From: Chryseobacterium mulctrae
GTDB lineage: Bacteria > Bacteroidota > Bacteroidia > Flavobacteriales > Weeksellaceae
Assembly: GCF_006175945.1 (NCBI RefSeq)
Contig: NZ_VAJL01000001.1
Coordinates: forward strand, 3,047,001-3,111,000
Length of the DNA stretch: 64,000 nt
Direction: 5' to 3'
Shown: positions 1 to 64,000 of the stretch, one piece after another
How positions within the stretch are numbered: position 1 is the first letter of the stretch
How the letters are laid out: the number at the start of each line of letters is the position of its first letter
Position numbers and translations under genes: made by a program
The notes under the pieces: generated by a model
The model's input: the letters and a program-made list of their open reading frames with translations, nothing else
Database searches by the model: none
What the model was told of the DNA's origin: nothing

Positions 1-1550
1 ATGGACAGTACTTCTATACTGTTAAAGAAGATTCTGTAAGAAATTATTTTAAAAATCAGGATTTTGATAAAGTCTTTGATCTATATAAGGCAAGATTTTC
101 AATTCCAAATTTTATTCAGAATATCTTATTTTATAAATTATTTATAAATTATCCTATTGGAATATGTGATATCGTATTAGTTTCAAAAGATAATTACGAG
201 CAGATTTCTACAATTAAATTAAATGTAGTTTCTTCAAAAATTGATGATTTTGAATTCGAATCGTTAGTTTCTTATGTTGAAAGTAAAGGAAGTTCCATTT
301 GGGCAAAATTTTCTTTATTAAAACAGCAAGCTAATAATTTTAGTGATGAAGATAGATTAGATTGGCTATTGATTTTCTGCGACAATTTCATTAATGAATT
401 TCGAAATAAATATTTGCTATATTTTCAAATTGACAAAATAACTACTTTAGAAAACAATTATTTAATTGAGACATATAATGGTTACAATGCTGTTTCCGAA
501 GATTCTATTTTATGGCTATTGACAAATTTGGAAGTTTTAACTGCAACAAATTCATATGATCCCAACAAACTATTAATTAATAAAAGGACATTTTTTCCTA
601 CTGATATTTTAACGTCACACATTATAGAAACGACAGATAATCCAGAGAACCAATTAGTTAACGGGTTTATTAATGAAATATCGTTTTTTTTAGTTGAATT
701 GAAAAATATTTTTTCTTCTGAAAGTACCTCAACCGACTCTGAAAGATTTGAAGATATGGTAATGGCTTATTCGTATAGAAGAAAGCTAAAGCTTATAAAA
801 GAATTAGCTTTTAAACTAGCGATAATCAAGGAAGTAATTGTTAAGGAGATTCCTGTTAGTAAAACCGATGTAAATTTTTCTAACATTAACAAAATTGAGT
901 CTAAAGAACACTACTATTACGTCTATAATCATTTAATGACGTGGTTACTTTATAAAGGGGCAAACTATACTAATACCAACAAATATTTTAAAGGAATAAG
1001 TAGATTAGATGAATTATTTGAACGTGCTTGTTACTATCAAATTATTGACACTTTTATGCAATTGGGTTATATGCCAGTTATAAAATATAATGACGCTGGT
1101 GAAATATTTGATAGAATGACTCTTTCAAATGGACAAAGAAAAGTGAATTTTTACTATCAACATTTACCAGATTCACTAACAACAATAAAAAATATTCGAA
1201 ACCAATTAAAGCCTGATTTTATATTTGAATTTGAGGATAATACTTTTATAATCTTGGATTCTAAATACAAGAAATCAAAAAATATAGAAACTTATGATTA
1301 TCCAGATTTGGCTTTAAAGTATCTACATGGTATAGGCTCAACTGATGGTCGAAATTTTAATATTTTGGGCTTATTAGTTTTGTTCCCGAGCACTGAATAT
1401 AGCAGAAATTTTTATCATAAAAATGAATATGGAATTTTTGGTTCAAAAACAATTTATCCATTTATCGGGAGCATTGGTATCAATTTTACAAATACTGAAT
1501 CTTATTTACTATCAACCATTGAAAGGGTTCTCGAAATAAAAAATTATTGA
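1..1550 (+). CDS. McrC-like PD-(D/E)XK nuclease (DUF2357/DUF524 type), 5' partial
   Basis: The reading frame is open from base 3 to the stop at 1550 (515 residues visible), so the gene starts before the window. The C-terminal third carries a PD-(D/E)XK core: PDFIFEF at about 1212-1232, then ILDSKYKKS at about 1251-1277, giving the D...DxK pattern. The region before it resembles DUF2357, the N-terminal part of proteins that pair with McrB-like AAA+ GTPases in modification-dependent restriction (McrBC/LlaJI type). The partner would lie upstream, outside the window. A restriction role is inferred from the family. The nuclease fold is well supported by the motif; the exact subfamily is not. A bidirectional terminator follows. 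Confidence 0.7.
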   Translation, partial: GQYFYTVKEDSVRNYFKNQDFDKVFDLYKARFSIPNFIQNILFYKLFINYPIGICDIVLVSKDNYEQISTIKLNVVSSKIDDFEFESLVSYVESKGSSIWAKFSLLKQQANNFSDEDRLDWLLIFCDNFINEFRNKYLLYFQIDKITTLENNYLIETYNGYNAVSEDSILWLLTNLEVLTATNSYDPNKLLINKRTFFPTDILTSHIIETTDNPENQLVNGFINEISFFLVELKNIFSSESTSTDSERFEDMVMAYSYRRKLKLIKELAFKLAIIKEVIVKEIPVSKTDVNFSNINKIESKEHYYYVYNHLMTWLLYKGANYTNTNKYFKGISRLDELFERACYYQIIDTFMQLGYMPVIKYNDAGEIFDRMTLSNGQRKVNFYYQHLPDSLTTIKNIRNQLKPDFIFEFEDNTFIILDSKYKKSKNIETYDYPDLALKYLHGIGSTDGRNFNILGLLVLFPSTEYSRNFYHKNEYGIFGSKTIYPFIGSIGINFTNTESYLLSTIERVLEIKNY

Positions 1551-1649
1551 ATATCGCATTTTGAAAATACTTGAAAACTATAAAGGAATGGTTGATAAAA
1601 TTTGTATGTCATCATAAAAATGTTTCGAAATCTGTTCATCTTTGACTAC

Positions 1650-1688
1650 AAAAAGCCTTGTTAATCACTCGATTTTCAAGGCTTTTTT
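1650..1688. terminator. Bidirectional Rho-independent terminator
   Basis: Perfect 11-bp stem AAAAAGCCTTG / CAAGGCTTTTT with a 16-nt loop, an A-tract on the left and a T-tract on the right. It sits between two convergent genes (ends at 1550 and 1837) and can serve both. Confidence 0.85.
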
Positions 1689-1836
1689 GTTTTTGGTCAT
1701 CAAGGTTTTGTAAGTTTGTTAAAGGGATTTACTAATCTGAATTTCTTGAAAAATAGCCCAGATCGCAACGGCATCCTTTTTTGTTGTGAGGAATTAGCTG
1801 GGGAAAAAAGATAGAGTGGAGAGCTGGAAAAAGCTC

Positions 1837-4800
1837 CTAAAAACTGGCTTTTACCTGCATACTTCCGATGTGGATGGTTCTTTCACCGGAATTTCGCCCT
1901 TCATAGTTTAAATTCAGTTGTAAGAAAGAATTGATCGCCTGCTGAATAAAAACACTCCAAACCTGGTTTTTTCCAGGCTTTAAACCATCAAGCATTTGGT
2001 TTCCTACAATACTGAAGCTATTTCCTGTAAAATCGTTGTTGATGAATGAGAAGTTTCCTCTGATTGATGTTTTTTTGCGTTCCCACTGAATCGTTCCTGT
2101 GATATCGAATGCTTTCAGTAATTCTTCGCCGTCTTTTCTCTGTTTTTCACGGTAAGCCGATGAGAATTCTGCCTGAATAGCGTCTGTGAATTTATAAGTG
2201 GCTTTTGGCTTTGTCTCAAAATTATTCAGCCTGTAATCTCTTGTTGCAAATAATTGTGATGAATTTTTTAAATCGTGAACGGAGTTTTCCCAATCGACTC
2301 TGAATTCTTTATTAAACCAATATCCGATATTCACAAAATGGGAAGTTTGATTTCGCTCTTCGTTACTGAAGTTTGCATTAATAAGATTGTCGTTCTGTAT
2401 AAAACGGTAATTTCCGTTCCAGCCTGATTTTTCGGTAGGGTTGAACTGTGCCGACATCAAAATATTCTGATTTTTAAGAATCTGATTTTCGCCTTTTTCA
2501 AAAGGATTTAAAACCAAAACTTTATCTTTTTTATAGAATGAATTCTGAGAGTTTAATGAGATGTTGAAATTCCAGCGTTTTAAAAATTTATTTTCCGAAT
2601 TGAAAACAACCGATGGATTGACAAATAAAGCCAACTGTAGTTTGTTTTTATTGGAAGGAATATAACGCACCGAATTGGTGTAAATTCTTATGTATTGTGC
2701 CAAATCGGAGTATTCTGCAATTTCAAATTCGTCGAGCTGCTGTATTCCGTCGCCGTTGTAATCGGTCCACTTATAAATTCCTTGCCCGTCTGTCACTTTG
2801 ATGTATTGAAACTCTCTTTGTGCTTCCTGTCCGTTTCCTAATTCGTAAAATGCCTGAAGTCGCATTCCGTTTTTGAATAATTGTTGGTTGTACAAAATAT
2901 TCCCAACCACAAAATCTTTATTCTGATTTACATCTACAATGTCATCTTTATAGAAGAATTTTCTGTAATGAAGCAACGCATTTAAAGTTGTTTTTTCAGT
3001 TTTAATGATTTGGCTTTCTGCCATGAAACCTAAAATCCTGTTCGTATTCTGAAGACTGTTGTCACGTACCGAGTCATTTTCTCGCATGTACATTTTGGCT
3101 AAAAGCTTCGTTCTTGTGCTGTCTCCGATTTTTTTCTGAACGAAAAGCTCTCTCCAGCTGAAACTCGTGACATCCATCAATTGAGTGTCGTTGTATTTCT
3201 TTTCATTGTGTTCCATACTTCCTCCAACTGCCCAACTTCCTTTTTTACCGGTGTACTCGGTTCCGGCTCCTCCACGGATGAATTTTGTGTCTTGAAGGGT
3301 GGCATTGGTGTTAAGGTAAGATAAGTTACCTTTTGTATTGAATTTTCCTTTGATCCAGTTCAAGTCAAGGTCGTTTTTCGTTCCTTTATAAGAATCCTGC
3401 TCATCAAGATAGTTGATACGGTAATTTAAGGTCGATTTATTATTCCACTTATTTAGAAAGCTGAAAATAAAACGGTTTTGTGTTAATCGGTTAAATTCCT
3501 GAGCTAAGTTGAAGTCACGTGAAAATTCTACATCGTTGATACGGTCTAAAATATGGAATTGCTTATCGATGTATTGATATTCAAAGCTTGGTGTTCCTTT
3601 CCAGCTGTTTTTAGTAAATGTTTTATTCCCAAAAATTCTTGCAGCATATCCCAAATTTTGATCAGAATCTTTTGAAGAAAATAAGTTGATGTCGTAATTA
3701 CTCATCGAAATATCGGCTCCGATTTTACCATCTTTCAGCAAATATTCAGAGTTGAAAGTATACACCTGAGCTTTTTGCGGGGACGGAAGTTTTCTTACTG
3801 CACGGTAATCTCCCAAATTAGGACCGACATATTCAAAAACCCTTCCGTTATTGGTGGTTTGTGTTAATTTGTAATCTCCCAAGTTAGCTCCAAAATAGGT
3901 GAACGAAACCTGATATAAAGTTTGCGCGGCATCTGTAGAAAACTGATAATAATTTCCGTTAGGATTCAGAACGAGACTGTAAAGAATTTTGTTGACATCG
4001 TATTCTGCAACAACACCGGAAGGCGCATACATTAAGTTTAAATCATTTCCGGCGTCTGCTAAAATCTGTTCGTCTTCTTTCGATAAATTTAAAGCCAATG
4101 GAGCATTTTTATTATCATTCTCCATAAACCAGTTTAAGCCTAATTTTAATTTTTCTCTTTGATGCTCAACTTTTCCGGTAAATAAATATCGGGAATAATT
4201 TCTGTTGGCATAATTAAAAGAAATGGTAATGAAATTCTGCTGGAAAATCGGTCTGAAACTGGTGAAAGTAACTTCCCCTGTATTGTAATTAATGATATAA
4301 TCCTGGTTTTCCCCACGCTTCATCAAAATACCGTCGATGAAAACCTGTTCGGAACCTGAAATCAGTGTAATAAATTGTTCGCCATTTTTCCCTGTTAAAC
4401 GGTAAGGTCCCTGATTACCTTCTATCCCCTGAAAACGGATTCTGTGAAATTCGCTTCGTGCCACACCCGCTGAAATATCAACGAAAGTTTTATTATCGGT
4501 TCCAAATTGTGTCTGAAACTGAAGACCCATGCTTCGACGCTGATATTTGGCGAAATAATTTTTAGAATCAACCAAATCTAAATGTCCGGCTCTAAGAATA
4601 GATTTATCCTTAATATTAAGCTGCATATAAATCTTGTCGAATTCTTCTAAGGTCTGCGTATAACCATCTGCCTGAATCGGTAGATTGTGATCTGAAATAC
4701 TCGCTAATACCGTAACATCTTTTGAAAGTCTGCCGGAAATTTGAAGATCCATCGAGCTTTGAACAGACTGTCCTTGATTGTTACCAAAAGTAATTCCCCG

Positions 4801-5100
4801 GATAATAGAACCTTTTGAATTTAATTCGCCTAAAAATCTTTTAGAATCGTTTTTTGCGAGTACCGCTTCGTCTACAATAATTCTGTTGCTGGTTTTCACA
4901 AAATCCATGGTGTCTTTTGCGAAGATATCCTGTCCGAATTTAAAAGCGAGAATGCTGTCCTTTTTTTTAGCTAAAATACTGTCATTCTTAGAAGAGATGG
5001 AATCTTTGGGGATATTGGGATTTTTCCATGAGAATATTTGAGCATTATTCAGCAATAAGCCCATGAAAAAAAGAACGAATATCAGAATAGAATTTCGCAA
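1837..5100 (-). CDS. Large outer-membrane beta-barrel-like protein, function unknown
   Basis: 1087 residues with a clear N-terminal signal peptide (hydrophobic stretch about residues 4-18, then NAQ at the likely cleavage site). The rest has no membrane helices. It is dominated by alternating polar/aromatic strands such as YKVTDGQGIYKW and NFSFIN, and ends in a terminal aromatic (VKASF), typical of outer-membrane barrels. It lacks a recognisable TonB box or carboxypeptidase-like plug domain. Conserved bacteroidete proteins of this size and style exist, usually without a function. The monocistronic gene is convergent with the nuclease gene on its left. Barrel localisation is inferred from composition and sequence style. 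Confidence 0.6.
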   Translation of the reverse strand: MRNSILIFVLFFMGLLLNNAQIFSWKNPNIPKDSISSKNDSILAKKKDSILAFKFGQDIFAKDTMDFVKTSNRIIVDEAVLAKNDSKRFLGELNSKGSIIRGITFGNNQGQSVQSSMDLQISGRLSKDVTVLASISDHNLPIQADGYTQTLEEFDKIYMQLNIKDKSILRAGHLDLVDSKNYFAKYQRRSMGLQFQTQFGTDNKTFVDISAGVARSEFHRIRFQGIEGNQGPYRLTGKNGEQFITLISGSEQVFIDGILMKRGENQDYIINYNTGEVTFTSFRPIFQQNFITISFNYANRNYSRYLFTGKVEHQREKLKLGLNWFMENDNKNAPLALNLSKEDEQILADAGNDLNLMYAPSGVVAEYDVNKILYSLVLNPNGNYYQFSTDAAQTLYQVSFTYFGANLGDYKLTQTTNNGRVFEYVGPNLGDYRAVRKLPSPQKAQVYTFNSEYLLKDGKIGADISMSNYDINLFSSKDSDQNLGYAARIFGNKTFTKNSWKGTPSFEYQYIDKQFHILDRINDVEFSRDFNLAQEFNRLTQNRFIFSFLNKWNNKSTLNYRINYLDEQDSYKGTKNDLDLNWIKGKFNTKGNLSYLNTNATLQDTKFIRGGAGTEYTGKKGSWAVGGSMEHNEKKYNDTQLMDVTSFSWRELFVQKKIGDSTRTKLLAKMYMRENDSVRDNSLQNTNRILGFMAESQIIKTEKTTLNALLHYRKFFYKDDIVDVNQNKDFVVGNILYNQQLFKNGMRLQAFYELGNGQEAQREFQYIKVTDGQGIYKWTDYNGDGIQQLDEFEIAEYSDLAQYIRIYTNSVRYIPSNKNKLQLALFVNPSVVFNSENKFLKRWNFNISLNSQNSFYKKDKVLVLNPFEKGENQILKNQNILMSAQFNPTEKSGWNGNYRFIQNDNLINANFSNEERNQTSHFVNIGYWFNKEFRVDWENSVHDLKNSSQLFATRDYRLNNFETKPKATYKFTDAIQAEFSSAYREKQRKDGEELLKAFDITGTIQWERKKTSIRGNFSFINNDFTGNSFSIVGNQMLDGLKPGKNQVWSVFIQQAINSFLQLNLNYEGRNSGERTIHIGSMQVKASF

Positions 5101-5184
5101 GTCTCCTAAAATAAGTGGTAAAAATAACTAAAAAATATGAACAGTTCGGGTTTTGGCATTATTAACAGAAAATTAACCTAAATA

Positions 5185-5216
5185 TTGTCCCAAATGGAAA
5201 AAATGCCGTAATTTTG
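5185..5216 (+). promoter_or_regulatory. Bacteroidota-type promoter for the 5251 gene
   Basis: A -33 TTG at 5185-5187 and a -7 TAATTTTG (TAnnTTTG) at 5209-5216 are separated by 21 bp, within the spacing known for Bacteroidota sigma factor promoters. The start codon is 35 bp downstream. Confidence 0.65.
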
Positions 5217-5250
5217 CTACGTAAATTATTAATAATTAAAAAATTAAGTT

Positions 5251-6039
5251 ATGAAAAAGATCTTTACAATTTTAGGAGTTGTTGCAGTTGCAGCTTTTGC
5301 AAATGCACAAAACTTAATTACAAATCCTGGTTTTGAAAATGGTACTACTGGTTGGACGGCAACTAATCCTGGTTCTGGTGCGGCTTATTATTTACCTACT
5401 GTTACTACTACAGCTCCACACGGAGGGGTTAATTCTGTGCAATATGATATGCCAACTGCTACTACAGGGTTTGAGCAAAATATAAATGTAACTCCAGGGG
5501 CTACTTACACAATATCTTTTTGGTATAAAGCTAGTGGAGATGATACAGATGCAAGAATCTGGGCAAATTACTTAGATTCTGCAGGTGGAGCAATTTATCA
5601 AAATTCTGCTACAGCTTCCGATCCACTTAGAGGACCAAATAATGGTTATTTAACATCAAGTACTGCTTGGACTCAACATTCTGTAACTGTTGTTGCTCCT
5701 GCAAATGTTGTTTCATTGAAATTGCAAGTACGTGCTTATAACAATGCTACAGTTGTTGCTTTTGATGATTTTTCTGTAACAACCGGTACATTAGCAGTAG
5801 GAGAAGTATTACCTTCAAAATACAGAATGATTAAAAACACTTTCGTTAAGAATGACGAAATTACTTTCGGAGCAGATGCAAAAGACGTAAAAGTGTATAC
5901 ATTAACAGGTCAGTTAGTAAAAACAGCTTCTGTAAAAGCTAACGGAACTTTAAATATTGCTGAATTAGCTGAAGGTAACTATATCGTTACAGGAACTGTA
6001 AACAACCAAGCTGTTTCTCAGAAAATTTTGAAAGACTAA
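5251..6039 (+). CDS. Secreted carbohydrate-binding-like protein with T9SS sorting domain
   Basis: 262 residues. It has a signal peptide (MKKIFTILGVVAVAAFANAQ) and then a jelly-roll domain (about residues 21-177) opening with NLITNPGFENGTTGWT, the hallmark of CBM4/9-like modules. The C-terminal domain (about 185-262) is a type A T9SS sorting signal: KVYTLTGQLVKT, LNIAELAEGNYIV, SQKILKD. The mature protein is predicted to cross the outer membrane through the type IX system and be anchored or released. The 287-residue product of the next gene has an almost identical sorting domain. The ligand is unknown. Confidence 0.8.
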   Translation: MKKIFTILGVVAVAAFANAQNLITNPGFENGTTGWTATNPGSGAAYYLPTVTTTAPHGGVNSVQYDMPTATTGFEQNINVTPGATYTISFWYKASGDDTDARIWANYLDSAGGAIYQNSATASDPLRGPNNGYLTSSTAWTQHSVTVVAPANVVSLKLQVRAYNNATVVAFDDFSVTTGTLAVGEVLPSKYRMIKNTFVKNDEITFGADAKDVKVYTLTGQLVKTASVKANGTLNIAELAEGNYIVTGTVNNQAVSQKILKD

Positions 6040-6070
6040 TCAGATTTTTAATAATCAAATTAATCATATA

Positions 6071-6097
6071 AACCGCTTCTTTGAGGCGGTTTTTTTG
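6071..6097 (+). terminator. Rho-independent terminator
   Basis: AACCGC (6071-6076) pairs with GCGGTT (6086-6091) and is followed by a run of T. It lies 31 bp after the upstream stop codon. Confidence 0.8.
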
Positions 6098-6205
6098 TGT
6101 TCTATATAGTGAGTTTTTTTTAATAACTCAAAATATGTGGTATATGATTATTGATATGGTATTAATTTTGCATAAATTATTACGAATCAATCAAAATATC
6201 ACATT

Positions 6206-7069
6206 ATGAAAAAAGTATTTACTCTTATCGGACTTGTTTCGATAGTAGCATTCTCCAATGCTCAGATTGTAATCAATGAAGTCTATACCGGTGGCGGGCT
6301 TTTAGGAGCTGCCATTACCAATGACTTCATAGAATTGAAAAACATAGGTTCCTCTACAGCTTCCCTAAATGGTGCAACTATTCAATATGCGTCTTCCTCA
6401 GGAGCTTTTACCCAGTACAACAATTTACCCAATATCACTTTAACTCCGGGACAAACGTACTTAATTCAGCAAGGTTCTGATGGATTAGGAGGGCTCATTA
6501 ATTTATTGAATCCCAATCTTATCATAACGGTTCTCTTGAATTTAGACGGTTCACCAAGTGTTGGGGTAGGTGTTGGTCTTGCGCTTACTTCAGGAAAGGT
6601 TGCTTTGGCAAGTAATGCCACAGCAGTTACAGGACCAACTGCTGCAAATGTTTTAGATTTTGTAGGGTATGGTTTGGCTAACCAATATGAAGGTATAGGA
6701 GCAGCTCCGTCGCCGACTATTTTAAATTCCATTACCAGAACAACTGGAGATACCAATAACAACAACGTAGATTTTACAATAAGTTTACCTACGCCACAGG
6801 CAACATCCGGAACTTTAGCGGTCAATGATTTAACTGATCTTTCCAAAAAATCAATGTTTATTAAAAACTCATTGGTTAAAAATGATGAGATTATTTTCGC
6901 TGCCGAGGTGAAAGATATTAAGGTTTACACATTATCTGGACAGTTGGTAAAAACAGCTTCTGTAAAAAATGGTGTTTCTTTAAATGTTGCTGAATTACAA
7001 AAAGGTAATTATATCGTAACAGGATTTGTAGATAATCAACCGGTTTCTCAGAAGATTTTGAAAGATTAG
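6206..7069 (+). CDS. Secreted lamin-tail-domain protein with T9SS sorting domain
   Basis: 287 residues. A signal peptide ends at about SNAQ (residues 17-20). Residues 21-200 form a lamin tail (LTD)-like beta domain starting IVINEVYTGGG and containing DFIELKNIGSS, a characteristic LTD opening. The last 75 residues are a type A T9SS sorting domain (KVYTLSGQLVKTASVK, GNYIVTGFV, VSQKILKD). A TAATTTTG -7 box lies at 6163-6170. The sorting domain and even its DNA (about 6940-6965) nearly match those of the preceding gene, suggesting duplication or gene conversion. LTD proteins of this kind are exported surface or extracellular proteins, often with unknown ligand. Confidence 0.8.
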   Translation: MKKVFTLIGLVSIVAFSNAQIVINEVYTGGGLLGAAITNDFIELKNIGSSTASLNGATIQYASSSGAFTQYNNLPNITLTPGQTYLIQQGSDGLGGLINLLNPNLIITVLLNLDGSPSVGVGVGLALTSGKVALASNATAVTGPTAANVLDFVGYGLANQYEGIGAAPSPTILNSITRTTGDTNNNNVDFTISLPTPQATSGTLAVNDLTDLSKKSMFIKNSLVKNDEIIFAAEVKDIKVYTLSGQLVKTASVKNGVSLNVAELQKGNYIVTGFVDNQPVSQKILKD

Positions 7070-7089
7070 ATTTTTGGAAAATTTTTAAT

Positions 7090-7119
7090 AAAAAGAGTTG
7101 TCATCAGACAGCTCTTTTT
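7090..7119. terminator. Bidirectional terminator
   Basis: 13-bp stem (7090-7102 with 7107-7119, one G-T pair), loop ATCA, A-tract left and T-tract right. It separates convergent genes ending at 7069 and 7123. Confidence 0.9.
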
Positions 7120-7122
7120 GTG

Positions 7123-9942
7123 TTAGTACCAACCTCTTCTCGCAGCATTAATAATGGTGCTCAGATTTAAAATCAAAGTATATCGTATTCTTTTTCCGTA
7201 ATCTTTAAAACCTGGTTCAAATCCTAAAGAAGATTGCACTGGAAGATATATTTCAAGAAAATCCGGGATTAAACGAACTTTCACACCGCTGTCCCAAATA
7301 AACTGTGTCGGATTATTTTTGTTTTTATATAAACCTGCATCTGCGTATACATGGAAAATTTTCCAGACACTTGAATCTACATTGAAAGAAGTAATCCACT
7401 GATTCACCGTTCCCGGTAGAAAAGATTTAAAGCCACCATCAGCTAAAATAAACTGTTGTGATAAAATTCCGCTCGATGCACTTTGTCCTAAAAGATTGTA
7501 TGAAAAAGAATAATCTGAAACTCTTGAAATTCCGTAATTAAAAGTATTGTTTCGGGTTTCATTTCTTACAAAATATCCTGCGAAAAGTCTTAAGCTAAGC
7601 TTTTGCCTTGGTGCAAATTCCCATCTGTAAAATCCTTCTGCCGTAATCTTGTTATAATCTTCCATTCCCTGTGTACTCAAGCTGAAACTTTTCTCATGAA
7701 TCATCTGATTATCGGTGTAACCATAACCAACCGTCCAAAGATTATACTTGTCGTAATCACGATTGGCAATCATTTTTGCACTCAGATCGCGTTCAAAATA
7801 AGTATAAGAAATTCCTAAACCACGGCTTACCGTACTTCTCGGATTTTTTCTGAAACTGATATTCGAATACAATGAGTTTTTCTGATAGGCTAAATCATAA
7901 TCATAATGAAAATATGATCCTGAAACTCCAAAAGTCAATCTCTGAATCACACTTTCAGCGGGCAAAAAAGAGTAGGAGACTGCTCCTGAACCAGTCATTT
8001 TACCCGTTCCTGTACTGAATGACGGAGTTAATGAATATAAAAATTTCTGATCAAAAAGTGATTGGTTTTTAAAATTGATACCAATCAGAAATTTGTCATA
8101 GGTATTGGTGAATCGTATTCTCGGGTTCAGATATATTTCATTAAACTCAGGATTTGGAATATCTTTAATGAGTTTAAATTTAATTTTTTTGGCATTCGAA
8201 AATAATCCTTTGGTATAAAGAAAATTATCGCGGTAATTCGCTTCCGGAAATATGTAATCGTTATTTAATGTAATTTTATAAATATCTTCCGACGGAAGAT
8301 TAACTGTTTTCAGCCTTTCATTTTCAGCAGTTTCAATCCAGTAAGAAGTTTTTTCTCCGCTCTTGGTTTGAGTTTCCAGCCTTACAGGAATTGCCTCGTC
8401 TGTATTTTTTACGATTTTAATATTAAGAGAATCGTTATTTACTCTGAAATTTTTAAGCCTGAAATTAACTCTGTTTTTTTGTTTCAAAAATCCTTTTAAA
8501 TAAGATGTCGAAGATTCTTCTTTTGCCAATTGATCTAAAAAATCTTCAGGATAAACCTGTTTATCTGTATTTTCGGCGATGTAATTTTTCAGTAGAAGAT
8601 TAAATTTTTCTTCACCCATTTTATCGGCAGAATAACTGAAAAGGCTTCCCGTTTCAAAACTGCTGATCGCCATATCATTAAAATTACTCAAAACAGCAAA
8701 AGGTTCATCAATTTTCTGATCGAGATTCTGCGACATGATGTATTGATAAGCCAAACCATATCGATCCAGTAATTTTACCCTAGAAGCATGGAATAATTTT
8801 AAAGGTTTAACTCCTAAAATACTATTCTCAGGAAGGTTTCCGAGAAGTTTTGTATCTCCGTAGAATTTTTTCAGATACTGAATTTCGAGATATGATTTTA
8901 AACCATTTTTGAACCAGTGGTTTTCCTGTTTATCGGTGATAATACTTTCATCAAGAATTTTTTTTGAGATAATTCCGAAATAATCTAAATCGGTATTTTC
9001 AGCATCCGAAAACAATTTAAACCTGAATTTCCAAAATTTAATATCATTATTCCCGAAAAAGTCCTCTTTTGCCCTGAATTTTTCCGAAATAAAAAGCTGT
9101 TCCGGGATAAATCCGATTTTATCTTTGATGAATTTCAATTGCAAAGGAAGGTAAAATTCAAGATTCTGAATTTCCTGCTTACTGATATTGTATCCAAATT
9201 TTATTTCGGTTTTAATATCTTCTGTATCGATTTTTATCGTGGGAAAAGTATTTTTAGAAATAATAAATTCAGGATCTGAATCTAAATATCCTTTAAATAA
9301 ATTAGGCTGAATCTGCTGAAGATTACTTTGAATAAAAGAATTTGAAGGAGCATCTAAATCAACCGACCAAAAGGTGTTGAAATTAACGGATTCTTCGATA
9401 TCGTGATAATCTCTTTTAGAAATATTATCAGCATCAAAATGATCAGGAACAATAAAGAAATATTTTAAAGCAATGTCTTGTTCAGAAGTCCCGTAACCGG
9501 TAAATTTTTTATCAGGAAGCTGCATTTTATACTGCAATTGCAACTTAACACTTTTTCCGGGTTCTAAATTTTCATTCAAAGAAAGAAATAAATTCTCGTC
9601 AGAAATAGTTTTTACCGGAACAGGTTGGTTTCCCGAATTTTTTATATTTAATTCTAAAACTATTCCAAGTTCTTCCTGTTTTGCAAAGTGAAGACTGTTG
9701 TTCCTGTCTTCCAGTTTTCTGTAAACTAGAGAAGTGCCTCTTTTGTTGTATGCCGCTATCCAGTTGAGAAGTTTGATGCTGTTCAGCGCCTTGTCGGAAT
9801 GGTTATGATATACAATTTCCTGATTAACCACAAGCGTTTTTCTGTCCTGTGATAATTTTGCGTGAATGGAAATGCTATCTTTTTGTGCAGAAACCTGTAC
9901 AACCCCCCAAATCAAAAAAAGACCAATACTAAACTTTTTCAA
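7123..9942 (-). CDS. M1-aminopeptidase-like protein lacking HEXXH, fused to an outer-membrane barrel
   Basis: 939 residues. There is a signal peptide (about 1-19, ending VSAQ). The N-terminal 500 residues resemble M1 aminopeptidases: a beta-rich domain, then a helical region where HWFKNGLKSYLEIQYLKKF aligns with the family's W-NEG-ATYLE segment. The zinc motif HEXXH is absent; the equivalent stretch reads IISKKILDESII. The glutamate of NEG is also replaced (KNG), so hydrolase activity is unlikely. From about residue 590 the sequence turns into alternating strands typical of an outer-membrane barrel (for example LAYQKNSLYSNISF). A catalytically dead, surface-directed M1 relative is the best reading. 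The family match is from pattern recognition only. Confidence 0.6.
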   Translation of the reverse strand: MKKFSIGLFLIWGVVQVSAQKDSISIHAKLSQDRKTLVVNQEIVYHNHSDKALNSIKLLNWIAAYNKRGTSLVYRKLEDRNNSLHFAKQEELGIVLELNIKNSGNQPVPVKTISDENLFLSLNENLEPGKSVKLQLQYKMQLPDKKFTGYGTSEQDIALKYFFIVPDHFDADNISKRDYHDIEESVNFNTFWSVDLDAPSNSFIQSNLQQIQPNLFKGYLDSDPEFIISKNTFPTIKIDTEDIKTEIKFGYNISKQEIQNLEFYLPLQLKFIKDKIGFIPEQLFISEKFRAKEDFFGNNDIKFWKFRFKLFSDAENTDLDYFGIISKKILDESIITDKQENHWFKNGLKSYLEIQYLKKFYGDTKLLGNLPENSILGVKPLKLFHASRVKLLDRYGLAYQYIMSQNLDQKIDEPFAVLSNFNDMAISSFETGSLFSYSADKMGEEKFNLLLKNYIAENTDKQVYPEDFLDQLAKEESSTSYLKGFLKQKNRVNFRLKNFRVNNDSLNIKIVKNTDEAIPVRLETQTKSGEKTSYWIETAENERLKTVNLPSEDIYKITLNNDYIFPEANYRDNFLYTKGLFSNAKKIKFKLIKDIPNPEFNEIYLNPRIRFTNTYDKFLIGINFKNQSLFDQKFLYSLTPSFSTGTGKMTGSGAVSYSFLPAESVIQRLTFGVSGSYFHYDYDLAYQKNSLYSNISFRKNPRSTVSRGLGISYTYFERDLSAKMIANRDYDKYNLWTVGYGYTDNQMIHEKSFSLSTQGMEDYNKITAEGFYRWEFAPRQKLSLRLFAGYFVRNETRNNTFNYGISRVSDYSFSYNLLGQSASSGILSQQFILADGGFKSFLPGTVNQWITSFNVDSSVWKIFHVYADAGLYKNKNNPTQFIWDSGVKVRLIPDFLEIYLPVQSSLGFEPGFKDYGKRIRYTLILNLSTIINAARRGWY

Positions 9943-10039
9943 TGTCCTGATAAAGCATCAAATATAGCTTATTTTAGATATAATTCTTTATGATTTTAAG
10001 TTAAGATTTATTAAAAAATAAATATTTTGGGAGTTCTTT

Positions 10040-10074
10040 AAAATAAAATTTGCTCCCAAATGAATGAGAGCAAA
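10040..10074 (-). terminator. Probable terminator of the UMP synthase gene
   Basis: TTTGCTC (10049-10055) pairs with GAGCAAA (10068-10074). On the minus strand the hairpin is followed by a T-rich tract. It lies 16 bp beyond the gene's stop codon. Confidence 0.6.
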
Positions 10075-10090
10075 TCGTAAATTATTTATT

Positions 10091-11449
10091 TTATAATGAA
10101 GCGAGATAAGCTTTCCAGCCTTCATTTTTATAAGTAACAGAAGCTTCTGCAGGATCTTCCGATTTGTAAATTCCTCTTCCTACGATAATGAAGTCAGTGT
10201 GAAGCGTTTTGAAAACATGTTCCGGAGTATTGTATTGTTGACCTTTTCCGTCACCTGAGTCTGCTAAATTTACACCTGGAGTAAACAGTAAAATCTCTTC
10301 AGGAAGTGCATTCTGAGACACTCCACCAATTACATTAGGATGAGATAAAGCCACTTTTAAAGCTTCTTCTCTGTAGCTGTTCGTCGTTAAAGTTCCTTTT
10401 GAAGACATTCCGATAATCGCAACAACACCTACATTTTTGAAGCAGTCTAAAGATTCGAAACCACCAATTACCTGAGATGTTACAAAATCTGCCCAGTCTG
10501 TAATTTTGAAAACTCCGCTTGTGAACTGTAATTCCTGTGTGTTTCCGATGTCGGCAAATTTTCTGTCTTCCATTAATAAGAAGTTGTGCTTTGAAGCCAG
10601 TTCTTTCAAAGGAACGATTGTATTTTGATAATCGAAATCTGAAATAATATCGATATGCGTTTTTAAGGCAATAATATTTGGGCCCAGTTTTTCAGCAAGT
10701 TCCAATAATTCCTGAGTGGTTGTTACATCAGCTGAAGCAATTAAGTTAGATTCTTTTGCTAAAGCAGTTTCCAATAATTTTTTTGAAACAGAATGCTGTG
10801 CATTTTCAAATTTTTCCTGATAAGAAAGTCTTTTCTTTTCTTCAAACTGAATATGATTTCCTTTTAAAAAATCCTGAATTCTTTTTACTTCCTCATCGCT
10901 CAATTCACCTTCTTCCTGTAGAATAGTACAAACTTCAGAGATGTTAAATAAAGTGTGAACTCTGAAACCTTTGCTTTCCAAAAGCTGTTTGCCACCTTGT
11001 TCTCTGTCTAAAACAACAACAATGTCGGCAACTTTCAGATCTTCCTGCTCAACTTCAGCGATAGTTTCTACCAAAGATTTTCCGGAAGTGATCACATCTT
11101 CTACCAAAAGACAGTTTTGTCCTTTCTGGTAAATTCCTTCAATCATTTTTTTAGTTCCGTATTCTTTGGCTTCTTTTCTTTTAATAATTAATGGAATATA
11201 GCTTTCCAAAGACATTGCTGTAGCCATTGGAAGTGCAGCATAAGGAACTCCGCAAATCAGATCAAAATTATCTAACGGAAGCATTTCCAGTAAATAATTG
11301 GCGAGGTTTTTTAAGATTTTAGGATCTGATGCTAAAGGTCTTAAATCTACATAAAACGGACTTTCTATACCGCTTTTTAATGTAAATCTTCCAAATTTGA
11401 TGATGCCCAGTTTGTAACATTCCAAAAAGAATTCTTTCTTACTTTCCAT
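10091..11449 (-). CDS. pyrE/pyrF: Bifunctional UMP synthase (OPRT-OMP decarboxylase)
   Basis: 452 residues. It carries both last steps of de novo UMP synthesis. Residues 1-205 are orotate phosphoribosyltransferase with the PRPP-binding motif LLVEDVITSGKSL (114-126). Residues 215-450 are orotidine-5'-phosphate decarboxylase with ALKTHIDII (261-269) and the catalytic DRKFADIGNT (295-304), which supplies the Lys/Asp tetrad. The domain order and the DRKFADIGNT form match the eukaryotic UMPS fusion rather than the separate PyrE and PyrF of most bacteria. Cytosolic. It appears monocistronic, with a terminator on each side. Assignment is confident. Confidence 0.95.
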   Translation of the reverse strand: MESKKEFFLECYKLGIIKFGRFTLKSGIESPFYVDLRPLASDPKILKNLANYLLEMLPLDNFDLICGVPYAALPMATAMSLESYIPLIIKRKEAKEYGTKKMIEGIYQKGQNCLLVEDVITSGKSLVETIAEVEQEDLKVADIVVVLDREQGGKQLLESKGFRVHTLFNISEVCTILQEEGELSDEEVKRIQDFLKGNHIQFEEKKRLSYQEKFENAQHSVSKKLLETALAKESNLIASADVTTTQELLELAEKLGPNIIALKTHIDIISDFDYQNTIVPLKELASKHNFLLMEDRKFADIGNTQELQFTSGVFKITDWADFVTSQVIGGFESLDCFKNVGVVAIIGMSSKGTLTTNSYREEALKVALSHPNVIGGVSQNALPEEILLFTPGVNLADSGDGKGQQYNTPEHVFKTLHTDFIIVGRGIYKSEDPAEASVTYKNEGWKAYLASL

Positions 11450-11489
11450 TAATTTTTTATTAGATTTTGCAAATTTAAGGATTTGATGT

Positions 11490-11580
11490 TAAAGTCAATT
11501 GTCAATCGTGAATTTTGCTTCACAAGTGAAGAATTAAACTTAAAAAAATAGAGAATGAAGTGAATTTACATTTCATTCTT
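11490..11580. repeat. Intergenic dyad region
   Basis: Contains two small hairpins, CTTCAC-AA-GTGAAG (11518-11531) and AGAATGAA/TTCATTCT (11552-11579). It also has the quasi-repeated unit GTCAATTGTCAATCGTGAAT, also seen at 61389-61402. No gene is visible here. Confidence 0.5.
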
Positions 11581-11583
11581 CAT

Positions 11584-11608
11584 AAAAAAACATCCCCGAA
11601 AGGATGTT
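11584..11608 (-). terminator. Rho-independent terminator
   Basis: AACATCC/GGATGTT stem (11589-11595 with 11602-11608) followed on the minus strand by seven T. It ends the operon that finishes at 11618. Confidence 0.8.
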
Positions 11609-11617
11609 GTTAATTAT

Positions 11618-11959
11618 TTAAACGATTTCTGCGTCAATTATTTTTGCCCCGTTTGTACTGTATTTCTGTTCAGCTTCCCAAAGAAGAAATTTATCAACTT
11701 CCCTTATTAATTTTGGAATGGCTAAAGATAAAACTGCCAAATCATCCAGAACTCCCGCAACAATAATGAAGTCGGGAATGATATCAATAGGAGAGATGAC
11801 GTAAAGAAGACCTACCAATGGTAAAATAAGATCCATCGACTTTACAGGATAATTACCTTTTCTCCACATATTCACCATTCTGAACATGTCCGGAATTTTT
11901 TTTAAGAAGCCTTTATGGGCAATTGCTTCTTTTGCAAGATTGAGTTTTGAATATTTCAT
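11618..11959 (-). CDS. YkvA/DUF1232 family membrane protein
   Basis: 113 residues. The conserved DUF1232 hairpin is visible at about residues 48-80: two hydrophobic helices joined by the signature SPIDIIPDF, then DDLAVL. The start was placed at 11959 (MKYSKLNLAKEAI) because the residues encoded upstream in frame are unlike the family. Function in the family is unknown; it is a small inner-membrane protein. It is last in a probable operon after the TlpA-like gene (82-bp gap), followed by a terminator. Confidence 0.8.
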   Translation of the reverse strand: MKYSKLNLAKEAIAHKGFLKKIPDMFRMVNMWRKGNYPVKSMDLILPLVGLLYVISPIDIIPDFIIVAGVLDDLAVLSLAIPKLIREVDKFLLWEAEQKYSTNGAKIIDAEIV

Positions 11960-12041
11960 GTTTGTGTTTGTTTTAAAATGATTTTCAACTCTGTAAAATT
12001 CGCAAAATTTGTACCAACTCAATCTAAATTTTAGTTAAAGT

Positions 12042-12581
12042 TTACTTAATAATATTATCAATAAACTGGTGGATAGATTCTGCATCCCAATCAGTTGCGG
12101 CATCTTCCTTGATTAAAATTCTCCCGTTTTTGTCTAAAAGAAAGGTTGTAGGGAAAGCTTTCGGAAGGATCTTTTCAGAGATTGGGCTTTGCGCAATATA
12201 TACAGGAACGGTGTAATTATTTTCTTTCAAAAATTTTCTTACGGTTGCTTCCTCGTCTTTCATTGCAATTAAAACAAAATCTACATTTTCTTTTCTTCTG
12301 TCGTACAATCTTTGAATTGAAGGCCATTCTTTTCTACACGGAGGACACCAAGTTCCCCAAAAATTCAGAAAAACAGGTTTGTTTTTAAAGTTTTTCAGAT
12401 TGGTACTTGGAACATTGATTCCTTGCAAATCTACATCATAATCTTCTTCACTGATGTGTACTGCATTTTCTATAGTAGCGATCGGGAAAAATTGATCTTT
12501 AAGATAATTTCTTATTCCGGGAACTAAAAAAATAACACCTAAAACTACGATAACAACAACGTAAATAGCCAGTTTTTTCAT
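12042..12581 (-). CDS. TlpA/ResA-like membrane-anchored thiol-disulfide oxidoreductase
   Basis: 179 residues. One N-terminal membrane helix (about 4-22) places a thioredoxin-fold domain in the periplasm. The redox motif is in FWGTWCPPCRKEWP, a CPPC active site typical of TlpA/ResA proteins. The cis-proline segment KAFPTTFLLDKNGR is intact. Such proteins reduce disulfides in the periplasm, for example during cytochrome maturation; the partner is not identifiable here. The gene sits 10 bp downstream of another thioredoxin-fold gene and is probably cotranscribed with aroC. Confidence 0.88.
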   Translation of the reverse strand: MKKLAIYVVVIVVLGVIFLVPGIRNYLKDQFFPIATIENAVHISEEDYDVDLQGINVPSTNLKNFKNKPVFLNFWGTWCPPCRKEWPSIQRLYDRRKENVDFVLIAMKDEEATVRKFLKENNYTVPVYIAQSPISEKILPKAFPTTFLLDKNGRILIKEDAATDWDAESIHQFIDNIIK

Positions 12582-12591
12582 AGTATTTATT

Positions 12592-13155
12592 TTATAGTAA
12601 TTCTAAAATTTCCTGAATGGCATCTTTACCTCTGTTTCTTGAATAATATACCTGCAGATCGTTGTAAAAACTCTCTCTTGGATATGCTTCAGGATCAGCT
12701 TTAAATTTTAATAATAATTCGTGCCCGAATTGCGGACGAGGTCCCCAAGAATTTTTTACATTGAAGTCTTCATCTAAAATAATCACTTTCGGAATAGATT
12801 CTGTACCATTCGTTAAGAACTGATTGATTAGACTTTTATCGCTGTCTCTTAAGAAGATTTTCACTTCATTATGTCCTTCAAAAAACTTTGCCAAAGCAGG
12901 AACCGTAGCGCTTGCATCACCACACCAAGCTTCAGAAATAATTAAAATTTTCCCGTTGAAATTTTTAGATTTCAGCTCGTTGATTTGCTCTTCATCGATG
13001 ACAAATTTTTTAAGCGTTCGATCCATTCTCTGAATTCCAAGCTCGTAATACATTTTATATTCGGCATCTTGCGGAGTCGGAGGATTTTCAAGTCTTTGGT
13101 TGGCAATCTGAAGATATTCTTCAAAAGATATGGCTTTATCCCAGTAATTTTTCAT
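12592..13155 (-). CDS. Thioredoxin-fold protein with WCGDA motif
   Basis: 187 residues, no signal peptide, so cytosolic. It is a thioredoxin_9-type fold with ISEAWCGDAS in place of CxxC (a single Cys, then Gly-Asp-Ala), and the cis-proline loop TESIPKVIILD. Conserved in Bacteroidota and Bacillota, often annotated as thioredoxin family. With only one cysteine in the motif it cannot act as a classical dithiol thioredoxin. It starts 18 bp after aroC and ends 10 bp before the tlpA-like gene, so it is part of one transcription unit. Confidence 0.8.
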   Translation of the reverse strand: MKNYWDKAISFEEYLQIANQRLENPPTPQDAEYKMYYELGIQRMDRTLKKFVIDEEQINELKSKNFNGKILIISEAWCGDASATVPALAKFFEGHNEVKIFLRDSDKSLINQFLTNGTESIPKVIILDEDFNVKNSWGPRPQFGHELLLKFKADPEAYPRESFYNDLQVYYSRNRGKDAIQEILELL

Positions 13156-13173
13156 GATTACTAAAAATTAAAT

Positions 13174-14244
13174 TTAAAATTGATTAGTGTTTCGTGTTTT
13201 GTTGATCAGAAATAAATCAGCTAAAACAAATGCGGCTAAACTTTCTACAACGGGAACTGCTCTTGGAACAACACAAGGATCGTGTCTTCCTTTTCCTTCC
13301 ACAGTCACAGCATTTCCGTCTTTATCAACACTTTCCTGCGGTCTTAAAATAGTGGCAACAGGTTTAAAAGCTACCCGGAAATAAATATCCATTCCGTTAG
13401 AAATTCCGCCCTGAATTCCGCCTGAAAGATTTGATTTTGTAGAAAAATCGGTGTTAAACTGATCATTATGTTCGCTTCCTGTCATTTTTGCACCACAAAA
13501 TCCGCTTCCATATTCAAAACCTTTGCAGGCATTAATGTTAAGCATTGCTTTTGCCAATTCAGCCTGAAGTTTAGAAAAAACAGGTTCGCCGATTCCTACA
13601 GGAACATTCTTGATCACACAGGTAATGGTTCCGCCAATTGTATTGCCTTCTTTTTTGATCTCTTTAATTTTTGAAATCATTTTTTCTGCAGTTTCAGCAT
13701 CGGGACAACGTACTTCATTGCTTTCAGTTTTAGAAAAATCTAAATCCTGATAAGGTTTTACACAGAAAATTTCACCTACAGAAGAAACGTAAGCGTTAAT
13801 TTCAATATCCTTTAAAAGTTGTTTTGCTAAAGCTCCGGCAACCACCCAATTGATGGTTTCTCTTGCAGAAGATTTTCCGCCGCCGCGATAATCTCTGATG
13901 CCAAATTTTTGATCGTAAGTGAAATCTGCATGACTCGGACGATAAGAATTCGCAATATGGTCATAGTCTTTTGACTTCTGATTTTCGTTTTCAATCATAA
14001 AACCAATAGGAGTTCCGGTAGTTTTTCCTTCGAAAATTCCGGAAAGAAATTTTACAGTGTCGCTTTCTTTTCGTTGGGTAACGATTGCTGACTGACCTGG
14101 TTTTCTACGATCCAACTCATATTGAATTTTTTCAAAATCGACTTCCAGACCTGCCGGAAAATTATTGATGATTCCGCCATAAGCAGCGCCGTGACTCTCG
14201 CCAAACGTGGTTAGGCTGAGAAGATTACCTAAAGTATTGAACAT
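13174..14244 (-). CDS. aroC: Chorismate synthase
   Basis: 356 residues, the usual length. It converts 5-enolpyruvylshikimate-3-phosphate to chorismate with reduced FMN, the last shikimate-pathway step. Signatures visible: [10 protein letters not shown] (15-24), [22 protein letters not shown] with SSARET just after, and near the C-terminus the motif [16 protein letters not shown]. It leads a probable operon with the two thioredoxin-fold genes downstream. Assignment is certain. Confidence 0.97.
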
Positions 14245-14286
14245 AGTACAAAATTACCGTTTTTTATTCAGATAATAAAGTCTTTA

Positions 14287-15927
14287 CTAATCGGTTTGTA
14301 GATAACTCTTTTTGATGAATTCAATTGTTTTGTCGAGCTCTTTTTTTTCTTCGGGATTCAGTTTTTTCCAGATGAATCCTTTTTTTAGATTGTTTTTATC
14401 AATATGTTGCGGAAATATCCCTAATTTCTGATAATCTAAAACATAGCTTTCTGAAATTGCAGGAGTGGGAGTGTCAAAACTAAAAGTATATTTTTTTGAA
14501 ACATTAAACTTAAGACCTCCTATTTTGAAAGAATTATACTGATTGTATTCATAATCGGAAGGTTTTAAAAGTTGTGTTTTTTCAAACGGAGTCAAATTTC
14601 TACCCAGCTTAAAACTTGGAATAAACTGCTGAACGATTTTTGGAGATGAAAAAAGACCAATAAAAATGAGAGCTAAACCCGAAGAAATGAAGAGCGCATT
14701 TTTCTTATTTAAACTGTTGAAAAAAACTATAAAAAATATAACGAAAAATACATCAATAAAGAATCGGTATTGCGCGGAAAAAGATAAAATTAAAAGACTT
14801 TTTATCAATATAGAAATACAAATTAAACTGGTGATTTTATTTCTTTTAATAATGGAAAATATATTAAATCCGATTAAACTTATTACAAAGGAAATGTTGA
14901 TTACCGATTTAATTCCATTTAGGAAAAGCCAGTTTTTAATGTAATCAAACCATGAGAATTTTAAAATTTCTGCATAAGAATATTGCTCGTCAAAAGTTTT
15001 TACAATCGCAAATTCTGATGATGCTTTTAATAATTCATGATTGGGTTTCCATGAAATTCCCAAATCGAAAACTTTTAAAGGGAAAACTGGATACCCAAAT
15101 ATCCAGATATTTTTTACGATGAATAAAAGAAAAACAAGTGAGCCTAAAATAAGTTTATTATACTGAAATCCGGAAACAAAAATAGAGAGCAGAATGAAAA
15201 TTGGGAGCCAAATAACGGTTGGTTTTATTGCAAATGTAAAAACAGAAAATGCAAATAAGAAAGCCAGGTTTTTGTTTCCGGATAAAATTTCATTCAGAAT
15301 AATTAAAGAAAATAAAATTGCGGGCAAATCCGGACTTGGAGATTGTGAAAAAATCAGGAAAACCGGAATAAAAATCAGTTGAATCCAGCTTTTATTTTCG
15401 AAAATATAAATTCCGTAAATAATAAGTAAAACGGCATTAAGCCTTAAAAAAGGATCTGAGAAATTACTGAATCCTGCTTGGAAAATATGCCAAACCGACA
15501 TTTGTCCCAAAATCAAATCAAGATTAGAAATTCCTTTAACCAAACCGTATTCTGTAAGCCATTTTATGGTAGGAACATAATAACCGAAATGATCTAAAAT
15601 AAAAGGATAAAAAGAAGCTGAAAATAAAATGACAGTTGCTAAAATTCCTAAAATGACTGAGATTTTTTTTGATAACTGTAAATACTCCAGATAAAGTTTG
15701 TCTTTAAAAAAGTAGAAGAGTCCGATGAAAATTGTAGGAATTTCAATATATAAATTCAGTGGGATAAAAAATGATGCCACTGTGAAAATTAATCCAACAG
15801 AGAAAATTCCCGTTAAAATTTTCCCTGAAATTCCATTTAAGCTTTTCCCAAAAATATTTTCCATCAGTTTTCCCCAACCCATTAAGGTTGTTATGAGAAA
15901 AATTGAAGAGCATACAATCAGGAGCAT
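14287..15927 (-). CDS. Polytopic inner-membrane protein, unknown function
   Basis: 546 residues with about ten or more hydrophobic helices separated by short loops, and a soluble C-terminal tail of roughly 90 residues (LGRNLTPFEKTQLLKPSDYE onward). The layout recalls GT-C type glycosyltransferases and the LIC_10190-type membrane family, but no catalytic motif is certain. The start is placed at 15927 (MLLIVCSS). An upstream in-frame ATG at 15954 lies inside the terminator hairpin 15932-15959 of the previous gene and is therefore unlikely. Convergent or tandem partners give no functional clue. Confidence 0.6.
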   Translation of the reverse strand: MLLIVCSSIFLITTLMGWGKLMENIFGKSLNGISGKILTGIFSVGLIFTVASFFIPLNLYIEIPTIFIGLFYFFKDKLYLEYLQLSKKISVILGILATVILFSASFYPFILDHFGYYVPTIKWLTEYGLVKGISNLDLILGQMSVWHIFQAGFSNFSDPFLRLNAVLLIIYGIYIFENKSWIQLIFIPVFLIFSQSPSPDLPAILFSLIILNEILSGNKNLAFLFAFSVFTFAIKPTVIWLPIFILLSIFVSGFQYNKLILGSLVFLLFIVKNIWIFGYPVFPLKVFDLGISWKPNHELLKASSEFAIVKTFDEQYSYAEILKFSWFDYIKNWLFLNGIKSVINISFVISLIGFNIFSIIKRNKITSLICISILIKSLLILSFSAQYRFFIDVFFVIFFIVFFNSLNKKNALFISSGLALIFIGLFSSPKIVQQFIPSFKLGRNLTPFEKTQLLKPSDYEYNQYNSFKIGGLKFNVSKKYTFSFDTPTPAISESYVLDYQKLGIFPQHIDKNNLKKGFIWKKLNPEEKKELDKTIEFIKKSYLQTD

Positions 15928-15930
15928 AAA

Positions 15931-15959
15931 AAAAGATTGCTTAAAAATAAGCAATCTTT
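15931..15959 (-). terminator. Rho-independent terminator
   Basis: Perfect 12-bp stem AAAGATTGCTTA / TAAGCAATCTTT (15932-15943, 15948-15959), loop AAAA, T-tract on the minus strand. It ends the glycine-zipper gene and overlaps an alternative start of the next gene. Confidence 0.85.
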
Positions 15960-15980
15960 CATGTTTTTGAAAATATTTAA

Positions 15981-16517
15981 TTATTTAGGCTGTACCCGAC
16001 CACTTTTTCTATCCTGTGATCTACCTAAAGTATATCCTGTTGCACCCCCGATGATACCACCAACAACGGCACCACCACCACGGTTTTTCTTATTGACAAT
16101 AGCTCCCAAAGCAGCGCCACTCACAACACCAATTGCAGTACCTTTTGCAGCTTCACTTATTCCTTTTTTCTTAGCTGCTGTAGTACCTTGAGATGAAGAA
16201 TTGCTTGCCTGACTTCCGTTGTTAGAAGAAGATGGCGCATCTCTGTATATTGTTTTGGTTTCTTTTATTACCTGAGGTTTTGATGCAGCAGCTGTTTTAG
16301 CTTTTTCAACTTCAGCTATACTGTCGGTTCTTTTTTGTGCTTCGTAAGCAAATCTTTCTCTTTCAATAGCCAGCTTTTGCTTTTCTATATCAAGCTGTCT
16401 TGCCTGAAATTCTAATTTCTGCTGTTCTAAAGTTTTTTCGGCCACTTTATTATCATCCTTCTTACAGGCGGTCAATGTAAATATTGAGATTACACCTGCT
16501 AAAACTATATTTTTCAT
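15981..16517 (-). CDS. Glycine-zipper lipoprotein
   Basis: 178 residues. A lipoprotein signal ends in LTAC (lipid-attached Cys at about residue 18). A charged coiled-coil-like segment follows (about 25-75, rich in Lys, Glu, Gln: QQKLEFQARQLDIEKQKL), then a Ser/Asn linker. Next is a glycine-zipper hairpin (about 120-165: AIGVVSGAALGAIVNKK, GGGAVVGGIIGGATGYTLG) as in YMGG/Gly-zipper_2 proteins. Probably outer-membrane or periplasmic. Gly-zipper lipoproteins are often linked to envelope stress; no specific role can be assigned. Confidence 0.75.
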   Translation of the reverse strand: MKNIVLAGVISIFTLTACKKDDNKVAEKTLEQQKLEFQARQLDIEKQKLAIERERFAYEAQKRTDSIAEVEKAKTAAASKPQVIKETKTIYRDAPSSSNNGSQASNSSSQGTTAAKKKGISEAAKGTAIGVVSGAALGAIVNKKNRGGGAVVGGIIGGATGYTLGRSQDRKSGRVQPK

Positions 16518-16636
16518 AACTCAAATTTTTCTATTTTATTAAAACTTTTAAAGTCTATGTGATGATAATTTCAATTATGAAGCCAAGGTTTAGTTAAGAA
16601 AATGTTAAAAATCGCAATTGACTATGAACACTAGCT

Positions 16637-17515
16637 TTAAGATACATTTGAATTTACTTTTTTAATACTTACCACAGCAATTAAAATAATTAAAACACCA
16701 ATCCATTGAATCGTGGCAACGGATTCATTCAGAATAATAATTGCTGAGAGAATAGAAACAGGAATTTCTAAGCTTGCAATAATATTTGCTAATGCAATTC
16801 CGGTTTTTGGAATTCCTCTTGTGAACAAAAGCGGTGGGAGAATGGTTCCGAAAATGGCAATCAAAATTCCCCACGGTAAAGAACTAAGTTTGATGTCTTT
16901 AATAATATCAACGTTCCAAAATAATACAATTAAAATCAATCCTCCAAATACAAGATACTGACTTCTTATAGAGCTTGGAACTTTAGATTCAATATTGCTG
17001 GAAGCAAAAATAGCAATACTGTAAGATAGGCCTGCTCCAACCCCTAATAAAATTCCTCTAAAATCGATAATTACATTTTGATTGAAAATATTGGTTGCCA
17101 ATAATGTTCCTGTTAAAGCAATTACAACGCTGATAATTTTATGGAATGAAGGCTTTTTTTTTGTGATAAAAATTTCAATAATTAAGCTAATCCAAGCCGA
17201 CTGCATCAACAAAATAATTCCTAATGAAACCGACATGTACTGTATTGAAAGATAATATAAGGTTGTCGTCAATCCTAAAGCAGTTCCCCATATTATCAAT
17301 TTAATTTTTGATGAGTTTTTTATTTTCTCTGTTTTCTCAGTATTCTTTTTGAAACGATTTAATAAAACCAAAACTAAAAATCCAACAAAAAACTGAAGAA
17401 AAGTAAGAGCGCTGGTTTTTATTCCCAAATCGTTTGCATATTTCACGATGGTTGCCAAAACGCCGTAACTACAAGCCCCGACAGCAACGTATATAATTGA
17501 TTTAAGGTCTTTCAT
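16637..17515 (-). CDS. EamA/DMT superfamily transporter
   Basis: 292 residues with ten hydrophobic helices in two five-helix EamA repeats (about 5-140 and 150-287). The second repeat ends SILSAIIILNESVATIQWIGVLIIL, matching the family's conserved terminus; the first repeat shows the paired AWISLIIEI segment. A drug/metabolite exporter of the inner membrane; substrate unknown. Its ATG overlaps the preceding esterase stop codon by one base (TAATG), so the two are translationally coupled. Confidence 0.85.
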   Translation of the reverse strand: MKDLKSIIYVAVGACSYGVLATIVKYANDLGIKTSALTFLQFFVGFLVLVLLNRFKKNTEKTEKIKNSSKIKLIIWGTALGLTTTLYYLSIQYMSVSLGIILLMQSAWISLIIEIFITKKKPSFHKIISVVIALTGTLLATNIFNQNVIIDFRGILLGVGAGLSYSIAIFASSNIESKVPSSIRSQYLVFGGLILIVLFWNVDIIKDIKLSSLPWGILIAIFGTILPPLLFTRGIPKTGIALANIIASLEIPVSILSAIIILNESVATIQWIGVLIILIAVVSIKKVNSNVS

Positions 17516-18321
17516 TACTGAAAATAATTTTCGAAAAGTGCCAATTGATTTGATAAAGCTTTACTCCAATATTCAGTGTCGTGCTTTCCTAAAGATTCAG
17601 TATAGAAGTGCTCAATTCTTTTATTGGTCAAGAGTTTGTGGAGATTTCGATTCATTTCAATCATTTGCTCATCTTCAGTTCCGCAGTCGAAAATGTAATA
17701 TTGGTCGGCATTTTTCATTTTATCTGCTCTGTTATTGACTAAGTATTCAGACGGCAGTTTTTCAAACACACCAAGAACATCTTCAACCTGATAATTTTTG
17801 TAATTCTCTCCGAAGTAAGTCAAATCTAAAGCTCCACAAACGCTTCCAACAACCGAAAAGGTTTGATTATATTTTAGTCCAACATTTACGGCTCCGAATC
17901 CGCCCATGCTCCAGCCTAAAATTCCACGACTTTTCCGGTCTTTGATTGTTGGATAATGAGAATCAACATAATCGACCAATTCTTTTCCAATAAATGTTGA
18001 ATATTGCGATTTGTTATTAATTGGGCTGTCAACATACCAACTGTTGAAATTTCCGTCAGGTAAAACGTAAATGTTCTGAAACTGTTCTGATTTTTTAATT
18101 AAATCAGGAATATCCTGTTTGTAAGTTCTGTTAGGATTTCCACTGTAACCATGAAGAATGTAAACTGTTTTGTAGAGTTTTCCTTTTCTGATTTCAGGAG
18201 TAATGATAACTGTTTCGATGTCTTTTTTCATTTTTGGGCTGTAAATCTTTTCAGAAATGATTTTTTGCGCAGAAAAAGGCAGCGAAATAAACGGGAGAAT
18301 AATTATGAATGTTGTTTTCAT
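17515..18321 (-). CDS. Secreted alpha/beta-hydrolase (esterase D family)
   Basis: 268 residues. A signal peptide (about 1-18, ending SAQ) directs export to the periplasm. The esterase D (PF00756) fold is supported by YILHGYSGNPNRTY (oxyanion region), the nucleophile elbow GWSMGGFGAVN (Ser about 138), the acid residue in FDCGTEDE, and the histidine in LGKHDTEYW. It resembles tributyrin or S-formylglutathione esterases. It overlaps the EamA gene by one base. The Crp-type regulator gene lies just upstream on the same strand (74-bp gap). Confidence 0.85.
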   Translation of the reverse strand: MKTTFIIILPFISLPFSAQKIISEKIYSPKMKKDIETVIITPEIRKGKLYKTVYILHGYSGNPNRTYKQDIPDLIKKSEQFQNIYVLPDGNFNSWYVDSPINNKSQYSTFIGKELVDYVDSHYPTIKDRKSRGILGWSMGGFGAVNVGLKYNQTFSVVGSVCGALDLTYFGENYKNYQVEDVLGVFEKLPSEYLVNNRADKMKNADQYYIFDCGTEDEQMIEMNRNLHKLLTNKRIEHFYTESLGKHDTEYWSKALSNQLALFENYFQ

Positions 18322-18395
18322 CTTAATTGATTTAAAAATTATAAAGCAAAATTCGCCTGTAAAAAGATAAAAAGCATTTACATATGTTGATAAAA

Positions 18396-18968
18396 CTAAA
18401 AATTTAATTCTTTACGAATTCGGCTCAACTGGGTGGGTGTGATTCCGAGATATGAAGCAATTTGATGCTGTTTCAAGCGATTGAAAAGTTTTTTATTAGA
18501 ATATAATTCTTTATACTGCAGTTTTGCCGTTTCCGATTTAAGGTTGATTTCCAATGGTTCTTTTTTTACTACCCAATTCTTTTCCAGATAAGCAATTTGG
18601 AATAATGCCAAATCGTGATGCTCTGCAATCAACTTTCTGAATGTATTTGCAGAATAAACAATCACTTCCGAATCTTCAAGCGCGACAATAGAAAATTCAC
18701 TTGCGCTTTCCTGGATAATAGAAGAAGTCGAAGCGCAAAAACTGTTTTCCTCGAAAAATAATTTATAAATGATATTACCATTTTCACCAATAGTATAATA
18801 TCCCAACAAGCCAGATTGTACAAAGTAATAATATCTTGCCACGTCTCCAGCGCTTAAAATAATCTCATTCTTTTTGAATGTTTTTACAGTGAAAATTTGT
18901 TGTAAAGCTTCAATGGTTGTAGGAGACAATTGATAATAAGTGTTGATATGATTGATGAGTTCTTTCAT
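18396..18968 (-). CDS. Crp/Fnr family transcriptional regulator
   Basis: 190 residues. An N-terminal cyclic-nucleotide-binding-like jelly roll (about 15-115; GDVARYYYFVQSGLLGYY) is followed by the dimer helix and a C-terminal winged helix with HQIASYLGITPTQLSRIRKELNF-type recognition helix (about 165-188). The cAMP-contact residues of E. coli Crp are not conserved, as is usual in Bacteroidota homologues. The start was put at 18968 (MKELINHINTYY); nine further in-frame codons upstream look untranslated. Likely target: the adjacent esterase-EamA pair, by position only. Confidence 0.85.
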   Translation of the reverse strand: MKELINHINTYYQLSPTTIEALQQIFTVKTFKKNEIILSAGDVARYYYFVQSGLLGYYTIGENGNIIYKLFFEENSFCASTSSIIQESASEFSIVALEDSEVIVYSANTFRKLIAEHHDLALFQIAYLEKNWVVKKEPLEINLKSETAKLQYKELYSNKKLFNRLKQHQIASYLGITPTQLSRIRKELNF

Positions 18969-19003
18969 TATGATTGATATTAATTTAGATATCAAAAATT
19001 AAA

Positions 19004-19034
19004 ATAAAAAAAGCTTTCCTGAAAAGGAAAGCTT
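19004..19034 (-). terminator. Original tRNA-Cys terminator, now stranded left of the element
   Basis: AAGCTTTCC (19011-19019) pairs with GGAAAGCTT (19026-19034). On the minus strand it is followed by a long T-tract. Its only upstream gene on the minus strand, across the inserted element, is tRNA-Cys at 24.7 kb. It therefore looks like the ancestral tRNA terminator, now separated from it by 5.7 kb. Confidence 0.75.
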
Positions 19035-19036
19035 AT

Positions 19037-19048
19037 AGGTGCCTAGCG
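19037..19048. repeat. attL: 12-bp copy of tRNA-Cys 3' end
   Basis: AGGTGCCTAGCG, identical to the tRNA-Cys 3' end at 24730-24741. The next bases differ but keep partial similarity (a CGAA core), as left by a slightly larger crossover region. Confidence 0.8.
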
Positions 19049-19160
19049 TACCCGAATAACGGTTTTTCTTACTCTATAAAAAAACAACAAAATCATTGTA
19101 AATACTTGTAAATTAACTATTTTTAATTGTTTTTAATTTTATTTAATTGCATAATATTTT

Positions 19161-19188
19161 AATAATGTTGTCACAAATGTTGTCACAC
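19161..19188. repeat. Integrase arm-type sites, left
   Basis: Two tandem copies of ATGTTGTCACA at 12-bp spacing. The whole 28-bp segment recurs with one mismatch at 24646-24673, in the same orientation near the other end. It lies between attL and the integrase gene. Confidence 0.65.
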
Positions 19189-19229
19189 AATTAAAAAATC
19201 ACTATTTTTGAGTTGTTCAAATTTTAAGT

Positions 19230-20534
19230 ATGGCAACTGTTAGTTATTTTTTACGCACAAAGTCCGTAAATTCAAAAATACAAGTACAATTATCTGTTTC
19301 AAGAGACATAAGGCTAAGAACATCAACAGAATTAATTATAAATTCTATTGATTGGAGTACAGATACAAAATTCCCCAAACAGAATAATCCCGGAAACAAA
19401 AATCTAGCTAAACAATTGCGAGAATTATCAAACAACATTCTAAACGAATATAATTCCGATTTTGCAAATGGAGTAATTTTAGATAATAATTGGTTGAAAG
19501 AAAAAATAGATTCGTTTTTCAATCGTATTGAGGTGAAATTAGATGATTCTGTATTTCTTAATTATCTGCAGAACTTTACAGATTTTAAAAGAGATACAGC
19601 ATCCTACACCGTTTGCACTTTAAGAAAGTACAATAATCTAAAAGACCGTTTTTCGCAATACCAAAAAAAGAAAAAGAAAATCTTTTTAATTCAGGATATT
19701 GGAGCAAAAACGTTGATAGATTTTAAAAATTACCTGATTGCAGATTGCGACCTTATGGAAACCACGGCTGTAAGATTTATCAAAAATCTAAAGACCGTAA
19801 TCTTTGATGCAGAACAGAACGGAAAAAAAATACATTATCAGATCCGGGGATTCAGCACAGGCACAACCAATACAGAGTACAAAGTGTTTTTATCGTTTCA
19901 TGAAATTGAAAGAATTAAAGATATTCAAACCATCAATACAGATTGGAGTATTGCAAAAGATTGGTTGGTTTTAGGCTGTTATTTAGGTCAAAGAGCATCC
20001 GATTTATTAAGAATGACCAAACGAATGATTTACACCAAAACAGACAGCGATGGCAATTCATTTAGATTTTTAGAAATTAAACAGCAAAAGACAGGCGAAA
20101 AAGTCGTTATCCCTTTACACGATGAGGTAGAAACGATATTACATAAATACAATGGAGATTTTCCGCCAATATTCGCAAATAACTTTGATTCAAACGCTGT
20201 ACTGTTTAACCGTCACATTAAAAAAGTTTGTGAACTGGCAGGAATCAACGAAATGATAAAAGGAAAAGTCTACAACGAAGAAAAGAAGAAAAATGAAATT
20301 GTAGAAACCGAAAAATTTAATCTTGTAAGTTCTCATGCATGCAGACGGTCTTTCAGTACAAATTTTTACGGAAATAAAATGTTTACCACACCTCAGCTGA
20401 TGAGCATTACAGGACATAAAACAGAATCTATGTTTCTCAATTATATTGGTAAAACTGCGGACGATTGGGCAATGCAGACGGCTAAAACATTTAAAGAGTT
20501 ATCTAACAAAAAATATCTTAATTGTAAATATTAA
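19230..20534 (+). CDS. Tyrosine recombinase/integrase
   Basis: 434 residues. The N-terminal SAM-like arm-binding and core-binding region (about 1-215) is of the type usual in Bacteroidota integrases. The catalytic domain follows from about 225. The first catalytic Arg is in LGCYLGQRASDLLRMT, the Lys in IKQQKTGEKVVIPL, H-x-x-R in SSHACRRSFSTNF, then GHKTESMFLNYIG with the last His and nucleophile Tyr. All five key residues are present, so it should be active. It lies 181 bp inside attL and probably inserts and excises the element at tRNA-Cys. Confidence 0.93.
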   Translation: MATVSYFLRTKSVNSKIQVQLSVSRDIRLRTSTELIINSIDWSTDTKFPKQNNPGNKNLAKQLRELSNNILNEYNSDFANGVILDNNWLKEKIDSFFNRIEVKLDDSVFLNYLQNFTDFKRDTASYTVCTLRKYNNLKDRFSQYQKKKKKIFLIQDIGAKTLIDFKNYLIADCDLMETTAVRFIKNLKTVIFDAEQNGKKIHYQIRGFSTGTTNTEYKVFLSFHEIERIKDIQTINTDWSIAKDWLVLGCYLGQRASDLLRMTKRMIYTKTDSDGNSFRFLEIKQQKTGEKVVIPLHDEVETILHKYNGDFPPIFANNFDSNAVLFNRHIKKVCELAGINEMIKGKVYNEEKKKNEIVETEKFNLVSSHACRRSFSTNFYGNKMFTTPQLMSITGHKTESMFLNYIGKTADDWAMQTAKTFKELSNKKYLNCKY

Positions 20535-20538
20535 CATC

Positions 20539-21012
20539 ATGAATAACAAATCTAAAGAAACAATATCATTAAGTGGGACAGGGAATATTGATGTAATAAA
20601 ATTTAATGGATGTTATGAGACATTTGCACTGCATATTGAGCTGTCTTGCATTCAAATTAATTTCTATCCCTGTAAATATAATTTGATTAATCGTGAAGAT
20701 GTTAGAAACTTTTTTGATACGGAAACTATTGCCTTAAAAGAAATTCGAGAGGGATATATAAGTAAGTATCAGATAAATGCAATTATTGAAATATCTTCCA
20801 TTATTCCGGACGCCAAACTTTTATATGAAATAGGAAGTATTAGCGAAAACGAATTTATGGAAATTTTTATTTCCGTAAGATCTACTTTTCACAGGAAGTT
20901 TAATGCGTTGAAAAAGTCATATATTAAAAGACAAATACAAGAAAAAGGAATTAATAAAAATGGTTTGTCAAAACTTAGAGCAAAAATGATGATACTGCAA
21001 TCTGAGAATTAA
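20539..21012 (+). CDS. Unknown protein, element cargo
   Basis: 157 residues from ATG 20539 (four bases after the integrase stop). I do not recognise a family. No signal peptide or membrane segment. The N-terminal half is beta-rich (ETISLSGTGNIDVIKFNG), and the C-terminal 60 residues are lysine-rich and probably helical (FHRKFNALKKSYIKRQ). Only 2 bp separate it from the next gene, so the two are probably one unit, possibly read through from the integrase. A longer in-frame start inside the integrase gene exists but looks unlikely. Confidence 0.6.
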   Translation: MNNKSKETISLSGTGNIDVIKFNGCYETFALHIELSCIQINFYPCKYNLINREDVRNFFDTETIALKEIREGYISKYQINAIIEISSIIPDAKLLYEIGSISENEFMEIFISVRSTFHRKFNALKKSYIKRQIQEKGINKNGLSKLRAKMMILQSEN

Positions 21013-21014
21013 AT

Positions 21015-21704
21015 ATGAAAGTTCCAATATACTTTAATTTAGATAAACTTGAGAGAGAATATTTAATAGATTTTATGGATCTAAAAAAAAATGATCCCAA
21101 ATTGGATTTTCTTACTTATTTAGACTCATTATCAGAAATTTATTTCGACATTCACTCTCAAATGAGTGTAATTACGCACAATGAAGAAATATTAATAGAA
21201 TCACTAGAAAAATATTTTAATGATAAAGAGTTCGATGATTATATTTTTACGAATTTTGGTTTTGAGATTGTCGATTTTCAAAAATCAAACCAAAAGATTA
21301 AGGAGGAAAATTTATTTGGGAGCTTTGTTAGATATAAAATATTTGAAATTGCATTTGGAATACGTTTAGTGACTGATGATATCTACAGGTTTATTCTAAA
21401 CGAGATTTTAAAATTACAAATAACTCACACTAAAAAAGAACTGCAAAAAATAAAAACATTGTCAAACCCTAAAAAACTTGCACTATTACAGGAGTTAGGA
21501 ATATTTGACTTGCCTATTATGCAAAACTTAACTGATGACAAACAAAATGAAATAGTAGCACTTTTGTTGGATGCAGATAAAACCGAGTTTGTTTATAAAA
21601 ATAGATTAAATATTAATTCTAAAAACCCATCTTATCAAACTGATAAATATACTTCTTACCAACATCTAGAAAGTATGAAGCAGTTATTAGATGACATGAA
21701 ATAA
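21015..21704 (+). CDS. Unknown protein, element cargo
   Basis: 229 residues, acidic and largely helical by composition, without signal or membrane segments. I recognise no motif. The segment ELQKIKTLSNPKKLALLQELGIFDLP (about residues 138-163) resembles a helical region common in small bacteroidete element proteins next to integrases, but no function is known to me. The start overlaps a good position 2 bp after the previous stop. A minor product of cargo type (possibly defence) is only a guess from the position between integrase and excisionase. Confidence 0.6.
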   Translation: MKVPIYFNLDKLEREYLIDFMDLKKNDPKLDFLTYLDSLSEIYFDIHSQMSVITHNEEILIESLEKYFNDKEFDDYIFTNFGFEIVDFQKSNQKIKEENLFGSFVRYKIFEIAFGIRLVTDDIYRFILNEILKLQITHTKKELQKIKTLSNPKKLALLQELGIFDLPIMQNLTDDKQNEIVALLLDADKTEFVYKNRLNINSKNPSYQTDKYTSYQHLESMKQLLDDMK

Positions 21705-21812
21705 AACACCATTCAATAAACAATGGGAGTTAAATGGGAGTGTTTTTGCACTCCCTTATTTTTTTATAAAAAGATATTTGCAGTAATAATTAACAAACAA
21801 AAATTATTGCAA

Positions 21813-22097
21813 ATGAGTACAATCCAATTTATCGGAACAAATCCGACCGACCTCATCGCAGAATTAAAAAATACTTTAATTCCCGAACTTACGGAAAAAT
21901 TATCCGTACAATTCCAGCCCAAAGTACCAACGGAATATCTTACACGTTCCGAAGTCTGCAAACTTTTAAAAATCGACCTATCCACGTTGCACCGTTGGAG
22001 AAAGGATAAAACTATTCCGAGTTACGGAATGGGAAACCGTGTATACTTCAAACGTAATGAAGTAGAGCAGATTATTAACCAAAACAAATTGAGTTAA
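21813..22097 (+). CDS. MerR/excisionase-like helix-turn-helix protein
   Basis: 94 residues from ATG 21813 (in-frame codons before it have no ATG support). The C-terminal half is an HTH_17-type domain: EYLTRSEVCKLLKIDLSTLHRW, then the wing RKDKTIPSYGMGNRVYFKRNEVEQ. Proteins of this kind in Bacteroidota elements act as excisionase or as replication/transfer regulators. It starts a second gene cluster with the 22100 gene 2 bp behind it. Confidence 0.85.
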   Translation: MSTIQFIGTNPTDLIAELKNTLIPELTEKLSVQFQPKVPTEYLTRSEVCKLLKIDLSTLHRWRKDKTIPSYGMGNRVYFKRNEVEQIINQNKLS

Positions 22098-22099
22098 TT

Positions 22100-22540
22100 A
22101 TGAAAACGGCAACCACTTACGCACCCGACCATTACGGAATGATTTACAAACTCGATGAGGTTAAAAAATCATTCAGACAATACAAGTTATCTAAATATGA
22201 AAAGATAGCATTTTCCGACATGGTAAGAACCGAAAAAAATAACGGTTACAATTCTACAACAGGAGCAGAAACCCTTTTTAAAATCCGAGATACATCCAAT
22301 TGGAGCAAATGCACCATTACGGGATTGCGACCAGCTGGAGTACCAGGATTTTATTATGCGGATTTGAAAGTAAAAGATAAAAAATCTTTGTTTGTTGCGT
22401 TTGTTCCCGAAGATGGAGAAAAAATTTACATCCGCATTTGTCCGCAGTTCTACCCATTTAACGCCACAGACCGCACCCGAATAGTAAGAAAAATAATAAA
22501 TGTAATGCAAAGCCATATCGACAAAAAAGGGAACGATTAA
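22100..22540 (+). CDS. Unknown element protein
   Basis: 146 residues, basic at the C-terminus (RTRIVRKIINVMQSHIDKKGND). No family recognised, no export signal. Two aromatic-rich segments (GVPGFYYADLKVKDK, KIYIRICPQFYPF) suggest a small beta-containing fold. It is 2 bp downstream of the HTH gene and its stop codon lies inside the terminator hairpin, so the pair forms a closed two-gene operon. Confidence 0.65.
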   Translation: MKTATTYAPDHYGMIYKLDEVKKSFRQYKLSKYEKIAFSDMVRTEKNNGYNSTTGAETLFKIRDTSNWSKCTITGLRPAGVPGFYYADLKVKDKKSLFVAFVPEDGEKIYIRICPQFYPFNATDRTRIVRKIINVMQSHIDKKGND

Positions 22541-22553
22541 AACCGTTCCCTTT
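22526..22553 (+). terminator. Rho-independent terminator overlapping a stop codon
   Basis: Stem AAAGGGAACG / CGTTCCCTTT (22526-22535, 22544-22553). The stop codon TAA (22538-22540) lies in the loop. Confidence 0.75.
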
Positions 22554-22609
22554 GTGTTCAAAATATGCAATAGTGGCAACCATTACAATATGTCAAAGAT
22601 AGAAAAATA

Positions 22610-23956
22610 ATGCTGGATAATACGAAGTTTTTAACCTATAATCAGACAATAATTAAAAGGATGCTCCAACATTCTGATTTTGTCGTCTGCAGACCAAAAA
22701 CAAATAATTATCATTCTTTACGGCATAAAGATTTCGGAATTAAACTGAGTTTGGATTTTCGTAAGGCAGTGGAGAATGGTAATGTAATTGGATATCGACA
22801 TTTGGAACTGAATACAAGTCCGCATTACCATTTTAATAATTATCTGCATAATGGTAATGATTTCACGCCTGAAAACTGCATTAAAACAGTTATTGACATT
22901 CTTACATATCTTGGAATAGAGCCGAACGAAATGAACGCCTTTAAAGTCGTTAATATAGAATTTGGTTTGAATATCATTCCAAAAATAGATATTAAAAACC
23001 TCATCAATGGACTTTTATTTTACAAGAAAACACATTTTAAAACAGAAGTTTTCGCGTACTTCAAAAAGACAAATGCAACCAGTTACAAACAGATAAAGGC
23101 GTACGCCAAAGGTTTACAGTTTGCAGATTTTCCGCAGTATGAGATTAATGAAAATACTTTCCGTTTTGAAGTGAAGAGCAAACAGGCAAAGAATATTAAA
23201 AAATATGGAATCTGGAACGCTATCGACTTGACAAAACTAGACATTTACAAAACACTCAATCAAACATTGTTAGATGAATGGGAAAGTATTCTGCTAGTCA
23301 ACCAAATGCCGAGTTTTAGCAATCTGAAACCTGAAGAGGTACAATTTATTCAAAGTGCAAATAATGTTGATTTTTGGAATGATTTGATCACTGAAAAACA
23401 TCGTAATACTTTTGGTTTGATCAAGAGAAAATATTACAATATGTTGCAAAGAAATAGTAATCTGCACAACCTTATAAAACTGCAGATTATTGATAAACTT
23501 TTCAATTTACAAAGTAGTGCAAATTCCACACAGAAAACCACTATAAATAGGGAAAAAGATGTTTTTGAACAAATGCCTTCTACACTGATAAACTTGGAAT
23601 CTGCACCGGTTCAACAAAATATCAGCGTTAAAAATGATAAGGTAGAAAGGCGACGGAGCGATAGCGATATGCGTAAAAATATTTGCATAATTACCGGATT
23701 AGATATTTCAATGCAACGAAAAGGGAGTAAATATTTATGTGTAACCGGACTTAGATACATCGTAAAAAATAAACCTGAAGTATATGATTTATTAGTTGAA
23801 AAATATTTGACCGAAGATAAAAGAGGTGCTGATAAAGAGACGCAATTCTATTATCTGGCTCATAATATCAGAAATGCTCAAAACAATCCTAAACATAATC
23901 GCAAAAGATTTGAAAATAGGAACTATAATGATTTGCAATTGCGATTCATACTATAA
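22610..23956 (+). CDS. Putative replication initiator, filamentous-phage gpII-like
   Basis: 448 residues. Order of features recalls gene II-type (Phage_CRI) rolling-circle replication proteins: AFKVVNIEFGLNI at about residue 107 corresponds to the family's RID-F strand. Then comes KTEVFAYFKKTNATSYKQIKAYAK (about 145-170), and NTFRFEVKSKQAKNIKKYGI corresponds to the VRFEARIK-type segment. A C-terminal tail (about 330-448) contains RRRSDSDMRKN and may bind DNA. Catalytic residues could not be fixed with confidence. A Rep protein in an integrated element suggests a circular replicating form after excision. Confidence 0.45.
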   Translation: MLDNTKFLTYNQTIIKRMLQHSDFVVCRPKTNNYHSLRHKDFGIKLSLDFRKAVENGNVIGYRHLELNTSPHYHFNNYLHNGNDFTPENCIKTVIDILTYLGIEPNEMNAFKVVNIEFGLNIIPKIDIKNLINGLLFYKKTHFKTEVFAYFKKTNATSYKQIKAYAKGLQFADFPQYEINENTFRFEVKSKQAKNIKKYGIWNAIDLTKLDIYKTLNQTLLDEWESILLVNQMPSFSNLKPEEVQFIQSANNVDFWNDLITEKHRNTFGLIKRKYYNMLQRNSNLHNLIKLQIIDKLFNLQSSANSTQKTTINREKDVFEQMPSTLINLESAPVQQNISVKNDKVERRRSDSDMRKNICIITGLDISMQRKGSKYLCVTGLRYIVKNKPEVYDLLVEKYLTEDKRGADKETQFYYLAHNIRNAQNNPKHNRKRFENRNYNDLQLRFIL

Positions 23957-24005
23957 AATTTGAAATATAAAACGAAAATTAAATAACAATTTAAATAAGA
24001 AATCA

Positions 24006-24578
24006 ATGAAAGATTCAAAAGAATTTATAACGGTTGTTTTATCACATGATAAAACAGGGGAATTGCAGGAAATTAAGACGATGCAAACTTTATTAGACAC
24101 CTGGAATGAAGAGATTAAAGAAATTGAAATATTCCACAAATTAGAATTTTCTGCAAGTGATATTAAAGATATTTTTTATAATAAATTTAAACCAGTGGAT
24201 TTTTTTCAAAATTATTTTTCTGCACTTCCGGAATATATGAGACAAGATATGATTCATAAAGTAATGCAAGATGTCAAAAAATTGCAGTTATCAACAAACA
24301 GAATTGTAGGAAACTACACAATAACTTCAATGATAAATTTTAATGATAAAAAAATTGTTTTGAATGATAGTTATTTTAAAAGTGTTTATGATCGCAATAC
24401 AATAACTATTAGGACGCCTGAAATGTATGCTATATATTTAAAGGCAAAGAAAGTAGAGGTTTTAGTATCGGATATTATGTCTTTTTTTGAAACGGATAAC
24501 TTTAGAGAAATATTCGATCTTGATGAGTTTACACCTAAACCAAAGTTAATAATCAATAGTTTTAACCAGAACCAATAA
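24006..24578 (+). CDS. Unknown element protein
   Basis: 190 residues, acidic, no signal peptide or membrane segment, no recognised motif. It is the last gene of the element, 49 bp after the Rep-like gene, and ends 68 bp before the right arm-type sites. The Met24006 start is followed by a plausible AT-rich leader. Function unknown. Confidence 0.6.
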   Translation: MKDSKEFITVVLSHDKTGELQEIKTMQTLLDTWNEEIKEIEIFHKLEFSASDIKDIFYNKFKPVDFFQNYFSALPEYMRQDMIHKVMQDVKKLQLSTNRIVGNYTITSMINFNDKKIVLNDSYFKSVYDRNTITIRTPEMYAIYLKAKKVEVLVSDIMSFFETDNFREIFDLDEFTPKPKLIINSFNQNQ

Positions 24579-24645
24579 AGCGATTTTTCCACGGTCAAAT
24601 TGTGTATTTTTAAGAGCAGATTAATCGACAAAACTACTGATTTGC

Positions 24646-24673
24646 AATAATGTTGACACAAATGTTGTCACAC
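24646..24673. repeat. Integrase arm-type sites, right
   Basis: 28-bp near-identical copy (one mismatch) of the tandem ATGTTGTCACA sites at 19161-19188, in the same orientation, 57 bp inside attR. Confidence 0.65.
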
Positions 24674-24683
24674 TTAAAAAACG

Positions 24684-24723
24684 AAAAACCCTAAAACATT
24701 ACTAGTGAATGAATTAGGGTTTT
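24684..24723 (-). terminator. Replacement tRNA-Cys terminator carried by the element
   Basis: AAAACCCTAA (24685-24694) pairs with TTAGGGTTTT (24714-24723). On the minus strand it lies just after tRNA-Cys and is followed by five T. It is inside the element, so insertion swaps this hairpin for the original at 19004-19034. Confidence 0.7.
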
Positions 24724-24729
24724 GTTGTG

Positions 24730-24741
24730 AGGTGCCTAGCG
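24730..24741. repeat. attR: 12-bp tRNA-Cys 3' end
   Basis: AGGTGCCTAGCG, the right half of the 12-bp direct repeat with 19037-19048. It coincides with the discriminator and acceptor stem of tRNA-Cys. Confidence 0.8.
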
Positions 24742-24800
24742 GATTCGAACCGCTGTAGATGGTGTTGCAGACCACTGCCTAGCCGCTCGGCCAAAGCACC
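24730..24800 (-). tRNA. tRNA-Cys (anticodon GCA)
   Basis: A full cloverleaf folds on the minus strand. The acceptor GGTGCTT/AGGCACC has one G-T pair, the anticodon loop is CTGCAAC with GCA, the T arm is AGCGG-TTCGAAT-CCGCT, and the discriminator base is U73 as expected for tRNA-Cys. CCA is not encoded. The 3' end is the attachment site of the element; the right junction leaves the tRNA intact. It lies downstream of the RDD gene remnant on the same strand and may be cotranscribed with it. Confidence 0.95.
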
Positions 24801-24849
24801 ATTTTTAGGTGGTGCAAATATAGGAAAATTATAATGTTCTCCAAATTTT

Positions 24850-25359
24850 TTACGCAATTTCTTTTAATCCGATGTTGTCAATTTCGTTCTTGGTCTGTCT
24901 TTCAGCCTGATAATTTTTAATGTTGATGACCCTGGTGTCGCTCCAGCTGTCGTGCCATCCGTTTTCTCCAAAAAAAGATAATGCATCAAAAGGAACCAAT
25001 CGTATAATGTTTCTCATAAAATAATCACTCAAAGTAGGTTCATTCCCATCTGTCATGATCACTTTTGTTCCGGTAATGTATTTTCCGAGACTTCTTCCTT
25101 TGGTAAAATATTAAATTAAAAAAATATAAAAGAAAAATATAATACTAGTAATGATAATATCGGCAACTCTTCCCAATTCGGCTAATTGATCAAAGAATTT
25201 GGTGAAATAATACATTCCAAACATTCCATCAAGAATACCCCCTAAAAGTCCTAAGGCGAAAAAAATGAAATTAAATGCAATTCTGTCAACTAAAATATTA
25301 GCGAATCTCATCCCCTTTGTTGCTCTGTGTCTGTCGATAATCTGTAAATATTTTCTCAT
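24850..25359 (-). pseudogene. RDD family membrane protein, interrupted by an in-frame TAA
   Basis: One continuous frame of 170 codons with a single internal stop (TAA at 25111-25113). The first part (MRKYLQIIDRHRATKGMRFANILVDR, then two hydrophobic helices) is an RDD N-terminus; LVDR holds the signature. After the stop the frame continues YFTKGRSLGKYITGTKVIMT, the conserved RDD centre, and ends NIGLKEIA. A GAA-to-TAA change would explain it. The membrane helices lie before the stop and the conserved loop after it, so the product is probably inactive unless the stop is read through or is a sequence error. Confidence 0.8.
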
Positions 25360-25380
25360 AGTTATGTTAGTTTTTTTAGT

Positions 25381-26742
25381 TTAAAATCCTTTTAAGGTAA
25401 ATCTCAAATTTGCATTCGTATCAATTACAGCTGTAATTCCGGAGTCATTTAAAAGAATTTGATGAGGTTTCAAATTAAAAACTTTACCGCTCATTTTTAA
25501 TCCTTTGTAATATTCTTTATTAAATGCTTCCTCGATGCTTTTCTTTGATGATGTTTCAAGTTCACTTGTGGGAATTCCGTATTCATCTTCAATCATCTTT
25601 ACAATTTTTCCTTTGAAAAGAGAAGTTGCCAATTTTTGAAGAATGTTAGATGTTTTAAGCTTAAATTTTGTGTCTGAAAGCACTATCTTTTTCTTAGTTT
25701 CATCATAAACAGGAATCCCTGAAATAAAAGACGTTCCATTCACATAACCTTCTGTATCGGCTTCTATCATAATACGGTTGGCTTCTCCATACACTTTGAT
25801 ATCCGTAATTTTAACTTTAGAATTTCTGACATCGAACTCTTTATTTAAAAATGTTTTTTTTGCGATACCAGTAGCTTCAGAGAAAGGAATATTCGCAGTG
25901 GTCTGCAATACAAACTGATCGGCCAAAAGCGGAATAAAATTAAAATTCATCACCGCTTTTACAGGTTGAGAAGATTCTGGTTTTGTTCCGGTATACGTTT
26001 CTGAAAAAATATCGATACCGATATTGGTGTCAATTTGATTTCCGTAAAATTTAAGCGGAGTTATATTAACGTTGATAGGAGTTATTTTCAACCAAGTATT
26101 GTATTCCTCTGAAATATTGAAAGGTTGAGAAAAAGCGTTCCACGCTAAAACTGCATACTGCTGAAAATTGAGCTGAGCAGCCATTTGCTGATCAATGGTT
26201 TTAGAGAATTTGTATTGCTGTTCTTTCAGGCTTTTTTCAACCAAAGAAGTAATTGGGATTTTAATTTTTCCAAAATCTAAAACAGGTTTTTTCACCCATT
26301 TAAAACCCATTGGTTGTGTAAAAGTGCTTACCGTCCAGTTATTTTTAAAACTTAAAGCTGTTTTAAAATACATTACGGTTTCAAAAGTGGTCTCTTGATA
26401 GGTGTAAACTCCTAAAGTTCCTATGCCTTTTTCTGCCCAGATTTTTAAAGGAACTTCAATCGCAATATTTTGATTGGCATCTCCAACTAATCGTATTGGT
26501 CGGGTTTTCCAGACTTTTACTTTAAACTGATCATTGTCGTTATCGGTATAAGAATCATCCTGAAAGATCATATCTTTTACCGAAGCATTAATCATATTAC
26601 TGATTTCCGATAACGGAATAGTTACCGGCATTGTAATGCTCGATTTTATTTTCGGAAAATTGTAAATAGCATCACCTGAAGTATTGTTTTGTCCAAAAAT
26701 ACTGATAGAAAACAATAGAAATAATATTTTAAATACCTTCAC
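25381..26742 (-). CDS. DUF4403 family exported protein
   Basis: 453 residues. Signal peptide (about 1-18, ending IFGQ). The rest matches the bacteroidete DUF4403 pattern: an N-terminal IPLSEISNMINASV, a middle QYAVLAWNAFSQPFNI, LKITPINVNITPLKF and a C-terminal repeat of the same fold. Length is normal. Predicted periplasmic or outer-membrane-associated, lipid-binding-like (tubular lipid-binding fold has been suggested for related domains; that is inference). It sits 26 bp after folB and 21 bp before the RDD remnant. Confidence 0.75.
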   Translation of the reverse strand: MKVFKILFLLFSISIFGQNNTSGDAIYNFPKIKSSITMPVTIPLSEISNMINASVKDMIFQDDSYTDNDNDQFKVKVWKTRPIRLVGDANQNIAIEVPLKIWAEKGIGTLGVYTYQETTFETVMYFKTALSFKNNWTVSTFTQPMGFKWVKKPVLDFGKIKIPITSLVEKSLKEQQYKFSKTIDQQMAAQLNFQQYAVLAWNAFSQPFNISEEYNTWLKITPINVNITPLKFYGNQIDTNIGIDIFSETYTGTKPESSQPVKAVMNFNFIPLLADQFVLQTTANIPFSEATGIAKKTFLNKEFDVRNSKVKITDIKVYGEANRIMIEADTEGYVNGTSFISGIPVYDETKKKIVLSDTKFKLKTSNILQKLATSLFKGKIVKMIEDEYGIPTSELETSSKKSIEEAFNKEYYKGLKMSGKVFNLKPHQILLNDSGITAVIDTNANLRFTLKGF

Positions 26743-26768
26743 TGTGTTTTGATTTTTAAAATTGAAAA

Positions 26769-27152
26769 TTACTCATTTTCTGTAATTCCGCCTAATAAAA
26801 AACTTTTTTCAAGCTCAATACTTGCACCTTTCATTTCACCTTTCATTGGCGGACTTGTTTTGGTAATTCTTAATTTGATGTAAGAAATCTGACTGAATTT
26901 TTCGTTCATTTTAGTAATGATTCTTCCCGCAACGTGCTCCAACAATTTAGACTGAATCTTCATCTCGTCATGAATGATCTCATTAATATCTGCGTAACTG
27001 ATCGTATCATTCAAATCGTCAGATTCTGCAGCATCCCACAAATCTGTATGAATTTCTGCATTTAAAATATAATAAGTTCCGATAATATTTTCTTCGGGAA
27101 GAACGCCGTGGTAAGCGTAAATTTTTACATCTTCTAAAAAGATTTTACTCAT
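26769..27152 (-). CDS. folB: Dihydroneopterin aldolase
   Basis: 127 residues. Catalyses 7,8-dihydroneopterin to 6-hydroxymethyl-dihydropterin plus glycolaldehyde in folate synthesis. Family features: FLEDVKIYAYHGVLPEE (with the active-site Tyr-His and the Glu), and SYADINEIIHDEMKIQSKLLEH, plus LRITKTSPPMKG near the end. The start at 27152 is supported by a -7 TACTTTTG on the minus strand at 27170-27177 and a -33 TTG at 27196-27198 (18-bp spacing), which rule out the longer reading frame upstream. First gene of folB-DUF4403-RDD-tRNA-Cys. Confidence 0.93.
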   Translation of the reverse strand: MSKIFLEDVKIYAYHGVLPEENIIGTYYILNAEIHTDLWDAAESDDLNDTISYADINEIIHDEMKIQSKLLEHVAGRIITKMNEKFSQISYIKLRITKTSPPMKGEMKGASIELEKSFLLGGITENE

Positions 27153-27169
27153 GATTTTATATATATAAA

Positions 27170-27198
27170 CAAAAGTATTATATTTAATAACTAAACAA
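27170..27198 (-). promoter_or_regulatory. folB promoter
   Basis: Minus-strand -33 TTG (27196-27198) and -7 TACTTTTG (27170-27177) with 18-bp spacing, 17 bp before the folB start. It overlaps the leader of the divergent peptide gene at 27210. Confidence 0.6.
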
Positions 27199-27209
27199 AT
27201 CAAATAAAT

Positions 27210-27401
27210 ATGAAAAATCTAAAAAAATTAAACAGAGGAGAATTGAAAGCTATTAATGGTGGTGCAGTTTGCAACGCAAATTGTCCTCCCGGACCATACG
27301 GACCCGGTCCTGGTTTTCCAAGTTCATGCGAAGCGTTTCATGCTTTACCAGAATGTTGTAAGTCTAAAGTTTTAGTACACGCAGACTGTTTTCCTCGTTA
27401 A
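27210..27401 (+). CDS. Double-glycine-leader Cys-rich peptide (bacteriocin-like)
   Basis: 63 residues. The first 18 (MKNLKKLNRGELKAINGG) are a classic double-glycine leader of the ComC/bacteriocin-like type common in Chryseobacterium. Cleavage after GG would release a 45-residue core, AVCNANCPPGPYGPGPGFPS and onward, with six cysteines (21, 25, 40, 49, 50, 60) and a Pro-Gly-rich turn. Such peptides are exported by peptidase-containing ABC transporters, but none is encoded nearby. Activity (antimicrobial or signalling) is inferred only from the leader. No canonical TAnnTTTG box is visible on this strand, since the leader overlaps the folB promoter. Confidence 0.75.
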   Translation: MKNLKKLNRGELKAINGGAVCNANCPPGPYGPGPGFPSSCEAFHALPECCKSKVLVHADCFPR

Positions 27402-27405
27402 AAAA

Positions 27406-27436
27406 AAGAAAGCACTGTGAAGACAGTGCTTTTTTA
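27406..27436. terminator. Bidirectional terminator
   Basis: AAGCACTGT (27410-27418), loop GAAG, ACAGTGCTT (27423-27431), A-tract left and T-tract right. It ends the peptide gene. Before the IS insertion it was also the terminator of nadA. Confidence 0.85.
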
Positions 27437-27444
27437 TTATTTAA

Positions 27445-28426
27445 ACCTGTTGTGCATTTAGGATAAATTAATTTTTATTTTGTTTAAACTTCTTTTAAAT
27501 ATAAAGAAATTAAGATATTGTATCATTGTAAAAGAAGTGATTTTAGAGGTAATTCTGGTTGCCAACCCTTCAAAAGTTTTTGCTAAATTGATGTGTAGTA
27601 AAAATTGTCCGCTCAGTTGTGATATAGCTGTTTCAATCCGTTTTCTAATTTTAGATTTTACTTTCGAAAACGATACAAATTCATGTTGATTTTTTCTCAT
27701 TGGAACAGAAAGTTTAATGTTTGAGTAATTGAACAGATCAACCCTTAATTTTTCGCTAATATATCCTCTGTCGCCTATCAGTAAACAGTTTTTGAAGTTT
27801 TCTTTTATATCCTTCAGATAATTTATGTCATGAACGTTTGCCGGAGAAAAATCGAAGGAATGAAAAACACCGTTTTTGTCGCAGACAGCATGTAATTTAT
27901 AGCCGAAATATCGTGTTTTTTGTGCAGCACAATATCCAAATTCCGGACGAATATTTTCTGTGGAACAAATTCCACTGCGATTTGCCCTACTTATTTTACA
28001 TATCTCCAATGGTGTTGAATCAACAATAAAAACGTTTGTAAAATCAGAAAACTTTGCACTCAAAACTCTGCGTATTTCTTCTAAGTAGAAAAACAATTTT
28101 CGCTTTCTTCTGTTATAAACGCTTCTTTCTATTTTTTGTTCTAATTCTGTTTTTGAAATGTATCTAAACAGTTGTAATTCAGAGTTTATCGACATATATT
28201 CTGCTGTAATATTTAAAGCTACAAGTTCTAAATCAGAAAGTTTTGGAACTCTGATCTGAGGTTTAGTCTTAATATGACTGCAAGTATTTATCAATTCTTC
28301 TAAAATAATTTTGTAGTTTTGAATAAGATTGTTCATGTATTTAAATGATTGGTAGTCAAATAAATATACGGTTTTTGAACCAAATGAACAATCTTTTATT
28401 GTTTAATTCCTAAATGCACAACAGGT
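27445..28426 (-). mobile_element. IS982-family insertion sequence, complete, 982 bp
   Basis: Perfect 19-bp terminal inverted repeats ACCTGTTGTGCATTTAGGA (27445-27463) and its complement (28408-28426). A 7-bp target duplication TATTTAA lies at 27438-27444 and 28427-28433. One transposase gene fills the interior. The intact ends, duplication and open frame suggest a recent insertion, placed between the nadA stop and its former terminator. Confidence 0.92.
27458..28336 (-). CDS. IS982-family DDE transposase
   Basis: 292 residues. The catalytic triad is visible: Asp in VFIVDSTPLEICK, Asp in CLLIGDRGYISE, Glu in RKRIETAISQLSG. The spacing and the RIETAISQL ending fit the IS982/IS4-like group. The gene spans almost the whole element, and its stop lies inside the left inverted repeat. 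No frameshift. Cut-and-paste transposase; should be active. Confidence 0.92.
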   Translation of the reverse strand: MNNLIQNYKIILEELINTCSHIKTKPQIRVPKLSDLELVALNITAEYMSINSELQLFRYISKTELEQKIERSVYNRRKRKLFFYLEEIRRVLSAKFSDFTNVFIVDSTPLEICKISRANRSGICSTENIRPEFGYCAAQKTRYFGYKLHAVCDKNGVFHSFDFSPANVHDINYLKDIKENFKNCLLIGDRGYISEKLRVDLFNYSNIKLSVPMRKNQHEFVSFSKVKSKIRKRIETAISQLSGQFLLHINLAKTFEGLATRITSKITSFTMIQYLNFFIFKRSLNKIKINLS

Positions 28427-29445
28427 TATTTAATACTTTTCGAAAGATCTAGCATTGCTTCAATCGGTTTCAAAGCTTTCAGTCGAAGTTCTTCTTCAAT
28501 TAAGATTTCAGGAAGCTCATATTTCATACACAAATACAATTTTTCCATTGTATTTCGCTTCATATAAAAGCATTCCGAACAGTTACAGCTTTCGTCAAAA
28601 ACCAAAGCAGGGATCAATTCTTTGTGTGGGGCACGTTTTCTCATCTCGTGAAGAATTCCTTCTTCGGTCGCAATGATAAACTTCTGACAATCGTCTTTTT
28701 CAACAAAATTCAAAAGAGCAGAAGTAGAACCTATGAAGTGAGCCAGTTTTAAAACAGCTTCTTCACTTTCAGGGTGTGCGATCATTTTTGCATCCGGGTT
28801 ATCTGCCAACTGCTGTGCAATTCTTTCCATAGAAAATGCTTCGTGCACGATGCAACTTCCGTCCCAAAGAATCATATCGCGACCGGTTTTTTTAGATAAA
28901 TATCTCCCTAAATTTTTATCCGGAGCGAAAATAATTGGTCGGTCAGTTGGTAATGCTTCAATCACAGTTTCAGCATTTGAGCTGGTTACAATGATGTCAC
29001 TTTCTGCTTTTGTTTCAGCGTTACAGTTGATGTAAGTTGCGATCAAAGCGTTTGGATGCTGCTCACGCATTTTTCTCAAACCTTCACCTGAACAACCGTC
29101 TGCCAAAGAACAACCTGCCATTGTATCAGGAAGGACAACTTTTTTTGTTGGATTCAGAATTTTTGCAGCTTCAGCCATGAAATGCACTCCGCAGAATACA
29201 ATCATATCAGCATCTGTATCTTTTGCCTGTCTTGCCAATTGAAGAGAATCTCCTAAGAAATCAGCAATATCCTGAATTTCTCCTGGTTGATAATAATGCG
29301 CCAGAATAACGGCATTTTTTTCTTCTTTCAGTTGAAGAATCGCTTTTACCAAGTCTTCTCCTTGAGGAATGTCAATATCTTTCAAATCTAAAAATCCTTT
29401 TACAGGAAGGGTAGATTTAGCTTTTTCTAATGTTTCGGTGCTCAT
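28426..29445 (-). CDS. nadA: Quinolinate synthase A
   Basis: 339 residues. Condenses iminoaspartate with dihydroxyacetone phosphate in de novo NAD synthesis; holds a [4Fe-4S] cluster. The three cluster cysteines are in IVFCGVHFMAEAAK, in LIATYINCNAETKAESD or the GCSLADGCSGEG stretch, and in the C-terminal FDESCNCSECF. Substrate motifs AHYYQPGEIQDIADFLGDS and the HPESEEAVL segment are present. Its stop TAA lies exactly on the IS982 junction: the last base of the codon is the last base of the IS, but the pre-insertion sequence also reads TAA, so the protein is unchanged. Confidence 0.95.
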   Translation of the reverse strand: MSTETLEKAKSTLPVKGFLDLKDIDIPQGEDLVKAILQLKEEKNAVILAHYYQPGEIQDIADFLGDSLQLARQAKDTDADMIVFCGVHFMAEAAKILNPTKKVVLPDTMAGCSLADGCSGEGLRKMREQHPNALIATYINCNAETKAESDIIVTSSNAETVIEALPTDRPIIFAPDKNLGRYLSKKTGRDMILWDGSCIVHEAFSMERIAQQLADNPDAKMIAHPESEEAVLKLAHFIGSTSALLNFVEKDDCQKFIIATEEGILHEMRKRAPHKELIPALVFDESCNCSECFYMKRNTMEKLYLCMKYELPEILIEEELRLKALKPIEAMLDLSKSIK

Positions 29446-29470
29446 TTCAGCCTCAATGTTTTTCTTTTAT

Positions 29471-29560
29471 AGAAGTTAGATTTTAGAAATTAGAAGTTAG
29501 TTTTTAGCCCAAATTTACGGGTGTTTTTTACTAACTTCTAATCTCTAACTTCTAGTTTCT
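29471..29560. repeat. Intergenic dyad with quasi-repeated arms
   Basis: ATTAGAAGTTAGT (29489-29501) pairs perfectly with ACTAACTTCTAAT (29530-29542). Each arm also holds a second copy of the unit AGAAGTTAG. It spans the nadA-gmk gap and overlaps the gmk stop codon. Confidence 0.7.
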
Positions 29561-30117
29561 CCTATAAAACTTTTTATTAAACTTTCTATTTCTATTTTTG
29601 CTTCACTCAAATCGCTATTGATAACGATTTTGTCAAATTCTATCGCATAGGTAAGCTCTTCTTCAGCTTTTTCTACGCGGGTTTTTATGGTTTCGGCATC
29701 ATCAGTGTTTCTTGAGATCAATCTTCGTTCCAATTCGGCAATCGAAGGTGGTTCTATGAAAATGGATAATGCTTTTTCTCCAAAATATTTTTTTAATGAA
29801 ATTCCGCCTTTTACGTCTACATCAAAAATAACAACTTTTCCCTGATTCCAGATCTTTTCAACCTCAGATTTTAAAGTTCCGTAATATTTATCGGTATAAA
29901 CTTCCTCAAATTCTACAAAAGCATCTTCAGAAATTCTTTGTCTGAATTCTTCAGGCGAAATAAAATGATAATCAACAGCGTGAATTTCACTTCCTCTCGG
30001 CTGTCTTGTTGTACACGATATAGAAAATTCCAATTCAGGAATTGCTTCCAGAGAATGTTTTACTAATGTCGTTTTCCCGCTTCCCGATGGTGCTGAAAAT
30101 ATGATAACTTTATTCAT
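29545..30117 (-). CDS. gmk: Guanylate kinase
   Basis: 190 residues, normal length. ATP-dependent GMP to GDP. Walker A FSAPSGSGKTTLVKH at about residues 6-20, then SCTTRQPRG and the GMP-binding Y-F/E segment AVDYHFISPEEF. The VIFDVDVKGG segment forms the Walker B region. It belongs to a run of yicC, gmk and nadA on the minus strand, each separated by a dyad rather than closely packed. Confidence 0.96.
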   Translation of the reverse strand: MNKVIIFSAPSGSGKTTLVKHSLEAIPELEFSISCTTRQPRGSEIHAVDYHFISPEEFRQRISEDAFVEFEEVYTDKYYGTLKSEVEKIWNQGKVVIFDVDVKGGISLKKYFGEKALSIFIEPPSIAELERRLISRNTDDAETIKTRVEKAEEELTYAIEFDKIVINSDLSEAKIEIESLIKSFIGETRS

Positions 30118-30118
30118 A

Positions 30119-30190
30119 TAGTTGTTGGTTGATAGGTTTTAGTTGATAGTAGAAAAAATCCAACAACCATCAACAAAAAACTATCAACTA
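30119..30190. repeat. Intergenic dyad
   Basis: Imperfect inverted repeat of TAGTTGATAG-type units; left arm from about 30119 to 30150, right arm from about 30158 to 30190 (CAACAACCATCAACA, CTATCAACTA). It fills the whole gap between gmk and yicC. Confidence 0.65.
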
Positions 30191-30191
30191 A

Positions 30192-31049
30192 TTATAATAC
30201 GTTTAACGTTTGCTCTTTAATTTTTTCCAAATCATCCTTCATCATTACCACCAATTTCTGAATTTCAGCGTGATTGGCTTTTGAACCTAAAGTATTGATT
30301 TCTCTCCCAATTTCCTGTGAAATAAAACCAAGTTTTTTTCCATTAAAATCTTCATTTTCCATTACTTCAGAATAATATTTCAAATGCTGAGAAAGTCTTA
30401 CTTTTTCTTCAGAAATATCTAATTTTTCTGTGAAATAAGCCATTTCCTGATAAAAACGAGTTTCGTCAACATTTTCAAATTCTTTTAGAGTTTTCATGTA
30501 ACGTTCTTTCACAGAATTAATTCTTACTTCTTCGTAAGGAATAACTTCTGAGAGGTACTTATCTATATTTTTGATATTTCTTTCTAGTTCTTCGTGAAGA
30601 ATTTTTCCTTCTGTTTTTCTGAATTCCTGGAATTTATCAACCGCATTATTAACGATTTTAGCTAAAGCTTCCCATTCACCTTCAGTTAATTCGTCGGGTC
30701 TTGAAGTAATCGCATCCGGAAGTCTTACTGCCATTTTAAGATATTCAAAATCAGGTCCGTCTGAAGCGATATTTTTAAGCTCATTCATGTAAGAATCTAT
30801 TAAACCTCTGTTGATTTTCACATCATTGGTTTCTTCAAGATTCTCAATATTAATGTAGCAATCTACCTTTCCACGGATGATTCTATCGTTGAGAATTTTT
30901 CTTACTTCAAATTCTTTTTCTTTGTAACGTAAAGGAATTTTGATATTTAAATCAAAGCTCTTGCTGTTCAGTGATTTAATATCGATTGAAATTTTTTTTC
31001 CTTCAAAAACACTTTCGGCTCTACCGAAGCCGGTCATTGATAAAATCAT
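30192..31049 (-). CDS. yicC: YicC/YloC family endoribonuclease
   Basis: 285 residues. The start MILSMTGFGRAE is the family signature. The C-terminal DUF1732 region KLGFISQEIGREINTLGSKANHAEIQKLVV is complete and conserved. E. coli YicC is a Mn-dependent RNase that helps degrade the sRNA RyhB. Cytosolic. Co-oriented with gmk as in many bacteria. Confidence 0.93.
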   Translation of the reverse strand: MILSMTGFGRAESVFEGKKISIDIKSLNSKSFDLNIKIPLRYKEKEFEVRKILNDRIIRGKVDCYINIENLEETNDVKINRGLIDSYMNELKNIASDGPDFEYLKMAVRLPDAITSRPDELTEGEWEALAKIVNNAVDKFQEFRKTEGKILHEELERNIKNIDKYLSEVIPYEEVRINSVKERYMKTLKEFENVDETRFYQEMAYFTEKLDISEEKVRLSQHLKYYSEVMENEDFNGKKLGFISQEIGREINTLGSKANHAEIQKLVVMMKDDLEKIKEQTLNVL

Positions 31050-31100
31050 AGTTTTTTATTGTCGTACAAAGATAAACATTTAAGTCTATAGTTTAACTAA

Positions 31101-31200
31101 AGTCGGTTGGCTGGAAGTTGGATGTAGGAAGTGGGAAGATTGTTGCGAATAAATTATACCCAATCATAAACTTCCAGCTTCAGACTTCCATCTTCCAGCA
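31101..31200. repeat. Intergenic dyad between divergent yicC and miaA
   Basis: GCTGGAAG (31110-31117) pairs with CTTCCAGC (31192-31199). The flanks extend as units of GGAAG/TGGA on both arms. It lies in the divergent promoter gap, about 45 bp before miaA. Confidence 0.6.
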
Positions 31201-31241
31201 AATTCAGAAGAATAGAAAATCAATTTTTGTAAATTAGCAAA

Positions 31242-32162
31242 GTGAAAAATAAAAATTTGATTTCTGTTGTAGGACCTACCGGAATTGGAAAAACAAGATT
31301 GGCCATTGATTTAGCAAAACATTTCAGTACAGAAATTGTTTCTTGCGATTCGCGCCAGTTTTTTAAGGAAATGATCATCGGAACGGCTTCTCCATCTGCA
31401 GAAGAATTGGCGGAAGCACCTCATCATTTTATTGGAAATCTTTCGGTTGAGGAATATTATTCGATCGGGCAATACGAGGAAGATGCTTTAAAAAAACTCA
31501 ATGAACTTTTTGAAAAATATGATACTGTCATTTTGGTTGGCGGAAGTATGATGTATGAAAAAGCGGTGATTGAAGGCTTGAATGATTTACCTGAAGCTAA
31601 TGAGGAGAATCAAGCTAAACTACAGGAAATTTTAGATAACGAAGGAATAGAAAAGCTTCAGGAAATGTTGAAAGAACTCGATCCTGAATATTTTTCGGTT
31701 GTGGATTTTCACAATCATAGAAGGCTTTTACGCGCCATTGATGTGATTTGGCAAACAGATAAAAAATATTCTGAATTGATTGCTGTTTCGCAAGATTCAA
31801 GAGATTTCAATGTCATTCGAATCGGAATTGAAGCTCCCAGGGAGGAACTGTATGACAGGATCAATAGGAGAGTGGATATCATGATGGAGAAAGGTTTGCT
31901 GGATGAAGCAAAAGGTTTAGAAAAATTCAAACATTTGACGGCTTTGAATACAGTTGGATATTCTGAATTATTTAAATATTTTGATGAAGAATGGGATCTG
32001 GAATTTGCGGTTTCTGAAATTAAAAAAAACAGCAGAAGATATGCAAAACGCCAACTGACTTGGTATCGAAAAGCGGATGATATTCATTATTTGCAATTGG
32101 GATATTCTCAGGAGGATTTTGAAGATTTGATCGAATATATTAATGAGCAAACTCAAAAGTAA
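31242..32162 (+). CDS. miaA: tRNA dimethylallyltransferase
   Basis: 306 residues, GTG start at 31242. Adds dimethylallyl to A37 of UNN-reading tRNAs. P-loop SVVGPTGIGKTRLAID (about 7-22), SCDSRQFFKEM for the substrate-binding DSRQ, and the FHNHRRLLRAIDV segment. The C-terminal RRYAKRQLTWYRK tail is complete. No shift or truncation. Convergent with the RND operon, with a dyad-rich gap between them. Confidence 0.95.
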   Translation: MKNKNLISVVGPTGIGKTRLAIDLAKHFSTEIVSCDSRQFFKEMIIGTASPSAEELAEAPHHFIGNLSVEEYYSIGQYEEDALKKLNELFEKYDTVILVGGSMMYEKAVIEGLNDLPEANEENQAKLQEILDNEGIEKLQEMLKELDPEYFSVVDFHNHRRLLRAIDVIWQTDKKYSELIAVSQDSRDFNVIRIGIEAPREELYDRINRRVDIMMEKGLLDEAKGLEKFKHLTALNTVGYSELFKYFDEEWDLEFAVSEIKKNSRRYAKRQLTWYRKADDIHYLQLGYSQEDFEDLIEYINEQTQK

Positions 32163-32166
32163 TTTC

Positions 32167-32327
32167 TTTTTAACGCAAAGATTTATTTTTATTCTGAATA
32201 TTTTTAAGGAGCAAAGAATGGAATCAATTTTATTGATTCTGAGGAAGCTACTTTTATCAGCGACTTTGTAGCCAATCTTTGCTACTTAAAAATTACACAT
32301 CTTGTAAATAAAACTTTGCGTTAAAAA
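32167..32327. repeat. Large nested inverted repeat (cruciform-like)
   Basis: Outer 14-bp perfect arms TTTTTAACGCAAAG (32167-32180) and CTTTGCGTTAAAAA (32314-32327). Middle arms 32201-32221 and 32269-32289 match at 19 of 21 positions. Inner hairpin GAATCAAT/ATTGATTC (32221-32239) and GCTAC/GTAGC (32247-32272). No coding potential; lies between convergent miaA and the efflux operon. Confidence 0.75.
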
Positions 32328-32340
32328 AAATCAGCGTATA

Positions 32341-32440
32341 CTTTGTCATTCTGAAGGAATCTCAACAAAGAATTTTTTTTAAAACCTAGAAAAATAGCTT
32401 AGATTCCACGCTACACTGCGTTTCGCTCAGAATGACAAAC
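32341..32440. repeat. MITE-like dyad of the GTCATTCTGA type
   Basis: TTTGTCATTCTGA (32342-32354) and TCAGAATGACAAA (32427-32439), perfect 13 bp. Inner GGAATCT/AGATTCC (32356-32362, 32401-32407). A second, decayed copy follows directly. Confidence 0.7.
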
Positions 32441-32466
32441 TTTGTAAGTGTTTTTTTGCTGAATCT

Positions 32467-32545
32467 TTTGTCATTCTAACGAAGGAAGAATCTCTGCAAA
32501 TATTTTATAGATTCTTCACTCAACTTTGTTCCGTTCTGAATGATG
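32467..32545. repeat. Second GTCATTCTGA-type dyad, decayed
   Basis: Left arm TTTTGTCATTCT; AAGAATCT (32486-32493) pairs with AGATTCTT (32509-32516). The outer right arm (TCTGAATGATG) has lost pairing. Same family as 32341-32440. Confidence 0.6.
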
Positions 32546-32572
32546 ATGCGACTGTTTATAAATGTTTAATTT

Positions 32573-32606
32573 AAAACAAAAAATGCGATCCCGAGAGACC
32601 GCATTT
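32573..32606 (-). terminator. Terminator of the RND efflux operon
   Basis: AAATGCG (32581-32587) pairs with CGCATTT (32600-32606). On the minus strand it is followed by T-rich sequence; it lies 24 bp beyond the outer-membrane-factor stop. Confidence 0.75.
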
Positions 32607-32629
32607 CATTAACAATATAATTAAATTTA

Positions 32630-34042
32630 CTACTTCCAACCGCCACCTAAAGCACGGTACAGATCTACAATGCTGCTTAATCTCTGTCTTTTTACCGACG
32701 CAAGATTCAGTTCAGCCTGTAAAGAATTTCCCTGAGCTGTAATCACTTCTAAGTAATTTGCCATTCCGCCTTTGTAAAGCATTTCAGCACTTTTAACTCC
32801 ATTTTTCAGTGTTGTTACCTGTTCGGTTGCTTTTTGTTCCTGAACTTTTAAACTTTCATTAGAGACCAAAGCATCAGAAACCTCACCTACAGCATTCAAA
32901 ACCGATTGACGGAATGCCAAAACGTTTTTCTCTCTCTGAATTTTAGCAACATTCAAATCTGTTTTCAATTGTCTTTTTTGGAAAATAGGCTGAGTCAATC
33001 CACCTAAAACAGAACCGAACAAAGATGCCGGAATCTGAAACCAGTTATCAATTTTAAATGAGTTTACTCCGCCGTTTGCGGTAATTTTCAGTGCAGGATA
33101 CATATTTGCCTGCGCAATTCCTACCAAAGAATTTGATTCCAATAAAACCAATTCCTGCTGACGAACATCAGGACGACGACTCACCATTGCTGCAGGAAGT
33201 CCCGCTGAAATATCTTGTGGTAAAGAAGTGTCGGACATTTCAATGGTTCTGTTGACTTTATTCGGGTTTTCACCGACCAAAATACTCAAAGCATTTTCCT
33301 GAATCGCAATATTTTGTTCCAATTGAGTAATCAAAAGTTCTGTAGATTGCTTTTGAGCGGTTGCCTGCTGAACTCCCAAAGAAGTCGTATCACCGCTTTG
33401 CCACAATTTTTCTGTAAGAGAAAGGGTATTGGTGCTTAAATCTAAGTTTGATTTTGCAATCTGCAATTGTTTATCGAGCATCAATAAATTGTAATATCCT
33501 TGAGCAATCGCAGCAACAACTTGTGTTTGAATTGCTTTTGTTGCTTCATAAGTCTGCAAATATTGCATTTTTGAAACTTCCTGCTGGTTTTTAATTTTAC
33601 CCCAAATGTCTGCTTCCCAAGATAAATTGAATGCTGCATTATAATCTTCAACATGACTTTGCCCTAAAAATAAATTTAAGCTTTGTCCGTTCATGCTGTT
33701 TTTTGAAGGTTTTGAAATTTGTGCTGAAACTCCGAAACCTACATCAGGATATTGAAGATATTTTGCCTGTTTCAGTTTTTCCTGTGAAGAAGCGACCTGT
33801 TTTAAAGCAATTTGTAGATCGTAATTGTTTTTAATTCCTTTCTCAATTAAATCCTGTAAAATGGGATCGTTGAAAAATTGTTTCCATTCTAAGTTTGCGA
33901 CGCTTGCAGTGTCTGCGGTTGCGGTATATTTGAATGTTTCGGGAAGTTCGGGTTTCGTTTCCTGATATGCCAATTTTGGCACACAAGAAACTGCACCTAA
34001 TGCAATCCCAAAAGCGATGATTATATTTTTTACTCTTTTCAT
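32630..34042 (-). CDS. RND efflux outer-membrane factor (TolC/OprM-like lipoprotein)
   Basis: 470 residues. A lipoprotein signal ends in GAVSC (Cys about 20). Two TolC repeats follow, with NYDLQIALKQVASSQEKLKQ-type helices, SWEADIWGKIKNQQEV and, in the second repeat, ISAGLPAAMVSRRPDVRQQEL, the NodT signature. It forms the outer-membrane duct of the tripartite pump encoded upstream. The gap to the pump gene holds a dyad, so coordination may be by read-through. Length is normal. Confidence 0.92.
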   Translation of the reverse strand: MKRVKNIIIAFGIALGAVSCVPKLAYQETKPELPETFKYTATADTASVANLEWKQFFNDPILQDLIEKGIKNNYDLQIALKQVASSQEKLKQAKYLQYPDVGFGVSAQISKPSKNSMNGQSLNLFLGQSHVEDYNAAFNLSWEADIWGKIKNQQEVSKMQYLQTYEATKAIQTQVVAAIAQGYYNLLMLDKQLQIAKSNLDLSTNTLSLTEKLWQSGDTTSLGVQQATAQKQSTELLITQLEQNIAIQENALSILVGENPNKVNRTIEMSDTSLPQDISAGLPAAMVSRRPDVRQQELVLLESNSLVGIAQANMYPALKITANGGVNSFKIDNWFQIPASLFGSVLGGLTQPIFQKRQLKTDLNVAKIQREKNVLAFRQSVLNAVGEVSDALVSNESLKVQEQKATEQVTTLKNGVKSAEMLYKGGMANYLEVITAQGNSLQAELNLASVKRQRLSSIVDLYRALGGGWK

Positions 34043-34126
34043 AAGTCTATATATTTAAATTGATCACAAAACTTTGAGTGATAAGCAAAGTTGTCTTTAG
34101 TAGGAGATAATATTTTGCTTGTTTTG

Positions 34127-34249
34127 AACCATTGAGGATATTTAAGAAGTTAAGTTGGGTTAAGAAAAATCAATGGATTTTTTAAGACTGTGCTTCAAGT
34201 GAAGCTCATCTTAATATTCTTAATTTCTTAATAAAAACCTTAATGGTTT
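34127..34249. repeat. Intergenic dyad with central hairpin
   Basis: Arms of AACCATT-AGG and TTAAGAA-TTAAG units (about 34128-34166 and 34206-34248). A perfect central hairpin GCTTC-AAGT-GAAGC lies at 34192-34205. It occupies the 286-bp gap between pump and outer-membrane-factor genes; no gene here. Confidence 0.65.
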
Positions 34250-34328
34250 AGAAAATCTTTAAAATTAAATTTGAAGAAAAATTTTATACGATTTTTATTT
34301 CTCAAAGTTTTGTTGATCATTTTTTTTA

Positions 34329-37300
34329 TTAATGTGCTGTTGCCAAAAGTTCTTCCTCCAATTTTTGTTTTTGAAGTCTTTTTTGTTTTCTGCTCGGCAT
34401 TTTTTCATGTAAATATTGGAAGATGACATACATCACCGGAATGATGAAAATTCCGAAGACAACTCCTGTAAACATTCCACCAACAGTACTGATTCCGATT
34501 GAATGATTTCCTTTTGCTGCAGCACCTTGAGTCCAAACCAACGGAAGCATACCGATAATGAAAGCAAATGAAGTCATCAAAATGGGTCTTAAACGTAATC
34601 TTGAAGCCTGAAGTGCTGATTCAATTAAAGTTTTTCCTGCTTTTCTTCGCTGAACGGCAAATTCTACAATCAAAATCGCATTTTTCGCTAACAATCCGAC
34701 GAGCATGATCAATCCGACCTGAACGTAAATGTTATTGTCAATTCCAGCTAATCCTGTGAATGCAAATACTCCGAAAATCCCTGTAGGAATGGTTAAAATA
34801 ACGGCAAACGGAAGGATGTAACTTTCGTACTGAGCTGCCAATAAGAAATACACAAACAAAATACTTAGCATAAATACAAAAGCAGTTTGTCCACCGGTTT
34901 TGATCTCTTCACGGGTAATTCCGGTCCATTCGTAACCATATCCTCTTGGAAGCGATTTTTGAGCAACTTCTTCCACGGCTTTAATGGCGTCTCCTGTACT
35001 GTAACCAGGTTTTGGAGTTCCGTTGATGGTTACGGCGTTGAATAGGTTGTTTCTTGAAACCGTTTCTGGTCCGAAGGTTCTTTTTAAAGTGACCAAAGTT
35101 TTTACAGGAACCATTTCGCCCGATTTATTTTTAACATAAATTCCTTCCATAGAATTAGCATCGGTTCTGTAAGGAATATCAGCTTGAGCCATTACTCTGT
35201 AATATTTTCCAAATCTGTTGAAATCTGAAACGAAACTACTTCCATAATAAATCTGCATTGTCTGCATCAATTCTGTAATAGAAACTCCCAACTGATTGGC
35301 TTTATCGGTATCAACATCAATTGTGTATTGAGGATTTCCGGCTGCGTAAGTTGTAAAGGCAAAAGCAATTTCCGGACGTTTCATCAATTCTCCAATGAAA
35401 ACCTGAGTATTGACTCCCAATTGTTCAAAAGAGCCATTGGTCTTGTCTTGTAACATAAATTCAAAACCTGAAACGTTACCAAAACCTTGTACGGTAGGGA
35501 AGTTGAAGAAGAATGCGTTTGCATCTTTTACCTGTGCTACTTTTCCGGTTAAAGCCGCTGCAATCTGATCGGGATCTTTCATTTCGCCACGGTCTTCGTA
35601 ATCTTTCAATTTAATAAAACCTGCAGAATAAGGAGAAGCATTGGCATTACTGATGAAGTTCATTCCATCGGCTACCCAAAGGTGATTTTTTGCTTTTTCA
35701 CCATTGATGATTTTATCAATCTGCTCAGTTGCTCTGTGTGTTCTGTCTAATGAACTTCCAGGAGGAGTATTCACAGCATACAAAACAAATCCCTGATCTT
35801 CTGTAGGAATAAATCCTGTTGGTGCTTTATTGATCAAGAAAATACTCGCTGCCGTAATTGCTGCTAAACCTGTAACCGCAACCCATTTATTTTTAATTAA
35901 AAACTTAAGGCTGTAAATGTATTTTCGGGTCATGTTGTTGAAGCTTTTGTTGAAAGCGTTGAAAAACTTCGCTCCAAAACCTTTTTTCTGACCGTGTTCA
36001 CCATGTTCTCCTTGAGGATCATTTAACAATAAAGCACATAAAGCCGGACTTAAAGTCAATGCATTAATTGCTGAAATCATAATCGCAATCACCAAAGTAA
36101 AAGCAAACTGTCTGTAGAAAACTCCTGCAGGACCCTGCATAAAACCAACCGGAATAAATACGGCACACATCACCAGTGTAATAGAAATAATCGCTCCGGA
36201 AATTTCGCTCATCGAATGAGTTGTGGCTTGCTCAACCTGCATTCCTGTCTGTTCCATTTTAGAATGGACGGCTTCTACGACGACGATCGCATCATCCACA
36301 ACAATACCAATGGCCAGAACTAATGCGAATAATGTCAACATATTGATGCTGAAACCAAATAATTGAAGGAAAAAAAACGTACCGACAATTGCTACTGGAA
36401 CAGCGATCGCAGGAATTAATGTAGATCTGAAATCCTGAAGGAAAATATATACTACAATAAATACCAAAATGAATGCGATAATTAAAGTTTCTACAACCTG
36501 ATGAATTGATGCATCCAAAAAGTCTTTAGAATTGTACATGATAATTGGCTCAACTCCTTTTGGAAGCGAAGGTTTCATCTGTTCAACCTGCTTTTCAATA
36601 TCCGTTAAAATTTCGTTGGCATTTGAACCAGCAGTTTGAAGAATAGCAAAACCTGCAACCGGTTTTCCATCAACTCTATTCGCTGCCGTGTAAGTATATG
36701 AACCAAATTCTACTCTTGCAACATCTTTTAATCTTAAAAATGAACCGTCACTATTCGATTTGATGGCAATATTTTCGTAGTCTTCGTTTTTATTTAATTT
36801 ACCTTTATATTTTAAGATATATTCGTAAGTTTCCTTGCTTCCTTGTCCCAAACGTCCTGGAGCAGCTTCAAGATTATGATCTTTTACTGCTGCTAAAACT
36901 TCCTGCGGAGAAAGATTATTGACGGCCAATCTGTCTGGTTTCAACCAAAGTCTCATCGAATAATCTCTTGTTCCGAAGACCTGAGCCTGAGCAACTCCCG
37001 GAATACGTTGTATTTGTGGAATCACATTGATTTTCAAATAATTTTGTAAGAAAAGTTCGTCATATTGTTTCGGGTCATTACTCGAAAGTCCCATAAACAT
37101 AATCATACTGTTTTGAACTTTCTGAGTAGAAATTCCCGCCTGTACAACCTCCTGTGGAAGCTGGCTCATGGCTTTTGAAACACGGTTTTGAACATTTACC
37201 GCTGCGTTATCTGGATCTGAACCTTGCTTGAAAAATACGCTCAAAGTCATTGATCCGTCGTTACTTGAATTTGAGGTCATATACGTCATGTTCTCAACAC

Positions 37301-37511
37301 CGTTTACCGCTTCCTCAATAGGAACTGCAACGGAACGGGCAACAACTTCTGCATTCGCTCCCGGATAAAATGCCGTCACCTGAACACTCGGTGGTGCTAT
37401 ATCGGGAAACAGAGTAATCGGAAGGTTGAAAACCGACATCGCTCCCAATAGCAAAAGTATAATGGAGATAACCGTAGAAAGTACCGGTCTATCTATGAAT
37501 TTTTTTAACAT
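34329..37511 (-). CDS. RND multidrug efflux pump, inner-membrane transporter (HAE1/AcrB-like)
   Basis: 1060 residues. Twelve membrane helices in two halves with large periplasmic loops after TM1 and TM7. N-terminus MLKKFIDRPVLSTVISIILL; proton-relay DD in IGIVVDDAIVVVEAV (TM4), PVAIVGTFFFLQLFGFSINMLT and the hinge GTPKPGYSTGDA in the second half. Proton-driven trimeric exporter that captures substrate from the periplasm and inner membrane. Second gene of the TetR-controlled operon, behind the adaptor gene. Confidence 0.95.
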   Translation of the reverse strand: MLKKFIDRPVLSTVISIILLLLGAMSVFNLPITLFPDIAPPSVQVTAFYPGANAEVVARSVAVPIEEAVNGVENMTYMTSNSSNDGSMTLSVFFKQGSDPDNAAVNVQNRVSKAMSQLPQEVVQAGISTQKVQNSMIMFMGLSSNDPKQYDELFLQNYLKINVIPQIQRIPGVAQAQVFGTRDYSMRLWLKPDRLAVNNLSPQEVLAAVKDHNLEAAPGRLGQGSKETYEYILKYKGKLNKNEDYENIAIKSNSDGSFLRLKDVARVEFGSYTYTAANRVDGKPVAGFAILQTAGSNANEILTDIEKQVEQMKPSLPKGVEPIIMYNSKDFLDASIHQVVETLIIAFILVFIVVYIFLQDFRSTLIPAIAVPVAIVGTFFFLQLFGFSINMLTLFALVLAIGIVVDDAIVVVEAVHSKMEQTGMQVEQATTHSMSEISGAIISITLVMCAVFIPVGFMQGPAGVFYRQFAFTLVIAIMISAINALTLSPALCALLLNDPQGEHGEHGQKKGFGAKFFNAFNKSFNNMTRKYIYSLKFLIKNKWVAVTGLAAITAASIFLINKAPTGFIPTEDQGFVLYAVNTPPGSSLDRTHRATEQIDKIINGEKAKNHLWVADGMNFISNANASPYSAGFIKLKDYEDRGEMKDPDQIAAALTGKVAQVKDANAFFFNFPTVQGFGNVSGFEFMLQDKTNGSFEQLGVNTQVFIGELMKRPEIAFAFTTYAAGNPQYTIDVDTDKANQLGVSITELMQTMQIYYGSSFVSDFNRFGKYYRVMAQADIPYRTDANSMEGIYVKNKSGEMVPVKTLVTLKRTFGPETVSRNNLFNAVTINGTPKPGYSTGDAIKAVEEVAQKSLPRGYGYEWTGITREEIKTGGQTAFVFMLSILFVYFLLAAQYESYILPFAVILTIPTGIFGVFAFTGLAGIDNNIYVQVGLIMLVGLLAKNAILIVEFAVQRRKAGKTLIESALQASRLRLRPILMTSFAFIIGMLPLVWTQGAAAKGNHSIGISTVGGMFTGVVFGIFIIPVMYVIFQYLHEKMPSRKQKRLQKQKLEEELLATAH

Positions 37512-37761
37512 AAGAAGTTTATTTTTTTAATGTTGTTTAAACTATGTTCTTACCACAAATCGAAGATTCGACGAAGTCAAAAAACACAATAGTTTTTAAA
37601 CACATTAGTCACATTAAGTTTTAATTATTGCTTTTAAAAAGAACACATTAGTTTTGAAAATCTTAGATCTTCGTTTTTGTGAACTTTAAAATTTTAGCAT
37701 TCTACTTTTTCAGACAGAAAAAAATCTTTTGTGACTCTTGTGGTTAAAATTTAAACGGTTT
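37512..37761. repeat. Gap with CACATTAG/ACCACAA-type dyad
   Basis: 250-bp gap between pump and adaptor genes. Left half holds ACCACAAATCGAAG and two copies of AACACATTAG; right half ends TGTGACTCTTGTGGTT, complementary in part to ACCACAA. The units differ from those at 32 kb and 34 kb. No gene seen. Confidence 0.4.
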
Positions 37762-38922
37762 TTACAATGGTCTTGCTTTCAAAAGACTGTCGGAAGAAAT
37801 GTTTTTTGGCTGAATGGTAACACCATCTTTCAATGCGCCAATTCCTGTGTAAACAATTTTTTCACCTGCTGCAAGTCCTTCGGAAATAAAGTAATAACTG
37901 TCTGTTTTTCCAGAAATTGTTATAGGCTTGCCGGTTACTTTTTTATCCTTTCCAACAATATAAACATAGGTTTTATCCTGTATTTCGAAAGTTGATTCTT
38001 GTGGAATAACAAGCGTATTGGCGAATAATTGAGGCATACGAACTCGGCCTGTGTTTCCTGTTCTCAATGCTCCGTTTGCATTTGGAAAAACGGCACGAAC
38101 ACTGATTGCACCTGTGGTTTTATCAAACTGTCCGTCAACAATGCTCATTTTACCTTTTTCAGGATATGTAGTGTTGTCGGCAATCACCAAATCTACCATC
38201 GGCATATTTTTAAGTTTTTCGTTTAAAGTTGCTCCCGGATATTTTTTCTGAAAACCAATAAAATCAAGTTCGCTTAAAGAGAAATACGCATAAATTTCGC
38301 TGATATCTGATAATAAAGTCAACGGATTGGCATCTGTTCTTGAAATTAAACTTCCTTTTTTATAAGGAATTCTTCCAATGTAACCGCTTACAGGAGCTGT
38401 AATCGTTGTAAATCCTACATTGATCTTTGCTCCGCCAACTGAAGCTTTTGCTTGTGAAGCTGCTGCAACGGCTGCGGCGTAATTTGCTTTTGCTGTTCTC
38501 AACTGTACTTCAGAAACTACTTTTGCAGATACAAGAGGCTCCAGTCTGTCAACCTCAACTTTTGCTTTCTGAATATTGGCATTAGCAACCTGTAAGTTAG
38601 CATTGGCCATATTCATCTGCTCTCCGTAAGCTCTTGAATCTATTTTAAATAAAGCTTGTCCGGCTCTTACATAAGCACCTTCTTCTACATAAATTTTATC
38701 TAAATATCCATCAACCTGAGATCTTATTTCCACATTATTTTTTCCTTCTAATGCAGTTGGAAATTCCTGATATATTGTTGCTGGAGATGTAGTAACAGTA
38801 TAAACTGGCAATTCTGGAGCGGGTGGAGCGGCATTGGTGCCTTCTGCTGCTTTTGTGCAATTTTGTAAAAGAATGATACTCGATATAAGTACGATTAATT
38901 TTGCTTTTGCAGTTGTTTTCAT
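37762..38922 (-). CDS. RND efflux periplasmic adaptor (AcrA-like lipoprotein)
   Basis: 386 residues. A lipoprotein signal with LLQNC (Cys about 22). Then the membrane-fusion pattern: barrel EGKNNVEIRSQVDGYLDKIYVEEGAYVRAGQALFKI (lipoyl half, about 60-95), the helical hairpin with repeated Ala-rich segments, and PVSGYIGRIPYKKGSLI (second lipoyl half). Links the pump to the outer-membrane duct. Three copies of the operator TAACAGTGTTA precede it. Confidence 0.94.
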   Translation of the reverse strand: MKTTAKAKLIVLISSIILLQNCTKAAEGTNAAPPAPELPVYTVTTSPATIYQEFPTALEGKNNVEIRSQVDGYLDKIYVEEGAYVRAGQALFKIDSRAYGEQMNMANANLQVANANIQKAKVEVDRLEPLVSAKVVSEVQLRTAKANYAAAVAAASQAKASVGGAKINVGFTTITAPVSGYIGRIPYKKGSLISRTDANPLTLLSDISEIYAYFSLSELDFIGFQKKYPGATLNEKLKNMPMVDLVIADNTTYPEKGKMSIVDGQFDKTTGAISVRAVFPNANGALRTGNTGRVRMPQLFANTLVIPQESTFEIQDKTYVYIVGKDKKVTGKPITISGKTDSYYFISEGLAAGEKIVYTGIGALKDGVTIQPKNISSDSLLKARPL

Positions 38923-38994
38923 TTTAAGTTTTATTTTTTAATAAAGTGTTAATTTAAGTAATGTTGTTTTTATTTTAAATCATGTTATATTTTC

Positions 38995-39005
38995 TAACAG
39001 TGTTA
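38995..39005. promoter_or_regulatory. TetR operator 1
   Basis: TAACAGTGTTA, an 11-bp palindrome about the central G, in the 346-bp gap before the adaptor gene. Same sequence as at 39119, 39238 and 39878. Confidence 0.75.
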
Positions 39006-39118
39006 ATTGAGAAGTCAAAAAAATAACCTGATTTTAACTGGTGGTTTAGATTGTCATTTCCATGATTACAATTTTGAAGTTAAGTTTTGGTTTGATTGGT
39101 TTTTGGTGTTATTTTTCT

Positions 39119-39129
39119 TAACAGTGTTA
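39119..39129. promoter_or_regulatory. TetR operator 2
   Basis: Core TAACAGTGTTA, extended here to a 13-bp palindrome TTAACAGTGTTAA (39118-39130). 124 bp from operator 1. Confidence 0.75.
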
Positions 39130-39237
39130 ATGAGAAGGAAAAAAAATGGCAAGAAATAATGTGAAAAAATCGTATTTCATTTTTAAAGTCTTTTATTTTT
39201 AATTTAAATTATGTTAATTGTTTTGTGTTACTTTTCC

Positions 39238-39248
39238 TAACAGTGTTA
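39238..39248. promoter_or_regulatory. TetR operator 3
   Basis: TAACAGTGTTA, 119 bp from operator 2, just beyond the tetR stop. It sits in the same local setting as the other two: a TTTTC tract before and an A-rich stretch after it. Confidence 0.75.
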
Positions 39249-39268
39249 ATTTTTAGTTCAAAAAAAAT

Positions 39269-39865
39269 TTACAAAGATTTAATAAAAGCCGAAACTGTTT
39301 CGTCTAAAGTCGTTTTATTCATTGTTGAAGGAATATCATCATTTCTCATCATCATAATCGAAATCAATCCGTGAACTGCAGAAAACAAAGCATGAGAAGA
39401 GTGACAAGCACTGTCTTCATTTGATCCTTTTTTCTTGATAATTTCATAAGTACAGTCGAAAATCATATCCTGAAAAGACGAAAATTCTTCTTTCATTAAA
39501 CCTTTTCCGCTACACTGCATTCCCAAACCGAACATCAATTGGTAATATTCTTTATTCTTAAAGGCAAAATTCCAATAAGCATCTACAATTGCTGTCAACT
39601 GATCTTCTGGACTTTCGTGTTTTTTCTGAGCTTTTAATAATTCTATTTGAAGGCAATGAAATCCGTTGATAGAAATTTCATATAAAATCGCTTCTTTGTT
39701 TTCGAAATGATCATAAACAACAGGAGCGCTGTACTCAATCGCATCAGCTATTTTACGAATAGAAAGCGATGCCCAACCGTCAGTTTTAGCCAAAGTGAAT
39801 GCTGCCTGCAAAATATTTGCACGGATAGATTCTTTTTCTCTTTGACGACGTTCATGTAAACCCAT
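39269..39865 (-). CDS. TetR family regulator of the adjacent efflux operon
   Basis: 198 residues from ATG 39865. N-terminal helix-turn-helix (about 10-57: LQAAFTLAKTDGWASLSIRKIADAIEYSAPVVYDHFENKEAILYE, the family pattern). A helical ligand-binding C-terminal half follows with HGLISIMMM. The start at 39865 was chosen because codons before it lie in the operator 39878-39888. It lies upstream of the efflux genes on the same strand. Four operators (three before the adaptor gene, one before itself) suggest repression of both. Inducer unknown. Confidence 0.9.
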   Translation of the reverse strand: MGLHERRQREKESIRANILQAAFTLAKTDGWASLSIRKIADAIEYSAPVVYDHFENKEAILYEISINGFHCLQIELLKAQKKHESPEDQLTAIVDAYWNFAFKNKEYYQLMFGLGMQCSGKGLMKEEFSSFQDMIFDCTYEIIKKKGSNEDSACHSSHALFSAVHGLISIMMMRNDDIPSTMNKTTLDETVSAFIKSL

Positions 39866-39877
39866 GATTTTATATAC

Positions 39878-39888
39878 TAACAGTGTTA
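39878..39888. promoter_or_regulatory. TetR operator 4 (autoregulatory)
   Basis: Core TAACAGTGTTA, extended to a 13-bp palindrome CTAACAGTGTTAG (39877-39889), 12 bp before the tetR start. Confidence 0.75.
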
Positions 39889-40138
39889 GCAAAACTACAA
39901 ACTTTTAAATACATCTTCCAAACAAATTTTTAAATTTAATTTTTAATGGAAGATTTGGTGAACTATTATCATTTACTGAATGCTGAAAGAATGGGAGCTG
40001 GAAGATAAAGTTTTAATATTATTGTAAAAATAGATAGATTACATAGTCTAACTCGATTGATTGATTTTTTTCAAAAAAACTGCTTAAACTTTCATCATCC
40101 ATCTTCGGTCTTCCTTATTAGATAAGAAAAGAAATCTT

Positions 40139-40146
40139 TATCTTTG
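40139..40146 (+). promoter_or_regulatory. -7 box of the 40165 gene
   Basis: TATCTTTG, the Bacteroidota TAnnTTTG form, ends 18 bp before ATG 40165. The upstream in-frame GTG codon lies inside this box. The preceding gap (39866-40138) holds only a weak dyad of GGAAGAT/ATCTTC units besides the operator. Confidence 0.6.
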
Positions 40147-40164
40147 TGGATAAATAAAAAAGAT

Positions 40165-40719
40165 ATGAATACTCCCTCAAATATGTTGGCATTAGGTACA
40201 AAAGCTCCGTTTTTTGAACTTCCGAATCCTTCAAAAAGCAATGAAGTTCAGTCATTAGATGATTTGAAAGGTGAAAAAGGTACATTGGTGATTTTTATGT
40301 GCAATCACTGTCCGTTTGTACTGCACATTATTGATAAGCTAACCGAACTTTATGAAGATTATAATGAGGCAGGAATTGAATTTATCGCGATCAATTCTAA
40401 TAACGTAGAAAAATATCCTGCGGATTCTCCGGAAAAAATGATTGAGTTTCAAATCGAAAGAAAATTTGACTTTCCTTATTTATATGACGAAAGTCAGGCA
40501 ATTGCAAAAGCGTACGATGCAGCTTGCACACCAGATTTTTTCTTCTTTGATGATAAATTAGACCTTATTTACAGAGGTCAGATGGATGATTCAAGACCTG
40601 GAAATCATAAAGAAGTGACTGGAGAAGATTTAATTATTGCTTTTGAAAATCTTTTAATCGGTGAGCCTCAGGAAGAAATTCAGAGACCGAGCATGGGTTG
40701 CAATATTAAATGGAAATAA
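40165..40719 (+). CDS. Thioredoxin-fold (AhpC/TSA-like) protein, HCP motif
   Basis: 184 residues. A redoxin fold: N-terminal GTKAPFFELPNP, then FMCNHCPFVLHIIDKL with CNHC in the usual CxxC place, INSNNVEKYPADSPEKM, and the cis-proline region CTPDFFFFDDK. No signal peptide, so cytosolic. This family (peroxiredoxin-like, with NHC before the Cys) is widespread and of uncertain role. Own promoter and own terminator; monocistronic. Confidence 0.88.
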   Translation: MNTPSNMLALGTKAPFFELPNPSKSNEVQSLDDLKGEKGTLVIFMCNHCPFVLHIIDKLTELYEDYNEAGIEFIAINSNNVEKYPADSPEKMIEFQIERKFDFPYLYDESQAIAKAYDAACTPDFFFFDDKLDLIYRGQMDDSRPGNHKEVTGEDLIIAFENLLIGEPQEEIQRPSMGCNIKWK

Positions 40720-40765
40720 TTGTAAGTTAATTGTTGCAGGTTAATTTTTCTTGCAAATAATATAT

Positions 40766-40794
40766 AAGCTGTCCTTTTTGGGATAGCTTTTTTT
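40766..40794 (+). terminator. Rho-independent terminator
   Basis: AAGCTGTCC (40766-40774) with GGATAGCTT (40781-40789), one G-T pair, then a T-run. Ends the 40165 gene. Confidence 0.8.
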
Positions 40795-41051
40795 CATATA
40801 TTGTTATTGATAATCAGACTGTTTTAGAGTTATCCACAATTTTATCCACATAGTTTCCACAACTATCTTAGTGTGAAAATTTTCTTTTTTATCAACTTAT
40901 TGAAAATCTTTAATTTATAAAATTTAATAAAAATTAGAATTGATTATTTTTTTCTAATTTCAATTGAGGAATTTAATTTTATCTAATTGATAAGTAGTCT
41001 GTTGTTGATTATGTTAAATGTTATCCACAAAGTTATCCACAGGCTTATCCA

Positions 41052-41400
41052 CAATTTATTGTTGATAAATGCGATTAAAATTTGTTTTTAATTTTAGAAT
41101 TATTACATGATATATTATTCCTCAGTTCATAAGACGCCTTTTTAAATTTACTTTTGCGTATTATTAAAATTATTAAGTATTTGAAAGATAGATTTGTATT
41201 AGTGATCTTGATATACTTTTATCCTTTGTCAGCACTAATATATTTTTTTATTGTCGGCTTATTGGCTATGTAAATTTGACTTGAAATGCTTCTGAAAAAT
41301 GTAGGAAGTTGTAGGATTGATCAATTGGTTGATAACTTCATTATTGATTTCTTTATTGTAATTCTACTTTCCATAAATGGAGGTTGTTTTTAGATAAGTA
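41052..41400. repeat. Decayed copy of the araC 3' end, unit 1
   Basis: Follows DnaA array 2 and aligns with the minus-strand 3' end of the gene at 42006-42908. The clearest stretch is about 41306-41362, similar to 42278-42344, including a shared ATTGATTTCTTT. Frame is lost. Part of a tandem unit of about 480 bp. Confidence 0.6.
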
Positions 41401-41534
41401 TTATTAATATCTTCATAAGTTACTAACAATATAGAATCTTGTTATTTTTAAAAATAGCCTTCTATATAGCTTCTAGATGGATATTTTGTAATATTTGGAA
41501 GTTATCCCCAATTTTATCCACATCATTATCCCCA

Positions 41535-41860
41535 ATTTAAAAACTAATTTTATTTTAAGTTTTTTGAATTTTAAAATCATATTTAATTTTTATTAAAATA
41601 AATTCTCAAGATGTCTTTTGAATATATTTTTATGTTTTATTAAAATAGATAAGACGATTAAAATTAAGGCTCTAACTTTATTGGATGTGTTTTTTTTGTT
41701 TGTCATCAATAAAAAAATATGCAATACCGGGATACAAATTCTTTAGTGGGGTTTAAAAAGAAATAATAGAAAAGAGGAGGTGTAAGATTGAATAATATTG
41801 CTATGAATCTATAATTAATTCTCTATCGTCGCTGCATCTTGTATTTAATAGAAATAGATC
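41535..41860. repeat. Decayed copy of the araC 3' end, unit 2
   Basis: Follows DnaA array 3. Start CAATTTAAAA and onward matches the region after array 4 (42004 and onward). Later AGGTGTAAGATTG (about 41780) matches GAAGTGTAAGATTGG of the intact gene. About 469 bp separates arrays 3 and 4, giving the unit length. Confidence 0.6.
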
Positions 41861-42005
41861 TTGTGGAAAATTGTTGATATCTTTATAGGTTATCAACAAT
41901 GAGGAAAATATCATCTTAGCGATTTTTAAAATTATGTTATTTAAAATCAATAACTTGTAATAGCGGAAAGTTATCCACAATTTTATCCACAGAGTTATCC
42001 ACAAT

Positions 42006-42908
42006 TTAAAATCCAATTTTTATTTTAGTTTCTTCAACCTTCAAATCTACATTCACTTTATTGTGTGAAAAATTTTTCATAAACTCTGAAGGTGTTTTTT
42101 CTGTATATTTTTTAAACATTCTATTGAAATAAGTAACATTGTTAAAACCACAACTGTAGCTGCACTCAGAAATACTTTTGTCCTGCGCCATTAATAAACA
42201 TGCTTTGTTGATACGGTATCTATTCACAAACTCCGTAAAGGTGATCTGAGTTGCCTTTTTAAAGAAATTACAGAATGCCGGAAGTGTAAGATTGGCCAAT
42301 TTAGCAACATCTTCAATATTGATTTCTTTGTCGTAATTGTGTTCTACAAAAGTGAAAATATTTTCCAGCCTCGTTTTGTTTTTTGAAATGATGGTGTAAG
42401 GCATAATTTCGTTATTCAAAAGCTCATAATCTTTAGATTGTGAAAGTTCAAAAAGGATTTCAAGCAACAGTAAATATCTTTTGTAGCCTTCAGATTCCAG
42501 CATCAATCTCAGTTTTGGAATCATTGTTTTTTTGATTTTTCGGTGAAATTTTATACCATATTTAGAAAGCTCCAGTAAGTCTTTGATCGATCTTGCTTCA
42601 ACTTCCTGTTCTGGAAACTGCAAAATTTCCTGTTTGAACTGGAGTACAATTTCTTCATGTGGATCGATCGAATTTAAACCAAATCCGGAATGTGGAATAT
42701 TTGAACCAATCAAAACCAAATCGCCATTGGTATAATTACTTTTATGGTAACCGACGTGGCGTGTTCCGCTCCCGGAAAGTACGCAGACAAGCTCAATTTC
42801 GGGATGATAATGATATTCCCATTTAAATTCTGAAATAGGAGAGTTATTATGAATCGTGCGGAAAGAACTCTTTTCATTGGGAATCACTCGTTCAAAAGTA
42901 ACTTTCAT
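42006..42908 (-). CDS. AraC family regulator with cupin sensor domain
   Basis: 300 residues. N-terminal cupin (about 25-95; EYHYHPEIELVCVLSGSGTRHV, GDLVLIGSNIPHSGFG) and C-terminal double HTH (about 185-285; VEHNYDKEINIEDVAKLANL, then ACLLMAQDKSISECSYSCGFNNVTYFNRMFKKYT). The C-terminus ends 3 bp beyond a DnaA box of the origin. Divergent from the MFS-trehalase-receptor genes, which it probably controls. A perfect 10-bp palindrome TTAACGTTAA at 42983-42992 lies in the shared 122-bp gap. Confidence 0.92.
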   Translation of the reverse strand: MKVTFERVIPNEKSSFRTIHNNSPISEFKWEYHYHPEIELVCVLSGSGTRHVGYHKSNYTNGDLVLIGSNIPHSGFGLNSIDPHEEIVLQFKQEILQFPEQEVEARSIKDLLELSKYGIKFHRKIKKTMIPKLRLMLESEGYKRYLLLLEILFELSQSKDYELLNNEIMPYTIISKNKTRLENIFTFVEHNYDKEINIEDVAKLANLTLPAFCNFFKKATQITFTEFVNRYRINKACLLMAQDKSISECSYSCGFNNVTYFNRMFKKYTEKTPSEFMKNFSHNKVNVDLKVEETKIKIGF

Positions 42909-42982
42909 TTAATTAACCTTATTTTGTTGTCTAAAATAAGAATTATATTAATACAGTTCAAATATTCATTTACCGTGTTAAA

Positions 42983-42992
42983 TTAACGTTAA
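42983..42992. promoter_or_regulatory. Palindrome in the divergent promoter gap
   Basis: TTAACGTTAA, perfect palindrome, 13 bp before the -7-like TATCTTAG (43005-43012) of the MFS gene. Candidate operator for the AraC protein or another regulator. Confidence 0.4.
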
Positions 42993-43030
42993 CCGGAATG
43001 CTTCTATCTTAGCCACCAAGAAATTAATTA

Positions 43031-44260
43031 ATGAAAAATTTCAACATCAAGGCGGTTCTGTTTTTAAACTATTTCGTTTTTGCCATTCTTTTGAATTCGG
43101 TAGGAACGGTTATTTTACAGATGCAGCAAAATTTCGGAATTACAAAATCTTCGGCTAGTGTTTTAGAGGGTTTTAAAGATTTACCGATTGCAATTTGCTC
43201 ATTTATTTTAGCATCATTTTTACCAAAAATAGGAATTAAAAAATCAATGTTGATCGCATTGTTTTTGGTGAGCTGTATATGTTTTGTGATGCCTTTTGCC
43301 AATGATTTCTGGTTTTTCAAATTATTGTTTACCATTGTTGGGATTTCTTTCGCATTGATCAAAATTTCAGTTTTTACTTCAATCGGACTGGTAACCAATA
43401 CAGATAAAGAACATTCAAGTTTTATGGGATATCTGGAAGGATTTTTCATGATTGGAGTTTTAGCGGGAAATGTTTTATTCAGCCTTTTTATCGACGATCA
43501 TAATCCCAAATCTACGCATTGGCTTAATGTTTATTGGGTTTTGGGTGGAGTTTCTACCTTGTCATTTTTGTTTTTATTTTTTACTAAGCTCAATGAAAGT
43601 GATGCGAAAAGTGAGAAAACCGATTTGCTTGGAGATTTAAGAAACAGCATCAGTTTATTCAGTTACAAAAAAGTATTGTTCTTTTTGCTGTGCGCTTTCC
43701 TTTTTGTTTTGGTGGAGCAAAGTTTCCAGACCTGGACTCCCACTTTTTATAAAGAAATTTTAAAAGTTCCGACTTCGATGTCTATTCAGGCAGGAGCAGT
43801 TTTAGCAGGAGCTTTTGCATTAGGACGATTTTTATCGGGCTTTTTCTCTAAGAAATTCAGCTGGATCTATGTGGTTTCTTTCTGTGTTGTTGGCTTTGCA
43901 ATAAGCATTCTTTTGGTCTTACCATTAACTCATAACATTCATATTAATACAAATACCAATTGGTTCAATGCTCCGCTCGTCGTGTATTTATTTCCATTAA
44001 TGGGCGGGTTGTTGGCTCCAATTTATCCGAGTATCAATTCTGTGATCTTAGCATCGATCCCAAAATATTTGCACAGCGCAATGGCTGGTTTAATTGTCGT
44101 TTTCTCTGCGATCGGAGGTACGGTAGGTTCTATCATAACCGGTTTTGTATTTCAGGAATTCAGTGGACAACAGGCGTTTTATCTTTCATTAATTCCACTT
44201 TCGCTATTGATTGTTTCTGCAATTATCATGAATAAATTAAAAATAAATCCTAAAAAATAA
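43031..44260 (+). CDS. MFS transporter
   Basis: 409 residues with twelve hydrophobic helices and a central loop (about residues 190-215). No substrate-specific motif, but it stands 2 bp before the trehalase gene and divergent to an AraC regulator, which suggests uptake of trehalose or a related glucoside across the inner membrane. TATCTTAG at 43005-43012 may be its -7 box. Confidence 0.85.
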   Translation: MKNFNIKAVLFLNYFVFAILLNSVGTVILQMQQNFGITKSSASVLEGFKDLPIAICSFILASFLPKIGIKKSMLIALFLVSCICFVMPFANDFWFFKLLFTIVGISFALIKISVFTSIGLVTNTDKEHSSFMGYLEGFFMIGVLAGNVLFSLFIDDHNPKSTHWLNVYWVLGGVSTLSFLFLFFTKLNESDAKSEKTDLLGDLRNSISLFSYKKVLFFLLCAFLFVLVEQSFQTWTPTFYKEILKVPTSMSIQAGAVLAGAFALGRFLSGFFSKKFSWIYVVSFCVVGFAISILLVLPLTHNIHINTNTNWFNAPLVVYLFPLMGGLLAPIYPSINSVILASIPKYLHSAMAGLIVVFSAIGGTVGSIITGFVFQEFSGQQAFYLSLIPLSLLIVSAIIMNKLKINPKK

Positions 44261-44262
44261 AG

Positions 44263-45741
44263 ATGAATAATTCACTATACATCAACGAAATTCAGACGCT
44301 TTTTGATGAGGTTCAAAGGTCTCAGATTTTTGAAGACCAAAAAACAATGACAGATGCGGTTCCATTATTTTCTGTTTCTGAAATTAATTCTAAATATGAA
44401 AATGAAAAAAATGCAGAAGGTTTTGATTTAAAACAATTTATACTTTCTAATTTCGATTTTTTGGGAACTAAAATTTCAATTACAAGAGAAACACAATTAC
44501 CGATTGATGAGCATATCGAAAAACTTTGGGACGAATTGACCAGAACAGCTTATGAAGAAAAAGGAACTTTGTTAAAACTTCCAAAGCCTTATGTTGTTCC
44601 GGGAGGTCGTTTCAACGAATTTTTCTATTGGGACAGCTATTTCATTATGTTGGGTTTGCAAACTTCTGGAAGAATAGAAATGATGGAAAATATCATTGAA
44701 AATTGTTCTTATTTAATTCAGACTGTCGGTTTTGTACCAAATGCAAGCAGAACTCATTTTTTAAGTCGTTCTCAACCGCCTTATTTTTCGTTGATGCTCG
44801 ATTTGCTTTTTGAAACAACGAAAGATGAAAATATTTACATCAAATATTACGATACTTTAGAGAAGGAATATGCTTTTTGGATGAATGGTGAAAAAGATCT
44901 GGATAACGGTTCAAATATAAAAAGAGTGGTGAAAACAGTTGATGGAGATATTTTAAACAGGTATTTCGATGAAGCAAATGAACCGCGTCCCGAAAGTTAT
45001 TTAATTGATATTGAAGATAGTGAAAATGCAAATGAAGAATTTTACAGAAACATAAGAAGCGCCTGTGAATCGGGTTGGGATTTTTCAAGCAGATGGTTTG
45101 CAGACGGAGATAAAATTCAGACAATTGAAACTTTAGATCTTTCTCAGGTTGATCTAAACAGTCTTTTATGGCATTTGGAAAACACTTTAGCAAAATCTTC
45201 ATCGCTTCAAAATTTATCTGAAAAAGAAAAGTATTATTCAGAAAGAGCGACAGGCAGAAAACAGATGATCGATAAATATTTCTGGGATGAAAACTCCGGA
45301 ACGTATAAAGATTATCACACGAAAAAAAATACAAAAACTTCGTCTGAACATATTGCAGCGCTTTATCCTTTATTTCTTGGTTTAGCGACTGAAAATCAAG
45401 CAAGATCGGTTGCTAAAAATATTGAAGAAAAATTTCTTTATCAAGGTGGATTGGTTACTACGACCAAAAATTCTGGTCAGCAATGGGATTTCCCAAATGC
45501 TTGGGCGCCTTATCAATGGTTGGGTTTTAAATCGATGAAAAATTATGGGTTTGATGATTTGGCTGAAAAAATTAAAAGCAATTGGTCTTCAAATGTTGAA
45601 AGAGTTTACAGGAATACTGGGAAATTGATGGAAAAATACAATGCTTTAGATATAGAAACTGTTGCAGGTGGAGGAGAATATCCCAATCAGGACGGCTTCG
45701 GATGGACGAATGGTGTTTATCTTAAATTAAAACGGAATTAA
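44263..45741 (+). CDS. treF: Trehalase (GH37), cytosolic
   Basis: 492 residues, no signal peptide. Hydrolyses trehalose to two glucoses. GH37 signatures are present: PGGRFNEFFYWDSYF (about 113-127), QWDFPNAWAPYQW (about 405-417), GGEYPNQDGFGWTNGVYL near the C-terminus. The catalytic acid Asp is expected in the SGWDFSSRWFAD segment and the base Glu in the C-terminal GGEYPNQDGFGWTNG. Short compared with secreted TreA, so TreF-like. Probably cotranscribed with the MFS gene (2-bp gap). Confidence 0.94.
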   Translation: MNNSLYINEIQTLFDEVQRSQIFEDQKTMTDAVPLFSVSEINSKYENEKNAEGFDLKQFILSNFDFLGTKISITRETQLPIDEHIEKLWDELTRTAYEEKGTLLKLPKPYVVPGGRFNEFFYWDSYFIMLGLQTSGRIEMMENIIENCSYLIQTVGFVPNASRTHFLSRSQPPYFSLMLDLLFETTKDENIYIKYYDTLEKEYAFWMNGEKDLDNGSNIKRVVKTVDGDILNRYFDEANEPRPESYLIDIEDSENANEEFYRNIRSACESGWDFSSRWFADGDKIQTIETLDLSQVDLNSLLWHLENTLAKSSSLQNLSEKEKYYSERATGRKQMIDKYFWDENSGTYKDYHTKKNTKTSSEHIAALYPLFLGLATENQARSVAKNIEEKFLYQGGLVTTTKNSGQQWDFPNAWAPYQWLGFKSMKNYGFDDLAEKIKSNWSSNVERVYRNTGKLMEKYNALDIETVAGGGEYPNQDGFGWTNGVYLKLKRN

Positions 45742-45878
45742 ACATTAATGAATTAAGATGATGAATTTCGATAAGAGCAATTAAGAGATTTGACTTTGTT
45801 GAATAATTAAGCGCTTATGAAACATCTTTGATGTTTTCCTTAATTCAACTTAAAATCTTAAATCTCCTTAATGTTTTA
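45742..45878. repeat. Intergenic dyad with central hairpin
   Basis: AACATTAA and TTAAGA-type units in both arms (about 45741-45790 and 45838-45876). A perfect central hairpin AACATC-TTT-GATGTT lies at 45821-45835. Arms are like those at 34127-34249. Fills the gap between trehalase and receptor genes. Confidence 0.6.
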
Positions 45879-45930
45879 AAAAAAAACTAAAACAAAATTA
45901 AAAACAAACTATATAAAAAACAATTTGGCT

Positions 45931-48369
45931 ATGAAAAACAAATCAATTTTTTTGCTTGCCGGAATTGCTACGCTTTATTTCAATAATACGTATGCTCAGG
46001 AAACTCCACAGGATTCTACAAGAACTGCATCTATTGATCAGGTGGTAATCACGGGAAATTCAAATCCTAAAAAGAAAATAGAATCCAGTACTGCAATTTC
46101 TACGTTCAGTGCAAAGGAAATTCAGAAACAAAACCCGATCAGCGCAGCAGCTTTGTTGCAAAGAGTTCCCGGTTTTGCGGTTGAAACTTCGGGTGGTGAA
46201 GTAGGAAATAACCTTTTTGCAAGAGGAATTCCTTCAGCTGGAGCTTATGAATTTGTGCAGGTTCAGGAAGATGGTCTTCCGGTTTTTGAAGATGGAGCCT
46301 TACAGTTTGCGAATGCTGATAATTTTTTCCGTGTAGATAATTCTGTAAGCAGATTGGAAGCTTTAAGAGGAGGTTCAGGATCTATTTTTGCGACCAATTC
46401 TCCCGGAGGTTTGATCAATTTTATTACCAAAGAAGGCGGAAATGATTTCAAAGGAACGGCAAAACTGGAAACCAGTACTTACGGATTGATGCGTACTGAT
46501 GTGAATGTTGGCGGAGCTTTGGTGCAGGATAAATTGTTTTTTAATGTAGGAGGTTTTTACAGAACAGATGACGGAATCAGAAAAACTGGTTTTAAAGCTA
46601 ATCAGGGCGGACAAATAAGAATGAATCTGAAATATGTTTTCGACAAAGGATATGCAAAAGTGTATTACAAAAAATTAGACGACAGAAATACTTTCTATCT
46701 TCCGATTCCTTTGGTGCAAAATGGAAATGATCTGAAAGAATTTGCTGGTTTTGATGCTAATTATGGAACGTACAGCTATAGAAATATCAGTCAGTTAAAT
46801 ATTCCACAAGCGGGTGGAGGATTTTTCAGCAGAAATTTAGAAGACGGAATTCATCCGAAAGTTGATGTTTTGGGAGCTGAATTTAAATATGATTTGGGTG
46901 GGAATTTCTCTGTTTTAAATAAAACAAGATACACCAATATCAATATGAATTATACCGGAATTTTCCCTTCCGGAGGACCAACTTCAGCTGCAGATTTTGC
47001 AAGAAGTTATGGAATTGCAGGTAATAATTTCCAATATTCTTCCGTAAGTTCTGGTGCGGTTATGAATCCGGCTTTTGTTCAGAAATTAGGTTTTTGGGCG
47101 ATTGATAAACAGATGAATAATTTTGTAAACGACTTACAGTTCAGCTATAAATTTGATAAAGGAAATGTAACGGCGGGTTTCTATAAATCTAACTGGAAAT
47201 CTCATCAAAATTGGAACTGGAGCAATATTTTAGCAACTGCTTCAGATAATCCGGAGTTGTTAAATTTAGTTGATACTTCACTTACACCGAACAGTACAGG
47301 TTATTCTAAAACATACAATGGAGTTACAGAAATGTCTTTCCTGTTGAGGGATTCTCAGGTTCAGGGAAGTTTGAATGATCTATATGCGAACTTAGATTAC
47401 AATATCACAGATCAATTAAGTTTCAACGGAGGAATTCGTTACAGTCGTGATTTCTACAAAGGTTATGGCGTAAACACCACTTCAGGAAATTTAAATAATT
47501 CAGGTTTAACGACAGACGGAACGCACAGTTTCTTAACGACCACTGCAGATGATAACATGTCAGTTTTGGGAAATAAATTCACCTATTGGAATTATGATGT
47601 CAACAGAGTTTCTTTTACAACGGCTTTAAATTATAAAATTAATTCAGAAAACGCAGTCTATGCTCGTTTTTCTAATGGTTTCAGGTCTCCGAATGAAGAA
47701 GCGTATTACAATAATATGACGAATCTTTCAGCGATAAAACCAGTAACGACCAATCAGCTGGAAGTTGGATATAAATATTACTCAAGAACGTTTGATATTG
47801 CGGTGATTCCGTTCTATTCTACGTTGAAAAATCTATCGTTTACCGATGTTTTCTCTGATGGAACTTCAGAAAATAAATTTGCCAACACCACCAATTTTGG
47901 GGTGGAATTAGAAGGTTATGCGAGATTGTTTAATAATTTATTGGAAGTAACTTTCAACGGAACCATTCAAAATCCGAAATACAAAGATTTTGTAGGAAAC
48001 AATGCAGACGGAACGACATTTAATTATGATGATAATACGGTAAGAAGAATGCCTAAGTTTTACTTTAATATTGCTCCGGCTGTGAATATCACAAAGCAAT
48101 GGAGAGCGTATGCAAGTGTAAATTATTACGGAAAACGTTTCCAGGATGAGAAAAACGCGCAGACATTACCATCATTTTCAGAAGTGGGAGCAGGAACTTC
48201 TTATCAATTGGGAAAAATCAGATTTGCGGTTGATGGAACGAATATCTTCAACACCATCGGAATTACAGAAGGTGATCCAAGAGCAGGATCTCCATCTGGT
48301 GACGGAACAATTATGGCAAGACCAATTATGGGTGCAGCTGTAAGAGCTTCAATTACGTTAGACTTTTAA
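45931..48369 (+). CDS. TonB-dependent receptor
   Basis: 812 residues from ATG 45931 (codons upstream read TTG GCT, no ATG). Signal peptide ends NTYAQ. The plug (about 30-165) starts after SIDQVVITGNS and has ISAAALLQRVPGFAVET, LFARGIP and SNSPGGLINFITKEGG-like segments. The barrel follows, with the terminal aromatic SITLDF. Outer-membrane importer driven by TonB. It lacks a SusD partner and CarboxypepD-reg domain, so it is more FecA/FhuA-like. Location suggests uptake of trehalose or a related ligand. Terminator at 48390. Confidence 0.92.
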   Translation: MKNKSIFLLAGIATLYFNNTYAQETPQDSTRTASIDQVVITGNSNPKKKIESSTAISTFSAKEIQKQNPISAAALLQRVPGFAVETSGGEVGNNLFARGIPSAGAYEFVQVQEDGLPVFEDGALQFANADNFFRVDNSVSRLEALRGGSGSIFATNSPGGLINFITKEGGNDFKGTAKLETSTYGLMRTDVNVGGALVQDKLFFNVGGFYRTDDGIRKTGFKANQGGQIRMNLKYVFDKGYAKVYYKKLDDRNTFYLPIPLVQNGNDLKEFAGFDANYGTYSYRNISQLNIPQAGGGFFSRNLEDGIHPKVDVLGAEFKYDLGGNFSVLNKTRYTNINMNYTGIFPSGGPTSAADFARSYGIAGNNFQYSSVSSGAVMNPAFVQKLGFWAIDKQMNNFVNDLQFSYKFDKGNVTAGFYKSNWKSHQNWNWSNILATASDNPELLNLVDTSLTPNSTGYSKTYNGVTEMSFLLRDSQVQGSLNDLYANLDYNITDQLSFNGGIRYSRDFYKGYGVNTTSGNLNNSGLTTDGTHSFLTTTADDNMSVLGNKFTYWNYDVNRVSFTTALNYKINSENAVYARFSNGFRSPNEEAYYNNMTNLSAIKPVTTNQLEVGYKYYSRTFDIAVIPFYSTLKNLSFTDVFSDGTSENKFANTTNFGVELEGYARLFNNLLEVTFNGTIQNPKYKDFVGNNADGTTFNYDDNTVRRMPKFYFNIAPAVNITKQWRAYASVNYYGKRFQDEKNAQTLPSFSEVGAGTSYQLGKIRFAVDGTNIFNTIGITEGDPRAGSPSGDGTIMARPIMGAAVRASITLDF

Positions 48370-48389
48370 ATTAGTTTCTTCATATAAAA

Positions 48390-48430
48390 ATAAAACCGTC
48401 AGAGAGTTTCTGGCGGTTTTATTTTTTTTT
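48390..48430 (+). terminator. Rho-independent terminator
   Basis: AATAAAACCG and CGGTTTTATT arms (48390-48404 with 48409-48423) and a T-run after. Ends the TonB receptor gene. Confidence 0.85.
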
Positions 48431-48458
48431 AATCTGTTAAAAAAAATCTTGTGATTAT

Positions 48459-49293
48459 CTATTTTCCACTTGGTGAATCAAGAATTGAAGTTTCACTTAT
48501 AAAGGTTTTTTCTACAGATTTGTAGGGGATTTTGGTTCCGAAATTCTTCTTGTAACTTTCATTCTCGACCGATATTTTGGCATCTTCAATTTTTTTCAAT
48601 GTTTCAGCTGCCGTCAATTCTTTTTGTTTTATATATCTATCAACACCAATATAATAGGCATTATTTTGTTTTGTAAGTGTTAAGGTTACAGGTTGTAGAA
48701 CAGAATCTATATTTTCTATGATGTAATAGTAATTATACTTTTTATCAACTGGAAATGCATAACTCACTGCATCTAAAGGATAACTGATTTCATATTTTAC
48801 TTTATTTTTGTTGGCAGGAATACTAAATGTAAGCCAATTATAACCTTCATTTTTTTTTGGTAATTACATAACTGTTTTCTCTCAATTTTTCATCAACGTT
48901 AAAAACGGGTTGAAATTTTTTCGGAGAAATAGTATCTTTTGAAAAGTTTATGAAAGCATAAGTTTTAAGAGGTCCGTTTAAATAACCAAATAGGTTGATG
49001 GTAGTTGTTTCCTTTTTATTTTCATCAGGTTTTCCATAAACCTCAATAGGAGGAATTTCAGATTTAATCTCAATTAATTCTATATTTTCCTTATCAATTT
49101 CATTCCATTTTCCAGTTTTCCAGCTGCCATATTTGAAAAAATAAAATTTGTTGTCGGGTAATATAAATAACGAATAAGTTGGTATGTCTAAACCTTCATC
49201 ATCCATTTTGTAATATCCTACAAATTGCGCATTTACTCTTGTTATGAAAAAAACAAAGAGAAAAAGTAAGTAATATATTTTTTTTGGTGTCAT
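48459..49293 (-). pseudogene. Exported protein of about 277 residues, split by an A9 homopolymer
   Basis: The minus-strand frame from 49293 encodes a signal peptide (ends RVNAQ) and 148 residues, then stops at TGA (48847-48849) right after a run of nine A (48850-48858). Deleting one A gives a seamless continuation (TKKNEGYNWLTFSIPANKNK) through to the stop at 48459. Family not recognised; no domain named. The gene follows the metallo-beta-lactamase-fold gene by 1 bp. Either a sequence error, a mutation, or homopolymer phase variation. Confidence 0.8.
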
Positions 49294-49294
49294 T

Positions 49295-49933
49295 TTATCT
49301 CAAAAACGGATTATACTGTTTCTCAAAACCGATCGTTGTGGGATTTCCATGTCCTGAAAAGACCTGCGTTTCATCATCCAAAACAAAAAGTTTAGTTTTA
49401 ATTCCATCGATTAATTGATCATAATTTCCTTTGTACAGATCTGTTCTTCCGATGCTTCCTTCAAACAAAACATCACCGGAGATCATAAATTTTTGAGTTT
49501 CATTATGATAAACCACACTTCCCGGAGAATGTCCCGGAACATGATAGATTTTAAATTTTTCTCCATCAAAATCCAGTTCATCACCTTCATTGATGTATTC
49601 GGTATCAACTTTTACTGCAGGAATCTGAAAGCCAAACCTCGCTCCGCTTGCCTGAAGCATATCTAAAACTTCCTGATCTTCCTGATGCATCGTTACCGGA
49701 ATTTTAAACGTATCAAAAGCCCATTGTAAACCTAAAACATGATCAATATGTGCGTGAGTCAATATGATTTTCTCAATCTTCAATTCATTTTCTGTAATGA
49801 AACTTTCGATAGCTTTGGTTTCCTGCTCGTTTATATTTCCCGGATCTATAATCCAGGCATTTTTATTTTCATTAAAAAGAACGTAAGTATTTTCACTTGC
49901 AAAATTGAACACGAAGGCCTGTATTTGAAACAT
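49295..49933 (-). CDS. Metallo-beta-lactamase-fold hydrolase (glyoxalase II-like)
   Basis: 212 residues. Metal motif LTHAHIDHVLGL (H-x-H-x-D-H, about 58-69), second His in HVPGHSPGSV and third His in VFSGHGNPTTIGFE. No export signal. The size and GHGNPTTIG ending fit the YcbL-like hydroxyacylglutathione-hydrolase-type group rather than true glyoxalase II. Substrate unknown. Its stop is 1 bp before the start of the broken 48459-49293 gene. Confidence 0.9.
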   Translation of the reverse strand: MFQIQAFVFNFASENTYVLFNENKNAWIIDPGNINEQETKAIESFITENELKIEKIILTHAHIDHVLGLQWAFDTFKIPVTMHQEDQEVLDMLQASGARFGFQIPAVKVDTEYINEGDELDFDGEKFKIYHVPGHSPGSVVYHNETQKFMISGDVLFEGSIGRTDLYKGNYDQLIDGIKTKLFVLDDETQVFSGHGNPTTIGFEKQYNPFLR

Positions 49934-49994
49934 ATTCTGAATATTTTTTTATCAAAAATACAATATTCTTTAGAGATTCGTTATCTTCGTCATA

Positions 49995-51206
49995 ATGAAA
50001 ACGTTGCAGATATTTTTACTCAGTTTAGGTTCGCTGGCTTTCGGGCAGAACATTCAAAGTATTCAGTTGTTTAATCCTCAGACCAATGACGAAACGCCGG
50101 TTATCACGATGAATCAGCAATTGGTGTTGAGTTTTGACGATTTAACCAATTCAAGTGAATTGTATCGTTATACCATCAAACATTTCGACAGAAACTGGGA
50201 AGATGACAATCTTTTTTTTAGTGAAATTGCCAATGGTTCGATGAACGCTTTGCTGGATCAGTTTCAGTATTCTTTTAATACGCTTCAGGCTTATACTCAT
50301 TATACTTTAAAGTTTCCGAATGAGAAAATGCAACCAAAAATTTCAGGAAATTTTGAATTGATTGTTTACAAAAGCTCGGTTGATCAACCGCTTTTCAAAA
50401 GAAGATTTTCGATTGTGGAAGAGAATGTGAATTTAGCATTGAATATTTCTAGAATTGCAGACGCGAAAAATCCAAATATCAACCAAAGGGTAGAAGTACA
50501 GGCTGTTTCAAAAGCCGGAGATCTTACTTCGAATGTAAATTCAATGACACTTACGGTGATGCAGAATAACAACCCGAATATGAAGATTACGAATCAGAAA
50601 CCAAGCGCAACGATGGGAAATCAATTACTTTTTCAACAGTTGGGTCTTGCTTTTCCTGGAAATAACGAGTTTTATTATTTTGATAATAAAAACATGAAAC
50701 TTGCAGCTGATATGGTGCGTGAAACTGGAATTGTTGACGGAGTTAACCAAACGTATCTTCATCCGGTTTGGGCGTATCCTTTAAATTATCAATATCAACC
50801 GGATGTAAACGGAGCTTGGTATTACCGAAGAAATGATTTGGGATTAGAAAGAGATGCGACTCGTGAAGCTGATTATGCATGGGTGCATTTTTCGATAGAT
50901 TCTGATCCGATAGATAAAGAATTGTATGTTGTAGGTGGATTTAATGATTTTAAAGCAACCAAAGAATTCCAAATGCATTATGATGAAGCGGCAAAAAAAT
51001 ATGTTGCTAAAGTGTATATGAAGCAAGGTTTTTACAATTATATTTTAGCAACGAAAGAAGCAAATGGTTCTTTAAATTTAGGGGAGATCAATGGTAATTT
51101 CTGGCAGACGGAAAATCTTTATCAGGCATTTTTATATTACAAACCTTTCGGTAGAAATTATGATGGTTTGGCTGGATATGGAGAATTCAGAACGCCGGTA
51201 AGATAA
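49995..51206 (+). CDS. Type IX secretion system Plug protein (DUF5103)
   Basis: 403 residues. Signal peptide ends AFGQ. The mid-region LYRYTIKHFDRNWEDDNLFFSEI and HFSIDSDPIDKELYVVGGFNDF near the C-terminus match the DUF5103 family, whose Flavobacterium johnsoniae member plugs the SprA translocon. Gene context is not a T9SS cluster, as is usual. Consistent with the T9SS cargo proteins at 5-7 kb. -7-like box TATCTTCG lies about 12 bp before the start. Confidence 0.8.
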   Translation: MKTLQIFLLSLGSLAFGQNIQSIQLFNPQTNDETPVITMNQQLVLSFDDLTNSSELYRYTIKHFDRNWEDDNLFFSEIANGSMNALLDQFQYSFNTLQAYTHYTLKFPNEKMQPKISGNFELIVYKSSVDQPLFKRRFSIVEENVNLALNISRIADAKNPNINQRVEVQAVSKAGDLTSNVNSMTLTVMQNNNPNMKITNQKPSATMGNQLLFQQLGLAFPGNNEFYYFDNKNMKLAADMVRETGIVDGVNQTYLHPVWAYPLNYQYQPDVNGAWYYRRNDLGLERDATREADYAWVHFSIDSDPIDKELYVVGGFNDFKATKEFQMHYDEAAKKYVAKVYMKQGFYNYILATKEANGSLNLGEINGNFWQTENLYQAFLYYKPFGRNYDGLAGYGEFRTPVR

Positions 51207-51255
51207 TATTGTATGTATTTACTTTCTGAAATTTAGATTATAATTTAAAATACAA

Positions 51256-51285
51256 AACCTTCCAAACTTGCACATTTGGAAGGTT
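51256..51285 (+). terminator. Hairpin after the Plug gene
   Basis: AACCTTCCAAA (51256-51266) with TTTGGAAGGTT (51275-51285), perfect 11 bp. No T-run follows, so termination strength is uncertain. Confidence 0.5.
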
Positions 51286-51377
51286 CTGTTAAAAGTGTTT
51301 AATGCCTTAAGAGAAGACATCAACAGAAAAATTAAACTATATAATAATGTCAAAAAAGTTCTATACTAAAGGAATTC

Positions 51378-51644
51378 TTAATTGCTTTCCTTAAAAACTG
51401 CCGTTATAAAAAGACTGTCGTTGTCTTCAAATAAATAATAAATCTGTACAGGGAAATTTTCCGTTTTATAAACCTGAAGTTCTCTGTTTTTTATATCTAA
51501 TTTTTGATGATCACTCAAAATCATATTGATCGATTCTTTTAGATCATTCAGGAAATCTTTGTCTTTGTTCTGTTCCTCAGCATTGAAAACCCGCATCAGC
51601 ATTCTAATGTCATTTTTTGCAATCGATGATAGCAAAACTTTCAT
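51378..51644 (-). CDS. RelE/ParE-like toxin
   Basis: 88 residues. Small RelE-superfamily fold: N-terminal strand and helix (LLSSIAKNDIRMLMRVFN), the C-terminal strands QIYYLFEDNDSLFITAVF with conserved F and basic residues. It overlaps the upstream gene by one base (TAATG), the usual antitoxin-toxin arrangement. Catalytic residues of RelE are not clearly present, so whether it is a gyrase or mRNA toxin is open. Confidence 0.65.
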   Translation of the reverse strand: MKVLLSSIAKNDIRMLMRVFNAEEQNKDKDFLNDLKESINMILSDHQKLDIKNRELQVYKTENFPVQIYYLFEDNDSLFITAVFKESN

Positions 51645-51874
51645 TACGCGCAGATTTTTTCTAATTCAGAAATGTTCTCAAAAAAATCAAGTTTCGTTGC
51701 TGGGTTTTCTGCATGAAATTCAATTCTGCTAGAGACTTCATCCAACTGAAATTGTGAAACATTAGATTTTACAGTTGTATCTAAATTATCGACGATCTTA
51801 ATGAATGCTTCTGCAAGTTCCGGAGTGAAATTTTCAATCTTCTTTTTTAATATTTCTAAACTTGTGTTCATCAT
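51644..51874 (-). CDS. Cognate antitoxin
   Basis: 76 residues, acidic, helical by composition (LKKKIENFTPELAEAFIKIVDNLD), no clear DNA-binding domain. Followed directly by the toxin gene with one-base overlap. A minus-strand -7 box TAATTTTG (51938-51945) and a dyad CCCTATC-TTTT-GATAGGG (51894-51911) precede it, likely part of self-control. ATG at 51874; a second ATG follows at once. Confidence 0.65.
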   Translation of the reverse strand: MMNTSLEILKKKIENFTPELAEAFIKIVDNLDTTVKSNVSQFQLDEVSSRIEFHAENPATKLDFFENISELEKICA

Positions 51875-51893
51875 TGTAAAAATTTTAAGTAAC

Positions 51894-51945
51894 CCCTATC
51901 TTTTGATAGGGTAAAAGTATGAAAAAATATCAAAATACAAAATTA
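51894..51945 (-). promoter_or_regulatory. Promoter and operator-like dyad of the toxin-antitoxin pair
   Basis: -7 box TAATTTTG on the minus strand at 51938-51945. Downstream of it the hairpin CCCTATC-TTTT-GATAGGG (51894-51911) lies in the presumed leader, 20 bp before the antitoxin start. Confidence 0.45.
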
Positions 51946-52033
51946 ACCCCTGTTAAAATTTAAATTATTTCTCAAGAAATATATTTTTATTTTATTTTGA
52001 TTGTTTTTTTAGGGGGTATTGTTGAAAATAAAT

Positions 52034-52065
52034 AAAAAAAGACATCTGATCTCTCAAATGTCTTT
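52034..52065 (-). terminator. Terminator of hemH
   Basis: AAAGACAT (52038-52045) pairs with ATGTCTTT (52058-52065); T-rich on the minus strand. 23 bp past the gene's stop. Confidence 0.75.
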
Positions 52066-52087
52066 AATATATTTTTTTAAATAAGTT

Positions 52088-53110
52088 TTAAACTAAATAA
52101 AACTCATTCAGTTTTTCTTCACAGAGTATTTTTACCACATCGATCCATCGGTCTTCATCGTTCAGACAAGGGATGTAATGGAAATTTTCACCACCACCGT
52201 GTTCAAACTGATGTTTTCCTTCTACAGAAATTTCTTCTAAAGTTTCGAGACAATCAGAAACGAAAGCCGGACAAACAATGGCAAGGTTTTTAATTCCTTT
52301 TTTACCAATAGTTTCTAAAGTTTCATCAGTATAAGGTTCCATCCATTTGTCCTTTCCTAATCGGGATTGGAAGGTAACCATCACTTTTTCTTTCGGTAAA
52401 CCTAATTTTTTAATCACAGAATTGGTCACATCAAAACATTGATGGCGATAACAAAACTGATGACTCGGATTGTTTTCTCTGGAGCAACAATCATTCAGAT
52501 TACACGTGTTTGTAGGATCTGTTTTATAAATATGTCTTTCCGGAACACCGTGATAAGAAAACTGTAATGCGTCGAAATTTTCAGGAAGTTTTTCTCTGAT
52601 GCTTTCTGCAAGACAGTCGATGTAGATCTCTCTGTTGTAAAAAGGCTGAATGTAATTGATCTTAATTCCCGGGAATTTCTTTTTTCTTACTTCCTCGGCT
52701 TTTTCAATCACCGTTTCTGTTGTACTCATCGCATATTGCGGATACAAAGGGAAAAGGACAATTTCCGAAACTCCTTGGTCAACCAACTTTTGAATTCCTG
52801 CTTCAATACTCGGTTGTGCATATCGCATCCCGATTTCTACCGGAACATCAACCAGCTTTTGAAGTTTTTTCTGAATTCTCTGAGTGATCACAATCAATGG
52901 AGAACCTTCATCTGTCCAAACCGTTTTGTAGGCTTCTGCAGATTTTGCGGGCCTTGTATTTAAAATAATTCCCTGCACCAAAAGCGCACGGAAAAACCAT
53001 CGGTAATCAATTACCTTTTCGTCCATCAAAAACTCATCAAGATATTCTCTTACATCGGGTACAGACGTTGATCTTGGTGAGCCGAGATTGACTAATAATA
53101 TTCCTTTCAT
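52088..53110 (-). CDS. hemH: Ferrochelatase
   Basis: 340 residues. Inserts Fe2+ into protoporphyrin IX. N-terminus GILLVNLGSPRSTSVPDVREYL, the porphyrin-binding SYHGVPERHIYKTDP (catalytic His), QSRLGKDKWMEPYTDETLE, and GGGENFHYIPCLNDE near the C-terminus. Cysteines C-x-L-NDCC after DPTNTC are present but an iron-sulfur cluster is not certain. First gene of a minus-strand pair with the NifU-type gene upstream; a dyad separates them. Confidence 0.96.
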   Translation of the reverse strand: MKGILLVNLGSPRSTSVPDVREYLDEFLMDEKVIDYRWFFRALLVQGIILNTRPAKSAEAYKTVWTDEGSPLIVITQRIQKKLQKLVDVPVEIGMRYAQPSIEAGIQKLVDQGVSEIVLFPLYPQYAMSTTETVIEKAEEVRKKKFPGIKINYIQPFYNREIYIDCLAESIREKLPENFDALQFSYHGVPERHIYKTDPTNTCNLNDCCSRENNPSHQFCYRHQCFDVTNSVIKKLGLPKEKVMVTFQSRLGKDKWMEPYTDETLETIGKKGIKNLAIVCPAFVSDCLETLEEISVEGKHQFEHGGGENFHYIPCLNDEDRWIDVVKILCEEKLNEFYLV

Positions 53111-53112
53111 AA

Positions 53113-53177
53113 ATATAAGTAATGAGTAATTGGTAATGAGTAATGCATTGCTGATTGCACATTACTCATTACTAATA
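53113..53177. repeat. Intergenic dyad
   Basis: GTAATGAGTAATG (53133-53145) pairs perfectly with CATTACTCATTAC (53160-53172). A second copy of AGTAATGAGTAAT lies at 53118-53130. It fills the hemH to NifU-type gap. Confidence 0.7.
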
Positions 53178-53180
53178 TTT

Positions 53181-54059
53181 TTATCCGTTTACAGCTTCTA
53201 CGTGTTCAACTAACTCAGGAACGAATTGTTTTAAAATATTTTCAATTCCTCCTTTTAATGTTGCGGTTGAACTTGGGCATCCTGAACAAGCACCTTGTAG
53301 CAACATCTTTGCCGTTTTGTTTGCAGCGTCGTATTCCATCAAAGAAATTTTTCCACCATCGTTTTCTACAGCAGGAGCTACATATTCATTTAAAATATCT
53401 GAAATTTTCTGCTCATCATCAGTATATTCTCTGTTGATGATCTTTTCTACAGGATTTTCGTGTCTTTGAGATTCAATATTAGAAATTTCACCTCCGCTTT
53501 GAAGATATTCTGCAATATAACCACGAACAGCCATCATTACTTGGTGCCATTCCACAGAATTATCTCTGGTAACAGCTACGAAATTGTCTGAAATAAAGAC
53601 TTCCTGAGCAAAATCAAATTCAGTAAAAATCGCTTGTGCCAAAGGAACTCCTTGAGCTTCGTTTCTTGATTTTACTTCCACGAAACCGTCCATAAGCATT
53701 TTGCTTGATACAAATTTCATTGCATTAGGATTCGGAGTCATCTCAGCATAAATCTGAAACATTTCTTTTTTCTTCTGAAGATAAATTCTCGGGTTGGCCA
53801 AAAGCTCGTCTTCAATTACATTTTTCAGACTTTCTGCAACATGTTCCCATTCTACAGTATCTTGTTTTGCAACTGCTACAAAATTAGCAGTGATGAAAAC
53901 TCTTTCAACAAAAGGATAATTAAAAAGCTCTTGTGCCAAAGGAATTTCTGATATATCTGAATCTCTGTCCAACTCTAAAGACCCCGGAATCAAGTTGTAA
54001 TCAGCTACAAATTTCATCACTTTTGGGTTTTCGGTAGGTTCTATAAGTATCGTACGCAT
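53181..54059 (-). CDS. NifU family Fe-S scaffold with duplicated N-terminal domain
   Basis: 292 residues. Residues about 5-95 and 105-190 are two copies of the Nfu_N domain (TENPKVMKFVADYNL; TPNPNAMKFVSSKML). The C-terminal NifU domain (about 215-290) carries the cluster-binding CxxC in GACSGCPSSTATLKGGIENIL. Acts as a carrier in Fe-S cluster assembly. The double Nfu_N is typical of Bacteroidota. Co-oriented with hemH. Confidence 0.9.
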   Translation of the reverse strand: MRTILIEPTENPKVMKFVADYNLIPGSLELDRDSDISEIPLAQELFNYPFVERVFITANFVAVAKQDTVEWEHVAESLKNVIEDELLANPRIYLQKKKEMFQIYAEMTPNPNAMKFVSSKMLMDGFVEVKSRNEAQGVPLAQAIFTEFDFAQEVFISDNFVAVTRDNSVEWHQVMMAVRGYIAEYLQSGGEISNIESQRHENPVEKIINREYTDDEQKISDILNEYVAPAVENDGGKISLMEYDAANKTAKMLLQGACSGCPSSTATLKGGIENILKQFVPELVEHVEAVNG

Positions 54060-54155
54060 TTTTTCGTTAAATTTGAGAGTACAAAAATACGGATTTAGAA
54101 GTTAGAAGCTGGAGGTTGAGAGTTAGATTTTTGCTATTAACATCATTTAAAAATT

Positions 54156-54742
54156 ATGGGTTGGTATTATTCATTAGGAATTGTTTTTGAAAATGAAAAC
54201 TTAGTAAATGATTGTAAAAATAAATTTTCTCAAATATTAAAATTGAGTAATCATACTGAAGTTAGAATGAGTACGGAGGTTCATAAACTTGAATATTCAG
54301 ATGATATAGTACTTCAATTACTACCTTACGGTTTAAGCACTGATAGTTTTGATGGAAGAGATATTTTATTTGAAAGACTTTACTTTATGAGATTAGGGAT
54401 TTTTTATATAAACAATTATTGAATTTAAATATAAACTTCAAAACCGCATTATTCGAATTAGAAGCAGGAGATTATTTAATGGGAAATGATATCATTATTG
54501 AAGAATTAAATGTAAGAGGAATTGGAGAGATTACTTTTGGTTATTCCTATGTTTCGGAGGGAGATAGTAATACCTCTTCTATTTCAGGAAAGCATCCTCC
54601 TGAATATTATATTGCTAAACGATATCTTGATGGATTGATTTTAAATAAAAATGAATTTGATCGCTTAAAAATAAATCAATCTGAATTTCAAATTTTTAAA
54701 GAAAACTATTATTGGATTCCGTTAAAAGAATTTAAAATATAA
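54156..54742 (+). pseudogene. Unknown protein of about 195 residues, probably frameshifted
   Basis: The frame from ATG 54156 gives 88 residues to a stop at 54422. The frame from about 54374 to 54742 runs on in another register. If the T6 run at 54400-54405 had seven T, the two join as MRLGIFLYKQLLNLNINFKT with a smooth change. No family recognised; the C-terminal segment HPPEYYIAKRYLDGL and the acidic middle recall immunity-like proteins only vaguely. A single-base loss or sequencing error in the T run is the likely cause. Confidence 0.55.
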
Positions 54743-54751
54743 AAATAATAT

Positions 54752-55267
54752 ATGGCACTTATAAAAGAACTTTTAGGAAAGGCACCGCAAATTGGTGAAA
54801 ATACATTTTTGGCAGAAACAGCAACGGTTATCGGAAATGTAACGATGGGAAAAGATTGTAGCATTTGGTACAATGCAGTAATCAGAGGCGATGTGCATTA
54901 TATTACGATGGGTGATAAAGTGAATGTACAGGATAATGCGATGTTGCACTGTACGTACGAAAAATTCCCTTTAGAGATCGGAAATAATGTTTCAATTGGT
55001 CACAATGCAATTGTTCACGGATGCAGAATTCACGACAATGTTTTAATTGGAATGGGCTCTATCGTGATGGACGACTGTACAATTGAAGAAAATTCTATTG
55101 TAGGTGCAGGCTCTGTGGTAACACAAGGAACGCATATAAAATCTGGTGAAGTTTGGGGCGGTGTTCCTGCCAGAAAAATTAAAGATATTTCTGCAGCGCT
55201 TCTGGAAGGCGAAGTGAATAGAATTGCAGATAATTATGTGAAATATTCCTCTTGGTATAAAGTTTAG
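54752..55267 (+). CDS. Gamma-carbonic-anhydrase-like hexapeptide protein
   Basis: 171 residues. Left-handed beta-helix with hexapeptide repeats throughout (about 25-140), closing with the family segment SGEVWGGVPARKIKDI. Potential metal ligands: His in LHCTYE, His in IGHNAIVHGCRIHD. Related to YrdA/PaaY. Activity as carbonic anhydrase is not assured. Cytosolic. Starts 9 bp after the broken gene; terminator at 55326. Confidence 0.88.
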   Translation: MALIKELLGKAPQIGENTFLAETATVIGNVTMGKDCSIWYNAVIRGDVHYITMGDKVNVQDNAMLHCTYEKFPLEIGNNVSIGHNAIVHGCRIHDNVLIGMGSIVMDDCTIEENSIVGAGSVVTQGTHIKSGEVWGGVPARKIKDISAALLEGEVNRIADNYVKYSSWYKV

Positions 55268-55325
55268 TATTCACTTATTCTAAATAATATTTCTTATTAA
55301 TAGAGATGGCTTTAGCCAAAACTTG

Positions 55326-55362
55326 AAAAGGTCTGAAACAAAATAATTTCAGACCTTTTTTT
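55326..55362 (+). terminator. Rho-independent terminator
   Basis: AAAAGGTCTGAAA (55326-55338) with TTTCAGACCTTTT (55347-55359), then further T. Ends the carbonic-anhydrase-like gene. Confidence 0.85.
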
Positions 55363-55380
55363 AACTTCTTTATATATTTT

Positions 55381-55403
55381 TGAAATTTGAATTTCAAATT
55401 TCA
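55381..55403. repeat. Perfect dyad between convergent genes
   Basis: TGAAATTTGAA/TTCAAATTTCA around a single T. AT-rich, so partly expected; may serve as the minus-strand end signal for the 55427 gene. Confidence 0.45.
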
Positions 55404-55426
55404 ATCTGTTAGCTATCAACTATCTA

Positions 55427-55870
55427 CTAATATACCAAAACTGCTTTTTCAGCTTGACATCTCACACCTGTAGGTTCTGCTACCATCATACAGTCTGATG
55501 TTATACCATATTTTTTATTGAAATCAGACATGGTTTGTGTGTAATGCTCAATTTTTCTAAGAACTGAAGTTTCCAATTTTTTGGGATAAGCAATATATGA
55601 AACAGGTCCGCCGCAAGCTTTAGATCCCATTGGTGCAAAAGTCCATTCAGAAGCTGCGGTGCATTTTTCTTTTGCGATTTCAGATTCTATGATGCTTTTT
55701 AATTTATCCAGATTGGCTTCATCATATTTTTTGCTGCTTTCATCTGCAGGTCTGTCTGCAATATCTATGGGTAAATTTGTGGTGTTGCCAGAATTTGATG
55801 AGGCACATGAACTGATTGTAAATGCGCTGATTAACGCAATGGTTGAATATTTAATGATCGAGTTTTTCAT
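55427..55870 (-). CDS. Lipoprotein, unknown function
   Basis: 147 residues. Signal with lipobox ISSC (Cys about 22), then a Ser/Asn-rich linker. The body has three or four cysteines (KCTAASEW, KACGGPVSY, DCMMVAEPTGVRCQAEK) that could form disulfides in the periplasm. Family not recognised. Divergent from the PIF1-like helicase (64 bp apart). Confidence 0.8.
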   Translation of the reverse strand: MKNSIIKYSTIALISAFTISSCASSNSGNTTNLPIDIADRPADESSKKYDEANLDKLKSIIESEIAKEKCTAASEWTFAPMGSKACGGPVSYIAYPKKLETSVLRKIEHYTQTMSDFNKKYGITSDCMMVAEPTGVRCQAEKAVLVY

Positions 55871-55920
55871 AAATTAATTTTTTTAAGCAAATCAAAGTTT
55901 ATGCCTATTCACATTTTCCG

Positions 55921-55928
55921 TAATTTTG
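55921..55928 (+). promoter_or_regulatory. -7 box suggesting a leaderless helicase mRNA
   Basis: TAATTTTG ends 6 bp before ATG 55935. Transcription would start at or next to that ATG. The upstream TTG codon at 55926 lies in the box. Confidence 0.55.
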
Positions 55929-55934
55929 CAAGCG

Positions 55935-58064
55935 ATGAACAATCATTTTTTTGACTTAATTGAATACACCAGCCGAAGTGTTTTTCTTACAGGAAAAGCA
56001 GGAACGGGGAAAACTACATTTCTAAACGAATTTGTAAAGAAAACGAAAAAAAAGCACATTGTTGTAGCGCCCACGGGAATTGCTGCAATCAATGCAGGCG
56101 GAGTTACCATTCACTCGATGTTTGGTTTGCCTTTGCGTACTTTTTTACCAACAACAGACCGTATTGACAGTAGTTTGGCCAATAATATTATCGACCTTCA
56201 GCAGCATTTTAAATACCGAAAAGATAAACTTAAACTGTTAAGAGAAGTTGAGGTTTTGATTATTGATGAGGTTTCGATGTTGCGTGCCGATGTTTTGGAT
56301 ATGATGGATTTTTCTTTGAGATTTATCCGTAGAAATAATCAGCGTTTTGGTGGCGTTCAGATGTTGTTCATCGGAGATTTGTATCAGCTTCCACCAGTGG
56401 TGAGAGATGAACATGTCTTGAAAATGTTCTATAATTCGCCTTTCTTTTTCGATAGTTTGGCGATTAAAGATATTCCTTTACTGACGATTGAATTAACCAA
56501 AGTCTACCGTCAAACCGATCAGGGATTTTTAGAAATATTAAATGCGATTCGTGACGGAGATGTTGCCAATATTGATTTTAATCATCTAAACGAAAGATAT
56601 GATCCGGGTTTCGAAGCGGGAGAAGATCCTTACGTTTATCTCTGTTCGCACAATAAAATGGCAGACGATATCAATCAGGAAAAACTGAAAGATATAAAAG
56701 TAAGTCCAAAGTCTTATGAAGCGAAGCTTTTTGGTGAGTTTAAAGAAAATCAGTTTCCAAATGAGCAATTTTTAGAATTAAAGGTCGGAGCTCAAGTCAT
56801 GTTTATCAGAAATGATATTACAGGTGAAAAGAAGTATTTCAATGGTAAATTAGGCGAGATTTCTTCTTTAGATGAAAACGAAGTAAAAGTTATTCTTGAT
56901 GGAAGCGAAAGAGAGATTACCGTAAAAAGAGAAGTCTGGGAACAGAAAAAATATTCTCTCGATACCGATAAAAATATTAAAGAAGAAGTTTTGGGAAGCT
57001 TTGAGCAGTTTCCGATAAAATTAGCTTGGGCGGTGACGATTCACAAAAGTCAGGGTTTAACGTTTGATAAAGTGATTATTGATGCCGGAAAAAGTTTTAC
57101 AGCGGGTCAGGTTTATGTTGCGTTGTCACGTTGCCGAACGTTGGAAGGAATTGTTTTAAAATCTAAAATTACTCCTGAAGTTATTTTTAAAGACAACCGG
57201 ATTCTGAAATTTCAGGGGGAAACGCAGGCAAATGATAATGTTGAAAGTATTTTAAATCAGGAAAAATACGATTACAGCATCCGAAAAGTACTTCGTACAG
57301 TAGATTGTCAATGGTTTTTAAAAGAAGTAGAGCAGTGGAATAATCTTTCAATTGTTACCAAAAGTATCGACCGTACAAAATCGAATCAGCTTTATATTCA
57401 GTTAAAACGTGATGTTTTGAATCTAGGTAAGATCTTCGAAAAACTGGAGCGTATTATTTTCCAGAAAGTCAATTTATTTATTGAAAAGAAAGAAGATTGG
57501 AGTGAGATTGAAAGCAAATCAAAAGGTGCGGTGAATTTCTTTTTTACCGAGATCAGAGACAAAGTTTTTAATCCACTGAAAGAATTTTATGCTGAAATAA
57601 AAGGCGCAAAAGGTTTAAAACAATACAATGAAGAGCTTAAAAACTGGCTCGAAGATATTGAAGAATACCTGAACAGTCTAAAAGAAATTCATTTGCTGGA
57701 AACCAAACTTCTGGATGAAAAAAATGATAAGGAAGTCAGCATGAAAATTGCAAAAGTTCCGTCTCAGGTTCTTACTTTCCAATTGTTTGAACAAGGAAAA
57801 ACGATTTCCGAAATTGCCATGGAAAGAGGTTTGGTAAAAGAAACCGTAATCGGTCATTTGGCAAAATTTGCAGAACAGGGTTTGCTAGATATTGCAAGAG
57901 TGATTACTTCCGATAAGATCAAAGCGTTTAAGGAAATGTTTCACAGAGATCCTAAAGAAAATCTAACCGATTGGAAAGCTGCTTTACCAAATGATTTTGA
58001 ATTTAATGAAATCAGGATTTTGATTAATCATTTTACCTATCAGAAGGAGAAAAATAACAATTAA
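55935..58064 (+). CDS. PIF1-like superfamily 1 helicase with C-terminal HTH
   Basis: 709 residues from ATG 55935. Walker A LTGKAGTGKTTF (about 18-29), HIVVAPTGIAAIN and GVTIHSMFGL (motif Ia region), Walker B VLIIDEVSML, motif III FIGDLYQLPPV, and the later WAVTIHKSQGLTFDKV and YVALSRCRTLEGI motifs V and VI. The C-terminal 90 residues (about 610-700; EQGKTISEIAMERGLVKETVIGHL) form an HTH_40-type domain. A cytosolic DNA helicase, probably for replication or G-quadruplex removal. Conserved in flavobacteria. Confidence 0.9.
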   Translation: MNNHFFDLIEYTSRSVFLTGKAGTGKTTFLNEFVKKTKKKHIVVAPTGIAAINAGGVTIHSMFGLPLRTFLPTTDRIDSSLANNIIDLQQHFKYRKDKLKLLREVEVLIIDEVSMLRADVLDMMDFSLRFIRRNNQRFGGVQMLFIGDLYQLPPVVRDEHVLKMFYNSPFFFDSLAIKDIPLLTIELTKVYRQTDQGFLEILNAIRDGDVANIDFNHLNERYDPGFEAGEDPYVYLCSHNKMADDINQEKLKDIKVSPKSYEAKLFGEFKENQFPNEQFLELKVGAQVMFIRNDITGEKKYFNGKLGEISSLDENEVKVILDGSEREITVKREVWEQKKYSLDTDKNIKEEVLGSFEQFPIKLAWAVTIHKSQGLTFDKVIIDAGKSFTAGQVYVALSRCRTLEGIVLKSKITPEVIFKDNRILKFQGETQANDNVESILNQEKYDYSIRKVLRTVDCQWFLKEVEQWNNLSIVTKSIDRTKSNQLYIQLKRDVLNLGKIFEKLERIIFQKVNLFIEKKEDWSEIESKSKGAVNFFFTEIRDKVFNPLKEFYAEIKGAKGLKQYNEELKNWLEDIEEYLNSLKEIHLLETKLLDEKNDKEVSMKIAKVPSQVLTFQLFEQGKTISEIAMERGLVKETVIGHLAKFAEQGLLDIARVITSDKIKAFKEMFHRDPKENLTDWKAALPNDFEFNEIRILINHFTYQKEKNNN

Positions 58065-58067
58065 AAT

Positions 58068-58097
58068 AAAAGGATTCGGCTAAAACTGAATCCTTTT
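58068..58097. terminator. Bidirectional terminator
   Basis: AAAAGGATTC (58068-58077) with GAATCCTTTT (58088-58097). It touches the stop codon of the minus-strand small gene. Confidence 0.85.
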
Positions 58098-58271
58098 TTA
58101 TTTAAATACTGCTGAACTTTCTTTTGTTATTATCCCAATATGTTGCAGATCGAATGCTTTTCCATCAAAATAAACTGTTTGACCAGATTTTGAAAACTCT
58201 GCAAAACCAATCCAAGCCAATCCGTGATGACCTTTAGATTTGTTTTCGATGTACATTATTTTTGATTGCAT
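58098..58271 (-). CDS. Small protein related to short DXS-annotated bacteroidete proteins
   Basis: 57 residues (ATG 58271, stop at 58098-58100), too short for most gene finders. The sequence MQSKIMYIENKSKGHHGLAW, then FSKSGQTVYFDGKAF, resembles the start of a small family that databases often mislabel as 1-deoxy-D-xylulose-5-phosphate synthase; those are usually about 90 residues, so this one looks short or truncated at the C-terminus. Link to DXS activity should not be assumed. Function unknown. Confidence 0.55.
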   Translation of the reverse strand: MQSKIMYIENKSKGHHGLAWIGFAEFSKSGQTVYFDGKAFDLQHIGIITKESSAVFK

Positions 58272-58310
58272 GATTATAATTAATTTTAAAAAGTTTTTGA
58301 TAATGTAAAA

Positions 58311-58748
58311 TTATTCATCCGGCAAAATATAATTGATGTGATACCCCACAATTTTTATGTTTTCGTCTTCTTTAAGCATTGAAAATGTTTCTTTAGTAGT
58401 ACCAGATTCCCTAGTTACATTATAAGTGAGAAGATACTCGCTTTTAGAGTTTGAGCCTTTTACGACTAAAGTTTCCCAATGTTCTAAATTATTTTCTTTG
58501 ATAACGCCATATTCTTGTTGCGAATCTGATATGAGCTTATCTAATTGATCTTTACTAGTAACCTCGAAAAATTTGTCACTAAATAGCTCGTAGATTTTAT
58601 CTTTATTTGTGCCCTGTAACAATTCCCTGTAAAATTTTTTTGAAATTTTCTCTGCATCATCTCTATCAGATTCTCTATTTGAAAACGTTTGATTAAAAGA
58701 GCAGCTTACTAATAGCGTTAAAGTGACGAAGAGTAAAATTTTTTTCAT
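58311..58748 (-). CDS. Lipoprotein, DUF4019-like
   Basis: 145 residues. Signal with lipobox LVSC (Cys about 16). The body has an NTF2-like pattern (AEKISKKFYRELLQGTNKDKIYELFSDKFFEV, then ending YEL/LTYNV strands), as in DUF4019 or DUF3887 proteins. Predicted to be membrane-anchored in the periplasm. Role unknown. Follows no close neighbour on its strand. Confidence 0.7.
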   Translation of the reverse strand: MKKILLFVTLTLLVSCSFNQTFSNRESDRDDAEKISKKFYRELLQGTNKDKIYELFSDKFFEVTSKDQLDKLISDSQQEYGVIKENNLEHWETLVVKGSNSKSEYLLTYNVTRESGTTKETFSMLKEDENIKIVGYHINYILPDE

Positions 58749-59019
58749 AAGTATTTATAGTTAAAAAGCTTATTAAAATAGACAATCCTTAATGGCTTAA
58801 AATCATTCCCAAGATAATGATAATCTTTAAAATATTATAATTTAAAATATAGTTTATCTAAAAAATCCAATAGTTTTTCCCACAACACACCAATCAATTC
58901 CATCAATTACAAAAAGTAACTAATGCAATTTATTAGTTTTAAATTTGTTCTTTCAAATTCATGATATGAAATCGGGGAAGAAGATTATCTATCATCTTTG
59001 AAAAAATAAACAAATCAAT
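58749..59019. other. AT-rich gap, no feature apart from a weak -7 box
   Basis: No gene, hairpin or repeat found in this 271-bp gap. CATCTTTG about 20 bp before the next start may be a -7 box of the flavin monooxygenase gene. Confidence 0.5.
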
Positions 59020-60018
59020 ATGAAACATTTTGAAATATCCGTGCTTGATTTGGCTCCCGTAAAACAGGGGAAAACCATTCACGATACTTTTCAGGACAGT
59101 TTGTCTTTAGCAAATCACACTGAAAATTTAGACTATAAAAGATTCTGGCTTGCCGAGCATCACAATATGGAAAGTATTGCAAGTTCCGCAACTTCAGTTC
59201 TGATTGGTTTCATCGCCAACGGAACAAAAAAAATAAGAGTGGGTTCAGGAGGAATTATGCTTCCAAATCACAGTTCGCTCGTTATTGCCGAACAATTCGG
59301 AACTTTAGAATCACTTTTTCCGGGAAGAATCGATCTTGGTTTGGGGAGAGCTCCTGGAACAGATGGTTTAACGGCTCAAGCTTTGGGAAGAAATCCGGCA
59401 ATCATCAATGAACAATTTCCGAGACAGATCTTAGAATTACAGAAATATTTTTCGAAAGAAAATTCAAGCGCTTTGGTTCGTGCAATTCCCGGTGAAGGTT
59501 TAGATATTCCGATGTATATTCTTGGTTCAAGCACAGACAGCGCTTGGTTGGCTGCAGAATTAGGACTTCCGTATGCTTTTGCGGGACATTTCGCTCCCGA
59601 ACAAATGGATATGGCTTTTAAAATTTACAGAGAACATTTCGAGCCTTCAAAATATTTAGATAAACCTTTTATTTTGGCTTGTGTGAACGGAATTGCTGCG
59701 GAAACTTCTGAAGAAGCACATTTTCTTTCTACGACATTGTTTCAGGCGTTCATTAATATTATCAGAAACGACAGGAAACCTTTTCCGGCACCGATTGAAG
59801 ATATGGATACGGTTTGGTCAGCGATGGAAAAATCGATGGTTTTACAGAAATTAAAATTTAGTTTTATTGGAAACCAAGATGAAATTGCTGAACAGATTAA
59901 AAACTTTCAGGAAAAATATCAGGTGGATGAACTGATGATCAATTCTCATATCTATGACCATCAAAAAAGACTGGAATCGTATGAGATTATAAAAAAAGCG
60001 ACAGATTCTTTGTTTTAA
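59020..60018 (+). CDS. LLM class flavin-dependent oxidoreductase (luciferase-like)
   Basis: 332 residues. Bacterial luciferase fold: N-terminal ISVLDLAPVKQGKT, WLAEHHNMESIASSA (FMN/substrate segment), GSGGIMLPNHSSLVIAEQFGTLESLFPGRIDLGLGRAPGTD typical of the YhbW/alkane-type subgroup, and LGSSTDSAWLAAELGLPYAF. Reduced-FMN monooxygenase; substrate unknown. The gap after it contains CGCAGATTTCACAGATT-type repeats, no gene. Confidence 0.9.
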   Translation: MKHFEISVLDLAPVKQGKTIHDTFQDSLSLANHTENLDYKRFWLAEHHNMESIASSATSVLIGFIANGTKKIRVGSGGIMLPNHSSLVIAEQFGTLESLFPGRIDLGLGRAPGTDGLTAQALGRNPAIINEQFPRQILELQKYFSKENSSALVRAIPGEGLDIPMYILGSSTDSAWLAAELGLPYAFAGHFAPEQMDMAFKIYREHFEPSKYLDKPFILACVNGIAAETSEEAHFLSTTLFQAFINIIRNDRKPFPAPIEDMDTVWSAMEKSMVLQKLKFSFIGNQDEIAEQIKNFQEKYQVDELMINSHIYDHQKRLESYEIIKKATDSLF

Positions 60019-60232
60019 TTTTAAATCCCGCAGATTTCACAGATTGATACAGTTTTTTTTAAGTTTAAAATGAAAATCTAATATTTTGAAAACTTATGTG
60101 TTCTCAATATTTTCAAAGCTTTAGCTAAAAACTTATGTGATTAATGTGTCAAAATCTTCTGCAACTTTTATAGTTAAGCGAAAGCGGTTGCACAAACCGC
60201 TCATATTAATTGTTGATGCTTATTTTATTGAG
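60019..60232. other. Gap with CGCAGATTTCACAG-type repeat and a small hairpin
   Basis: CGCAGATTTCACAGATTGAT at 60026-60045, two copies of AAAACTTATGTG (about 60090 and 60127), and hairpin AGCGGTT/AACCGCT (60183-60189, 60195-60201). Looks like a decayed intergenic repeat. The hairpin has no T-run and no FMN-riboswitch shape. Confidence 0.4.
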
Positions 60233-60240
60233 TATCTTTG
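60213..60240 (+). promoter_or_regulatory. ribBA promoter
   Basis: -33 TTG at 60213-60215, -7 TATCTTTG at 60233-60240, 17-bp spacing, 18 bp before ATG 60259. This decides against the earlier in-frame TTG start inside the -7 box. Confidence 0.7.
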
Positions 60241-60258
60241 CGAAAATTTAAAGTAAAA

Positions 60259-61380
60259 ATGTCAGATATTAAACTAAATACTATTCCAGAGGCGATTGAA
60301 GACCTTAAAAATGGTAAAATAATTATAGTGGTAGACGATGAAGACAGAGAAAATGAAGGTGATTTTCTTTGTGCTGCCGAATTGACAACACCTGCGTTAA
60401 TTAATTTTATGGCAGTTCACGGAAGAGGGTTGATTTGTATGCCGCTTCCAGAAAAAAGATGTGATGAGTTAGGATTAGATGTAATGGTAAGCCGAAGCAG
60501 CGATCCTAAAGAAACTGCATTTACGGTTTCTGTTGACCTTTTGGGTGACGGTACTTCTACCGGAATTTCTGCCGGAGACCGAGCGAAAACTATTTTAGCT
60601 TTGATGGATGAAAAATCTAAACCAACAGATTTCATGCGTCCAGGTCACATTTTCCCGCTTCGTGCAAGAAAAGGTGGTGTTTTGAAAAGAGCAGGTCACA
60701 CAGAAGCTGCAATTGATTTAACGAGCTTGGCTGGTTTAAAAGAAGGTGGTGTAATCTGTGAAATTATGAACGAAGACGGTTCTATGTCTCGTTTGCCGGA
60801 TTTACATGTCTTTGCTCAGAAGCATGATATGAAAATTGTATCTATTGAAGATTTGATTCATTACCAGCTTAAAAAAGGAAACTTAATCGAAAGAATTGAG
60901 GAAAGAAAAGTGCAAACTGCTTATGGAGAATTTGATTTCTGTGCTTTCAGAGAAACTTCAAATGACCAGATTCACTTTGCTTTAACAAAAGGATCTTGGA
61001 CCGTTGACGAGCCTGTTTTGGTAAGAGTTCAATCTTCTGATTCTTATTTTGATGTTTTAACCAGATTGAATAACGGTGAAAAACCATTGTTGGAAAAAGT
61101 AACATCAATGGTAAATGAAGCAGGAAAAGGAGCAATTATTTTCATCAATAATGTTTCAAATTCTGAAAATACACTAAGAAAATTGCAACAGTTTTTAAAT
61201 TATCAGGATGGACAGCAAAAGCATCCTACTGCAGCATTTAACTACAGAGATTACGGAATCGGGACTCAGATTTTGAAGAATTTAGGAATTAATAAATTTA
61301 AAGTAATCACTCAAAATCCTAACGTAAAACCTCAGGTTGGAGGTTATGATGTTGAGGTGACAGAGATGGTTCAACTTTAA
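60259..61380 (+). CDS. ribBA: RibBA: DHBP synthase with degenerate GTP cyclohydrolase II domain
   Basis: 373 residues from ATG 60259. The RibB half (1-205) has the acidic DDEDRENEGDF (26-36), HGRGLICMPL, DRAKTI and RPGHIFPLRARKGGV, all needed to make 3,4-dihydroxy-2-butanone-4-phosphate. The RibA half (about 215-373) retains only NYRDYGIGTQILKNLGI and ITQNP. The three zinc cysteines and the EGRGIGL motif of GTP cyclohydrolase II are missing, so that half is probably inactive. A real RibA should exist elsewhere in the genome. Riboflavin biosynthesis. Confidence 0.93.
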   Translation: MSDIKLNTIPEAIEDLKNGKIIIVVDDEDRENEGDFLCAAELTTPALINFMAVHGRGLICMPLPEKRCDELGLDVMVSRSSDPKETAFTVSVDLLGDGTSTGISAGDRAKTILALMDEKSKPTDFMRPGHIFPLRARKGGVLKRAGHTEAAIDLTSLAGLKEGGVICEIMNEDGSMSRLPDLHVFAQKHDMKIVSIEDLIHYQLKKGNLIERIEERKVQTAYGEFDFCAFRETSNDQIHFALTKGSWTVDEPVLVRVQSSDSYFDVLTRLNNGEKPLLEKVTSMVNEAGKGAIIFINNVSNSENTLRKLQQFLNYQDGQQKHPTAAFNYRDYGIGTQILKNLGINKFKVITQNPNVKPQVGGYDVEVTEMVQL

Positions 61381-61480
61381 AATGTGAATGGTCAATGGTG
61401 AATTCACTTCGTAGTCAATTTTTTGATTGCGTTTTCAATTTACTTGCGAAGCAAAATTAACTATTCACAATTCACAATAA
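61381..61480. repeat. Intergenic dyad of the GTCAAT-GTGAAT type
   Basis: GTCAATGGTGAATT and TTCACAATTCACAAT-type units in two arms (about 61381-61410 and 61457-61478), with a TTGCGAAGCAA centre. Similar units lie at 11490-11530. Gap between convergent ribBA and fmt. Confidence 0.6.
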
Positions 61481-61511
61481 AAAAATGGCTTGATTTACTC
61501 AAGCCATTTTT
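61481..61511. terminator. Bidirectional terminator overlapping the fmt end
   Basis: AAAAATGGCTTGA (61481-61493) with TCAAGCCATTTTT (61499-61511), perfect 13 bp, loop TTTAC. Includes the fmt stop codon. Confidence 0.88.
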
Positions 61512-62446
61512 ATTTCGTCAAAATTTCTAAACCCGTTTAGAAAATCTTTGATATTCATTCTTTTCTTTCCTTCCAATTGTAATTCTAAAGGAAAATACAT
61601 TCCGTCTTTTGTATAGATTCTAAAATCATTTTTTGAAATCTCTAAACTTCCAACAGGTTTTCCATGATCTGAAACTTCAAATTTTCCATTGTATATTTTT
61701 AATCCTTTTTCTTCCTCACCAATTTTTAAAGTGGTAAAAGCTGCTGGATAAGGTGACATTCCTAAAATAAACTGATGAACTTCTTTTGAACTTTTCTTCC
61801 AGTCGATTCTGGTGTCTTCTTTGAAAATTTTGTAAGCATTTTTTGGATGTTCAACTTCGGGTTGAGGTTTTTCAATGATTAAATTTTCTGCCAATCCATC
61901 CAAAGTTTTTACCACCAATTTTGAACCCATTTCCATTAGTCTGTCGTGAAGACTTCCTGCGTTTTCATTTTCCAAAACCGGAATTTCTTCCTGTAATAAA
62001 ATATTTCCTTCATCAATTTTTTCATTAATAAAGAACGTAGTTGCGCCTGTTTTTTCTTCTCCATTAATTACAGCATAATTAATCGGAGCAGCACCTCTGT
62101 AATCAGGTAGCAACGAAGCATGAAGGTTGAAAGTTCCCATTCTAGGCATTTCAAACAAAACTTTAGGCATCATTCTGAAAGCAACAACAACAAAAACATC
62201 AGCATCTAGTTTTTTTAATTCCTCTAAAAACTCAGGGTTTCTCAATTTTTCAGGTTGAAAAACAGGAATGTTATTTTCTGCAGCAAAAACTTTTACAGGA
62301 GATTGATTGATCTTTTGTCCGCGTCCACTTGCTTTATCGGCAACGGTTACAACGCCTACAACTTCATGATGAGATTGGTGAATGGCCTCCAATGCAGTCT
62401 TTGCAAACTCTGGAGTGCCTAAAAAAACGACTTTCAATGATTTCAT
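61499..62446 (-). CDS. fmt: Methionyl-tRNA formyltransferase
   Basis: 315 residues. Formylates initiator Met-tRNA with 10-formyl-THF. N-terminal VVFLGTPEFAKTALEAI; SLLPDYRGAAPINYAVINGE with the catalytic H-x-SLLPxYRG; second domain from about 205 (NAYKIFKEDTRIDW, QFILGMSPYPAAFT). Complete. Upstream of it on the minus strand is recQ (gap 153 bp). Stop within the terminator hairpin. Confidence 0.96.
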   Translation of the reverse strand: MKSLKVVFLGTPEFAKTALEAIHQSHHEVVGVVTVADKASGRGQKINQSPVKVFAAENNIPVFQPEKLRNPEFLEELKKLDADVFVVVAFRMMPKVLFEMPRMGTFNLHASLLPDYRGAAPINYAVINGEEKTGATTFFINEKIDEGNILLQEEIPVLENENAGSLHDRLMEMGSKLVVKTLDGLAENLIIEKPQPEVEHPKNAYKIFKEDTRIDWKKSSKEVHQFILGMSPYPAAFTTLKIGEEEKGLKIYNGKFEVSDHGKPVGSLEISKNDFRIYTKDGMYFPLELQLEGKKRMNIKDFLNGFRNFDEIKMA

Positions 62447-62524
62447 GGTGCAAAGATAATCTTTGTTGATTTAAATATTTAAAGATTGAATAATTTAAAC
62501 ATTTTAAAACTGAATGTTACTAAC

Positions 62525-62555
62525 GGTGTCATGCTGAGCGAAGTCGAAGCATCTC
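62525..62555. repeat. One-armed GTCATGCTGAGCGAAG repeat
   Basis: GTCATGCTGAGCGAAGTCGA-type sequence at about 62528-62547, then GCATCTC. The complementary arm expected in this repeat family is missing. Remainder of gap 62447-62599 has no other feature. Confidence 0.5.
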
Positions 62556-62599
62556 TCATAAAGCAGATTTCCCCCTTGGTCGAAATCACAAAGATGCGT

Positions 62600-64000
62600 T
62601 TACACTAAACTATAGGTTCTAAAATTCAGCATTTTTACTTTTCCGGAATCTAATAGGAAAATAAGATTTTCTAAAATATTTTCTTTAGAATGAAACTGTA
62701 GCTGTATAGAAATTTCTTCAATGGTTGCGGGCTTTTTATTTAAAACTTTAATGATTTCCAAAGAAACATTTTTGCCAAAAATAGATTGTTTGTTTTTTTC
62801 ACAAACGGTGCATTGTCCGCAGTTTTTAGTGTTTTTTTCGCCAAAATAGGAGAGAATCAATTTCATTTTGCAATATTGATTGTCTTCGATGAAAAATTTC
62901 ATTTCTTCCCATTTCTGGATTTTATTTTTTTGAATGTGCTCAAAAAGATTCCAGTATAATCCGTTGATAGCTCTTTCGTCTCGTGGTTTCAGAAATTTTA
63001 CACTCGCCAAAGCTCCATCAATATATTCCAAATAATTTTTCTGCTGTAATTCTTTCAGGCGCTCTTTAATTAGATGAAGACTCACGCCTATTTTATTGCT
63101 TACATTCTGCTCGCTAAACATTATTTTGTGTGTCGCAATTCCTGAAATAGAACGTAAAAGAAGTTCAATAAAATAAGCATCTTTCTGTGGAAGCTGATCA
63201 ATTTCATCAGGCTTAATGAGAAGTTCGAGAGATGATAAGCTTTTGTTACTGTTGTGAAAAATAATTTCCTGAGTATGGAGGAAATTCAGAACATTTTTTA
63301 TTTTTGCTGTTGAAAGTTTAGTAAAACTTTGAATTCCTGAAGTATTTAACTGAAAAACCTTTTCTGGAAGCTCAAATTCAGCCACCTGAAATTTAGAATA
63401 GAGATAAGAAATAATTTTTAAAAACTCTGCTTTATTGGGAATTTGATTTCTTAAAATCTGATCAAAATTTGAAATTTCCTGCTTATTCCAAAGCATAAAT
63501 GCATAACTTTTTTTGCCATCTCTTCCGGCACGACCGATTTCCTGATAATAATTTTCAATCGACTGAGAAGGGGAGAAGTGAATGACGAAACGTACATTGT
63601 CTTTGTCGATCCCCATTCCAAAAGCATTGGTGGAAATTAATACATTTTGATCACTGCTGTTCCAGAAATTTTGTCTTTCGTTTTTTTCTTTTGTTGATAA
63701 TCCTGCATGAAAATAATCCACATTCTGAATTTTATGTCGTTGAAGAAACTCGGTGAGTAATTCTGCATCTTTTCGGGTTCTCACATAGATAATTCCCGAT
63801 TCTTTAGCGTATTTAAGGATGTTAAAAACCTTTTGATACTTGTCTGAAATTTCTTCAGAAAATAGTTTAATATTGTCTCTTTTAAAACTTTTTTGAAAAA
63901 TTTTAGGACTCTTAAGTTCAAGCTTAGTTTTAATTTCATCTAAAACTTTAGGAGTTGCTGTTGCTGTTAATGCAAGACATGTAATTTCAGGATTGTTTTT
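62600..64000 (-). CDS. recQ: ATP-dependent DNA helicase RecQ, 5' partial
   Basis: 466 residues visible; the frame is open to the window edge at 64000, so the N-terminal Walker A part lies outside. Motif III LTATATP near the start, IYVRTRKDAELL, motif V AFGMGIDKDNVRFVIH, motif VI QEIGRAGRDGKK. Zinc-binding C-x16-CxxCxxC in CKMKLILSYF and CGQCTVC. Wing region follows; no HRDC domain, as in short bacteroidete RecQ. 3'-5' helicase for replication-fork repair. Confidence 0.94.
   Translation of the reverse strand, partial: KNNPEITCLALTATATPKVLDEIKTKLELKSPKIFQKSFKRDNIKLFSEEISDKYQKVFNILKYAKESGIIYVRTRKDAELLTEFLQRHKIQNVDYFHAGLSTKEKNERQNFWNSSDQNVLISTNAFGMGIDKDNVRFVIHFSPSQSIENYYQEIGRAGRDGKKSYAFMLWNKQEISNFDQILRNQIPNKAEFLKIISYLYSKFQVAEFELPEKVFQLNTSGIQSFTKLSTAKIKNVLNFLHTQEIIFHNSNKSLSSLELLIKPDEIDQLPQKDAYFIELLLRSISGIATHKIMFSEQNVSNKIGVSLHLIKERLKELQQKNYLEYIDGALASVKFLKPRDERAINGLYWNLFEHIQKNKIQKWEEMKFFIEDNQYCKMKLILSYFGEKNTKNCGQCTVCEKNKQSIFGKNVSLEIIKVLNKKPATIEEISIQLQFHSKENILENLIFLLDSGKVKMLNFRTYSLV

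Follow-up and report, generated by a model that had tools for sequence, protein, structure and literature searches.

A phased DnaA-box cluster away from the likely replication origin of Chryseobacterium, a probable DnaA-titrating locus

The window analysed here, a whole stretch of 64 kb (G000:C1:3047001-3111000, where G000 is the genome analysed and C1 its 4,727,915-bp contig, one of four), holds a dense group of putative DnaA boxes, which a sequence-only reading had taken for the chromosomal origin of replication.

Architecture of the box cluster

A scan of the 64-kb window revealed 11 boxes on the + strand within 40830-42003, nine of them exact TTATCCACA, starting at 40830, 40842, 41021, 41033, 41045, 41514, 41971, 41983 and 41995, and two TTATCCCCA, starting at 41502 and 41526, so the boxes had been counted and placed correctly as lying on one strand in 1.2 kb. 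Ten exact TTATCCACA were present in the whole window, the tenth at 40145 on the - strand, against a mean of 0.72 and a maximum of three in 100 shuffled windows. One-mismatch boxes within the cluster region were located at 41060 (-), 41862 (-) and 41890 (+), two of the three being on the - strand. The entire cluster is contained in a noncoding, AT-rich interval of 1,286 bp (40720..42005; 23.7% GC) between convergent genes, with a redoxin/AhpC-TSA family gene (40144..40719, +) ending just before it and an AraC-family regulator gene (42006..42908, -) directing its 3′ end toward it, both families being assigned by Pfam.

Array 1 (40830..40861, +) consists of two TTATCCACA at 12 bp and a third box from 40854 without one base, TTTCCACA, which is identical in all three genomes aligned. 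Arrays 2 (41021..41053, +) and 4 (41971..42003, +) each carry three TTATCCACA in 12-bp phase, and array 3 (41502..41534, +) carries TTATCCCCA, TTATCCACA and TTATCCCCA in the same phase, all three of its boxes being TTATCCACA in the genomes G074 and G001. The exact 12-bp starts reported for arrays 2, 3 and 4 were confirmed by these positions. The claim that the boxes thereby lie nearly on one face of the helix does not hold, since 12 bp runs 51 degrees beyond one 10.5-bp turn and successive boxes therefore step around the helix.

Genome-wide, the pattern TTATCCMCA-N3-TTATCCMCA (M = A or C) was found at seven places, on one strand and only in the cluster, with none for the reversed-pattern control. 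These pairs with a 3-bp gap belong to the double DnaA boxes, defined in the passages covered of PMC11317965 as direct boxes separated by 2 or 3 bp, the distances that E. coli DnaA is reported there to prefer. The single box TTATCCMCA occurs 76 times in the whole genome, against 56 for the reversed control, and 11 of the 76 are inside the cluster; the shuffles and the genome-wide pattern counts thus reveal a group of consensus boxes beyond chance, outside the likely oriC.

A DnaA-family search of G000 detected one DnaA, at 4.137 Mb, in agreement with the earlier statement that the cluster is not next to dnaA, together with 12 weak matches. The DnaA aligns with solved DnaA proteins, domain IV included, and with the consensus match and the 3-bp gap that fits the E. 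coli preference it is likely that the predicted sites are indeed DnaA boxes, while the loading of DnaA as ordered trimers is possible, as in a binding array. No Hda-like protein was seen among the matches of this search, which used the DnaA family, not Hda, as its query. The 12 weak matches on C1 are 249-aa frames with near-equal scores, and the one tested was IstB of IS21, which suggests many IS21-type copies in this genome.

Position of the cluster and the likely origin

GC skew was sampled in 40 stretches of 20 kb and in the quarters of the window. All 11 samples between 0.60 and 2.27 Mb gave negative values, and 10 of the 11 between 2.28 and 3.02 Mb gave positive ones; three samples at 3.025-3.079 Mb, immediately left of the cluster, were slightly negative, in a stretch whose long open frames are mostly on the - strand, after which the skew turns positive at the cluster and is mostly positive from there up to 4.5 Mb. 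Complete 16S genes were found on the - strand at 0.664 and 1.415 Mb and on the + strand at 2.670, 2.979 and 3.541 Mb, with a broken one, also +, at 2.676 Mb. Each of the five complete rRNA operons is directed away from 2.28 Mb; replication from 3.088 Mb, the place of the cluster, would meet the two at 2.670 and 2.979 Mb head-on. Because skew and rRNA direction agree, the origin is placed near 2.3 Mb and not at 3.088 Mb; the cluster has neither the skew-switch position nor the outward rRNA transcription of an oriC, and the GC-skew check that the sequence-only reading had named for its origin turned out against it, with the switch near 2.27-2.28 Mb. Odd skew signs were also observed at G000:C1:4560001-4720000 (negative) and at 0-0.5 Mb (1-500000; weakly positive), unlike the clean two arms of the relatives G075 and G095, and perhaps reflect a rearrangement near the terminus.

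In G075 and G095, each with one large contig and a two-armed skew, the densest box-like group around the skew switch in the stretches read, with 7 and 8 sites of at most one mismatch in 500 bp, lies between pgk and rpiB, from which the rRNA genes point away (7/7 and 6/6, respectively). The pgk and rpiB genes of G000 (these and mnmG were named by Pfam) are at 2.28 Mb, with the local skew minimum of a 110-kb stretch 11 kb away, and the interval between them, near mnmG and 805 kb from the cluster, is likely to be the oriC of this genome. This candidate oriC, AT-rich DNA at L056:2624-3222 (G000:C1:2282624-2283222), shares conserved blocks with G075 and G095 in alignment, has an extra gene inserted before rpiB in G000, and contains two boxes with one mismatch and none that is exact. 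In all of 47 genomes, chosen mainly for having box pairs, one or more sites with no more than one mismatch were present in the 700 bp upstream of pgk; these sites totalled 155 against 10.6 in simple base shuffles, 19 of them being exact. Since these upstream sites are mostly inexact, the likely origin has weak boxes, with the perfect ones 805 kb away. An oriC prediction has been published for Elizabethkingia (PMC8994065), whose flanking genes are not named in the passages covered.

Growth, conservation and distribution of the cluster

The DNA between the arrays bears traces of the neighbouring araC gene. A decayed copy of its 3′ end (41535..41663, matching 42004-42147; repeat D2, 79% over 98 nt; score 58 against a maximum of 36 in 200 shuffles) follows array 3, and a decayed copy of a stretch deeper in araC (41298..41363, matching 42274-42338; score 52 against a maximum of 38 in 200 shuffles) follows array 2, in the same order as in the gene, while no araC similarity above shuffles was obtained in 40867-41020, after array 1, or in 40301-40829, left of the cluster. 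An inter-array fragment of G074 is still recognizable as araC at the protein level (85 aa, 45%), and the duplicated unit was therefore deduced to be a triplet with the araC 3′ end, of about 470 bp. Array 4 is probably the founder copy, as the single triplet at this locus in G026 has the same 33 bases. Judged from these remnants, the growth of the cluster is a duplication of the box triplet together with the araC 3′ end, in which the araC scraps decayed and the boxes were conserved.

In an alignment of G000, G074 and G001, made without a tree, the variable columns were 4/108 in boxes, 1/24 in spacers and 194/1007 in ungapped inter-array DNA (Fisher p 4e-6), so in these three genomes variation is about fivefold lower in box columns than in inter-array columns; gaps touched 0/108 box columns against 83/1090 inter-array columns. 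The boxes are kept in G059 and G018, in whose 20-kb loci araC was not found.

Among 118 genomes of the genus, the box triplet (M = A or C) was detected in 13, and with up to three mismatches in 33 (control 0). An exact pair with a 3-bp gap occurs in 38 and is absent from the other 80 (reversed control 0), and exact direct pairs separated by 0-30 bp occur in 72 and are absent from 46 (one match in the control), gaps of 3 and 2 bp being by eye the commonest among the matches listed. Outside the genus a close direct pair was found in 5 of 267 genomes of the order, against 22 of 29 inside the genus, with one reversed-control match, in G072. Among the best 80 of 562 loci with the redoxin gene (79 Chryseobacterium and one Weeksellaceae), 66 contain no exact box, two contain one and 12 contain two to 10, a version with 10 boxes being that of C. 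balustinum DSM 16775 (L265).

Box clusters of other Chryseobacterium genomes are located in unrelated gene contexts, with genes named by Pfam for some and by eye for others. Besides the redoxin/araC interval (context A), these comprise two small genes accompanied by an alkaline phosphatase or dehydrogenase-like gene (B), a PAP2-like coding sequence (C), other intervals (D and E), an 11-bp triplet before a PLP-enzyme gene (F), and a group of 5 to 8 exact boxes on mixed strands, which follows a DinB gene in two of the three loci read (G). The triplets of context C (L113:9336-9368, L118:9804-9836 and L122:10036-10068) lie within the PAP2-like coding sequence and were read as LWITLWIKLWIT-type (LWIT-type) repeats. 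The arrays of G146, one of the five genomes outside the genus, with 6 and 7 boxes in 12-bp tandem, were rejected as being of the same kind: the copy read (L216:1501-1569) consists of six 12-bp TTATCCACATCA units coding for a DVDN protein repeat, so phased box arrays can be coding repeats.

The cluster of G000 has a relative distance of 0.17 from the likely oriC, or 0.34 of the way to the antipode. In 16 tabulated genomes with cluster and pgk on one contig (seven chromosome lengths rounded to 100 kb; context read for 11 rows, and G013 (D) and G069, G020, G096 and G042 (G) assigned by likeness of the matched DNA), this distance ranges from 0.086 to 0.191 of the chromosome, with a mean of 0.146, on either arm, a post hoc range from related genomes. 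Across contexts A-E and G the means differ by at most 0.075 (p 0.0004 for uniform placement, post hoc and with relatives that are not independent); without the coding context C the five remaining means still span 0.075 (p about 0.002, post hoc), and with context F added to these p is about 0.03 (post hoc). Context F, read in G353 and G069 and assigned in G020, G096 and G002, lies 0.24-0.40 from oriC. Pairs outside the table, calculated by hand, range from about 0.12 to 0.26: G177 about 0.12, G063 about 0.14, G025 about 0.14 and 0.22, G024 about 0.16 (735 kb, draft contig), G054 about 0.22, G003 about 0.23, and the second pair of G013 about 0.26. In E. coli the relative distance of datA to oriC (0.10) is reported to be kept among strains (PMC4585315, PMC5010248).

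Titration of DnaA and the alternative readings

On present sequence evidence the cluster is probably a chromosomal DnaA-box locus that lies away from oriC and acts by binding and titrating DnaA, and a DnaA-box cluster of the datA/DBC kind is the best reading of its class. DnaA would fill each box group head-to-tail and cooperatively, and the perfect boxes of the cluster would compete with oriC because the likely oriC has mostly weak boxes. Once a fork has covered about one third of the distance to the antipode and passes the cluster, the strong sites would double, free DnaA would fall and re-initiation would be delayed. The site between convergent genes may keep transcription off the cluster, and transcription has been suggested to disturb datA (PMC5742627). 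According to the passages covered of the same source, initiation in E. coli, B. subtilis and Streptomyces is held back by box clusters that lie outside oriC. In favour of titration are the sole site of phased pairs in the genome, its place off the skew switch and the agreeing rRNA direction, the weak boxes of the likely oriC, the conservation of the boxes and their retention where araC was not found, the 3-bp-gap pairs of 38 genus genomes, the fit of that gap to E. coli double boxes and the tabulated distances to oriC (post hoc); against it are the 80 of 118 genus genomes that have no exact 3-bp-gap pair, the 46 of 118 that lack even a wider exact direct pair (gap up to 30 bp), the 66 of the best 80 loci of context A that contain no exact box, the local skew flip at the cluster and the pairs at other distances.

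That the cluster is itself the origin, with skew and rRNA direction lagging behind a recent move, is most improbable. It is the richest box group of the genome, its interval is AT-rich as expected of an oriC with grouped DnaA boxes, and a local skew flip coincides with it, but the skew is already positive over most of the distance from 2.28 Mb, two of the five complete rRNA operons that fit 2.28 Mb run toward the cluster, and in G075 and G095 both signals point to the neighbourhood of pgk-rpiB and not to the box clusters of those genomes. With a separate oriC candidate present, the origin proposed by the sequence-only reading was rejected, an easy error, as a genome may have its richest DnaA-box cluster at a place other than its origin. 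DnaA can be a transcription factor (PMC8203912), and the boxes could serve DnaA-dependent regulation of the redoxin or araC neighbour; this is very unlikely and was rejected as the main function, given that they sit between the 3′ ends of the two convergent genes, stay where araC is not found, and are missing as exact boxes from most relatives with the redoxin/araC pair among the loci surveyed (66 of the best 80 of 562).

We also regard it as quite unlikely that the cluster is a functionless by-product, a chance triplet amplified by duplication: growth by duplication, widely varying presence among relatives and the coding repeats of G146 agree with such an origin, but the roughly fivefold lower variability of box columns and the recurrence of similar pairs at loci unrelated to this one (reversed controls close to zero) do not. 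A true datA-type site, by analogy one holding DnaA and hydrolysing its ATP with a DNA-bending protein, seems unlikely. Like datA, the cluster is a noncoding DnaA-box group away from oriC, at an oriC-proximal distance (0.17, against 0.10 for datA); unlike it, the cluster has 11 boxes in phased groups, whereas datA is described as having five boxes and an IHF site and as promoting DnaA-ATP hydrolysis (PMC4585315, PMC5742627). The clusters of B. subtilis and Streptomyces coelicolor also lie outside oriC and are reported to repress untimely initiation (PMC5742627), but they belong to a different phylum. The double DnaA boxes of E. coli share the direct spacing of 2 or 3 bp that is preferred in vivo (PMC11317965), while the present cluster repeats triplets of perfect boxes at one locus.

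Under the favoured titration reading, dose and replication time would count more than neighbourhood, so the locus would be relocatable, and its loss and regain elsewhere at a similar distance from oriC would be tolerated. A more tentative extension, which we hold to be possible but rather doubtful, is that Chryseobacterium times replication by such a relocatable DnaA sink, whose boxes would form and vanish at unrelated sites, grow with scraps of neighbouring genes and persist mainly some 9-19% from a weak-box oriC, replication time and dose being selected rather than address.

The timing of initiation by titration at chromosomal box clusters is a long-standing question, and the abstract of PMC12371093 describes experimental support, even for E. 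coli, as missing until a short time ago. In the open-licence literature, as covered by titles and the starts of abstracts and with one query diluted by "data" matching datA, no description of a DnaA-box cluster outside oriC in Bacteroidota was found. If the arrays bind DnaA, Chryseobacterium would provide a natural series of 0, 3, 10 or 11 strong boxes at one locus, and, with the genomes that carry clusters at other sites, dose and position would be directly comparable.

Two further groups of boxes were observed close to genes. In other Chryseobacterium genomes, pairs or triplets in 11-bp phase (2-bp gaps) immediately precede a gene for a cysteine synthase-like PLP enzyme (L229:1501-1531, also L217, L219, L227, L232 and L234), 24-40% from oriC, and could be a DnaA-regulated promoter. 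The nrd genes of E. coli are under DnaA control, and in G153 and G339, of another genus, a ribonucleotide reductase small-chain frame is preceded, at about 90 bp, by a TTATCCACA pair with a 3-bp gap (L214:1501-1521 and L236:1501-1521).
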